A stretch of DNA of 42,544 nucleotides, from the NCBI GenBank assembly GCA_937936615.1, contig CALDDN010000072.1:1-42544 (forward strand), read 5' to 3'. Source of the stretch: an uncultured Bacteroidia bacterium (GTDB lineage: Bacteria; Bacteroidota; Bacteroidia; J057; CALDDN01). Both the position numbers and the translations under genes were made by a program. Positions 1 through 42,544 of the stretch are shown here, piece by piece (the stretch's first letter is position 1; every line of letters begins with the position of its first letter). The notes under the pieces were generated by a model, which was not told the origin of the DNA, made no database searches, and was given only the letters and a program-made list of their open reading frames with translations.

Positions 1-33
1 CCTCGATGGCTTCCGGTTGTCTATTTTTACCGG

Positions 34-873
34 ATGCTCAAAACCTGGTTGCGAACCTTGGCCTGGGGGCTGCCGGCGGTCTGCTGCGCCACCCTGGGCC
101 TACGGGGCTTTCTGATACCCAACGGCTTTATCGATGGGGGCGTGATGGGCGTTTCGATGCTGCTCTACGAAACGACGCACGTCTCGCTTGCTTTCTGGAT
201 TGTGCTGACCAACGCACCGTTCCTGCTGATGGGACTTCGGGTGGTGAACCTGCGTTTTGCCCTGCTCAGTTCGGTAATGGTAACGATTCTGTCGGCTGTC
301 GTGGGGCTGGTGCCAACCTACGCCATCACGCAGCAACCCATACTGGCGGCCATTTTCGGGGGGGTGTTTCTGGGTGCGGGTATCGGTCTGGCGATTCGGG
401 GCGGGTCGGTGCTCGATGGCTCGGAAGTGCTGGCCCTTTACATCAGCCGCAAGTTCGGTTTTTCAGTCGGCGAGCTGATTCTGATCATCAACCTGATGAT
501 TTTTTCGGTCGCGGCCTTCATCCTGAGTCTGGAACAGGCCCTGTATTCGATTCTGACCTACCTCAGTGCCTCGCGCACGATCGACTACATTCTGCACGGT
601 CTGGAACAATACACGGCCATTACGATCATCTCGAAGTACTCAAAGGAGATCCGGCAGGCTATTACACACCAGACGCAGCGGGGCGTAACGGTTTACGAAG
701 CCCGCGGAGGCTTCAGCGACCAACGGATAGATGTGCTCTACTGCGTGGTTACGCGCCTCGAAATCCACCGCATCAAGCGCATCATCGAAGAGTACGACCC
801 CAACGCCTTCCTGACGACGCACAACCTGACCGAGGCCGGCGGAGGCCTGCTGAGGCGCACCTCGCACCTGTAA
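34..873 (+). CDS. YitT family membrane protein (DUF161 + DUF2179)
   Basis: A predicted inner-membrane protein of 279 residues, close to the usual 280-290 of the YitT family. The first ~175 residues contain five or six hydrophobic segments, with the glycine-rich family signatures GFLIPNGFIDGG and GLAIRGGSVLDGSEVLAL. The last ~90 residues form a soluble DUF2179 domain (RGVTVYEARGGFSDQ and the IDVLYCVV strand). The transport substrate of this family is not established. The reading frame is open to the left edge of the window, so the start could lie upstream; the ATG used here gives the normal family length. The symporter gene follows after 25 bp on the same strand, so co-transcription is likely. 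Confidence 0.9.
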   Translation: MLKTWLRTLAWGLPAVCCATLGLRGFLIPNGFIDGGVMGVSMLLYETTHVSLAFWIVLTNAPFLLMGLRVVNLRFALLSSVMVTILSAVVGLVPTYAITQQPILAAIFGGVFLGAGIGLAIRGGSVLDGSEVLALYISRKFGFSVGELILIINLMIFSVAAFILSLEQALYSILTYLSASRTIDYILHGLEQYTAITIISKYSKEIRQAITHQTQRGVTVYEARGGFSDQRIDVLYCVVTRLEIHRIKRIIEEYDPNAFLTTHNLTEAGGGLLRRTSHL

Positions 874-898
874 CGATAGGAAGCTACTCCAACGAAAC

Positions 899-2230
899 AT
901 GGAACAATCCCCAACCGCCAGTTTCGAGAACCGGCTGCTGCGCATCAACCAGCGGCTGCTTGGGCTGATCCGCAGCCAGCTCTGGGCCAAAGTATTGCTG
1001 GGCCTGCTGCTGGGTGCCCTCACAGGAACCCTGCTGGGCCCGAGCGTAGGCTGGGTGGAGCCGGATCTGTCGCGGGTCATTGCTGAGTGGCTCGCCGTGC
1101 CGGGCGTCATTTTCATCAAACTGATCAAACTGATCATCATTCCGCTGGTCGTATCGTCGATCATGCTGGGCCTGCTTTCGAGCGAGGACCTGGAGCAGCT
1201 GCGGCGGCTGGGGCTGCGCGTGGCGGGCTATTTTGTCTTTACGACTGCTGTTTCGATCAACCTGGGCCTGCTGATGGCCTATCTCATCCAGCCTGGGCGG
1301 GCTTTTGAGGTGCCACAGTCGGTAGAGCTGACCGAGGCACCGGCTCCCAAAGCTCTGGATTTCACATCGATACCCAAGTTCATCACCAACCTGGTGCCCG
1401 ATAACCTGCTGGGAGCTTTGGTGCAGGCCGAAATGCTGGGCGTCATCGTGGCAAGCATTCTCTTTGGCATCGCCATTTTCTCGCTCTCGGAGCAGTACAG
1501 CAAGCCCGTTACTCGCCTGCTGGGGGCCACGCAGGAAATCAGCATGACGGTCGTAGGCTGGAGCATGCGCCTGGCCCCCTTTGCCGTCTTCGGTCTGGTA
1601 TGCCAGCTCACCGCCCAAACAGGCCTCGAGGTGCTGCAAAGCATCATCTACTACATGCTGACGGTGATTTCGGGGCTGGCCTGCCTGCTGGTGTTCTATC
1701 TGCTGCTGGTTGCTCTGCTGGCCCGCCGCAACCCCTTCTGGTTTCTGAAAAACATTTCCGAAGTGCAATTGCTGGCCTTTTCGACAGCCAGCTCGGCAGC
1801 CACCATGCCCCTGACCCTCAAAGTTGCCGAAGAGAAACTGGGCGTACGGCGCAGCCTCGTGCAGTTTATCGTGCCCATTGGGGCGACGGTCAACATGGAC
1901 GGAACGGCCCTTTACCAGGGAGTGGCGGCGATCTTTCTGGCGCAGGCGTTTCAGGTCGAGCTGACGATGCCGGCTCTGGTTCTGATGGTCGTTACGGTAG
2001 TCCTGGCATCGATCGGGACACCGGCCACGCCCGGAGCTGGCATCATCATTCTGGCTACCATCCTGCAACAGGTGGGTATTCCGGCTCAGGGTATCGCTCT
2101 GATTCTGGGAGTGGACAGCTTTCTGGGGATGTGTCGCGCCACGCTCAACGTTACGGGCGACCTGACCAGCTGTCTGGTGTTCGACCGCTGGCTCAAAACG
2201 GCACAGCAAGAGCCTGCCTCTCCAGTTTGA
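899..2230 (+). CDS. Dicarboxylate/amino acid:cation symporter (DAACS, SDF family)
   Basis: A secondary transporter of 443 residues in the inner membrane, related to GltP, GltT and DctA. It would import C4-dicarboxylates or acidic amino acids with H+ or Na+. The family core is well preserved: a serine-rich re-entrant loop (FSTASSAATMPLTLKVAEE), the TM7 motif with NMDGTALY, a second re-entrant loop (ASIGTPATPGAGI), and the substrate-binding TM8 stretch DSFLGMCRATLNVTGD. In TM8 the Asp and the Arg/Asn residues are present. The exact substrate cannot be read from the sequence. The gene sits 25 bp after the YitT gene and 46 bp before the BioF-like gene. Confidence 0.95.
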   Translation: MEQSPTASFENRLLRINQRLLGLIRSQLWAKVLLGLLLGALTGTLLGPSVGWVEPDLSRVIAEWLAVPGVIFIKLIKLIIIPLVVSSIMLGLLSSEDLEQLRRLGLRVAGYFVFTTAVSINLGLLMAYLIQPGRAFEVPQSVELTEAPAPKALDFTSIPKFITNLVPDNLLGALVQAEMLGVIVASILFGIAIFSLSEQYSKPVTRLLGATQEISMTVVGWSMRLAPFAVFGLVCQLTAQTGLEVLQSIIYYMLTVISGLACLLVFYLLLVALLARRNPFWFLKNISEVQLLAFSTASSAATMPLTLKVAEEKLGVRRSLVQFIVPIGATVNMDGTALYQGVAAIFLAQAFQVELTMPALVLMVVTVVLASIGTPATPGAGIIILATILQQVGIPAQGIALILGVDSFLGMCRATLNVTGDLTSCLVFDRWLKTAQQEPASPV

Positions 2231-2263
2231 TCGAAAAACAATTACGCAATCGCACCGGCAATG

Positions 2264-2271
2264 TATCTTAG
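2264..2271 (+). promoter_or_regulatory. -7-like box directly before the BioF-like gene
   Basis: TATCTTAG matches the Bacteroidota -7 consensus TAnnTTTG at all but one constrained position. It ends 5 nt before the ATG at 2277, so a transcript from it would be leaderless or nearly so. No clear -33 TTTG was identified. Confidence 0.4.
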
Positions 2272-2276
2272 CTCTC

Positions 2277-3407
2277 ATGCTGCCCGATGAACTGAGCCTG
2301 CGCCTGAGCCGCCAGCTGGCCGAGTGGCGCGAGGAAGACCGGTACCGCAGCCTGCGGGCACCCGATCCCCAGGCCATCGATCTGGTATCGAACGATTACC
2401 TGGGACTGCGGCATCACCCCCGACTGCGGGAAGCGGCAGCTCAGGCTGCCGTCTCCGAAGGAGCGGGCAGCGGCGGCTCACGCCTGCTAAGCGGGCACAG
2501 CGAACGCTTTACCCGCCTTGAATCGACGATTGCCCGATATCACCGGGCCGAGGCCGCCCTTTTTTACAATTCGGGCTATGAGGCCAACGTGGGACTGCTT
2601 GCCACCCTGCCCGCCCGCACCGATACGATTCTCTACGACGCGAAAATCCACGCTTCGATGCGCGATGGCATCCGCCAGAGCCTGGCCCGCTCCTATTCGT
2701 TTCCTCACAACAACCTCGACGAACTGGAGCGGCTTCTCGATCGGGCCACCGGACAGGTCTTTGTCGCCGTCGAGGCCCTTTATTCAATGGATGGAGACCT
2801 GGCCCCGCTGGCCGACCTGGCGGCCCTCTGCCGTGAGCGGGGGGCAGGCCTCATTGTTGACGAAGCCCACTCGGCTGGACTTCGCGGGGCAGGCGGACGA
2901 GGACTGGTGTGCGAGCTGGGCCTCGAAGAAGGCGTGCTGGCGCGGGTCATCACCTACGGCAAAGCCTGGGGCGCAATGGGTGCGGCCGTAGTCGGCCCAC
3001 CCCTGCTGACGGAATATCTGGTCAACGCCTGCCGCTGCTTCATCTATACGACGGCGGCTCCGCCGGCGGTACTGGCAGCGGTAGAAGCGGGCTACGAGCT
3101 GATGCCTGCTTTGGATGCTGAGCGGGCGCGGGTTGGAGAGCTGGCGGCTCAGCTGCGGCAGGGACTGAGCCAGTTTTCGGAAGCGGAACGGATTCTGGGG
3201 GGTGAGGGGGCCATCGTCGCGTGGGTACTGGGCAAGATGGCCCGCCGCGTGGCCGACTTCCTGCAACGCAGCGGCTTCGATGCCCGGGCCGTGGCTGCGC
3301 CCACCGTCGAAAAAGGCAGTGAACGCATCCGCTTCTGCCTGCACAGCACCAACCGCCCCGACGAAATCGAACAGCTGCTGGCCGTGCTGAAGCAGCAGCG
3401 GGGCTAG
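2277..3407 (+). CDS. bioF: 8-amino-7-oxononanoate synthase-like PLP enzyme (alpha-oxoamine synthase)
   Basis: A cytosolic fold-type I PLP enzyme of 376 residues. BioF condenses pimeloyl-ACP or pimeloyl-CoA with alanine to make the first ring precursor of biotin. Family signatures seen: SNDYLGL near residue 38, GSGGSRLLSGH near 64-74, the cofactor aspartate in DEAHSAG (D195), and the Schiff-base lysine K229 in TYGKAWG. The length is slightly under the usual ~385-400. The relatives Kbl (2-amino-3-ketobutyrate CoA ligase) and serine palmitoyltransferase share these motifs, and no other biotin gene is nearby, so the bioF label is probable but not certain. The gene converges on thiS with a 4-bp gap. 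Confidence 0.8.
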   Translation: MLPDELSLRLSRQLAEWREEDRYRSLRAPDPQAIDLVSNDYLGLRHHPRLREAAAQAAVSEGAGSGGSRLLSGHSERFTRLESTIARYHRAEAALFYNSGYEANVGLLATLPARTDTILYDAKIHASMRDGIRQSLARSYSFPHNNLDELERLLDRATGQVFVAVEALYSMDGDLAPLADLAALCRERGAGLIVDEAHSAGLRGAGGRGLVCELGLEEGVLARVITYGKAWGAMGAAVVGPPLLTEYLVNACRCFIYTTAAPPAVLAAVEAGYELMPALDAERARVGELAAQLRQGLSQFSEAERILGGEGAIVAWVLGKMARRVADFLQRSGFDARAVAAPTVEKGSERIRFCLHSTNRPDEIEQLLAVLKQQRG

Positions 3408-3411
3408 GGGG

Positions 3412-3621
3412 TCAGCCGCCCTGACGAGCCGTAACGACTTCGATTTCGTCGCCGTCGGCAAGGCGGTGTTCGGCCCAGCGGCTGCGGGGAACTACGGCCA
3501 GGTTGACAGCCACGGCTACCCCTCCTGTATCGGGGTTCAAGCCCAGCTGGGCCAGTACCTCGACGAGGGCCGCTTCGGGGGCAGGCCAGTCCTGCCAGTC
3601 GCCGTTAATTTTGATTCGCAT
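3412..3621 (-). CDS. thiS: Sulfur carrier protein ThiS
   Basis: A 69-residue ubiquitin-fold (beta-grasp) sulfur carrier. It begins MRIKINGDWQDW and ends in the obligatory di-glycine (TARQGG). The C-terminal glycine is adenylated and thiocarboxylated to donate sulfur for the thiazole ring of thiamine. The ATG at 3621 is preferred over a longer in-frame opening to 3756, because the extra residues are low-complexity and ThiS proteins normally start with this strand. Internal family features include VAVAVNLAVVPRSRW and LADGDEIEVV. No other thi gene is in the window; thiS is usually clustered with thiC, thiG or thiH, so it is isolated here. MoaD is the main alternative, but length and motifs favour ThiS. 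Confidence 0.85.
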   Translation of the reverse strand: MRIKINGDWQDWPAPEAALVEVLAQLGLNPDTGGVAVAVNLAVVPRSRWAEHRLADGDEIEVVTARQGG

Positions 3622-3805
3622 GCCTGGGCGGAAATCGTACGGTACAAATTTCGGCAAAAATGGCCCACTTGGTAAAATAGAGCCTGAGACTCCATCCGAA
3701 GCTTGCCTGCTTGGGATCGCTAGCTTCCGGAGGCTGATTGGGGATATGATGTTCAACAGCCCGCACCATTCATGCTGGAGTGAGTATCTACTAGTTTAGA
3801 TAGAA

Positions 3806-3834
3806 TAAAAAAGACGCGCCCAGCTGGGCGCGTC
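3806..3834 (-). terminator. Rho-independent terminator of the 1859-residue protease gene
   Basis: A perfect 22-bp palindrome at 3813-3834 (arm GACGCGCCCAG) is followed on the minus strand by six T residues. It lies 28 bp after the stop of the minus-strand gene ending at 3862. Confidence 0.9.
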
Positions 3835-3861
3835 CATAACAAAAGCAGAGTGGAAGATCGG

Positions 3862-6800
3862 TTACCGGGCGATCACCAGACGAAGCGGCTGGAAGGCGTG
3901 GCCTTCGACCTGAACATGGAGCCGGTAGACACCGCCAGCCAGGTCGGAGAGGTCGAGGTTGAGCGATTCGAGGTCGCTGGCCGCCTCAAATGACTGGAGG
4001 AAAACCTGACGACCGGTCAGGTCGTGAATCATAACCCGACCGCTTCCAGCCGGACATCCCGTCAGCTGCAGGCTTACCGGACCACGGCTTGGGTTGGGAT
4101 AGGCTAGCAGCTCGGGCAGGGTCTCGCTGCGGGGCGATTCGCCTGCACGCAGGGTCTGCACGAAGAAGTTCTGTGTCGTCCAGGGCGAGTACACGCCGCC
4201 GGTGCACACCGTACGCAAGCGGTTGCGGTACATGGTCTGGCGGTTGAGGCCCGTAACCGTATACGAGATGATCGGAAGAATGGAATTGAGCGGCACAATC
4301 GTAAACGAGCGGGTCTGGAAGGTGCTCATGTCCATGACTTCCAGTTCGTACATCGTGGCACTGGGCACCGACCCCCAGTTGAAGGTGTAGCTGTTGCCGG
4401 TGATGTTGGTGTAGTAGAAGTCGCGGCTGGGGCGGGGGCAGGGCGCGGGGGGTACGACGTTGACGGTCTGGCAGGCGGTGTAGGTGCAGCCGTTCTTGGA
4501 ACCCGAGTAGCAGATCACATGGGTGCCGATTCCAGCGACCGAGGGCGTAAAAGTGCGACCACTGATACCCGGGCCGACAAACGTGCCGCCGGCTGGTGTA
4601 CCAGTCAGAGTAACGGCGGGGTCTGCCGAGCTGTAAGTCTGGGCCAGCCCGCTGATCGACGACGGAATGGTAAAGGTGTTGATTGAGACGGAAGCCGGCA
4701 CATCGACACAGCCCGAGAGGTAGGTGCGTTCGCAGGTAAAGACCGTAGGCAGCTGTACAATGGCTGTCGTGCGGTCGGTTGTCGCGCTGTTGTGGGGCCA
4801 GAAGAGGCCGGTTCGCGGATGCTCGATCACGCTGAGCTGGGCCGTTCCGCCGACACAGACGGGATTAGGAGTGGCCTCGATCCAGGCCGGGCGGCTGTAG
4901 AGGTCGGCTACTTCGGCCGCCGTTAAGGCACGGTTGAGGAGCCGGAATTCATCCATGGCCCCCTGCAAGTCGGAATGCGACCCCATAGGGAACCAGCTCG
5001 AACGGGCGATGTAATTCTGATTGCGTACCACGTTGCTGTAAATGTCCTGGGCATACGTCTGGCTGCCGGCCAACTGACCGTTGACGTAAATGGCGATGCT
5101 GCGCGGAGTCAGCACGGCCGTATACCAGGCGTATTTCCCTGCAATCGCAGTTCCAGCCCAGAAGTAAGTTGAAGGCTGCGGCTGATTGTGGGTATGCACC
5201 GTCAGGTTGCCGCCCAGGTTGGCAAAAAGTACGTTGTCGCCAAAGGGGCCGTTGCCCATTTCAAAAATCCGTTCGTGCATGCCCGCCGATGGGTTGTCGA
5301 AGCGCACCAGAGCCGAAATCGTGATGCCCTGATCGAAAGCCGCCGGCAACGACGGTACGCTCAAGTACTTGGGAGCCGGGTTGTTGATCGCAGGGCCAGG
5401 CGGGTTGTCAAAAAGTACCGCCGAACCGCGTTCACCGCTTACCGGCACGATTGCACCGGTCGGTACGGGGTGAAATCCGCCGCCACCCTGGTCTTTCCAG
5501 AGATCGCCCGCACAGAACGGGTAGTAGATATCCAGGTCGTTGTTGCAGGGAATCACCTGAATGGTCGTATAGTCTGGGTCGCTGAAAGTCCTGGTGCAGC
5601 CCGTGGTTTCGTCGCGCATCGTTACGGTATAGGTTGTCGTCTGGGCCGGACTGACCTGCAGTACCCCCGTAGGATTAGGCCCGAAATTGCCCGGTTGCCA
5701 GCTGAAGGTATAGCCCTGCGGGCTGTTGCAGCTGCCCGAGCAAGCGGCTACAATGACTCCGGGCTGGTTGCAGTTGGCATGCTGCGATACGTTGGCAATA
5801 ACCTCATCCATTGGGATGACCTGCACCGTTACCGCTGCCGTGCCGGAACATACGTTGGCAAAGCCCAGCAGGGTATAGGTCGTGGTCTGCATGGGGTTGA
5901 CCGTCAGGGTGGAGCCGTTCCGGTTCAGGGGCAGCCAGATGTAGGAATCGGCTCCGGTCGCCGTGAGGGTGGTGCTGCCGCCCGGGCATACGGCCGGTGG
6001 ATTGGCCGTGGCCGTCAGGTCGATGCTGCCCACGGTAACGGTTACAGTAGCACTCGCGCTGCAGTTGCCCGTGGTACCCGTTACCGTAAAAGTCGTCGTC
6101 TGGTTGACGTTGCGGCTAATGCTGGCACCCTGTACGTTGCCCGGTCGCCAGAGGTAGGTCGTGGCTCCGCTGGCGGTCAGCTGGACACGTCCTCCTGTGC
6201 ATACCGAACTCGGCGTAGCAGTAGCTGCGACCGAAAAGCCCGGACCTACTGTAACGGTGATGCTGGCACTGTTGGTGCAGCTGCCCGTAGTGCCAATCAC
6301 CGTGTAGGTTTTGGTGGCCTGCAGGTTTTCCGAAAGTCCTGGTGTCGTAGCGTTATTGGGCAGCCAAAGGTAGCTCGTGGCACCGGTCGCTGTCAGGCTC
6401 ACCGGACCGGGACACTGCAGATCGGTGGAGCTGGCGTTGATCGCCAGGTCGCCGGTCGGCACGGTTACGCGCACCGTGGCGGTGGTGGTGCAGCTGCCTT
6501 GCACGCCGGATACGGTGTAGGTAGTCGTCTGCGTGGGATTGACCGTTACACTGCTGCCGCTCAGATTGCCCGGCTGCCAGGTGTAGCTGCTGGCATTGGC
6601 GGCCGAGAGGGTTACGGGGTTACCCGGGCAGCTGGTGGCCGGCGAAGCCGTCGGACTCAGGGACGGCCCCGCGCCGACGGTAACCGTAACTGTCGCGCTG
6701 TTGGTGCAGTTACCGGTGGTGCCGATGACCGTATAGGTCGTCGTCTGGCTGACGTTGCGGGTGATGGTCGCACCGAAGAGGTTGCCCGGCAGCCAGCGGT

Positions 6801-9441
6801 AGGTTGTGGCACCAGTCGCCGAGAGGTTTACGCTGCCCGCCTGACAGAGACTCGAAGGGCTGGCAGTAGCGTTGACCTGAATGCCGGGGCCTACACTAAC
6901 GGTCAGTGTAGCGGTGTTGGTGCAGCTGCCCTGTCGGCCGGTTACCGTAAAGGTGGTCGTCTGCAAGAGGTTGATGCCCACCGTGGCCGTGGTGTAGCCG
7001 CCAGGCTGCCAGGTATAGAACTGGGCACCCGATGCCGTCATCGTTACCGGTCCGGGGCAAGGCAGATTGGTGTTGTTGGCAACGATATTCAGACCGCCCG
7101 TGATCACCGTAACGGTTACAGCGGCCGTGCTGGTGCAGTTGCCATCGGAGCCGGTTACGGTGTAGGTCGTGGTCTGACTGGGGCTGACCACCACCGAGCT
7201 ACCGCTCAGGTTGCCGGGCATCCACGTGAAGGACTGCGCTCCACTGGCGGTAAGAGTCGTGCTGCCGCCCGGGCAGATCGAGGCTGGGCTGGCCGAAGCC
7301 GTGATTTTGGGCGCAGGCAGCACCTGTACTGTTACCGTGGCACTGTTGGTGCAGTTGCCCGTAGTGCCGGTAACGGTAAAGGTTGTCGTCTGATTGACAC
7401 TGCGGGTAATGGGCGAACCGATGGTATTTCCCGGACTCCAGCGGAAAGTAGTTGCACCGGTGGCAGTGAGGCTTATTTGGCCCGGGCCGCAGCGCGGGTT
7501 GGGCGAGGCCGAAGCCGTAACCGTGGGGGGAGCAGCTACGGTTACGGTTACCGTCGCCGAGTTGGTGCAGGTACCGGTGGTGCCCGTTACAGTAAAGGTC
7601 GATGTCTGGGTCAGGTTACGGGTGATGCAGCTGCCGGCCAGGTTGCCCGGATTCCAGCGGTAGGTCGAAGCCCCCGAAGCGCAGAGCTGCACGTTGCCCG
7701 GGCAATTGAGGCTCGGCGGGTTGGCCGAAGCCGTCACCGTGCCCCCGATGACGTTAACGGTAACTGTTGACGACTGGGCCGCACACGCGCCATTGGTCGT
7801 CCGGACAAAATAGGCCCCGGCAGTGGTGGCTGTATAGGTCGGCGCATTGGCTCCGGTGATGGGCTGGTTGTTGCGGAACCACTGGTAGTCGCAGTTGGTG
7901 CAGGGTGCCGTCGTGAAGAGCTGGTCGCCGCCCGCGCAGATCGAAACGGTGGGGGTGGTCGGAGAGGTAATCTGGGCTGTAACCGAAATGGAAGTCAGGC
8001 AGGTGGCCTGCTGGACCTGAGCCCGAATGTGATTGCCGGGCGCGGTTCCAAACCCAAGCATCAGGTTCGTAGGGCAATAGGACATAATGGTTCCATGTGC
8101 GTTTTGCAGCGGTTGCGACGGGCAGCTTGCGCATATAAAGCTTGCGTTTTCACCCATCGAGTTATGGGGTGAGCAGGCGCAGTTTTCAAACGCGCCTCCG
8201 GGCCACAAACAGCTGTGCGTGTGCGGAGAACCTAGGTTGTGGCCCAGCTCGTGAGCTATTACTTTAGTAGCTCCATCAAAGAATGGGGTCGGAAATGGCT
8301 GGGTCGCAGCGACTGGGCTGACTCCAGAAACCCCTGCTCGGATGTTTTTTCCTTCACACAACACGGTTCTGTAAAATGTGGTTGTAGGCACGATATATCC
8401 TCTTCCACCTCCTGGAGTGTAAAATATACTATGAAGCAAATCCCAATTCCCCGATCGATTGGCTGCATAGTTAGAAGTTCTTCGAATTAAGGAATCGGTC
8501 TTGTTTCTGTCGGATGCACTCAGCTGCTGGTACGGATCGGTTGCCGGTGTCAGCACATCGGTATCATAAAGCACGACCGTAATGCCATCCAGGGCCATGA
8601 CAAATTGTACAGCGTTAAATATTGCTGCCACGTGGCTCTTGACCGCTGCAACAGTCTGCTTGTCCTGAATAAGTTCCGAGTGTGCGACCATCAATACCTT
8701 GATTTGCGGACAATTCGTGGTGTTATGGGTTTCTGCTGCATCGCCCTTTGTATCATTATGAAAATGGTCGCTGTCCTGAAGGGATGAAGTGGTTCCACAA
8801 ACAAACGGCAGGTCTCTTTTCAGGTCCGTGCTCTGGAACATAACCTGGTCTCCATACCCCAACCGGACGTAAGGACATTCGGGAATCTTTCCCAAAACAT
8901 AGGAATTGGCATTCCAGAATAAAAGTCCAACAATTTCATCTTGCAGAAAGCTGATGGCCGCCTCTCGTCGCCCTGTTACATGCCCATGTTCCGGAAGTAC
9001 ATACCCAGAGTAATAGAGGCCATCGTACTTTTCTCCGGTCTCCATCGAACCGGCCATCGTGCTGGTTGCTTCCAGATACACATTCAATAACTTTCCTGAT
9101 TCAAGCGGAAGGCTGACCACGAGCCGCTCCGGCCGTTCAAATAGAAGCTGTTGCCAAACCGATTCGTCGCGCTTCCAGACAAAAGCCGGAGTTGTTGAAA
9201 GGGGATCGGTATCGCTGCGCAATACTTCTTTTCTCGAAGAAGAGCCAAAAGGCCGGTACACCGGCACCTCCTGCTCGATGAAGCAGCCCATTTTCGAGGG
9301 TTGAAGCAGTCCGCAGGGCTTGTAGACGCGAACCACTTCGCCGGTCTGGCCGCGCAGCACGCCAAAGGTGCTCAGAACCAGCAGCAGGCCCAGCAAAAGC
9401 TTGGGCCTGAAGGACGGATTTAAAAAACGACTGTGAATCAT
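3862..9441 (-). CDS. Secreted reprolysin-like zinc metalloprotease with tandem repeats, LamG-like and FN3 domains, T9SS sorting domain
   Basis: A cell-surface or secreted protein of 1859 residues. Order of parts: signal peptide (~1-31, hydrophobic LLLGLLLVLSTFGVL); a propeptide-like region (~32-230); a metzincin domain with the zinc site HELGHNLGSPH (H397, E398, H401, H407) and the Met-turn GTIMSYC; an Ig-like domain (~490-565); about ten ~72-residue repeats (~565-1300), each with a conserved TYxWxPGN core and a TTTYTVTGTTGNCT-like strand; a LamG/concanavalin-like domain (~1305-1520); an FN3 domain (~1667-1770); and a type A T9SS sorting domain (from ~1777, LLAYPNPSRG) ending in LRLVIAR. The family is M12B-like; the substrate is unknown. 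It is a paralogue of the gene at 28682-35296, sharing the propeptide and protease architecture. Confidence 0.92.
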   Translation of the reverse strand: MIHSRFLNPSFRPKLLLGLLLVLSTFGVLRGQTGEVVRVYKPCGLLQPSKMGCFIEQEVPVYRPFGSSSRKEVLRSDTDPLSTTPAFVWKRDESVWQQLLFERPERLVVSLPLESGKLLNVYLEATSTMAGSMETGEKYDGLYYSGYVLPEHGHVTGRREAAISFLQDEIVGLLFWNANSYVLGKIPECPYVRLGYGDQVMFQSTDLKRDLPFVCGTTSSLQDSDHFHNDTKGDAAETHNTTNCPQIKVLMVAHSELIQDKQTVAAVKSHVAAIFNAVQFVMALDGITVVLYDTDVLTPATDPYQQLSASDRNKTDSLIRRTSNYAANRSGNWDLLHSIFYTPGGGRGYIVPTTTFYRTVLCEGKNIRAGVSGVSPVAATQPFPTPFFDGATKVIAHELGHNLGSPHTHSCLWPGGAFENCACSPHNSMGENASFICASCPSQPLQNAHGTIMSYCPTNLMLGFGTAPGNHIRAQVQQATCLTSISVTAQITSPTTPTVSICAGGDQLFTTAPCTNCDYQWFRNNQPITGANAPTYTATTAGAYFVRTTNGACAAQSSTVTVNVIGGTVTASANPPSLNCPGNVQLCASGASTYRWNPGNLAGSCITRNLTQTSTFTVTGTTGTCTNSATVTVTVAAPPTVTASASPNPRCGPGQISLTATGATTFRWSPGNTIGSPITRSVNQTTTFTVTGTTGNCTNSATVTVQVLPAPKITASASPASICPGGSTTLTASGAQSFTWMPGNLSGSSVVVSPSQTTTYTVTGSDGNCTSTAAVTVTVITGGLNIVANNTNLPCPGPVTMTASGAQFYTWQPGGYTTATVGINLLQTTTFTVTGRQGSCTNTATLTVSVGPGIQVNATASPSSLCQAGSVNLSATGATTYRWLPGNLFGATITRNVSQTTTYTVIGTTGNCTNSATVTVTVGAGPSLSPTASPATSCPGNPVTLSAANASSYTWQPGNLSGSSVTVNPTQTTTYTVSGVQGSCTTTATVRVTVPTGDLAINASSTDLQCPGPVSLTATGATSYLWLPNNATTPGLSENLQATKTYTVIGTTGSCTNSASITVTVGPGFSVAATATPSSVCTGGRVQLTASGATTYLWRPGNVQGASISRNVNQTTTFTVTGTTGNCSASATVTVTVGSIDLTATANPPAVCPGGSTTLTATGADSYIWLPLNRNGSTLTVNPMQTTTYTLLGFANVCSGTAAVTVQVIPMDEVIANVSQHANCNQPGVIVAACSGSCNSPQGYTFSWQPGNFGPNPTGVLQVSPAQTTTYTVTMRDETTGCTRTFSDPDYTTIQVIPCNNDLDIYYPFCAGDLWKDQGGGGFHPVPTGAIVPVSGERGSAVLFDNPPGPAINNPAPKYLSVPSLPAAFDQGITISALVRFDNPSAGMHERIFEMGNGPFGDNVLFANLGGNLTVHTHNQPQPSTYFWAGTAIAGKYAWYTAVLTPRSIAIYVNGQLAGSQTYAQDIYSNVVRNQNYIARSSWFPMGSHSDLQGAMDEFRLLNRALTAAEVADLYSRPAWIEATPNPVCVGGTAQLSVIEHPRTGLFWPHNSATTDRTTAIVQLPTVFTCERTYLSGCVDVPASVSINTFTIPSSISGLAQTYSSADPAVTLTGTPAGGTFVGPGISGRTFTPSVAGIGTHVICYSGSKNGCTYTACQTVNVVPPAPCPRPSRDFYYTNITGNSYTFNWGSVPSATMYELEVMDMSTFQTRSFTIVPLNSILPIISYTVTGLNRQTMYRNRLRTVCTGGVYSPWTTQNFFVQTLRAGESPRSETLPELLAYPNPSRGPVSLQLTGCPAGSGRVMIHDLTGRQVFLQSFEAASDLESLNLDLSDLAGGVYRLHVQVEGHAFQPLRLVIAR
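5815..7745 (-). repeat. Tandem coding repeats of 213-216 bp in the 1859-residue protease
   Basis: Nine successive copies encode ~72-residue beta-rich modules. The motif gtgcag (ctgcag in one copy), which encodes part of the NCTNSATV strand, recurs on the + strand at 6059, 6275, 6488, 6704, 6920, 7133, 7349 and 7565, a spacing of 213 or 216 bp. A more diverged tenth module follows down to about 5540. The copies are similar in DNA as well as protein, so unequal recombination could change their number. Confidence 0.85.
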
Positions 9442-9707
9442 TGGGTTGGGTAAAAAGAAGGGTTAGTCGAATCGCGGGGGTTTGAGCCGCGTTCTCAAGG
9501 TTATCTTTTGGCACCCAACCCACCTTTCTGGAGATTCCCCTCTGCTCAGGATTTATTTTTTCCGATCCCGATCGACCGTGGAAACAGGCAATCAAGACAA
9601 ACTGCGGAGCCTCCCAAAACAGGACAGGCCTGCAGCCCCATACCGCCGCAACTTTCAGGCCTGCAGCTTAAATCGTTCAGGGACCTGACTAAACCTCGGC
9701 AAAATGG

Positions 9708-10559
9708 CTAGCGCGTGTTCCTGAGCCAGGCTGCCAGCGTTTCGATGACTTCGGCGCGGCCAATCTCATTGAACAGTTCGTGAAAGAAGCCCTCGAAGTG
9801 GACATGCTGCACGCTCACGCGCTGATCCAGCTTGTTGAGGAACTGCCGCGTGCGGCCTGTATCGGCCAAGCGGTCGTCGCCGGCCGTCATCACGAGCAGG
9901 GGCGTGCGAATTTTGTCGGCTTTCTTGAGGGCCAGGGACTGCTGCCGCAGCAGCTCCTCGAACCAGGCCGGAGTGGCCTTGCGGCGAATCAGCGGATCGG
10001 CGCGGTGAGCCGCGACAACTTCCGGATCGTGGCTCAGGTCTTCGGCCCGCAGGCCATTGTCGATGGCCAGGCGCGGGAGCAGGCCCACGGCAGTTTTCGA
10101 GAGCAGGCGTTTCCAGGCAGGCACCTCGGCAGCTATCCCCAGAAGCGGAGCCGAGAGCACGGCTCCTGTCAGGTTGCGGTCTACGGCCCGTTCCTGCAGG
10201 TAGCGTACTACCACCAGCCCCCCCATCGAGTGGCCCACCAGGTAGAGCGGCCCCATGACGCGGTCGGTCAGGTAAGTGAGCAAGGCTGCCAGGTCGTCGA
10301 GGTACTCGTCGAAATGGCGGATGTAGACCGATGCACCTGCACTTTGGCCGTGCCCGCGCAGATCGAGGGCGTAAGATGCATAGCCCAGGCGGGCAAAATC
10401 GGCCATGATTCGATGATAACGCTGGCGGTGTTCGAAGCCGCCATGCACCCAGACCAGCGTCGGAAAAGGCTCGTGGGCGTGGGTACGCTGGTGACTGCAG
10501 GCCAGGCGCGTGCCATCGGCCGATTTGAGGGCTACGGTTTCGACGGCAGGAACTTCCAT
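9708..10559 (-). CDS. Alpha/beta hydrolase, monoacylglycerol lipase / lysophospholipase-like
   Basis: A 283-residue serine hydrolase of the Hydrolase_4 type. The nucleophile elbow is GHSMGG (S111), the acid is in AGDDRLAD (probably D229) and the histidine is H260 in FEGFFHELFNE. HGGFEHRQRY near residue 39 provides the oxyanion HG motif, and LDLRGHGQS near 66 is typical of monoacylglycerol lipases. There is no signal peptide, so it is probably cytosolic and acts on monoacylglycerols or lysophospholipids. I chose the ATG at 10559 over a TTG two codons upstream. A -7-like box ends 3 nt before this ATG. The gene is followed by 266 bp that include the upstream region of the large protease. Confidence 0.9.
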   Translation of the reverse strand: MEVPAVETVALKSADGTRLACSHQRTHAHEPFPTLVWVHGGFEHRQRYHRIMADFARLGYASYALDLRGHGQSAGASVYIRHFDEYLDDLAALLTYLTDRVMGPLYLVGHSMGGLVVVRYLQERAVDRNLTGAVLSAPLLGIAAEVPAWKRLLSKTAVGLLPRLAIDNGLRAEDLSHDPEVVAAHRADPLIRRKATPAWFEELLRQQSLALKKADKIRTPLLVMTAGDDRLADTGRTRQFLNKLDQRVSVQHVHFEGFFHELFNEIGRAEVIETLAAWLRNTR

Positions 10560-10562
10560 TTG

Positions 10563-10569
10563 CAAGTTA
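10563..10569 (-). promoter_or_regulatory. -7-like box before the alpha/beta hydrolase
   Basis: On the minus strand TAACTTG, a one-base-shortened match to TAnnTTTG, is followed by CAA and then the ATG at 10559. It belongs to the set of start-proximal boxes in this window. Confidence 0.3.
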
Positions 10570-10662
10570 AAATTAAGCGTGCCCCATCACCCGGATACGC
10601 CCCCTGTGTTACCAAATTATGAAAATTCCGCCGTCGGGCGGTCAGACTCAGGCACAGACAGC

Positions 10663-10670
10663 TAAATTTG
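10663..10670 (+). promoter_or_regulatory. Perfect TAnnTTTG box upstream of the outer-membrane barrel gene
   Basis: TAAATTTG matches the -7 consensus exactly and would give a leader of about 95 nt. That leader contains a perfect 7-bp inverted repeat, AATCAAT-GCA-ATTGATT, at 10688-10704. A second, start-proximal box competes with it at 10757. Confidence 0.4.
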
Positions 10671-10756
10671 TTTCTCAATTAAGCACCAATCAATGCAATT
10701 GATTCAGAAAAATAAAATTTTATATCAAAAAATCTATAAAAGTCATGCAAAGTGAA

Positions 10757-10764
10757 TAAAATTG
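10757..10764 (+). promoter_or_regulatory. -7-like box directly before the outer-membrane barrel gene
   Basis: TAAAATTG is one mismatch from TAnnTTTG. It is followed by AGAC and then the ATG at 10769, so transcription from it would give a leaderless mRNA. Confidence 0.35.
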
Positions 10765-10768
10765 AGAC

Positions 10769-12235
10769 ATGAAAAGCGCATCGATAAGCCTGCTGCTGCT
10801 GCTGACGTGTATTTCTGCAAGTGCCCAGTACCTTGTTCCGCCCGACACGGGCCGCCGTCCCCTGCCCTTCGCCATCGATCCGAGCAAGCGCATGCCCGAA
10901 GACGAGCTGGCCGACAAAAAAACCGGTACTTTCGTAACGGGTCTGCCACGCTTCGAGTACGACCCTATCCGGGGCTTCGGAGCGGGCGGCAATGCTTTTC
11001 TCTTTTTCAACAAGGACGAACGCGACCCATTTTTTGAATACACCCCCTACCGCCACCGCCTCAATGCCGAGCTGTTCATCTACCAAAACGGACGCATAAG
11101 CTACGCCCTGAACTACGACGCGCCCTACCTCCTCAACAGCCCCTGGCGGATGCGGGCCGATGTTGTGTTTTACGAGGATCCCAACGCACAGTACTGGGGT
11201 ATCGGACGCGATTTCCTGCGAGGTCTGCAATTTACCGATGCCCGTACCGGCCAGACCCGCCGCTTCCGTCGTCTGCGCGACTACGAGGAAAACCTGACCC
11301 TGGCACAGACCGATTCCCTGGGTATTTACCGAACCAATCATCACTTCAACCAGATGGTCCAGCAGGAGCAGCTCTACAATGTGCTGGGCGAGCGCGTCTT
11401 TCTGGGCGGGCGGCTCCGCCTGATGTTCGGTATCGAGTTTCTGTTTACAAAATTTACGAGCTACCAAGGCCGCCAGGCCGAGGAAGCCCGCGACCTGACG
11501 GGCCGTGCCGTCGATGCTTTCAACCAGACCACTCTGTTCGATATCCAGCGCGAGGACGGCACCTGGAACCGCTTCAATCTGAGCGGCTACGACCCCGACC
11601 GCAGCCGGTCTTTCTACACGGGCATGCTCGCCGCCGCCCTCATCTACGATACCCGCGACTACGAACCGGACCCCTCCAGAGGAATATTTCTGCAGTACTC
11701 GCACGAGCACTGCACGCCGTGGCTGGGTTCCGACTTTAATTTTCACAAGTTCATGATTCAGGGCCAGTACATTGCTACGCCCCTGCGCTGGCGCGAAGGC
11801 CGCAGTCGCCTGACGTTTGCAGGTATGGCCTGCGTAGGCTACATTTTTGGCCTGAGTATCAATTTTATTGAGATGTGGGATTTGTCGAGTCAGGCCGAAG
11901 CCGGAGGCATCCTTGTTCTCGGGGGGGCGCGGTCGATTCGGGGTTTTCGCGAGGCTCGGTTTGTGGCACCCGCTGCCGCACTCGTCAATCTGGAGTTGCG
12001 CTCCCGTTTCTATGACTTCCGCCTGCTCAGGCAGCATTTTCATGTGGGTCTGGTACCCTTTTTCGATACGGGCAGCGTCTGGGACCGGCTGGCCGATTTC
12101 GATTTCAGCCGGTGGGTGGCTGCCCCTGGGCTTGGGGCACGCATGGGCTGGAATCAATCTACCATCTTCCGCCTCGACTACGGACGGAGCACCGAAGGGG
12201 GGCAGGTCTTTTTCAGCTTCGGGCACATCTTCTGA
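10769..12235 (+). CDS. Outer-membrane beta-barrel protein, BamA/TamA-like (Omp85 surface antigen domain)
   Basis: A 488-residue protein with a signal peptide (residues 1-19, ending ASAQ) and a long run of amphipathic beta strands that ends in an aromatic residue (FFSFGHIF), as barrel proteins do. The N-terminal stretch TGLPRFEYDPIRGFGAGGNAF resembles the DUF5982-type start of short Bacteroidota barrel proteins. GGARSIRGFREARF near residue 390 matches the conserved RGF of Omp85 loop 6. No POTRA repeats are visible: at under 500 residues it is mainly a 16-strand-type barrel, much shorter than BamA (~800). It therefore probably does not assemble other barrels by itself; its role is unknown. It converges with the VWA-OmpA gene. 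Confidence 0.8.
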   Translation: MKSASISLLLLLTCISASAQYLVPPDTGRRPLPFAIDPSKRMPEDELADKKTGTFVTGLPRFEYDPIRGFGAGGNAFLFFNKDERDPFFEYTPYRHRLNAELFIYQNGRISYALNYDAPYLLNSPWRMRADVVFYEDPNAQYWGIGRDFLRGLQFTDARTGQTRRFRRLRDYEENLTLAQTDSLGIYRTNHHFNQMVQQEQLYNVLGERVFLGGRLRLMFGIEFLFTKFTSYQGRQAEEARDLTGRAVDAFNQTTLFDIQREDGTWNRFNLSGYDPDRSRSFYTGMLAAALIYDTRDYEPDPSRGIFLQYSHEHCTPWLGSDFNFHKFMIQGQYIATPLRWREGRSRLTFAGMACVGYIFGLSINFIEMWDLSSQAEAGGILVLGGARSIRGFREARFVAPAAALVNLELRSRFYDFRLLRQHFHVGLVPFFDTGSVWDRLADFDFSRWVAAPGLGARMGWNQSTIFRLDYGRSTEGGQVFFSFGHIF

Positions 12236-12339
12236 GGGCTGCCGGTGTATCGCAGTTTGCTTGTACCTCGGGCTGTACCAGTCCGGTCGTGGTTTGACAG
12301 ATACCCGAGTTTGGACGGTATGAGCTGGCACGGAGATGC

Positions 12340-13845
12340 TCAGGGTGTACCCGCCGGCGGCAGGATCACAATCTCGACGCGACGGTTACGGGCGCGACCG
12401 CGCTTGGTGTGGTTGGTGGCTACGGGCTGGGTTTCGCCCCAGGCCTGAACCTCGATGCGCTCGGAACTGACCCCCGCTTCGATCAAAGCCTGCCGCACCG
12501 CTTCGCAGCGGGCCGTACTTAAATCCTGGTTGAACTCATCCGAACCCGTGAAGTCGGTATGGCCCCGCACGATGGCCCGCAAGTCGGGATACTGGGTCAA
12601 GAACTGCTTCGCCTCCTCGACCGTGGGCTGCGAATCGGCGCGGGGCTGGGCGATGTTAAAATCGAAATAGACCGTATAGCTGGGCAACGTGCCGACGGGC
12701 AGACGGCTGGCAGGGCGTGTCTCCGGGGGGCGACGCTGGGCCGCGGCGTAGGTAGCCCATTCATGATCGGTGCGCGGGGTGTTGTCGCACCAGCCCTGCC
12801 CTTCAGCCTGGCCCGTCGGCCCGCAGAAGCGCAGCCGGACACGGTGCAGGCCCACATCACGGGCTGCGAAAGTCAGCAGGTAGCTGTGCAGCATGCGCTG
12901 GTAGATATCCTCGAAGACATCTTCGAACTCGAAGGTGCCATAGATGTGGCGGTGGCTCCCACCGGTGTGGCGGGCCAGCCGCTCGAGGGCCCCCGGAGCC
13001 ACGCTGTCGCCAAAGTCGACCGTGTGAACTGGGATGCGGTTGACGCGAGCCTCGTAGATAATCGTATCCTGAAAAAAGCGGGAGGCATTGTCGGCCCCGT
13101 CTGAGAAGAGAACCAGGGCTTTGCGCCGGAAATCGCGCACGCGGCGCAGCTGCCGCAGGCCCTCGAAAACCGCATCGTTGATGGCTGTACCCCCGGCGTA
13201 GCTGCCCATGCCCTTGACCGTGAGTTTCTGGAGCAGGCGCGTGGCATCGGTAGTCGGGGCGATCTCGTGAACCACGCGGTCGTCGAAGCGAATGAGTCCG
13301 AAGGCATCGCGGTCGCGCTTGCGCTTGACGAGCTGGCGTACCGCTTCCTGCACGCGGTCGCAGCGTTCGTGGCCCATCGAGCCGCTGTAGTCCATCACGA
13401 TGTAGAGAGCCATCGGTTCGGTGTTGCGTTCGTTCAATTCACGCAGCGAGATGCGCCACAGCGTATCGGTTCGCACCCCGTCTATCGAATCGACCACCAG
13501 GCACCAGGCATCGTTCCAGCGGCGGCCGCTGCCCCCGCTGTAGTACCAGCCCGCCGAGTCCATGAGCTGGACGTAGATACCCAGCGAGTCGGGCCGCGGA
13601 TCAATGTGGCTGATGTGCAGAAAGGGGTTGGCCGCATCGAGACTATCCAGCGGCTTTACGCCCCGAAACCAGACGGGCTTGTAGCCGGGAGGAGGTGTGC
13701 AGTCGGCCGAAACCTGAGGTTCGGCCGCAAAGCGCGGCACAGGCCGTGTCGGCTGATAGGTTTGCTCCGTGGTTTTTTGGCGGAAGAGGGCACAGCCGCC
13801 CAGCAGCAGGGCCAGCACCCCTGCCACCAGTTGCTGAGTTCGCAT
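12340..13845 (-). CDS. Lipoprotein with von Willebrand A domain and C-terminal OmpA peptidoglycan-binding domain
   Basis: A 501-residue envelope protein. The signal peptide ends in a lipobox (LLGGC, lipidated C18). A VWA domain spans roughly residues 145-330, with the metal-binding MIDAS motif DYSGS in IVMDYSGSMG. The C-terminal ~120 residues are an OmpA-like domain: it starts with TVYFDFNIAQPRADS, contains RGHTDFTGSDEFNQDLSTAR and ends with RGRARNRRVEIVI. OmpA-like domains bind the peptide stem of peptidoglycan, so the protein probably links the outer membrane to the wall and presents a VWA binding surface. A candidate -7 box, TACTTTAG, lies about 30 nt upstream of the ATG on the minus strand. 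Confidence 0.92.
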   Translation of the reverse strand: MRTQQLVAGVLALLLGGCALFRQKTTEQTYQPTRPVPRFAAEPQVSADCTPPPGYKPVWFRGVKPLDSLDAANPFLHISHIDPRPDSLGIYVQLMDSAGWYYSGGSGRRWNDAWCLVVDSIDGVRTDTLWRISLRELNERNTEPMALYIVMDYSGSMGHERCDRVQEAVRQLVKRKRDRDAFGLIRFDDRVVHEIAPTTDATRLLQKLTVKGMGSYAGGTAINDAVFEGLRQLRRVRDFRRKALVLFSDGADNASRFFQDTIIYEARVNRIPVHTVDFGDSVAPGALERLARHTGGSHRHIYGTFEFEDVFEDIYQRMLHSYLLTFAARDVGLHRVRLRFCGPTGQAEGQGWCDNTPRTDHEWATYAAAQRRPPETRPASRLPVGTLPSYTVYFDFNIAQPRADSQPTVEEAKQFLTQYPDLRAIVRGHTDFTGSDEFNQDLSTARCEAVRQALIEAGVSSERIEVQAWGETQPVATNHTKRGRARNRRVEIVILPPAGTP

Positions 13846-14562
13846 GGGCGGGTTGCTTCAAGTCAAACGTTCTGCTAAAGTAAAGATAGAACTGTCGGGC
13901 GGTGTGGCAGGTTTCGAGTTTTGAACAGGATCGGAGCATGTCTGCTCCAGCACCTGTAAATCGGGACAAAAAAGATGCCGACGCGGCCCCGGTAGCCCCC
14001 CAAAAAACCGCGCAGGCGGTCAGGCCCACGCGGTCGGTTTAGTCGCTGAAGATCAGCTAGCAGTCCGATGGCAAGTAGAAAGCCGTCCGTATGTGGGCAG
14101 CTTCATTTTCATTTCAAATATGGGGCTTCAAAAACCGGCAAACTATGATGCCTGTCATGAAATCGGCCCAAAAACTTGGGCAGCAAACGATTACGGAAGC
14201 AAGACCAATCAGCCCATAAATACAAAAAATACATGACCCTATCTTTTTTCGCCCCAAAAAGCCCTTTAATTTATTTTTTTAATTTTATATTTATTTTTAC
14301 TATCAAAAATATGTTTTCAATTTATTTTTTGAATAATCGATCGGCTGGCGGAACAAAATGCTTGGTTTTCAAGGTCGGGCAAAGCTTTCGATCAAAAACA
14401 AGAAGCAATCTTTTTTAACTAAAAAATAGAACAATATTTCACAAAAAATACCCCAAAAAAACCTTTTTTGATAGAGGGGTTCCGATCTGATTTCAAGGGC
14501 CAGTTCCCTGAAAGTTAACATAGCCATAATACGGAGCCGATTCTTGCGGAACGTCTGTCATC
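13846..14562. other. Long intergenic region with an AT-rich island (about 14210-14470)
   Basis: Over 700 bp lie between the divergent VWA-OmpA and pstS genes. The segment 14210-14470 is strikingly AT-rich with long T and A runs, while the neighbouring genes are GC-rich. I see no convincing gene: an 80-codon reading frame at 14176-14418 is almost pure low-complexity Phe/Ile/Lys/Asn, and a 34-codon frame at 13938-14042 has no support. The region presumably carries the promoters of both flanking genes. A perfect -7 box lies at its right end. Confidence 0.6.
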
Positions 14563-14570
14563 TATTTTTG
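14563..14570 (+). promoter_or_regulatory. Promoter -7 box of the pst operon
   Basis: TATTTTTG is an exact TAnnTTTG match ending 5 nt before the GTG start of pstS. A possible -33 TTG lies at 14544-14546, 16 nt upstream. No Pho box was recognised. Confidence 0.5.
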
Positions 14571-14575
14571 AGCAC

Positions 14576-15427
14576 GTGGGAAAGACCGTGCTCTGGCTTG
14601 GATTCGCGCTCGGCAGCCTGTTGCTGGCAGCCTGCAGTACCAATTCGGGCTACATCAAGATCAAAGGCAGCGAAACGGTGCTGCCCATTGCCCTCGAACT
14701 GGCCGAACAGGTCGGCGCAGACCGAACCTTGCCCTTGGTGTCGGTTACGGCAGGTGGCAGCGGCGTGGGCATCGCTGCCCTCGTCGAAGGCAATACCGAT
14801 CTGGCCATGTCCTCGCGCGACATCAAACTCGAAGAAAAAATCCGCATCCGCAGCCGCGGAGAAGATTTTACCGAAATCGTGATTGGCCTCGATGCCCTGG
14901 CTCTGATCGTCCACCCGAGCAACCCTGTCGATTCGCTGACCCTGCAGCAAATCAAAGGCATTTTTCAGGGCAGCATTACCAACTGGAAAGAGGTGGGCGG
15001 CCCCGACCTGCCGATCGTACCCTTCAACCGCGAGTCGAGCAGCGGCACCTACGAATTTTTTAAGAAAGTAGTGCTCGAAAAGGAACGCTTCGGTAAGCTG
15101 CAGACCGTAGGGGCCAACGGCGAACTGGCCGAAAAAGTGGCTTCCAGCCCCAACAGCATCGGTTACGTGGGCATCGCTTTTGTCAATCAGCGGGAAACCA
15201 AAGCCCTGCGCATTTACAACCCCACAACAGGCCGCTCGGTAGCAGCCACTATCGAGAACTCGATGAATGGGACTTACCCCCTGGCCCGCCCCCTCTACTT
15301 CTATTACCTGAACCGTGATTCGGCGCGTGTCAAGCCCATTATCGACCTCATCACCTCAGAACGCGGACAGCGCATGGTGCTCAAATCCGGCTACCCGCCC
15401 AATCCCCAGTATCTGCCCAGCCTCTGA
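14576..15427 (+). CDS. pstS: Phosphate ABC transporter, substrate-binding lipoprotein PstS
   Basis: A 283-residue phosphate-binding lipoprotein facing the periplasm. It delivers phosphate to PstC/PstA. The signal peptide (MGKTVLWLGFALGSLLLAAC) ends in a lipobox with C20. Phosphate-site features: KGSETVLPIA near 30, SVTAGGSGVGI near 56-66, SSRD near 79, and the SSSGTYEFF loop (154-162). The start is a GTG; the next GTG would remove the only positive charge of the signal peptide, so the first one was chosen. The following pstC begins 6 bp after the stop, making this the first gene of a pstSCAB operon. Residues 107-151 closely resemble a segment of PstC. Confidence 0.95.
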   Translation: MGKTVLWLGFALGSLLLAACSTNSGYIKIKGSETVLPIALELAEQVGADRTLPLVSVTAGGSGVGIAALVEGNTDLAMSSRDIKLEEKIRIRSRGEDFTEIVIGLDALALIVHPSNPVDSLTLQQIKGIFQGSITNWKEVGGPDLPIVPFNRESSSGTYEFFKKVVLEKERFGKLQTVGANGELAEKVASSPNSIGYVGIAFVNQRETKALRIYNPTTGRSVAATIENSMNGTYPLARPLYFYYLNRDSARVKPIIDLITSERGQRMVLKSGYPPNPQYLPSL

Positions 15428-15433
15428 CGACCC

Positions 15434-16666
15434 ATGGCCCGCTCGCGTTCGCATTCCCTTGGCAACCGCCTGGCCGAAGCTTTCATCAAAAGCTGCGGCT
15501 GGGCCTCGACCCTGCTGGTGCTGGTCATTGTGATCTTTCTGTTCCGGCAGGGTGCCAGCCTCTTCTGGCAGTCGCCCCTCGAACAGGATTTGAGCCTAGT
15601 CGTACATCCCAGCAACAGCATCCGGCACCTCAACAGCAGCCAGCTGCGCGATGTCCTCGAGGGCAACATCCAGACCTGGGATCAGATCGGCGGCCCGCAG
15701 CTGCCCATTGCCGTACTTCACCCCTACAATCTGGAAAAGGAGCTGAAGACGCGAAAAATAATCCAAAAAAAACCGGAGGAACGCATCGGAAACGACCTGC
15801 AGGGGCTGCAGCCCCTGCTCGATTCGCTGCTCGGTGCCAACCCGGGGCTGCTGCTGATCTTCCAGCAACGCTTCCTGCCCCAAGCCAGTCAACCGGTAAC
15901 GGTAGGCAATATCGAGCTGGGAACCTTCCTGGCAGGTCGCGACTGGGAGCCGACCGAAACCCCCATCCCCCTCTTCGGGGCCTGGCCCCTGCTGGCGGGC
16001 ACCCTGCTCGTAACCTTTGGGGCGATTGTGGTAGCTCTGCTGCTGGGGCCGCCCGTGGCCATTTACCTGGCCGAGCTGGCCACGCCCCGCCAACGCAACC
16101 TCATCAAACCCTTGATCGAATTGCTGGCGGGTATTCCGTCGGTGGTTTTCGGTTTCATCGGGCTGGTGGTGCTGGTGCCGCTGATCGGTCAGGCTTTCCA
16201 GCTCGACAGCGGCAGCACGGCACTGGCCGGCAGCCTGCTTCTGGCCGTCATTGCTCTGCCAACGGTCATTTCGATAGCTGAAGATGCCATCCGATCCACT
16301 CCGCCCGCTCTGCGCGAGGCCAGCTTCGGCCTGGGAGCCACCCACTGGCAGACCATCTGGAACGTGGTACTGCCCTATAATCTCACGAGCCTGATCGCAG
16401 CCTTCATTCTGGGAGTGGGGCGCATCGTTGGCGAAACCATGGCCGTGCTCATGGTTACAGGCAACAACCCCCAGCTGGTGGGATTCGATTTCCTGGCTTC
16501 GGTACGCACCATGAGTGCAGCCATTGCCGCCGAGATGGGCGAAGCCCCCCAAGGTGGGCTTCACTACAAGGCCCTTTTCGGTATCGGCTGCCTGCTTTTT
16601 CTGCTGACTTTTGCCATCAACCTGACGGGCGAACTCATCATCAACCGCTCGAAACGCCTGCGCTGA
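15434..16666 (+). CDS. pstC: Phosphate ABC transporter permease PstC with a PstS-like periplasmic insert
   Basis: An inner-membrane permease of 410 residues, about 90 longer than E. coli PstC. TM1 is at ~25-40. A periplasmic insert (~50-165) follows, and then the family landmark FLAGRDWEP and the remaining transmembrane segments. The ABC-coupling EAA-type loop is visible in REASFGLGATHWQTIWNVVLP, and GRIVGETMAVLMV is typical of PstC. The insert contains VVHPSN, then W...GGPQLPI, aligning without gaps to PstS residues 107-151 at 18 of 45 identities. The SSGTYE phosphate loop of PstS is absent. The insert could be a docking surface or a relic of a PstS duplication. The gene is 3 bp from pstA. 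Confidence 0.95.
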   Translation: MARSRSHSLGNRLAEAFIKSCGWASTLLVLVIVIFLFRQGASLFWQSPLEQDLSLVVHPSNSIRHLNSSQLRDVLEGNIQTWDQIGGPQLPIAVLHPYNLEKELKTRKIIQKKPEERIGNDLQGLQPLLDSLLGANPGLLLIFQQRFLPQASQPVTVGNIELGTFLAGRDWEPTETPIPLFGAWPLLAGTLLVTFGAIVVALLLGPPVAIYLAELATPRQRNLIKPLIELLAGIPSVVFGFIGLVVLVPLIGQAFQLDSGSTALAGSLLLAVIALPTVISIAEDAIRSTPPALREASFGLGATHWQTIWNVVLPYNLTSLIAAFILGVGRIVGETMAVLMVTGNNPQLVGFDFLASVRTMSAAIAAEMGEAPQGGLHYKALFGIGCLLFLLTFAINLTGELIINRSKRLR

Positions 16667-16669
16667 CCC

Positions 16670-17530
16670 ATGCCCAGTCCCCGCCAAAATCAGGCACTTG
16701 TCTTTGTGCTGCTTCGCACCGTAACGCTGATCGTGCTGGCCATACTGGCTTTCATCCTGTTTTTCATCTTCATTAAAGGGATCGGGACAGCCATCCGCCC
16801 CGATTTCCTGACCGACTACCCCCGCGAGGGCATGCGCGAAGGCGGTATCTTTCCAGCCATCGTGGGCACGTTGCTGCTGACGCTACTTTCGATCGGGGTC
16901 TGCAGCCTCGTGGGCATCCCTGCCGGCATCTACCTGTCCGAATACGTACCCAAAGGCCGCTTCAAATCGCTGATCGACATCATGACCAACAACCTGGCGG
17001 GCATTCCTTCCATTGTTTTCGGACTCTTTGGGATGACCCTCTTTGTGGTGGGCCTGGGCTTCGGCGATTCGCTGCTGGCCGGATCGCTGACGCTGGCCAT
17101 CATGGTGCTGCCCGTGGTCATCCGCACGACGGAGGAATCGTTGCGCAGCGTGCCCCAGGATATCCGCATCGCGAGCATCGGCATGGGTGCCACCCAGTTT
17201 CAGACCATCGCCCGGGTGGTGCTGCCGGCGGCTCTGCCGCGCATCCTGACGGGCATCATCCTGGCGATTGGCCGCGTGGCGGGCGAAACGGCTCCCATAC
17301 TTTTTACGGTGGCCGCGCTCTATCTGCCACGCCTGCCGGGCAGCCTCTTCGACCAGGTGATGGCCCTGCCCTACCACCTGTACATCCTCTCGGTGAGCAG
17401 CCCCGACCCCGAGCGCAGCCTGCCCAAAGCTTTTGGCACAGCCCTCATCCTGCTGCTTATTGTTCTGGGCATGAACCTGCTGGCCGGCCGCCTGCGCCGG
17501 TACTACGGCAAAAAATACCGCATCCAGTAA
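16670..17530 (+). CDS. pstA: Phosphate ABC transporter permease PstA
   Basis: The second permease of the phosphate importer, 286 residues, with six hydrophobic segments. Recognisable family features are [20 protein letters not shown] near 57, the [14 protein letters not shown] segment near 107, the coupling loop [20 protein letters not shown], and [14 protein letters not shown] near 207. Length and order match standard PstA. It starts 3 bp after the pstC stop and ends 11 bp before pstB, so the four genes form one transcription unit. Nothing unusual was seen in this subunit. Confidence 0.95.
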
Positions 17531-17541
17531 GCCGATCCGCC

Positions 17542-18297
17542 ATGCACAAGCTCGAAGCGCGTAACGTTAACTTTTACTACGGCAGCACCCACGCCCTCAA
17601 GAACCTGAACATGGCCATTGCCCGCAACACGGTAACGGCATTTATCGGACCGTCGGGCTGCGGCAAATCGACCTTCCTGCGGCTCTTCAACCGCATGAAC
17701 GACCTGATCGAAGGCACCCGCGTCGAAGGCGAGGTGCTGCTCGACGGCGTCAACATCTACAGCAAGGATGTCGATCCGGTGGAGCTGCGCAAGCGCATCG
17801 GTATGGTTTTCCAGAAACCCAACCCCTTCCCGAAATCGATCTTCGAAAACGTAGCCTACGGCCTGCGCATCAACCGCGTCAAAGACAGCAAATTCATTCA
17901 GGAGCAGGTCGAGAAAGCCCTCTATCATGCCGCCCTCCTCGACGAGGTCAAGGACAAGCTCAAAAAATCGGCTTACGAGCTTTCGGGCGGCCAGCAACAG
18001 CGGCTCTGCATCGCCCGCGCCATTGCCGTCGAACCCTCGGTGCTGCTCATGGACGAGCCGACCTCGGCCCTCGATCCCATTTCGACCCAGAAAATCGAAA
18101 ACCTGATTGTGCAGCTCAAGCAGAACTATACTATCGTGCTGGTAACTCACAACATGCACCAGGCCGCCCGCGTGAGCGATAAAACAGCCTTTTTCGTAGC
18201 CGGTGAACTGATCGAATACGGCCCCACCGACCAGTTCTTCACTAAACCGGAAAAAGACCTGACCCGCCAGTACATCAGCGGTACTTTCGTTTCCTGA
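17542..18297 (+). CDS. pstB: Phosphate ABC transporter ATP-binding protein PstB
   Basis: The 251-residue ATPase that drives phosphate import through PstC/PstA. All ABC motifs are present: Walker A GPSGCGKS (near 37), Q-loop in [10 protein letters not shown], signature LSGGQQQR, Walker [14 protein letters not shown] and the H-loop in [14 protein letters not shown]. It also has the PstB-specific [17 protein letters not shown] stretch. It is the last gene of the operon: the stop codon is 2 bp from the end of a convergent gene, and no phoU or phoB/phoR follows. The only regulatory signal seen is the -7 box before pstS. Confidence 0.97.
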
Positions 18298-18299
18298 CC

Positions 18300-19139
18300 T
18301 CAGTGCAGGATCACGACGCGCTCGCGGGCCAGCAGGCGGCCACCCTGCCGCAGCTGCAGGTCGTAAACGCCGGGCGGCAGGCCCGACGCATCCAAGCGCG
18401 CGACTGCCTGTGCAGCTTCGAGCGTCCAGCTGCGCAGCTCCCGGCCTGTCGTTTCGATCAGCACCAGCTCGGCAGGTTGGGTCAGAGGCCGCGCCAGCGT
18501 CAGCTGCAGACTGGTGGTGGCCGGGTTGGGCTGGATGTTCACATTCCACCCCGTGAGGGCTTTTGGGCGCGACAGGGGTTCGGCCACCGGCACACGGTAG
18601 GCATAGGTTACGGGGTTGAAGCCCGGCACGAGGGTATTGGGATCGATTTCATTGGGGGCCACCTGGTCGTTGACCACCACGCGGATGAAGGCTCTGAAAA
18701 CAAACTCGACCGAATCGGTCGGGCGGTTGAGGGCGGCAGGTGTTCCGCTAAAGCGGGCGCAGCCAAAGATCGGTGTTTCGGTGTTGAGGGCTACGAAGGT
18801 ACCGCGATCGCGGCCATTGACATCGTCGGCCGGATTGCCGCTGTTGAGCACTACCGACAGGCCGGGTGGCAGCTGGCGCACTTCCTCGAGCACCAGGCGG
18901 CTGATGAACACGCGCTGAATGCCCAGCGGATTGGGCGGCGCAGGCGCAAAACGCAGAAAATTGAGCTGCACCACCTGGTCGTAGGGTATGCCCACGTAAG
19001 CGGTGTCGGCCACGGCCGGCATGAGGCAGCCGGGCAGGCCGGCATCTGCCGGAGTACAGGCATTGGGGTCGGGCGTACACTGGCCGATGGCCAGCAGTGG
19101 CAGCGTCGACAGAAGGCAGGCTACGAGCAATCGCTTCAT
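18300..19139 (-). CDS. Secreted protein with T9SS type A sorting domain
   Basis: A 279-residue protein of unknown function. It has a signal peptide (MKRLLVACLLSTLPLLAIGQ) and a cysteine-containing N-terminal part (CTPDPNACTPADAGLPGC). The C-terminal ~85 residues match a type A T9SS sorting domain (WNVNIQPNPATTSLQLTL ... LPPGVYDLQLRQGGRLLARERVVI), so the protein is predicted to be exported across the outer membrane and attached to the surface or released. The middle part, with beta-rich strands such as VEFVFRAFIRVVV, was not recognised. The gene ends 2 bp from the end of pstB, which leaves no room for separate terminators. A candidate -7 box, TAAATTTA, lies about 25 nt upstream of the ATG. Confidence 0.85.
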   Translation of the reverse strand: MKRLLVACLLSTLPLLAIGQCTPDPNACTPADAGLPGCLMPAVADTAYVGIPYDQVVQLNFLRFAPAPPNPLGIQRVFISRLVLEEVRQLPPGLSVVLNSGNPADDVNGRDRGTFVALNTETPIFGCARFSGTPAALNRPTDSVEFVFRAFIRVVVNDQVAPNEIDPNTLVPGFNPVTYAYRVPVAEPLSRPKALTGWNVNIQPNPATTSLQLTLARPLTQPAELVLIETTGRELRSWTLEAAQAVARLDASGLPPGVYDLQLRQGGRLLARERVVILH

Positions 19140-19447
19140 AATCTTCGGTTCACGTTAACGAGTTTAAATTTAAGCCCAGATTGGGTTCGCGCCATGCTTC
19201 GCAGCCGTGATTTCGTTTTCCTCCAAGCCTGCAACAAATCCAGAAAAGCTTTTCGGACGCTTCCTTATACGTGTATTAAGTTTTGATTCAAGAAAATTTT
19301 TTAAACTCATTTAACAAATAAAATGACTCATTCAACCCACAAACTGAAGAATAAAATTTTTAGATCAAAAAAAAACAGATAAAATCTACAGAACATGCAG
19401 ACCCTGCTTGATCTGTGTTGGTCTGAACTCATTCGCCGACTCATCGT
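19140..19447. other. AT-rich intergenic region between divergent genes
   Basis: About 300 bp with no gene, mostly AT-rich from 19270 to 19390. It contains an element at 19349-19396 that closely resembles the sequence upstream of the outer-membrane barrel gene (about 10706-10747): both have AATAAAATTTT, then ATCAAAAAA, then ATAAAA and CATGCA. Confidence 0.5.
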
Positions 19448-19807
19448 ATGAATCTTGATCTGCGGCGTGCAGCGTGCCTGCTGGCGGCTGGAGCCTGTGG
19501 CGGCTGGATGCTCTTCGATGGCCTGTACGTGCTGCGTACAGGCCGATACTTTGGCCCTGAATGGCCCGGCCTGTGGGCCGACCTCGTGGATGGGGCAGGA
19601 ATCGACCCCTTCACCCTGGGGCCGCTCTTCGTTGCTTTGGGCCTGCTGTGGTTGGGGTTTCTGGGCCTTGAACTGGCGCGGAAGCCGGTAGCCCGCAAGA
19701 TCGGGCGGGGAGCCGCCCTGCTGACACTCTGGTATCTGCCGGTGGGCAGCCTGCTGTCGGTGGCGGTACTGTCGTTGCTGCGAGGGTGGGGCCGACGCTC
19801 TAACTGA
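19448..19807 (+). CDS. Small hypothetical membrane protein
   Basis: A 119-residue protein that I do not recognise. Three hydrophobic segments are predicted: residues ~8-28 (ACLLAAGACGGWMLFDGLYV), ~57-75 (LGPLFVALGLLWLGFLGLEL) and ~88-110 (AALLTLWYLPVGSLLSVAVL). Short basic stretches lie between the second and third segments (ARKPVARKIGR) and at the C-terminus (RGWGRRSN), so it should sit in the inner membrane. Coding character is supported by GC-rich third positions and by hydrophobic segments in this frame only. The opposite-strand frame over the same region extends into the AT-rich upstream sequence and looks like an artefact. A lipoprotein gene follows 71 bp downstream on the same strand. 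Confidence 0.6.
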   Translation: MNLDLRRAACLLAAGACGGWMLFDGLYVLRTGRYFGPEWPGLWADLVDGAGIDPFTLGPLFVALGLLWLGFLGLELARKPVARKIGRGAALLTLWYLPVGSLLSVAVLSLLRGWGRRSN

Positions 19808-19866
19808 ACGAAAAAAGCCCCGCCCGAACGCGCCCCCCATCGACCGGCTCGCCTGTATTTCTTGCC

Positions 19867-19874
19867 TATATTTA
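19867..19874 (+). promoter_or_regulatory. -7-like box directly before the DUF3298 lipoprotein gene
   Basis: TATATTTA is one mismatch from TAnnTTTG. It is followed by AGGC and then the ATG at 19879, a start-proximal box with 4-nt spacing. Confidence 0.4.
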
Positions 19875-19878
19875 AGGC

Positions 19879-21045
19879 ATGAAATGGCTGCTTTACCTCA
19901 CAGTAGTGGCTTGGAGCGTAGCCTGTTCACGCCCCGCCAACACCGATTCCTCCAGCGCAGAAAACATCGACCCTAGCATCGTTGATTCTGCCTATCTGGC
20001 CATGGCAAGAGCCACCGGCAGCGAGGGGCTGACCGTCCTGCGCGGAACGGTGCGCGGGCTGGGGCCTGTCTCGGTCTACCTGCTGCCCAAAAGTCCCGAT
20101 TCGCTGGGCGGCACCCTGATCTATCCCCGCCCTGCGGATGCGGAAGGCCAGAACGCTTATGAGGTACTCCAGGTCTCGGGCAAACAGCGCGAAAAGCTCA
20201 TCTCGCTCAACCTTGGGGGACGGTTCGATGTACGGGGCGAACTTCGCGGCAGCCTGACCGACAACGGTTTTCGGGGCGAGTGGCGCGACGCTGCCGGCAT
20301 CCCCCGCCACGAGGTGCAGCTCAGCCGCTATCAGCTGCCCTACGCATTGGCCTCGCGAACGTACAGCAATGTCAAGAAACCCAACCCCATCTCGCTCGAC
20401 CTACACGTGCAGTGGACCGAGATGGTCGAACCCAGCCCACCCCACCTCCGCGACGCCTTCAACCGAACGGTATATGCCGATGCCGAGAAGAGCTGGACGA
20501 GCTTTGAAAAGCAGTTCGAAGAAGAAAGGCGAACGATAGGCAACGAGGAACTGCCCGAATACGCCCGCCAGCGCACCATGGATCAGTACGACGAACTGCT
20601 TTACGCCGACGATCAGCTGATCTGTCTGCGTCAGCTCGTCAGCATATACATGGGCGGTGCCCACCCCATGTGGGGCCTGCAGAGCAAGGTCTTCGATGTG
20701 CGGGCGGCGCGGTTTCTGGAAGCAGACGAGCTGTTTGCCGACCGCCGGCGGCCACTGAACTACCTCTCGGCGTACTGTCGGCCGATCCTGCAGAAGATGT
20801 TGAACACCGACTCCAGAGATCCCATGCTGCAAGGGGGTACCGAGGCCAAGAACGAGAATTTCCAGCAGCTGCTGCCTACCCAGCAGGGCCTGCTCGTGCA
20901 GTTCAACCCCTACGAAGTAGGCCCTTATGCTGTAGGTGCGCCGGAAGTGCTGATCCCCTGGCCGGAACTGCTGGCCAACTGCCGCGTCATTCCAGCCCTT
21001 GAAGCAATTGCCCGCGCCGCTCAACCTGCTGCCGGCAAGCAGTGA
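19879..21045 (+). CDS. Lipoprotein with DUF3298 (RsiV-like) domain
   Basis: A 388-residue periplasm-facing lipoprotein. The signal peptide (MKWLLYLTVVAWSVAC) ends in a lipobox with C16. The C-terminal half has the DUF3298/RsiV fold signatures: MGGAHPMWG near residue 257, a FLEADELF segment, and QFNPYEVGPYAVGAPEVLIPWPEL near 345-368. In Bacillus RsiV this domain binds lysozyme and controls an ECF sigma factor, but Bacteroidota members are mostly free lipoproteins of unknown role. No sigma factor is adjacent, so a regulatory function should not be assumed. The N-terminal ~150 residues are beta-rich (LTVLRGTVRGLGPVSVYLLP) and unrecognised. Confidence 0.8.
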   Translation: MKWLLYLTVVAWSVACSRPANTDSSSAENIDPSIVDSAYLAMARATGSEGLTVLRGTVRGLGPVSVYLLPKSPDSLGGTLIYPRPADAEGQNAYEVLQVSGKQREKLISLNLGGRFDVRGELRGSLTDNGFRGEWRDAAGIPRHEVQLSRYQLPYALASRTYSNVKKPNPISLDLHVQWTEMVEPSPPHLRDAFNRTVYADAEKSWTSFEKQFEEERRTIGNEELPEYARQRTMDQYDELLYADDQLICLRQLVSIYMGGAHPMWGLQSKVFDVRAARFLEADELFADRRRPLNYLSAYCRPILQKMLNTDSRDPMLQGGTEAKNENFQQLLPTQQGLLVQFNPYEVGPYAVGAPEVLIPWPELLANCRVIPALEAIARAAQPAAGKQ

Positions 21046-21162
21046 TCCACAACTGTGGATGAGCCGCCACCGATCCGCATCTACACATCCCGCACAGGTA
21101 CAAGGCAGTAAATGGGTATACTTTCAGGGGCATGGAAGCGCGGACTTGTCCTTGAGGGGGAG

Positions 21163-21170
21163 TAAATTTG
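21163..21170 (+). promoter_or_regulatory. Promoter -7 box of the GIN-domain gene
   Basis: TAAATTTG is an exact consensus match, 33 nt before the chosen ATG at 21204. It overlaps an in-frame TTG at 21168 that would otherwise extend the gene, which argues against that earlier start. Confidence 0.5.
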
Positions 21171-21203
21171 ACCGAAAGGAAGTCTGAGATATTACCCTTA
21201 GTG

Positions 21204-21836
21204 ATGCCTGCATCAACTCAAGCGGCAGCGATCTCGATCCGTGAGGCCCTGCCTGCCGGCCTCGAGCGGCTGACGATCCATTACAGCGGGCCGCTGCGAC
21301 TGGAATTGGGTGCCCGCGAGGCCGCCCTGATTCGACCGGCTCACTGGCCCTTGCCCGCCGGCTGGAAGCGGCTCGGGGCAGGCATGCTGACTTTGGACGA
21401 GGTCCCGGCAGTAGAAGGCTTGTGCCTGGAACTGCCCACACTCGATGAACTGAGTTATGGCGGCTGGGGCCAGCTGGTGGTAGAAGCCCTTCAGCCCCTG
21501 CGTCGCTTGAGGCTGCGGCTGCAGGGAGCGGGGCGGCTTCGGTTCAGCGGGCAACTGGAAGAGCTGGAAGTCGAGGTGGCCGGCTCAGGCACGCTGCTCG
21601 CTGCTGGATGGGCGCGTCGGCTGCGGGTGCGCACCAGCGGCTCTGGCGAGGTGCAGGCCCAAGAGCTGCAATGCCAGCTGGCCGGTCTGCATATTGGCGG
21701 ATCGGGCCGCTGCCGCGTCTGGGTCGAGGAGGAACTGCATCTGCAATCAAGAGGTTGTGGCGAAGTGGCCTACAGCGGCTGGCCGCGCATCACGAGCCAA
21801 GGCCCTCAGCCTGCCCGTCTGGTCAACGTAAACTGA
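21204..21836 (+). CDS. GIN-domain (DUF2807) protein, autotransporter-adhesin-head-like
   Basis: A 210-residue protein with the repetitive right-handed beta-helix pattern of the GIN domain: successive turns carrying GAGRLRFSG, AGSGTLLAAG, SGSGEVQAQ, GGSGRCRVW and RGCGEVAYSG. The last turns, ending in YSGWPRI, are typical of the family. Bacteroidota GIN proteins are normally exported with a lipoprotein signal, but here no signal peptide or hydrophobic start is visible from any in-frame start (TTG 21168, GTG 21201, ATG 21204). The ATG was chosen because a perfect -7 box overlaps the earlier TTG. The function is unknown. A lipoprotein gene follows 82 bp downstream on the same strand. Confidence 0.75.
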   Translation: MPASTQAAAISIREALPAGLERLTIHYSGPLRLELGAREAALIRPAHWPLPAGWKRLGAGMLTLDEVPAVEGLCLELPTLDELSYGGWGQLVVEALQPLRRLRLRLQGAGRLRFSGQLEELEVEVAGSGTLLAAGWARRLRVRTSGSGEVQAQELQCQLAGLHIGGSGRCRVWVEEELHLQSRGCGEVAYSGWPRITSQGPQPARLVNVN

Positions 21837-21918
21837 GGCCCGTTTGCACGGGCAGCGGTCGTGTTGTATTTTGCAGGGTCATTTGCACCGCCGGTGCTTC
21901 TCTCCAAAGCGACTGATC

Positions 21919-22728
21919 ATGTCCTGTCTCATTCTGAACCTGCGCCTGCTCTGGACCGCCTCGGTCGTAGGTCTGCTGCTGGCTCTGGCCGCCTGTTCGA
22001 CCGATACCGACAAGAACACCCTCGATCCGCCCAACCTGAAGCCGGTCGACAACACGCTGCCCATCCTCGAGGTGAGCAACGTGCCCCCCAACTACGCTCA
22101 GGTTATCAGCGGTACCTGGCTTCGGCCTACCGTTCGGGGCTTCAGCAGCCCGGCCACTACCGGCCTCGACGGAAATCCCGTCAGCCTCAAAAGCCTGGTC
22201 ATTCAGGTTTCATACAACAGCGATGCTCCCATCACCGTCTTCCGCCAGGAAGACCTCAACACCAGCCCCAGCCCCACAGTCTATACGATGCCACCCGACA
22301 GCTTCCGTATCCTCGACCGTCCGGGCATCGAAACGTGGCGTTACCTGCTCACGGATGTTTCCGGCAAGCAGCGCGTAGTGCAGCTTCAATATGAGGTAAT
22401 TCAAGACACCCTGAGTCCGCGCATCAATTTCCTGGAAGGAACAACGAATAACAACACCAACGTGGCAGCAGGCGGAAGTGTGCGCTTCAATCTGGAAGCC
22501 CTCAAGTCGATCAGCGGAGCTCCGCTGCAAAGCTTCACGCTGGAAGTGGCCTACGGCAACAGCCCCTACATCCCGCTGGTGCTGCAGGATAACATCAACC
22601 CCGTGCGCTACACCCTCGACACGACCTTCACCGTCGCCCGCGAGACAGGTACCAGCCGGTGGCGGTTCCGCATCCGCGATGCCCAAGGCCGAACAGACAC
22701 CAAAATACGAACGCACTACATCCTCTAG
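21919..22728 (+). CDS. Hypothetical lipoprotein with two Ig-like repeats
   Basis: A 269-residue lipoprotein. The ATG at 21919 gives a signal peptide (MSCLILNLRLLWTASVVGLL, then ALAAC) ending in a lipobox; an upstream in-frame ATG at 21844 would add 25 residues unlike a signal sequence. The mature part holds two similar beta-sandwich-like halves. In each, a LVIQVSYNSDAPITVF / FTLEVAYGNSPYIPLVL strand is followed by a V(R)YTxxxxF segment and a W-R-(Y/F)-x-(L/I)-x-D strand (ETWRYLLTDVSGKQ / SRWRFRIRDAQGRT). The protein is probably anchored in the outer membrane; its function is not recognised. A strong terminator follows 37 bp after the stop. Confidence 0.75.
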   Translation: MSCLILNLRLLWTASVVGLLLALAACSTDTDKNTLDPPNLKPVDNTLPILEVSNVPPNYAQVISGTWLRPTVRGFSSPATTGLDGNPVSLKSLVIQVSYNSDAPITVFRQEDLNTSPSPTVYTMPPDSFRILDRPGIETWRYLLTDVSGKQRVVQLQYEVIQDTLSPRINFLEGTTNNNTNVAAGGSVRFNLEALKSISGAPLQSFTLEVAYGNSPYIPLVLQDNINPVRYTLDTTFTVARETGTSRWRFRIRDAQGRTDTKIRTHYIL

Positions 22729-22765
22729 CTTCAAAGATTGCCTTCCGGCATTTCTTCTGGTAATG

Positions 22766-22796
22766 ACGCTGGCCTTTTCAAGGCCGGCGTTTTTTT
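22766..22796 (+). terminator. Rho-independent terminator after the Ig-like lipoprotein gene
   Basis: An 11-bp stem (ACGCTGGCCTT / AAGGCCGGCGT, one G-T pair) with a TTC loop, followed by a run of seven T residues. Confidence 0.9.
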
Positions 22797-22883
22797 ACCT
22801 TATGCCCTTCGCCGACCTTGAATCCTGAGGTCGAAGTAAAGCTCTCTTGTCTGATTTGCAGGCTGGAATGCCCGCACTTTTTC

Positions 22884-22891
22884 TAACTTTG
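22884..22891 (+). promoter_or_regulatory. Promoter -7 box of the isocitrate dehydrogenase gene
   Basis: TAACTTTG is an exact consensus match about 98 nt upstream of the ATG. A TTTG at 22855-22858 is a possible -33 element, though its 25-nt spacing is longer than usual. The leader contains a small inverted repeat, CACTTT...AAAGTG, at 22901-22918. Confidence 0.5.
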
Positions 22892-22989
22892 TGCCAGTCC
22901 CACTTTTGAGCTAAAGTGCTGAATAAGTACAAAAGGGGGCCTGAACACAGAAAGAACCTATAGCCTAATATCGCCTAGCCAACCGCAAG

Positions 22990-24462
22990 ATGTCGCAAGA
23001 ACTTGTCCCGATTACTGTCGCCAAGGGCGACGGCATCGGCCCCGAAATCATGGATGCCACGCTGCTGGTGCTCGAAGCCGCCGGTGCCCGCATCGCCCCC
23101 GAATTCATCGAAATCGGCGAGCAGGTCTACCTGCGGGGCGAAAGTTCGGGCATCGATGCCTCGGCCTGGCAATCGCTCGAGCGTACCAAGGTCTTTCTCA
23201 AAGCTCCCATCACCACGCCCCAGGGCGGCGGCTTCAAAAGCCTGAACGTAACGACACGTAAAACGCTGGGCCTCTTTGCCAACGTACGGCCCTGTCGTTC
23301 GTTCCATCCCTACGTTTCGACCAAACACCCGGTCATGGACCTGGTCATCATCCGTGAGAACGAGGAAGACCTCTACGCGGGCATCGAACACCGCCAGACC
23401 GACGAAGTCTACCAGTGCCTCAAGCTCATCACACGTCCGGGCTGCGAGAAGATCATCCGCTACGCCTTCGAATACGCCCGCGCCAACAACCGCAAGAAAG
23501 TTACCTGCTTCTCGAAAGACAACATTATGAAGATGACCGACGGTCTTTTTCATAAAATCTTCGAGGAAATCGGTTCCGAATATCCCGATCTGGAGCAGGA
23601 ACACTGGATCATCGATATCGGCGCGGCCAAAATGGCCGACACGCCCGAAAACTTCGATGTGATCGTCATGGCCAACCTCTACGGCGACATCCTTTCGGAT
23701 GTGGCGGCGCAGATCGCCGGCTCGGTAGGCCTGGCCGGTTCGGCCAACATCGGGGTCAATTACGCCATGTTCGAAGCCATCCACGGCTCGGCCCCACGCC
23801 GTGCCGGCCAGAACCTGGCCAACCCCTCGGGCCTGCTCAACGGGGCCATTCAGATGCTGGTTCACATCGGCCAGCCAGATGTGGCCGAAAAGGTCCACAA
23901 CGCCTGGCTGCGCACCATCGAGGACGGCATCCACACCTACGACATCTACCGCGAGGGCGTAAGCCAGCAAAAGGTAGGCACGCGCGAGTTCGCCGAAGCC
24001 GTCGCCGCCCGCATCGGCCAGGAACCGGAAAAACTGGCCCCCGTCCGCTACAACCCCAACGCCAAGGTAGCCGACAACAACATTTACAAGGTCGAGCGCA
24101 AGCCCCTGGAAGCTAAAACGCTGGTGGGGGTCGATATTTTTGTTCACTGGCCAGGCACCGACCCCAACGAAATCCACGCCAAGCTGGCATCCATCATCGA
24201 TAACGACCAGCTGGCCATCACGATGATCTCGAACCGCGGCACCAAAGTCTGGCCCGGCGGCAACCCCGAAACGTTCTGCACCGACCACTGGCGCGTACGC
24301 TGCAAGGCCAGAAGCGGCACCGAGCAAGTCATCCCCGTTTCTCACCGTCAGCTGGCTGATGTCTTTGTCCGGCTGGCCGATGCCGGTTTCGACTTCATCA
24401 AATCGGAAAATCTGTACATGTTCGGAGACCAACCAGGCTTCACCCGCAGCCAAGGCGAATAA
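22990..24462 (+). CDS. icd: Isocitrate dehydrogenase (NADP+), Thermus-type with C-terminal extension
   Basis: A 490-residue enzyme that oxidatively decarboxylates isocitrate to 2-oxoglutarate in the TCA cycle. The first ~335 residues are the beta-decarboxylating dehydrogenase fold: GDGIGPEI near 13, TTPQGGGFKSLNVTTRKTLG (the substrate-binding Ser/Asn/Arg loop), NVRPCRS, IRENEEDLYAGIEH, and the metal-site region NLYGDILSDVAAQIAGSVGL. A further ~140 residues (ADNNIYKVERKPLEAKTLVG onward) correspond to the extra C-terminal domain of the Thermus thermophilus enzyme. That domain distinguishes this class from the ~415-residue E. coli type. NADP preference is assumed from the class. The gene stands alone, with its own promoter and terminator. 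Confidence 0.93.
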   Translation: MSQELVPITVAKGDGIGPEIMDATLLVLEAAGARIAPEFIEIGEQVYLRGESSGIDASAWQSLERTKVFLKAPITTPQGGGFKSLNVTTRKTLGLFANVRPCRSFHPYVSTKHPVMDLVIIRENEEDLYAGIEHRQTDEVYQCLKLITRPGCEKIIRYAFEYARANNRKKVTCFSKDNIMKMTDGLFHKIFEEIGSEYPDLEQEHWIIDIGAAKMADTPENFDVIVMANLYGDILSDVAAQIAGSVGLAGSANIGVNYAMFEAIHGSAPRRAGQNLANPSGLLNGAIQMLVHIGQPDVAEKVHNAWLRTIEDGIHTYDIYREGVSQQKVGTREFAEAVAARIGQEPEKLAPVRYNPNAKVADNNIYKVERKPLEAKTLVGVDIFVHWPGTDPNEIHAKLASIIDNDQLAITMISNRGTKVWPGGNPETFCTDHWRVRCKARSGTEQVIPVSHRQLADVFVRLADAGFDFIKSENLYMFGDQPGFTRSQGE

Positions 24463-24495
24463 AATTTGGTCTTGTAAAGACTGCTTGGATACTGC

Positions 24496-24531
24496 GTGCC
24501 TGCTAAAAATTTTTTAGCAGGCACTTGCTTT
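24496..24531 (+). terminator. Rho-independent terminator of icd
   Basis: Perfect 14-nt complementary arms (GTGCCTGCTAAAAA at 24496-24509 and its complement at 24511-24524), followed 5 nt later by a run of seven T residues. Confidence 0.85.
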
Positions 24532-24539
24532 TTTTGCAA

Positions 24540-24960
24540 ATTATTCATTACTTAGATGCATGGTTCGTTGGACGGATTTCCTCCGTACACGCAGTTTCGT
24601 TCGCCCGCTGGTGTTTTCATGGGTATGGGGTAGCGGGTGCGTGGCTCACGCGTGGTGCAGGAATACCCGCCGACGGGTTGAAGCTAGGAGTGTGGCACAG
24701 GGTGCCTGAAATTGCAGAAAAGGTAAACGAGGAGTGATCGCAAAATACCGAATCTACTACACGGAATTCGGTGTACGAAACTACGCGGCGCCATCGTTTT
24801 ACCTGTAGCTTCGGTCAGGACGGAGTAACCTTTAAGGTCGGTCTGCCGTTAATATGCAAAAAAGGGCCCAGCTTTTGAGCCTGTTGTCAGTCGGCTGCCA
24901 AACCGTAACCGACTGCCAGTCTGGTACGAAATATGCCTGTCCAATTCCAAATCCTTAACC
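24540..24960. other. Hairpin-rich intergenic region, possible structured RNA
   Basis: No convincing protein gene lies between icd and 25007. The + strand holds a dense series of short perfect inverted repeats: ACGGA/TCCGT (24572-24586), CGCCCGCT/AGCGGGTG (24602-24639, one wobble), GCGTG/CACGC (24639-24651), ACCCG/CGGGT (24665-24678), GGCAC/GTGCC (24694-24706), ACCGAAT/ATTCGGT (24747-24772) and CAGTCGG/CCGACTG (24888-24915). It does not match tmRNA, RNase P RNA or SRP RNA signatures that I know. Two short frames (24525-24737; 49 codons at 24560-24709) could also be degraded coding sequence. Confidence 0.35.
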
Positions 24961-25006
24961 CCGTGGAACTGCCTATGTGCTGAACTGAACGTAACTGTTA
25001 GATGCT

Positions 25007-25351
25007 ATGGAAAGCTACCGAATTTTTCGCGACCCGCAGGACCGCACCTGCCAATACGACTTCACCTTCAGCAATGGGGTGAACGTGCAGGTACAATTCG
25101 AAATCCTGCCCAACGACCCAAGCGGCCGTCCGGCCGTCGGCGGGGCCGCCGAACTGTCCGTCTACGACTCAGAGCGCAACAACATCACCGACCGGGTGTT
25201 GCGCCAGTTTCGAGAACGTCAGGCGGAAGGAACAGCTGCCACAGCTTCTGCCCGACGTCAGAAGCCCCTTCAGGCTCACGAGGTAGAACCTCTGATCCAG
25301 TTCGTCCGCGACTTGCAGCAGCCCAAAGGCCCTAGCTGGAGGCGCAGCTGA
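25007..25351 (+). CDS. Small hypothetical protein
   Basis: A 114-residue protein with no recognised domain. The N-terminal half is probably a small beta structure (YDFTFSNGVNVQVQFEILPN). The C-terminal half is charged and helical (ITDRVLRQFRERQAEG ... HEVEPLIQFVRDLQQ). It has no signal peptide or membrane segment, so it should be cytosolic. The codon bias is GC-rich like its neighbours, and the frame is favoured by a stop 131 bp before a clear bidirectional terminator. An out-of-frame ATG at 25002 precedes the chosen ATG. No functional clue comes from the neighbours. Confidence 0.6.
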   Translation: MESYRIFRDPQDRTCQYDFTFSNGVNVQVQFEILPNDPSGRPAVGGAAELSVYDSERNNITDRVLRQFRERQAEGTAATASARRQKPLQAHEVEPLIQFVRDLQQPKGPSWRRS

Positions 25352-25481
25352 CCTGCCGCCCCTGTGGCGGCTTCCCCCTTTCCCGGTCGATAGATGCGAG
25401 TTGCTCCTTCGGGGGGCTATTTTCGCAGGTTTTTCCGAGGAGGGGTTTACTGAGTGGTCGATTTCACTCCGAAATAGAAAG

Positions 25482-25512
25482 AGGACGGGACCCAAGGATT
25501 CCGTCCTTTTTC
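25482..25512. terminator. Bidirectional terminator between convergent genes
   Basis: Stem AGGACGG (25482-25488) pairs with CCGTCCT (25501-25507). It is followed on the + strand by a T run and on the minus strand by a T-rich stretch (CTTTCTATTTC). It serves the gene ending at 25351 and probably the minus-strand gene ending at 25539. Confidence 0.85.
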
Positions 25513-25538
25513 CTTTATGGTTGACGTGGAACCTGCCT

Positions 25539-27053
25539 TCAATCGACAAGCAGACGCTCGATGTGCGTATGCGTGCCAGCCGTCAAGGCTACGAAGTAGA
25601 GGCCGGCAGGCAGCTCGCTCACGTCGAGTGGCAGGCGATGCGGTCCGGCGGGCAGGGTACCCAGATCGACCTGGCGCAGTTCGCGGCCCTGCACATCGAA
25701 GAGTGTCCAGCGGGCTGCTTGCCCAGTCTGCAGCCGGAAATGCAGCTCTGCCTGATGCCGGGCAGGGTTAGGCATCAAGGCGGCTTCAAAGATGGTAGTC
25801 GCCTGAGGATTTCGGCTTACGCCTGTGCGTTCGACAACGGGCACCTCCACAGTCTGGAAAATCTCCTTGAGCTTGTTGCTGCCGCTTTCGTTGTAGATGT
25901 AGGCAACAACCGACAGCTGGCGCAACCGGGTGCCGCGTGGGCGGGCAAACGTGATGCGGTGAGTGAAAGTCTGACCTTTTTCGACTTCCTGAGGGATGAC
26001 TCCGCTGATGCCCCGCACGCCGCCCGGAATGGCCCGCAGTACGTGCCGGTGCACGAAGTTGCGTATGGGATTGCCCTGCCCGAACCACCTGCTGCCGGCA
26101 TGGGTGTTGGTATAGTTGGCCTGATCCCAGCCCGCGCCCGAGAAAGACATACTGTCTTCGAGCAGATGCAGGCCAAAGCGGGGCATGCCCGTAAAGTCGG
26201 TCAGAAAGGTGCTGCTCAGGTCAACGGTGATTTCACGGGTGGTGTCGTTGTAGGCTACTTCGGCGGCGAGGCTGGCCCGACTGGCCGCCCGCAACTGGGC
26301 CTCGGTGGCAGCAGCCCAAATGTCACGGAAGATGGCCGGTGCCACCACGATCCCCGGAAAGGTGGTGCGGTCGATCTGGGCCGAGGGGAAGCCGGACAAA
26401 TTGGCCAGGCTTGTCAGCAAGTCGCCCTCTTCAAAGGCCATCGGGTCCCTGTTATGAATGAGCACGGGGACGATGCGACCTGGATACGCTTCCGCCAGGT
26501 CGTAGACGACCTCCATGCCTGAGGGACACCAGCCACACCAAGTGCCCGTAAATTCCTCGAGGAGGATGCGCCGTTCGAAGTCGTGTTCCAGAGCCAGGAT
26601 GGACACGGCCAGCGTGTCGCCCAAGGTTACAGCTCCATCCTCATCGCTGAACCACAGGCGGAAAGTGTGCTGACCGGTCGAGGTGATGTTCAGATTCGAA
26701 CCCAGCTCGGTAAGAGCGGGATCGGGATCGGAAGGCTGCCCCAAGTCGGTTCGGTTCAAAGTTCTGCGCTGGGGCGTGCTGTCGTCGAGCTGCCAGTTGA
26801 CCGTTACCGTGGGCTGGGTTACGCGGCCTGCATCGATCTGAATGCGTAAAGGCAAAGGCTCGGCCCCCAGCTTCCAGGTTTTGGGCACATAGAGGCTGTA
26901 AACAGCCGGAGTCTGGGCCAGCACCAGCTCGGGAAACATGAGCACCGCCACAATGGCCAGCATGCCCATCCGCCACAGCAAAGCAGCAAGCAGGCGGCTG
27001 AAACCACTAAAGCTAAAAGCAAGATCGGAGGCTTGGGTAAACGAGTTGGTCAT
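25539..27053 (-). CDS. Omp28-related thioredoxin-fold protein with T9SS type A sorting domain
   Basis: A secreted protein of up to 504 residues. After the signal peptide (cleavage likely after ELVLAQ, ~47) comes a beta-rich region (~50-155). The Omp28-like thioredoxin fold begins with RRILLEEFTGTWCGWCPSG: the WCGWC motif has C173 and C176 as a potential redox pair, and SGFPSAQIDR supplies the usual cis-proline-like turn. A type A sorting domain (ALMPNPARHQAELHF ... GLYFVALTAGTHTHIERLLV) closes the protein. The long n-region before the hydrophobic core is unusual; an internal ATG at residue 29 (26969) would give a more normal signal peptide. The function may be thiol oxidoreduction or simple adhesion. 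It is divergent from the next T9SS gene. Confidence 0.85.
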   Translation of the reverse strand: MTNSFTQASDLAFSFSGFSRLLAALLWRMGMLAIVAVLMFPELVLAQTPAVYSLYVPKTWKLGAEPLPLRIQIDAGRVTQPTVTVNWQLDDSTPQRRTLNRTDLGQPSDPDPALTELGSNLNITSTGQHTFRLWFSDEDGAVTLGDTLAVSILALEHDFERRILLEEFTGTWCGWCPSGMEVVYDLAEAYPGRIVPVLIHNRDPMAFEEGDLLTSLANLSGFPSAQIDRTTFPGIVVAPAIFRDIWAAATEAQLRAASRASLAAEVAYNDTTREITVDLSSTFLTDFTGMPRFGLHLLEDSMSFSGAGWDQANYTNTHAGSRWFGQGNPIRNFVHRHVLRAIPGGVRGISGVIPQEVEKGQTFTHRITFARPRGTRLRQLSVVAYIYNESGSNKLKEIFQTVEVPVVERTGVSRNPQATTIFEAALMPNPARHQAELHFRLQTGQAARWTLFDVQGRELRQVDLGTLPAGPHRLPLDVSELPAGLYFVALTAGTHTHIERLLVD

Positions 27054-27240
27054 GACGTAGATGGTGCCTGGAACCTACACAGAATGGCTAGCTTAATTTC
27101 AGTGTAATTTAACATTCTTCAGTTACGACCGAGCATGATATTCGACCAACAGCTCTGTTCAAGAGGTAGACAATCGTCGATTACCGCTGACACTTCAAAT
27201 GCTCTGCAAGCCCAAAATCCTCTGGTTTGCAGAATGTTTG

Positions 27241-27248
27241 TAAGTTTG
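27241..27248 (+). promoter_or_regulatory. Perfect TAnnTTTG box upstream of a T9SS gene
   Basis: TAAGTTTG is an exact match 40 nt before the ATG at 27289. A second, start-proximal box, TAATTTTA, lies at 27277-27284, followed by AACT and the ATG. Confidence 0.5.
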
Positions 27249-27276
27249 CATTTCTATTACGCAAATATTTCCAATT

Positions 27277-27284
27277 TAATTTTA
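27277..27284 (+). promoter_or_regulatory. -7-like box directly before the T9SS gene at 27289
   Basis: TAATTTTA is one mismatch from TAnnTTTG and ends 4 nt before the ATG. It is one of the start-proximal boxes. Confidence 0.35.
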
Positions 27285-27288
27285 AACT

Positions 27289-28287
27289 ATGAAATCGATT
27301 TACTTACTGGTGCTGCTGACCTTGATTGCAGGCTCTACAGCAGCTCAACGAGCCATCACGTTTTCCGATCTGCCTTTCGAGGGAGGGCAGCAGATCGAGG
27401 AGTTCCGCGAAACAAGCGCAAGCTATGCGGCCAGCATCGAAACGGAAGTCCGTAAAACCGGCAACAATCAGGTCTGGGACTTCAGCAATGCCCCAACAAC
27501 GGGCGAAACATACCGCGACACCATTGAGTATATCGATCCCTCGGCCACGCTTTACGGCAGCCTCTTCCCCAACGCCACCCACGCCGAACAGGACGACGAT
27601 TCGTCGTTCACTTATTATCTGGCGAACACCGAACGTGTCGAGGTTCTCGGATCGGCCAGCCCTGGTTTAGTAAGCCGGAATTCGGGCCTGGTACTCTTCA
27701 GATTTCCATTAAATTTCGGTCAAAATCTAGATGAGACCTTTACCGTCATTTCGACCGATCTCGAGACCGGAGAAGCGGATACAGCCAGTGGTCGCATCCA
27801 AGTCGAGTACTCGGGATATGGCACTGTACGTCTGCCACAAGGTACATTTGCGGATGTAGTTCAACTAAAGAATCGTTCGATATACGAAACTCCGATGGGG
27901 GCATTCATTAGCGAGAACTACTCCTTTCAGCAGCTAGGCACCCGCCTCACTTTGGCGACCTACGACAACCCAAGCGAGGGGGAGAAGAGGTTCGATTTTA
28001 TCGTTGCCACCCCCACGAACCGCAAAGCCCCAAGGGTACCGGCTTTGCTCAGCCTTGCCCCGAACCCGACCTCGGGCCAGGTGCAGCTGACGTTTGTTCA
28101 GCGTGAAAGTGGCCCTGCCTTCATCGAAGTAGTCGACCTGCTGGGCCGTCGGGTGCACACCCACACCCACGTTGGCAGCATTGGCATCCAGAAACTGGAA
28201 CTGAACCTCGAGGCACCAGCTGGCGTCTATTCGCTCGTCGTGCGAACAGCCTCGGGCAGCACAGCCCAGAAACTGATTCTGAACTGA
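27289..28287 (+). CDS. Secreted protein with T9SS type A sorting domain
   Basis: A 332-residue protein with a signal peptide (MKSIYLLVLLTLIAGSTAAQ) and a C-terminal type A sorting domain (SLAPNPTSGQVQLTF ... APAGVYSLVVRTASGSTAQK). The central ~230 residues are beta-rich, with TGNNQVWDFSNAPTTGETYR near 57 and LPQGTFADVVQLKNRSIYE near 183. Similar central regions occur in many T9SS cargo proteins of unknown function; I cannot name the domain. The protein is predicted to be exported to the surface. It is divergent from the Omp28-like gene and is followed by a strong terminator. Confidence 0.8.
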   Translation: MKSIYLLVLLTLIAGSTAAQRAITFSDLPFEGGQQIEEFRETSASYAASIETEVRKTGNNQVWDFSNAPTTGETYRDTIEYIDPSATLYGSLFPNATHAEQDDDSSFTYYLANTERVEVLGSASPGLVSRNSGLVLFRFPLNFGQNLDETFTVISTDLETGEADTASGRIQVEYSGYGTVRLPQGTFADVVQLKNRSIYETPMGAFISENYSFQQLGTRLTLATYDNPSEGEKRFDFIVATPTNRKAPRVPALLSLAPNPTSGQVQLTFVQRESGPAFIEVVDLLGRRVHTHTHVGSIGIQKLELNLEAPAGVYSLVVRTASGSTAQKLILN

Positions 28288-28316
28288 GTCGAATAAAGCC
28301 GCTAAGCCAAGCTAGC

Positions 28317-28341
28317 AGCCCGCCCCTGGCGGGCTTTTTTA
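28317..28341 (+). terminator. Rho-independent terminator after the T9SS gene at 27289
   Basis: Stem AGCCCGCC / GGCGGGCT with a CCT loop, followed by a T run (28335-28340). Confidence 0.92.
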
Positions 28342-28621
28342 TTTTATTATTTTACTTCTATCAGCGTTCAATTCTTGGGATCAGGAACCGTACGCTAATT
28401 TCGCCTTGTGTCGGGTTCGATAATTTAAATACAAATGAAAGCACTCAGAATACATTTTAAACAAGATACCAAACAAGATAAATATGTATCGCAACCAGAC
28501 TCAAACGGAACGCAGGCCAACTCCGACCACCGGACGTTTTTCGAGGGCTTGTAAGGACAGAATTACTGGGCTAGCTGATCTGGCTGATCGTGCGAAGCCG
28601 AAGCTTGAATCACATTTACCC

Positions 28622-28650
28622 AAAAAGGGCCGGCGCAGGCCGACCCTTTT
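28622..28650 (-). terminator. Rho-independent terminator of the 2204-residue protease gene
   Basis: Stem AAAAGGG-C-CGGC / GCCG-A-CCCTTTT with one mismatch and a four-base loop. The minus strand ends in TTTTT. It lies 32 bp after the stop codon. Confidence 0.85.
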
Positions 28651-28681
28651 CAATTCTTGAGGTGAAAGTACCCGAGTCTGA

Positions 28682-31600
28682 TTACTCCACTACGATGCGC
28701 AGGGTTTCGTTACGGGTACCGCCAGCGATCCGCAGCAGGTAAACCCCTGCCGCCGCATCGGGCAGTTCCACGTGCAGGCTGGTGCTGCCCTCCGGCAGAC
28801 CACCACTCCAAATCCGCCGACCAAGCAGGTCATGAAGTTGTAGTGCAAGCTCTACAGGACTGGGGCTTTCGAGTTCCACAACAAACTGGCCGCGGTTGGG
28901 GTTGGGGTAGACACGAAGAGCAGGCGCAGCATCACCGGCAGCCGCCTGCAGGCGGGCGGGCAGCTGCACGAACTGCGGGCCGATCCACGGCGAGGGCAAC
29001 AGCCCCTGACAACGGCTGCGCACCCGAACCGAATACGTTACCGTAGGGCTGAGGCCAATCACCGAATAGGACACAGCCGCTGGGAAGGGTGGCGGATAGA
29101 CGGTATAGCTAAAGAGAACGTTGGTGCTCAGGTTTCGCACTTCGAGTTCGTAGGCAAAGGCACCAGCCACCGCAGGCCAGTTGGCTGTGAAGCCCTTCGA
29201 GTAGACACCGCTCAAGCTAAAATTCAGGGGTGCCGGACAGCTTGCACTCGATTCAATGATCACCGTCTGACAGGTCAGGAAGGGGCATTCGTGATCGGTG
29301 CTTTCGTAGCAGATGGTATACGTACCCGGTGCCAGACTGCCCGGATTGAAAACATTGCCCGTAATGCCCGGACCGCTGAACATACCCCCTGCGGGAGTGC
29401 CCGATAGCACCACAGGGCCATGTGTAACCGGATACTGGGTGGCCAGCCCGATGATGGTAGCCGGTGCCGGTACGACTAGCACAGTCGTCTGGGCGGTGTT
29501 GCTGCAGCCGGTGAGGCCGTCGGTAATGGTAACGGTGTAGGTGGTGGGGCTGGTCGGCTGCACGGCAACCTGGGCACCTGTCAGGTTGCCCGGTTCCCAA
29601 CGGAAGCTGTAGGGGCGCGAGGTCATGGGGCCGGTGTACTGGGCGCGGATTATTCCGGCATCGGCGCAACTCGCATGCTTCAGCGTACTGGCACTCAGGG
29701 GCGGGTTGGGCTGTACGCTCACCAGAACGGCAGCCGACGTGCTGCACGGCCCGTCGGTCAGCGTAACGGTATAGACCGTCGTGCTGGTCGGTGCCACGGT
29801 AACGGTCGGGCCGTTGAGGCTGCCCGGCTGCCAGACGAAGCTGCCCGGTCCGCTGGCAGCCAGCGTTACCGGTGCACCCGCACACGAAATGGCACTGGGG
29901 GTAAGCACCGTCAGCGGGGGCTTGCCCACCGATACGGTAACTGTATTGGCGGCGGTGCAGCCCTGGGCCGTGGTCGCCGTTACAGTGAAGGTCGTCGTCT
30001 GGTTTACAACCGTTTGAACCGAGGCCCCCGTCAGGTTGCCCGGCTGCCAGCGGTAGACATGCGAGCCGGTGGCCGACAGCGTTACCAAACCGGGCTGGCA
30101 GAGTGTCGTTGCGCTGGCGGTTGCGCTGAACGTAGGGCTGGGGTTGACGTTGACCGTTACCCGGGCCGTAGCGGTGCAGCTATTGGGGGCCAGACCAACT
30201 ACCGTGTAGACTGTCGTTGCAGACGGGTTGACCTGAATGCTCGATCCTGCCTGGTTGACGGGCTGCCAGAGGTAGGAACCTGCACCCGTTGCGCTGAGGG
30301 TCGTCGAGCCACCCGCACAGATCGCCTGCTGGCTCACGGCGGCCGTTACCGTAGGGGCCGTGAGCAGCGTTACCGTTACGGTCGCCGAGTTCGAACAGCC
30401 GTTGGTATCGAAGCCCCGCACGGTGTAGGTACGGGTTTGGTTCAGGCTGACCGTAACCGTCTGTCCCGTCAGATTTCCGGGTCGCCAGGTGTAGGTATCG
30501 GCACCGGTGGCCGAAAGCGTTACACTGCCCACAGGGCCGCAGACTTCTGCTGCGGAGGCCGATGCTGCGACCACCGGCAAGGGTAGCACGGTTACCGTAA
30601 CACCGGTGGTACTGGTGCAGCCGGTGGCGGTGGTTCCGCGCACGGTGTAGGTGGTGGTAGCTGCGGGGCGTTGGCTGAAGCTTTGCCGCGTGCCCCCAAC
30701 GGGGAACCAGCGGTAGGTGCTGGCACCGGCAGCCGAAATAATCGTGGGCTGACCCAGGCAGATTGTAGCCGGATTGGCCGTGGCAACCAGAGCCTGATCG
30801 CTGGCCAGCGGATCCACAGTAATTACCGCTGCATCCGAAACCGGTGTACAGACCCCATCGTCGATTGTCCAGGTGAAGATGTAGCTCTGACCCGGTACCA
30901 GCCCCGTTACCATTGAGCGGGGGTCGTTGAAATCAGCAATCACCGGCCCGGCTGGGCTGACCGACCACGTACCCGTACCAATTGCAGGCGTGTTGCCGTT
31001 GAGGCGGTAACTCGTCGCGCAGCTTGGGGCATTGCCGCCCGCATGGACTGCTGGCGGCTGCTGGGCGGTGATACAGGCCCAGTCGCTGTATACGGCGGCG
31101 CAGGGCGCATTCTGCACCTGTACGCGGTAGCAGGTCGTCTGGCTGATGTTCGTAGCCGTCAGGCAACTCGCGTTAAGATTGATTGGTATGGGATTGCTGA
31201 AGTTCACCGCATCGGTGGTCGATTCCCAGTTGATGATCAGACCGTTGAAGCCGGTCAGGCACAGGGTGGACGTGTTGGTTTCCGAAGCACATACCGTGGC
31301 TGCACCGTTCAGCGTACCGGCATCGCTGAGGGATTGAGTCGTAATGCAGACTGGCTGCGAGGGCACCTCGTTGCAGGCACCGTTGCGAACAACAGCCCGG
31401 AAACAGCGGTCTTCGGTAACGGCGGCAACACTCAGACTGGTCGAAAGGCTCGGTATGGGCTGTAGCGTTGCAAAGCCGTCGGTAGAAGTTTCCCAGCGCA
31501 CCACCGAACCCGTCTGACCCGACAACTCCAGCAGTCCGGAGGGGCTGCCCACACAAATCGTCCGGTCGGGCTGTACGATTCCACCCTGCGAAGGGGCATC

Positions 31601-34600
31601 GACCTGAATGCAGGCCGGTGTCGCATAAGCTTCAGCGCAGCCCCCATTACTGATTACGGCCCGATAGCAGGTACTGACCGGGGGCATCCCCGGGGAGTAG
31701 AAGGGCAAGGTATGGGCAATGGGTGTGGGCGCGGTGGCGAAGTTATCTAAGGACATTTCCCAGCGTACGACATCGCCCAGTTGTCCCGAAACGGCCAGCA
31801 GTGCAGCATTCTCCCCCTGGCAGATGGTCTGGTCGCTGCTGGCCATACCTCCGACCGAGCGCGGAATCACATTCACGCAGTGCGTTTGGGAATAGACCGG
31901 ATTGCAGGGCCCCACCAGAAAGCGGAAACAGTAGCTGGAGGCGACAGCCCATTCAACCGGGCTATACGTAAACGAGGGACTGGCTGTAGAAGCATTGGCA
32001 TCGATAGGGAACCAGCTACTTCCTCCGTCGGTCGAAACGAATGCCTCCTGGATTTCGCCCGTGTAGCCGACATTCGAAATCGTTACCGAAGTCCCCGAGC
32101 AGGCGGTCGCAGGGCCATTTGCGTTCCCGCCGACCGCATCGGGCAGCACCTCGACGCTCCGGCAGCCCGGTGCACTGGGGCAGGTAGCTCCGAGCTGCAC
32201 CGCACAGAAGGTGTAGGTTCCGCTTTGTGTGGGCACATAGCTGCTGATGGGATTCGGCGAAGGCAAAGGACTGATCGGGCTGTTGTCGGGTGCTGTACCC
32301 GACCATTGGTACGTGGGCGGCGGGCTGGGAACTGCGGGTACGCCCGTCAGGTTGATGGGCTGGCCCAAACAATAGCGCGAGCGGTCGAAACCGATCCCCG
32401 GAGGCGGCGGAGTCGTCGGGTCATACTGAATGCAGACCGGTGCCCGCGGGGTCAGGCAGCCCCCCTGCGAGACCTCCAGCCAGTAGCACTGGCCATCGGA
32501 GGTTGGCGTAACGGTCAGAGTCTGGTCGATATTGAGTGGAAGAGCGTTAATCGATGGCACGGCGGTCGCTGTATTGTACCAGCGCACCAGCCCCGTAGCC
32601 GGTGAAGCCACCGCCAGATCAACCGAATTGCCTGGGCAGATCGGCGCGGGCTGAACCGGTACCGGTGCCGGCAAGTCCTGGACGATCACCGCAACCGGTG
32701 TCGGCGCACTGATGCAGCCATTTGAATCGTCGCTGCGCACGTAAACGGTTGCCGTTCCTGCCGTAGAAGTGTTGTAAAGAATGCATTCATGCACCCTGGT
32801 CCAGGGGCCGGGAATTAACGTAGTGGGCGAATCGTACCATTCGTACGTCAAAAGCGGATTAACCGAATCGATACAGACAAGGGGCTGAGGGCTGTTCTGG
32901 CCGGTGCAGAAAAGAACCGGACTGGTCGCCGGCGGGCCAGGCGGAATCGTCAGCACGACCGTTACGGCATTTCGAGCCGTACGACAGACGCCGGCTACGC
33001 CTTCCACGTAGAAAACATACGTTCCGGCGTTTGCAGGCAAACTGGTCAGGCAGGTACTGTTGCCCTGAACCAGATTCCCGCCGGTTGGCGCGTCGTACCA
33101 GTCGTAAGTCAGATTCGGGTCTACATGCTCCACGCAAACCTGCGCATTGAACTGACCGACACAAAAGCTGGCATTGCTGACTGCCGGTGGGGTCGTATCG
33201 AAGATCGTTACCTGCACCTCGGCCGTAGCCGTGCAAACCGACTGCGTGCCCGTAACGGTATAGGTTTGAGCAACCAGCGGGTTGACTGTAACGCTGCTGC
33301 CGCTCAGGTTGCCCGGCTGCCACTCGTAGGTATCAGCCCCTGTAGCGGTCAAGGTGGCGGGATCGCCGGGCAGGCAAAGTACCGAGGGATTGGCCGTAAC
33401 CCCCAGATTCAAGTTGTTGGTAACCGTTACGGTCGTGGTGGCCGAGGACGTGCAGCCGTTGGCATCGGTAGCCGTCAGCGTGTAGGTTGTCGACGATAAG
33501 GGGTTGACCACAACTGGAGAACCGCTCAGTGTCCCGGGTTCCCAGGCATAGCTCACGGCACCTGAAGCCGTAAGCTCCGACGGATTGCCCGGACAAAGGG
33601 TCGTAGGCGGATCAGCCAATGCCGTAACGGATGGCCCCGTACCGAAGTTGAGCTGAACGGGTGGCGAGGTCGCCACACAGGCCCCGTTGCGAGCAACCAC
33701 GTGGTATTCGCCTGCGACCGTCGCCGTAAAACTTGTTGCTTTTGCCCCGGTAATGGGGTTGCCGTCGCGGAACCACTGGTAGACGCAGTTGGTACAGGAA
33801 GGGGTCGTAAAGACCTGGCTGGTAGCCGGTGCGCAGACGGTTACCACCGGTCCGGGCGGTGAAGTCAGGGCCTCTACGGTGATGTTGGGCAGGCAGGTTG
33901 CCGCATTGAAGCGGGTGCGGATGCGGTCGCCAGGTTGCGGACCAAAACCCAGATTCAGATCGATGCCGATACCTGATTTGGTATGGCAATACGACATAAT
34001 GGTACCCTTGAAGGGTGGTACCGGATTGGGCGGCTGGGTGCAGGGACCTTCCACAGGATAGCAGCCATCGATGGCTCCCCCAACCCACCCGCAGTTATGG
34101 GTGTGTTGTGAGCCGAAATTATGTCCCAGCTCGTGCGAGATCACCAAGACATTCCAGGTGTAATACGGGGTCGGAAAAGGCAGCGTAGGCAGGGTGTTGT
34201 TCATGTTGCAGGATACGCCCGAGCGGAAGCGGCGTGCCGCGCAAAGCACATTCAAATAGGCCCGACCACCGCCCGCGCTTTTGCGGGAAACCACATGCAG
34301 CAGGTTCCAGGTGCCAGCTCGCGTATCGGCATACGTGTTGGCCACATTCAGGAAACTGGCTGTTGTCGTGCAGGTGTCCCAGGGGCAGGTCGCCTTGGCT
34401 TCCATGATATCGATGCCCCAGATGTTTACGGTTATGTCTTCCTGCTGAAAAACAAATTTAACGGCATTAAAAATACTGGTAATCCAGTTTGTAGCCGCTG
34501 CATTGGATGCGTAAAGGTTGCGGGTATGGAAGTCGATGACGAAAAGAATGCCCACTTCCTTGCACGTGGTGCTGGTCAGGGTCTGGGTGTCGTCAGTTTT

Positions 34601-35296
34601 GTTCGGCCCGGGCGGATGCAGGTTCTCCGACAGGTCGCTGCAGATCTGTCCAAAGTAGCCCGGAACCTCCATCGTCTGGAACATCGCCTGATCGCCGTAG
34701 CCCAGCGTCCGGTAGGGCGAGTCGGGGATACCGCCCATAACCCAGGTCTGACCGCCAAGGAAGAGCAGCCCCACCCACTCGTCGGGTATGAACGAAAGGG
34801 CCAACCGATCAGCCGTCCGAATCCGGCCATTAGGGGCCAGCACATACCCCATGTAGTACGCACCCTCGAACTGCTGGCCCGTACCCGTGGCTCCGTTCAT
34901 CAACGAGCTGGCTTCCAGGTAGAGCCGCAGGGTACTGTCGTGGGCGACGGGCACCTCGACGACCAGCTGGCGGGGCTTTTGCTGCAGAATCTGCTGCCAT
35001 TGTCCGAAGTTTCGCTGCAACACCAGCGCGGGTGCCGACTGGTTGGGGTCGTCGGGCAAGGTCAGAACCTCGCGGCGCGAGGTGGCCTCAAAAGGGCGGT
35101 AGAGCGGCACATCCTGCTGGAGCTCGCAGCCGGGAGCCGTTCGTTCACCCGGACAAGGCAGGAAAACGCGCAGCTGTGGGCCAGCAGCCCCCACCGATCC
35201 GCCCTGGGCATAGACCCGAGCACCCCATACAAGCAAGAACAAGGGCAGCAGCCTGCTCAATCGCAGCAGCCGTTGGAAAGCGTAATTGGAATTCAT
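28682..35296 (-). CDS. Giant secreted reprolysin-like metalloprotease with Ig-like repeats, FN3 and T9SS sorting domain
   Basis: A 2204-residue paralogue of the protease at 3862-9441. A signal peptide (~1-31, LLPLFLLVWGARVYAQ) is followed by a propeptide with the shared pattern VPLYRPFEATSRREVL and LGYGDQAMFQ. The metzincin zinc site is HELGHNFGSQH (H388, E389, H392, H398) with the Met-turn GTIMSYC. C-terminal to the protease are an Ig-like domain, two repeats of the TYEWQPGNLSGS type (~558-700), a long stretch of diverged Ig-like modules (~700-1500) with AVVRNGAC-like segments, a second block of about six repeats (~1500-1940), FN3 (~2018-2100) and a type A sorting domain (LRVYPNPNRGQFVVEL) ending ETLRIVVE. 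The substrate is unknown. The LamG-like domain of the first paralogue is absent. Confidence 0.92.
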   Translation of the reverse strand: MNSNYAFQRLLRLSRLLPLFLLVWGARVYAQGGSVGAAGPQLRVFLPCPGERTAPGCELQQDVPLYRPFEATSRREVLTLPDDPNQSAPALVLQRNFGQWQQILQQKPRQLVVEVPVAHDSTLRLYLEASSLMNGATGTGQQFEGAYYMGYVLAPNGRIRTADRLALSFIPDEWVGLLFLGGQTWVMGGIPDSPYRTLGYGDQAMFQTMEVPGYFGQICSDLSENLHPPGPNKTDDTQTLTSTTCKEVGILFVIDFHTRNLYASNAAATNWITSIFNAVKFVFQQEDITVNIWGIDIMEAKATCPWDTCTTTASFLNVANTYADTRAGTWNLLHVVSRKSAGGGRAYLNVLCAARRFRSGVSCNMNNTLPTLPFPTPYYTWNVLVISHELGHNFGSQHTHNCGWVGGAIDGCYPVEGPCTQPPNPVPPFKGTIMSYCHTKSGIGIDLNLGFGPQPGDRIRTRFNAATCLPNITVEALTSPPGPVVTVCAPATSQVFTTPSCTNCVYQWFRDGNPITGAKATSFTATVAGEYHVVARNGACVATSPPVQLNFGTGPSVTALADPPTTLCPGNPSELTASGAVSYAWEPGTLSGSPVVVNPLSSTTYTLTATDANGCTSSATTTVTVTNNLNLGVTANPSVLCLPGDPATLTATGADTYEWQPGNLSGSSVTVNPLVAQTYTVTGTQSVCTATAEVQVTIFDTTPPAVSNASFCVGQFNAQVCVEHVDPNLTYDWYDAPTGGNLVQGNSTCLTSLPANAGTYVFYVEGVAGVCRTARNAVTVVLTIPPGPPATSPVLFCTGQNSPQPLVCIDSVNPLLTYEWYDSPTTLIPGPWTRVHECILYNTSTAGTATVYVRSDDSNGCISAPTPVAVIVQDLPAPVPVQPAPICPGNSVDLAVASPATGLVRWYNTATAVPSINALPLNIDQTLTVTPTSDGQCYWLEVSQGGCLTPRAPVCIQYDPTTPPPPGIGFDRSRYCLGQPINLTGVPAVPSPPPTYQWSGTAPDNSPISPLPSPNPISSYVPTQSGTYTFCAVQLGATCPSAPGCRSVEVLPDAVGGNANGPATACSGTSVTISNVGYTGEIQEAFVSTDGGSSWFPIDANASTASPSFTYSPVEWAVASSYCFRFLVGPCNPVYSQTHCVNVIPRSVGGMASSDQTICQGENAALLAVSGQLGDVVRWEMSLDNFATAPTPIAHTLPFYSPGMPPVSTCYRAVISNGGCAEAYATPACIQVDAPSQGGIVQPDRTICVGSPSGLLELSGQTGSVVRWETSTDGFATLQPIPSLSTSLSVAAVTEDRCFRAVVRNGACNEVPSQPVCITTQSLSDAGTLNGAATVCASETNTSTLCLTGFNGLIINWESTTDAVNFSNPIPINLNASCLTATNISQTTCYRVQVQNAPCAAVYSDWACITAQQPPAVHAGGNAPSCATSYRLNGNTPAIGTGTWSVSPAGPVIADFNDPRSMVTGLVPGQSYIFTWTIDDGVCTPVSDAAVITVDPLASDQALVATANPATICLGQPTIISAAGASTYRWFPVGGTRQSFSQRPAATTTYTVRGTTATGCTSTTGVTVTVLPLPVVAASASAAEVCGPVGSVTLSATGADTYTWRPGNLTGQTVTVSLNQTRTYTVRGFDTNGCSNSATVTVTLLTAPTVTAAVSQQAICAGGSTTLSATGAGSYLWQPVNQAGSSIQVNPSATTVYTVVGLAPNSCTATARVTVNVNPSPTFSATASATTLCQPGLVTLSATGSHVYRWQPGNLTGASVQTVVNQTTTFTVTATTAQGCTAANTVTVSVGKPPLTVLTPSAISCAGAPVTLAASGPGSFVWQPGSLNGPTVTVAPTSTTVYTVTLTDGPCSTSAAVLVSVQPNPPLSASTLKHASCADAGIIRAQYTGPMTSRPYSFRWEPGNLTGAQVAVQPTSPTTYTVTITDGLTGCSNTAQTTVLVVPAPATIIGLATQYPVTHGPVVLSGTPAGGMFSGPGITGNVFNPGSLAPGTYTICYESTDHECPFLTCQTVIIESSASCPAPLNFSLSGVYSKGFTANWPAVAGAFAYELEVRNLSTNVLFSYTVYPPPFPAAVSYSVIGLSPTVTYSVRVRSRCQGLLPSPWIGPQFVQLPARLQAAAGDAAPALRVYPNPNRGQFVVELESPSPVELALQLHDLLGRRIWSGGLPEGSTSLHVELPDAAAGVYLLRIAGGTRNETLRIVVE
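29470..30790 (-). repeat. Second block of tandem coding repeats in the 2204-residue protease
   Basis: About six modules of roughly 70-75 residues resemble those of the 1859-residue paralogue (TYTWRPGNLTGQ, YRWQPGNLTGAS, FVWQPGSLNGPT). A further pair lies at about 33195-33620. The boundaries are approximate. Confidence 0.75.
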
Positions 35297-35504
35297 GAAA
35301 CTGTGAACAGGGTTTTCAACGCAATCACATCGCTTGTAAAAACTGTTTGAACACCTTTACGCACGAATCGAATCCAAGGTTCGATTTTTTTTGCAAAAAA
35401 TTAAGCGGATTTTAACTTCGAGTTTAATCATTATTTTGCCAAAAAGTAGATATCTGCCGCCTGAATGCGGACAAAAAATTTCAACCGCGCAATTTCATCT
35501 GCGG

Positions 35505-36518
35505 TTAAAAACCGTTGAGAGCCGGAAAATCCTTCCGGTAGGCTGCCGCCGTTCGGGCAATGACTTCATCGATGGGCATGTAGCGGAAGTCAAAATCACG
35601 CTCAAAAGCACTGCCATCGTATTCGAAGCGGCTGGCGGTGGTGCGGGCCGACTGCCGCGTAAGGGGCGGCTCGTCGCCGAAAAGAAAGGGCAGGCCTTCG
35701 AGTACCACGGCACCGGCAGCCGCCAGCCAGTAAGGCACACGCCGCTTCGGTTCGGAACGGCCCAAAGCACGGGCGATCAGTCCGAAGAGCTGGGCGTAGT
35801 CCAGCGACCGCTCGGCTAGAATGTAGCGGCGGCAAGGAGCCGGTTCGGCTTCGAGGAGCAGACGCAAGGCCCGCGCCACATCCCAGACCCCCACCACGCT
35901 GTTGCGGCCCACCGGCACGTACTTCAGCCCCCGATCCACGGTGCGGAACAGACGCGGGGTGCCCTGCGTCCAGTCGCCCGGGCCAAGAATCAGGCACGGA
36001 TTGGCAATCTGCGCCTCGAGGCCCTCGGTCGCACCCCGAAACACCTCGCGCTCGGCCAGGTGCTTGCTGCGCCCGTAGTCGGTATTGTAGCGCGAGTTCT
36101 GCCACTTGTTTCCCTCATTGATGACCTGCCCGCTGTGGCTGCGGCCCAGTGCCGCCACCGACGACACCAGCACCAGCCGCCGGAAGCCCTCCGTTTCGAG
36201 AGCGACATTAACCAGGTTGGCGGTACCTCCTACGTTGACACGCATCATTTCAGCCCGTTGGCGGCGGGCAAAGCTCACGATGGCGGCCGCATGCAAGGCG
36301 TGGGTACAGCCGAAGAGGGCTTCGGTGAGGGCGGGCACGTCGAGCACATCCCCCGCGATGACTTCCAGCCGTCCGGCCCAGCTCTGAAGCAGCGGGTGAT
36401 TGACCCGCCGCACCAGCACGCGCACCGCCCAGCCTGCCGCCAGCAGCTCCTCGACCGCCCAGCGGCCCAGGAAGCCGGTTGCGCCCGTCACCAGGACTTT
36501 ACTAGAGGGTGAGATCAC
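35505..36518 (-). CDS. NAD-dependent epimerase/dehydratase (extended SDR)
   Basis: A 337-residue Rossmann-fold enzyme. The cofactor motif is TGATGFLG (11-18 from the chosen start), and the catalytic residues are the serines in LVLVSSVAALG and YGRSK (Y148, K152). HAAAIVSF near 76 and NVGGTANLV near 95 are typical of the dihydroflavonol-reductase/3-beta-HSD-like subgroup, so the substrate could be a sugar nucleotide, a sterol-like molecule or another ketone. The family alone does not decide it. The start is taken as GTG at 36518; a TTG at 36536 would add six residues with no similarity. The gene lies downstream of the restriction-modification pair on the same strand. Confidence 0.85.
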   Translation of the reverse strand: MISPSSKVLVTGATGFLGRWAVEELLAAGWAVRVLVRRVNHPLLQSWAGRLEVIAGDVLDVPALTEALFGCTHALHAAAIVSFARRQRAEMMRVNVGGTANLVNVALETEGFRRLVLVSSVAALGRSHSGQVINEGNKWQNSRYNTDYGRSKHLAEREVFRGATEGLEAQIANPCLILGPGDWTQGTPRLFRTVDRGLKYVPVGRNSVVGVWDVARALRLLLEAEPAPCRRYILAERSLDYAQLFGLIARALGRSEPKRRVPYWLAAAGAVVLEGLPFLFGDEPPLTRQSARTTASRFEYDGSAFERDFDFRYMPIDEVIARTAAAYRKDFPALNGF

Positions 36519-36591
36519 GAAGTACGGGCGGAGCAAGTAATGGAAGAAACATCCTCTGGCTTAAACAAATCGCTGCAAAAATTGATCGTGA

Positions 36592-37373
36592 TCAATACTC
36601 ATGTACTTCCTCAAAAAGACTGGGATAGGCTTTCTGCCGGAGTCTGAATTTGGTACCGTGGTTGTGGCCGGTTCGGGCATCAAAATCAATGAGGACCTCA
36701 CCAGCCTGTATGGCATTGAGAAAAGATTTTTTAGAAAAAAAACGCAGGGTCAAAATGCGATCGATTCGAAAATGTTCTACACCATTTATTTTATTGCTTT
36801 CTACTTGGACAAAAAGGTGTTATGTAGTTTTGTTCCAGCTTTGAAAAACAAATCATCGTAACCCCAATAAGGCTGTGGGCTTAGCTCACCCAATCCGATT
36901 CGTTGTTCCACCGAATCGAGCCATGGCTGATGTTTGGCTGCAACACGGCCAGCATCGAACGTAATTTCCACCCGCTGCAAATTATCATTTAGCCAAACAG
37001 CAAAACCTCGGTCGGAAGGTTGTCGGCAGCTGATTGTTTGTCGAAAACTCATTTCATTTTCGGGATACTTACGGCCTGCATGCGGATGCAACCAGCCGTA
37101 GCAGGGCAATAAAATTTGGGGAACGAATCGAAACGAAGTGGGGGATGGTTCCAAATGAAATAATGTGATCAACGAGTTGGTTTGGATGCGCTGGGTTTTA
37201 AGTTCCCATTCACTGGCATTGGGTAGAGGCAAGTTGTTTTCTTCTATACCCAGTAAAGATTCTAAAGTATTTCGTATACCCCCTGAGTTTGAAGGACGTA
37301 TACTTGGTATCCAAGCTTTTGACTGAATTTTTTTGAGCTCATCAACTAATGATTCTTTGGTAAAAATCTTCAT
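36592..37373 (-). pseudogene. MvaI/BcnI-type restriction endonuclease, interrupted by a frameshift
   Basis: The intact N-terminal frame (190 residues, 37373 down to 36801) begins MKIFTKESLV and contains GGIRNTLESLLGIEENNLPL and WELKTQR, the E-x-K part of the PD-(D/E)XK active site. The frame stops at 36801, but the shifted frame continues for about 70 residues down to a stop at 36592. That part includes VLIDFDARTGHNHGTKFRLR, a conserved C-terminal block of this family. The shift lies at a run of five A residues (36811-36815, T5 on the coding strand); one more base would restore a 260-residue protein, near the 238-249 of BcnI and MvaI. The gene is AT-rich relative to its neighbours and starts 3 bp after the methylase stop. 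Confidence 0.85.
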
Positions 37374-37376
37374 TCT

Positions 37377-38129
37377 TCATTGATCAGAGAAAAGCGATTG
37401 ATTTTGCTGGGCCAGAAACTCGGCGATTCGCTGGTTGGCCACGTTAACATAAGTCGCCGATATCTCAAAACCAATGTAGTTGCGCTGATTCATTAGTGCC
37501 GCGATGGCTGTCGTACCCGACCCCATGAAAGGATCGAGCACCAGCTGAGCGTCGGTCGAGGAAATGATCCGGTGAATCAGCGGCACCGGAAAAGGTGCCG
37601 GGTGCGGATTCTTCATCTCCTGAGGAAATTCCCAGATGTCGGTGTGGGCATTGGCTTTGGGTACGAGCTTGAAATCGGGCTTGGCAAACAGGTATATGAC
37701 TTCGAAGGTGGGCAGGAAGTAACCCGGATTGAAATTAATCCCTCCGGCCCGCTTCCAGATGATGATCTGCCGGAGCGGAAAGCCTTCGATGATTTCGCGC
37801 CGGTCCTGGAGCAGGCCGGCCTGGACCCGCCACTTGTGGTTGTAGAAGACAGCCCCCGTGGGCTTGGTCAGGCGGAGCATTTCAGTCAGGCAGGCCCGCT
37901 GCCACTCGACGTATTCATCGTAGGGCATGCAGTCGTCGTAGGTCGCATACCCGTTTACCAGAGCCGCGTTTGCCCACTTGCCACCCCGCCCGTCTTTCAT
38001 TCCGTTTCCGGTTGAATTCTTCAGGTTATAGGGGGGCGAGGTTACGACCAGATCGACACAGGCATCGGGCAAGGCCTGCATACCAGACAGGCAATCACCC
38101 AAAATGATCCGGTTGATGTAGCTGTCCAT
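37377..38129 (-). CDS. DNA methyltransferase, beta-class, probably N4-cytosine-specific
   Basis: A 250-residue modification enzyme that transfers a methyl group from S-adenosylmethionine to the exocyclic amino group of a base. The catalytic motif IV, TSPPYNL (30-36), comes first and the cofactor motif I, DPFMGSGTT (199-207), near the C-terminus, which is the beta order. The SPPY form of motif IV favours N4-methylcytosine, as in the known MvaI and BcnI methylases. The target is not readable from the sequence; the partner suggests a CC(W or S)GG-type site. It precedes the nuclease by 3 bp on the same strand, so methylase is made first. A -7-like box TAAATTG ends 4 nt before the ATG. Confidence 0.9.
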   Translation of the reverse strand: MDSYINRIILGDCLSGMQALPDACVDLVVTSPPYNLKNSTGNGMKDGRGGKWANAALVNGYATYDDCMPYDEYVEWQRACLTEMLRLTKPTGAVFYNHKWRVQAGLLQDRREIIEGFPLRQIIIWKRAGGINFNPGYFLPTFEVIYLFAKPDFKLVPKANAHTDIWEFPQEMKNPHPAPFPVPLIHRIISSTDAQLVLDPFMGSGTTAIAALMNQRNYIGFEISATYVNVANQRIAEFLAQQNQSLFSDQ

Positions 38130-38133
38130 GCAG

Positions 38134-38140
38134 CAATTTA
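38134..38140 (-). promoter_or_regulatory. -7-like box before the methyltransferase gene
   Basis: On the minus strand TAAATTG, a shortened TAnnTTTG, is followed by CTGC and the ATG at 38129. It would allow methylase and nuclease to be transcribed apart from pdxA. Confidence 0.3.
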
Positions 38141-38150
38141 GCTCTATTGC

Positions 38151-39356
38151 TCAGTCCTCCAGCAGCCCCTCCTCGGCGACCAGCTGGTCGATGACCGAGG
38201 GTTTGCGCAGGGCGTTGCGCAGCAGGTCTTCGTTCTGCTGGCGCATGCGGTAGATGTCGAGGGCGTAGTAGAGGGCGTTGCGGAAGCTTGTCGCATCGGC
38301 GCGGCCTTTGCCTGCAATGTCGTAGGCGGTGCCGTGGTCGGGCGAGGTGCGGATTATCGGCAGCCCGGCCGTGTAGTTGACCCCCCAGCCGTTGGACAGG
38401 GCCTTGAAAGGAATCAGCCCCTGGTCGTGGTACATGGCCAGCACCCCGTCGAAGCGGTTGCGCTGCTGCGAGGCAAAAAAACCATCCGCCGCATACGGCC
38501 CGTAGACCAGCAGCCCCTTTTCGCGCATCGACTCGACGACCGGCAGAATGAGCTCGCGGTCTTCGCTGCCCAGCAGGCCGCCGTCGCCCGCATGGGGGTT
38601 GAGGCCCAGCACGGCGATGCGGGGCTTGATCAGGCCGAAATCGATCCGCAGGGTGTTGTGCAGCAGCTGCAGTTGGTTGCGCAGCTTGTCGGCGTTCAGG
38701 CTTTGGGGAACCTGCCCCAAGGGCACGTGGCCCGTGGCGACGGCCACGCGCAGGTTCTCCCAGACCATCACCATGAGCGGGTCGGGCCGACCAAATTGCG
38801 CCCCCAGGTATTCCGTATGCCCGGGGAATGAAAAGCCTTCGTTCTGAATGGTTTTCTTGTCGATGGGCAGCGTAACGAGGGCATCGAGATGACCGGCAGC
38901 CAGGTCGGTGCAGGCCCGTTCCAGGGCCTGAAAGGCCAGCAGACCTGCGGCTGGACTAGGGGTTCCGGGTTCGATGCGTTCGGTGTAGTCCCCGACCTCG
39001 ATCAGGCTCAGCCGCTTGCCATGGGGCTGGCTTACGTCGTTGAGGTTGGCAAAACCGAATTTGTCGGCTCTAAGCTGTTGCCTGTAGTGCTGGAGCACCC
39101 GCCCCGAGCCATAAACGATGGGCACCAGCAGATCGATCAGGCGGGGATCGCTGAAGGTCTGCACCAGCAGCTCGGGGCCAATACCATGAGGATCGCCCAT
39201 GGTGATGCCCACCTTGAGGCGCAGGGCAGGGTCGCGGGGGGGCTGTGCCAGCTCGCTGACCGAGCGGCGGGGGGCTTCGGGCGACTGGCTGCTGCGGGGG
39301 CGGTTTTTATCGGGTCGCCGCCGGTCGCGGTTGCGGTCAGGCTTGGGGTCGGCCAT
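38151..39356 (-). CDS. pdxA: 4-hydroxythreonine-4-phosphate dehydrogenase PdxA
   Basis: A 401-residue enzyme of the DXP-dependent vitamin B6 pathway, oxidising 4-phosphohydroxy-L-threonine. The core carries the family motifs ITMGDPHGIGPE (near 51), LPIDKKTIQNEGFSFPGHTEYL, AVLGLNPHAGDGGLLG, MYHDQGLIPFK and TSPDHGTAYDIAGKG, which include the metal-binding histidines. The first ~45 residues are a basic, disordered-looking extension (MADPKPDRNRDRRRPDKNRP) that the usual ~330-350-residue enzymes lack. Its start lies 20 nt inside the 3' end of pepA, so translation is probably coupled. The extension has no recognised function. Confidence 0.93.
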   Translation of the reverse strand: MADPKPDRNRDRRRPDKNRPRSSQSPEAPRRSVSELAQPPRDPALRLKVGITMGDPHGIGPELLVQTFSDPRLIDLLVPIVYGSGRVLQHYRQQLRADKFGFANLNDVSQPHGKRLSLIEVGDYTERIEPGTPSPAAGLLAFQALERACTDLAAGHLDALVTLPIDKKTIQNEGFSFPGHTEYLGAQFGRPDPLMVMVWENLRVAVATGHVPLGQVPQSLNADKLRNQLQLLHNTLRIDFGLIKPRIAVLGLNPHAGDGGLLGSEDRELILPVVESMREKGLLVYGPYAADGFFASQQRNRFDGVLAMYHDQGLIPFKALSNGWGVNYTAGLPIIRTSPDHGTAYDIAGKGRADATSFRNALYYALDIYRMRQQNEDLLRNALRKPSVIDQLVAEEGLLED

Positions 39357-40797
39357 AGGTGCGGCGCAGGAAATCGGTCAGAAGGCGTACCCCGTAGCCG
39401 GTGCCATTTTTACTGCGGTAGTGTTCCGATTTTTCCAGCCACGCAGGGCCGGCCAGGTCGATGTGCAGCCAGGGGTAGGCGGTAAAATGCTCCAGAAACT
39501 TGCCCGCCGTGATGGCTCCAGCGTTGCGGCTGCCGATATTTTTCAGGTCGGCAATATCACTTTTGAGCTGCTCGCCGTAGTCGTCCCAGAGGGGCAGCTC
39601 CACCAGCCGCTCGTACATGCGGTGGCCCGATTGGATGAGTGCTGCTTTGACCGACTCGTCTGCCGTACCCATCACCACGGCCGCGTTGGTGCCCACGGCC
39701 ACCATTGCCGAACCCGTCAGCGTTGCCAGATCGATCACCAGCTCGGGGTCGTACTGCTTGGCAAAGGCCAGCGCATCTGCCAGGATCATCCGCCCCTCGG
39801 CATCGGTATTGAGCACCTCGACCCGGGTGCCGTCGTACATCGTGATGACATCGTTGGGCGTAAAGGCGTTTTCACCCGGGCGGTTGTCGGTCGAGGGCAC
39901 CAGCCCGATGACCCAAACCGGCACGGCATTGGCCGCCAGAGCCGCAAAGGTACCGAGGACGGCCGCCCCGCCGGCCATGTCGCACTTCATGCTGTCCATC
40001 CCGCCTTGAGTGGGTTTGAGGCTCAAACCTCCCGTATCGAAAGTCAAGCCCTTCCCTACCAGGACCACCGGTTTGCTGTTCTGGGCATTGGCGGGCTTAT
40101 AGGTCAGGATGCTGAAAGTAGGCGGAGTCTGGCTGCCACGGTTGACGGCCAGCAGGCCGCCCATGCGCAGGCTCTCGATGCGTCCTTTCTCCAGCACTTC
40201 GACTGCGAAACCGTACTGTTCGCCCAGACGAACGGCGGTAGCAGCCAGGGCCGGTGCGTCCAGCACGTTGGGCGGCTCGTTCACCAGGTCGCGTGCTGTG
40301 CAAGCGGCTTCGGCCACCCGTGCACCCAAGGTAACCCCCGCTTCGGTGTCGGCACGACCGGTGTTGACACGCACCTCGATCACGGGCGAAGGCTCGGGTT
40401 CTTTCTTGTATTTGTGAAAACGATAGCACGAAAGCAGAGGCACCTCGCCCAGGGCCTGAGCCAGCGTGTCGTCGGCCCAGAGGCTGTCGCTCAGGCGGAT
40501 GAGCAGCTGCACGCGGGGCGTTTTGTGGCTTTGGGCGTAATAGAAGGCTTTGTGCAGCCGTTCGCGCAGCCGCTCAGGGGTCAGTTGGGCTTCGCTGCCC
40601 AAGCCGACGAAGACGTAGCGGTCGTCGCCCGTCAGGTAATAACGCGATGTCTTTTCAGATGTAAGCTCGGGGTCAGCGGCATAGGCAGCCGCTACGGCAG
40701 GGGGGAGCAGGCTGAGCACGTTTTCGCGCTGCTCGTCGGCGATGAGTACAGCCGTCCAGACGCCCAGTTCTACCTCCCGTGTACTTTGGATATCCAT
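39337..40797 (-). CDS. pepA: Leucyl aminopeptidase (M17, cytosol aminopeptidase)
   Basis: A 486-residue cytosolic metallopeptidase that removes N-terminal amino acids from peptides. The two-metal site is complete: K249 and D254 in VGKGLTFDTGG, D273 in KCDMAGG, and D332 and E334 in NTDAEGRMILADAL, which also supplies the catalytic arginine. These align with the E. coli PepA ligands. The N-terminal ~150 residues form the less conserved macro-like domain. The stop codon overlaps the start of pdxA by 20 bp. On the minus strand a -7-like box, CACTTTTG, ends 4 nt before the ATG. DNA-binding roles known for E. coli PepA cannot be inferred here. Confidence 0.95.
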   Translation of the reverse strand: MDIQSTREVELGVWTAVLIADEQRENVLSLLPPAVAAAYAADPELTSEKTSRYYLTGDDRYVFVGLGSEAQLTPERLRERLHKAFYYAQSHKTPRVQLLIRLSDSLWADDTLAQALGEVPLLSCYRFHKYKKEPEPSPVIEVRVNTGRADTEAGVTLGARVAEAACTARDLVNEPPNVLDAPALAATAVRLGEQYGFAVEVLEKGRIESLRMGGLLAVNRGSQTPPTFSILTYKPANAQNSKPVVLVGKGLTFDTGGLSLKPTQGGMDSMKCDMAGGAAVLGTFAALAANAVPVWVIGLVPSTDNRPGENAFTPNDVITMYDGTRVEVLNTDAEGRMILADALAFAKQYDPELVIDLATLTGSAMVAVGTNAAVVMGTADESVKAALIQSGHRMYERLVELPLWDDYGEQLKSDIADLKNIGSRNAGAITAGKFLEHFTAYPWLHIDLAGPAWLEKSEHYRSKNGTGYGVRLLTDFLRRTYGRPQA

Positions 40798-40801
40798 GCA
40801 A

Positions 40802-40809
40802 CAAAAGTG
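40802..40809 (-). promoter_or_regulatory. -7-like box directly before pepA
   Basis: On the minus strand CACTTTTG is one mismatch from TAnnTTTG. It is followed by TTGC and the ATG at 40797. Confidence 0.35.
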
Positions 40810-41070
40810 GAGTTGGCCCTGCGCTTGCAGGGAGTTAGGGTTTCAAAATTACAAATTACGGGGCCGCTTCCTATTTTCGGGAAACGTGAAGACCTTCTGC
40901 CAGCCGGAATTGGTCAAAAGTGGAGATCAAAGTCCGAACCATTTAAGCCCGGAAGATTCGCCCGGGTGCCAAGTACCCTGCCAGCCGGTCAGCCAGGCAG
41001 AAGCTGTCGCCTGCAGCCCGCCCCTGGCAACCGCAAGCCACGGAGCCGCCCCACCTGCACCTTTTCTCCG
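40810..41070. other. Intergenic region between divergent pepA and lepA
   Basis: About 260 bp with no gene-like frame. It contains a small stem CCCTGC-GCTT-GCAGGG at 40817-40832 near the pepA promoter. Nothing else was recognised. Confidence 0.5.
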
Positions 41071-41078
41071 TAACTTTG
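41071..41078 (+). promoter_or_regulatory. Promoter -7 box of lepA
   Basis: TAACTTTG is an exact consensus match 36 nt before the ATG. The leader contains a perfect 8-bp hairpin, CTTTCAAT-ATTC-ATTGAAAG, at 41084-41103, ending 11 nt before the start codon. Confidence 0.5.
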
Positions 41079-41114
41079 TTACTCTTTCAATATTCATTGA
41101 AAGAATAGCTCCGC

Positions 41115-42544
41115 ATGGATCAGCTGCGCAACTTCTGCATCATCGCCCACATCGACCACGGCAAGAGCACCCTGGCTGACCGGCTCCTCGAAGCCACCCA
41201 GACCATCAGTGCCCGCGAAATGATGGATCAGGTTCTCGACGATATGGACCTTGAGCGTGAAAAGGGCATCACCATCAAGAGCCACGCCATCCAGATGAAC
41301 TACCGCCACACCGACGGGCGGGACTACATCCTCAACCTGATCGACACGCCGGGCCACGTCGATTTTTCATATGAGGTTTCACGGGCCATCGCCGCATGCG
41401 AGGGTGCGCTTCTGGTTGTGGACGCGGCTCAGGGCATCGAGGCCCAGACCATTGCCAACCTGTACCTGGCCATCGAAAACGACCTGGAAATCGTTCCGGT
41501 ACTCAACAAAATTGACTTGCCCGGAGCAATGGTCGAAGAGGTAACCGATCAGGTGGTACAGCTTCTGGGCTGCGATCCCGAATCGGTCATCCTGGCCAGT
41601 GCCAAAGAAGGGATTGGCATCGACGCCATACTCGCGGCCATCATCGAGCGCATCCCCCCGCCCACAGGCAAGCCCGATGCGCCCCTCAAGGCCCTGATCT
41701 TCGATTCGATGTTCAATTCCTTTCGGGGCACCATTACCTACTTCCGCGTATTCGATGGCCAGATCACCAAGGGGCAGGCCCTCAAGTTCATGGCTACCGG
41801 CTCGGAATATCACGCCGACGAAATCGGGGTGCTGCGCCTGCAGAAAGAACCCCGTGAAATGATCGGCTGCGGTGATGTAGGCTACCTCATCACGGGCATC
41901 AAAGAAGTCAAAGAAGTCAAAGTCGGGGATACAATTACCAGCAGGGACAGGCCCGCGACCGAAAGCATCGCCGGCTTTCGCGAGGTCAAGCCCATGGTTT
42001 TTGCAGGGGTCTATCCCGTCGATACGGAAGAGTTCGAAGACCTGCGCTCGTCACTCGAAAAACTCCAGCTCAACGATGCGGCCCTGGTCTTCGAGCCGGA
42101 AACGTCGGCAGCCCTGGGCTTCGGCTTCCGGGTAGGCTTTCTGGGCCTGCTGCACATGGAGATCGTACAGGAACGCCTCGAACGCGAGTTCGACATGACC
42201 GTCATCACGACCGTTCCCAACGTACAGTATCTGGCCTACAAAACCGACGGCACACGCGTCGAGGTCAACAACCCCTCCGAACTGCCCGACCCCAGCAAAC
42301 TAGATCATACCGAAGAACCTTACATCAAGGCCCAGATCATCACCAAAGCCGACTACGTAGGACCTATCATTACCCTGTGCATCGAAAAACGGGGCATCTT
42401 CCGCAACCAGTCCTACCTGACGACCGACCGCGTCGAGCTGCAGTTCGAGCTGCCCCTGGCCGAGGTGGTCTTCGACTTCTACGACCGGCTCAAGACCTGT
42501 TCGCGGGGCTACGCCTCGCTCGATTACGAACTGATCGGCTTCCG
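41115..42544 (+). CDS. lepA: Elongation factor 4 (LepA), partial at the right edge
   Basis: The first 476 residues of a ~600-residue translational GTPase that back-translocates or rescues stalled ribosomes. Visible parts: G1 AHIDHGKST (residues 11-19), G3 [20 protein letters not shown]4 NKIDLPGA, an EF-Tu-like domain 2 starting around [15 protein letters not shown], and LepA-specific [20 protein letters not shown] and [20 protein letters not shown]. The reading frame is uninterrupted to the window edge. The start is the first ATG after a perfect -7 box and hairpin, and begins [19 protein letters not shown], as other LepA proteins do. It is divergent from pepA. Confidence 0.97.

What the first reader, a model, noticed from the sequence alone, without database searches (positions are those of the whole stretch)
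36592..37373. MvaI-like restriction enzyme broken by a one-base slip in a homopolymer
The first 190 codons stop at 36801, yet about 70 further family-typical codons, including the FDARTGHNHGTKFRLR block, lie intact in the next frame. The two frames meet at a run of five identical bases (36811-36815); six would restore a 260-residue enzyme. Either the gene is inactivated, or it is switched by slipped-strand mispairing, or the read has a homopolymer error. The uneroded downstream part suggests a recent or reversible event.
Basis: seen in the sequence. Interest (0 to 1): 0.6.

Follow-up and report, generated by a model that had tools for sequence, protein, structure and literature searches.

The report
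Frameshifted restriction enzyme beside intact methylase
A bacterial restriction enzyme gene next to its intact protective methylase is split by a one-base frame slip and has also lost two otherwise invariant residues, so it is most likely an ordinary decaying enzyme and not a switch.

Summary
On the minus strand, directly after an intact N4/N6 DNA methyltransferase (37377-38129), lies a MvaI/BcnI-family restriction gene. Its first 190 codons (37373-36801) and last ~71 codons (to 36592) are in different frames that meet at a T5 run (A5 on +, 36811-36815). About 50 intact relatives hold both parts in one frame. Seven relatives have a TTT TTT pair exactly there, so the window is one base short.

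T5 is too short and too common to be a slippage switch. The gene's long T8 tract (36735-36742) lies elsewhere and does not break the frame. The upstream half carries G20A and G34R, two glycines invariant in all 82 other sequences checked, MvaI and BcnI included. The downstream part is not clearly eroded (z = -1.1). A survey of 1.26 Mb of the same MAG found only 2-3 genuine intragenic shifts, so systematic homopolymer error is unlikely, but a single read or assembly error cannot be excluded without reads.

Best explanation: an inactivated, decaying R gene beside a retained M gene, a known fate seen again in at least seven relatives. Interest is low. Side findings: Asn replaces the catalytic Asp across most of the family, and M partners come in two circularly permuted types.

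The parts
37377..38129 (-). DNA methyltransferase M, 250 aa, intact, motif order TSPPY ... DPFMGSGT (beta-type order)
   Evidence: PF01555 E 9e-42; best PDB hit 8s9n, a DNA cytosine-N4 methyltransferase, E 1.2e-41; PADLOC MTase_II E 1.8e-113
36801..37373 (-). N-terminal 190 codons of the MvaI/BcnI-family restriction gene R, ending in a premature TAG; holds PN...ExK (N52, E57, K59) and G20A, G34R
   Evidence: PF15515 E 6.7e-36; PADLOC REase_II E 1.2e-63
36811..36815 (-). T5 run (A5 on + strand) where the two frames meet; one base short of the family frame
   Evidence: TTT TTT pair in L012, L039, L041, L046, L057, L058, L060
36592..36807 (-). C-terminal ~71 codons of R in another frame, with DFDARTGHNHGTKFR intact
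   Evidence: PF15515 179-227 E 3.5e-5; 43-61% identity to close homologues
37272..37274 (-). codon 34 of R, CGA (Arg), at a glycine invariant in 82 of 82 other sequences
37314..37316 (-). codon 20 of R, GCT (Ala), at a glycine invariant in 82 of 82 other sequences
36735..36742 (-). T8 tract (A8 on +) inside the C part, the longest homopolymer in the gene; in frame with homologues, so not the cause of the break

Best explanation
This is a Type II restriction-modification cassette (M then R, 3 bp apart, same strand) inserted after pdxA, in which the restriction gene has been inactivated and is decaying while the methyltransferase is kept. A one-base loss in a short T run truncates R at 190 of ~261 residues. 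The product lacks the last ~70 residues, which form about four beta-strands and the family's DFDARTGHNHGTKFR block. Shown: the frame break, the intact M frame, intact homologues, and missense changes at two invariant glycines. Inferred: that the truncated protein is inactive, and that losing R first is tolerated because M alone is harmless.
For: Both parts hit one family in two frames; relatives read through in one frame. M is an intact 250-aa ORF with motifs TSPPY and DPFMGSGT. G20A and G34R fall at positions that are Gly in 72 of 72 and 10 of 10 further sequences. Among 55 subfamily members, breaking 2 or more otherwise invariant N-part columns goes with a disrupted gene (4 of 8 versus 3 of 47, Fisher P 0.006; small sample, alignment ends may contribute). 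At least seven other loci have a disrupted R beside an open M frame (L012, L028, L059, L067, L068=L013, L069, L070). The lost segment holds E199-213, H215-223, E227-234 and E237-245 in a good model of an intact homologue (pLDDT 88) that matches MvaI and BcnI. Frameshifted and eroded RM genes are reported within species, e.g. Mycoplasma agalactiae (PMC9465063).
Against: The C part is not clearly eroded (residual z -1.1, 9th lowest of 49). At conserved columns the window's 6 changes are within about one SD of what its divergence predicts, and its M gene is also the most deviant of 36 (7 of 119 columns), so the substitutions may reflect a generally diverged lineage. No reads were available to confirm the T5.
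Confidence: 0.72

Rival explanations
1. The break is a sequencing, assembly or strain-consensus error in a MAG and the gene is intact in the cell.
For: The source is a 56.7%-complete, 89-contig MAG; only one base differs; the C part is still family-like.
Against: A codon-model scan of 1.26 Mb of the same MAG, with 55/60 sensitivity to planted shifts, gave 26 filtered events. Of 14 read by hand, nearly all are ordinary gene overlaps and 2-3 are real shifts, so homopolymer errors are not systematic. G20A and G34R do not fit an intact, constrained gene. Caveat: the scan is tuned to GC-rich genes and did not flag this AT-rich R.
Confidence: 0.18
2. A phase-variable restriction gene, switched by slipped-strand mispairing in the T run.
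For: Slippage in homopolymers does switch RM genes, the cited cases being Type I and III (PMC12707154).
Against: The tract is only 5 bases, with 60 A5 or T5 runs in the 42.5-kb window. Relatives mostly lack the run (TTT TAT, TTC TAT). The gene's T8 tract is in frame. Two other invariant residues are changed.
Confidence: 0.05
3. The full enzyme is made by programmed -1 ribosomal frameshifting or transcriptional slippage.
For: A -1 slip near TTT TTG would join the two frames.
Against: C TTT TTG is not a canonical X XXY YYZ heptamer. The downstream RNA folds no better than shuffles (z +1.09). Nearly all relatives are read in one frame, so no recoding site is conserved.
Confidence: 0.02
4. The 190-aa truncated protein has its own function, for example DNA binding or regulation.
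For: The N part is well conserved and ends cleanly.
Against: It lacks the C-terminal strands of the fold seen in the homologue model; no conserved truncated class was seen, and the other truncated copies end at different places (54, 130, 135, 138, 148, 196, 231 aa).
Confidence: 0.03

Closest known systems
R.MvaI (2oa9/2oaa) and R.BcnI (2odh/2odi), monomeric PD-(D/E)xK Type II enzymes
   Same: Same Pfam family (PF15515). The model of an intact homologue matches 2oaa (E 4e-19, TM 0.78 by target) and 2odi (E 2.6e-14). ExK and the C-terminal HxHG block align.
   Different: The window gene is split. Its subfamily has Asn where MvaI and BcnI have the metal-binding Asp, plus a conserved acidic residue three positions on. 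The partner M sits directly upstream.
PADLOC PDLC03305, a 513-aa Type II profile with M then R in one chain
   Same: Window M matches 10-245 (E 1.8e-113) and window R matches 254-438 (E 8.4e-63).
   Different: In the window M and R are separate genes 3 bp apart, and R is broken.
Frameshifted or pseudogenised RM genes within species, e.g. Mycoplasma agalactiae (PMC9465063)
   Same: Frameshift mutations and erosion of MTase or REase genes.
   Different: There, strain comparisons and repeats show some to be phase variable; here there is one MAG and no repeat.

Membership tests
MvaI/BcnI restriction endonuclease family (PF15515) | profile match over the whole length | tested here: met
   N part 2-153 and C part 179-227, in two frames; the C part alone is 0.7 bit under the curated cut-off
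MvaI/BcnI restriction endonuclease family (PF15515) | MvaI/BcnI fold | tested here: met
   model of intact homologue L021, significant PDB hits MvaI and BcnI only; the window protein itself was not modelled
MvaI/BcnI restriction endonuclease family (PF15515) | PD...ExK catalytic motif | tested here: inconclusive
   E57 and K59 present; the Asp is Asn52, as in 63 of 70 genome loci and 7 of 10 viral-contig loci
MvaI/BcnI restriction endonuclease family (PF15515) | single open frame of about 230-270 aa | tested here: not met
   190 aa then stop
MvaI/BcnI restriction endonuclease family (PF15515) | cleaves a CCNGG-type site | not testable with these tools
   no biochemical data; specificity of the subfamily not found
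Functional Type II R-M system | intact M next to intact R | tested here: not met
   M intact, R split
Slipped-strand phase-variable gene | long simple repeat at the frame junction | tested here: not met
   T5 only
Slipped-strand phase-variable gene | length polymorphism within the population | not testable with these tools
   no reads; no genome of the same family held
Programmed -1 frameshift gene | slippery heptamer and stimulatory RNA structure, conserved in relatives | tested here: not met

The most novel reading that the evidence does not exclude
The break is one state of a reversible or recoded restriction switch: the cell keeps M on and makes active R only in a slipped subpopulation or by leaky -1 frameshifting, from a run of just five bases.
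Probability: 0.05. Interest if true: 0.5.

Novelty: new member of a known kind. Interest (0 to 1): 0.17.

Why it matters
It is one more clear case of restriction being lost before modification, leaving a solitary methylase that may still mark the genome. The comparison behind it shows the same outcome at least seven more times in one widely spread cassette, which makes the cassette a usable model for how RM systems die. The mechanism itself is not new.

Tried and rejected
A one-strand codon scan gave mainly antisense noise and was replaced by a two-strand scan. Codon composition of M and R was tried as a dating tool: GC3 of M is 0.71 and of R 0.40, far outside other cassettes (mean difference -0.01, SD 0.055). 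It cannot tell separate origins from relaxed selection, so it was not used as evidence for decay. A search for an empty site showed M17-pdxA to be syntenic in the order with no M, R or epimerase after pdxA, so the exact insertion ends were not defined. Plasmids hold only remote relatives (best full-length hit 37%) and phage records none; viral contigs hold 13. The MvaI structure paper was not held. No recognition site could be assigned to the subfamily. L028's shift was checked against near-identical L029: it is an insertion elsewhere, not the same tract.

Full report
OBSERVATION. The region reads as described. On the minus strand, ATG at 37373 opens 190 codons ending in TAG at 36801-36803. 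A second frame, open to 36592, holds VQVESNKINGVEHFRIDRILTLRFFSKKSFLNAIQAGEVLIDFDARTGHNHGTKFRLRQKAYPSLFEEVHEY. The first part hits PF15515 MvaI_BcnI at profile 2-153 (E 6.7e-36). The last 53 residues hit the same profile at 179-227 (E 3.5e-5). In the C frame a stop lies a few codons before the shared region and in the N frame the TAG lies just after it, so the change of frame is confined to about 20 bp around the T5 run.

RELATIVES. A scan of genome contigs gave 51 loci and searches of related genomes gave 19 more apart from the window's own. When N and C parts were searched separately, close relatives with both parts found had them in one frame, except L028 and L067. Seven relatives that also have Phe-Phe at the junction read TTT TTT there; the window reads TTT TTG. 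This fixes the event as the loss of one base in the T run, or its absence from the assembly.

SURROUNDINGS. The M gene (37377-38129) ends 3 bp before R. It is a PF01555 methyltransferase whose best solved relative is annotated as a DNA cytosine-N4 methyltransferase. R homologues of the close subfamily with enough flank have an M directly upstream in the same orientation. The cassette follows pdxA. In the same order the pair M17 peptidase - pdxA is conserved, without M or R after it, so the cassette is probably an acquisition in this lineage. R is AT-rich (G+C 0.43) against 0.59 for the window and 0.56 for M.

IS IT AN ERROR? The window comes from a 2.17-Mb, 89-contig, 56.7%-complete genome. 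A two-strand codon-Markov model with allowed frame changes was run on 1.26 Mb of it. It recovered 55 of 60 planted one-base deletions and left 26 events after removal of ordinary stop/start overlaps. Fourteen were read by eye: nearly all are two neighbouring genes. Real intragenic shifts are L131:9970 (a second methyltransferase gene) and probably L119:5285, with L126:682 undecided. That is about 2-3 per 1.1 Mb of coding sequence, so this is not an assembly full of homopolymer errors. The scan relies on host-like codon use and does not flag the AT-rich R itself, so the error rate in AT-rich genes is not measured. No reads were available.

IS IT A SWITCH OR RECODING? T5 is ordinary: the window has 32 A5 and 28 T5 runs and 188 runs of five or more of any base. 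Most relatives do not have a run at that place (TTT TAT, TTC TAT). The T8 tract at 36735-36742 is in the correct frame. There is no canonical slippery heptamer, no RNA structure beyond shuffles (z +1.09), and no conserved split in relatives.

HOW DECAYED IS IT? For the C part, identity to relatives given N-part identity is slightly low but normal (z -1.1, rank 9 of 49). The DFDARTGHNHGTKFR block is intact. In the N part, positions 20 and 34 are Ala and Arg; all 72 other sequences in one alignment (70 loci plus MvaI and BcnI fragments) and 10 of 10 viral-contig sequences have Gly at both. Only five N-part columns are otherwise invariant in the full set including remote homologues, and the window breaks two. 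Among subfamily members, two or more such breaks occur in 4 of 8 disrupted copies and 3 of 47 intact ones (Fisher P 0.006; small and exploratory). Against over-reading this, the window's M is also the most deviant of 36, so the whole cassette has diverged. I conclude that loss of function is older or deeper than a single reversible slip, at moderate confidence.

WHAT IS LOST. An AlphaFold2 model of an intact homologue (L021, mean pLDDT 88) matches only MvaI and BcnI in the PDB at E below 0.001. Residues beyond about 188 form most of a long hairpin, a helix and further strands, and carry the HNHG block that aligns with HDHG of MvaI and HDRG of BcnI. The truncated product is therefore not expected to be a working enzyme (inference).

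COMPARISON. At least seven other members have a broken R beside an open M frame: L012 nonsense, L028 one-base insertion at a different place, L067 two shifts, L068 (same as L013), L069, L070 and L059 truncated. Loss of R before M is a known route of RM decay (general knowledge), and frameshifted RM genes are reported (PMC9465063). The finding is a new instance of a known kind.

VERDICT. Observation confirmed. Inactivation is the best reading (0.72), read or assembly error second (0.18), switch or recoding unlikely.

Noticed in passing
window 37218-37220 (R codon 52) and L002-L071, L183-L194: In the M-linked subfamily the metal-binding Asp of PD...ExK is Asn (PNASEWELK) in 63 of 63 genome loci and 7 of 10 viral ones, with Glu or Asp three residues on wherever that stretch is present; MvaI, BcnI, 7 remote homologues and 3 viral-contig relatives (L189-L191) have Asp. 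This may be a relocated carboxylate in an active site.
   Followed up: partly
L005, L021, L022, L023, L025, L028, L049, L053, L067 versus L002, L006-L012, L024, L032, L039: The same R lineage is paired with two kinds of upstream methyltransferase that look circularly permuted relative to each other: window-M residues 165-235 come before 25-132 in one kind.
   Followed up: partly
L131:9418-10441 (G000:C60): A second PF01555 DNA methyltransferase gene of the same genome is split between two frames near 9970, so two of the few RM-type genes of this MAG are frameshifted.
   Followed up: partly
window 36592-38129: GC3 of M is 0.71 and of R 0.40; the difference of -0.31 is far outside the other cassettes compared (mean -0.01, SD 0.055), and M and R identities to relatives do not run parallel (r -0.21), so M and R may have different histories.
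   Followed up: partly
L012, L028, L059, L067, L068, L069, L070: Independent disruptions of R with an open M frame in other species.
   Followed up: partly
L183-L195: R relatives, most of them full-length, also lie on IMG/VR viral contigs, suggesting phage or provirus carriage.
   Followed up: no
window 28682-35296 (-): A 2204-aa protein with a HELGHNFGSQHTH metalloprotease motif, many repeated segments and what looks like a T9SS-type C-terminal sorting domain (seen in the translation).
   Followed up: no
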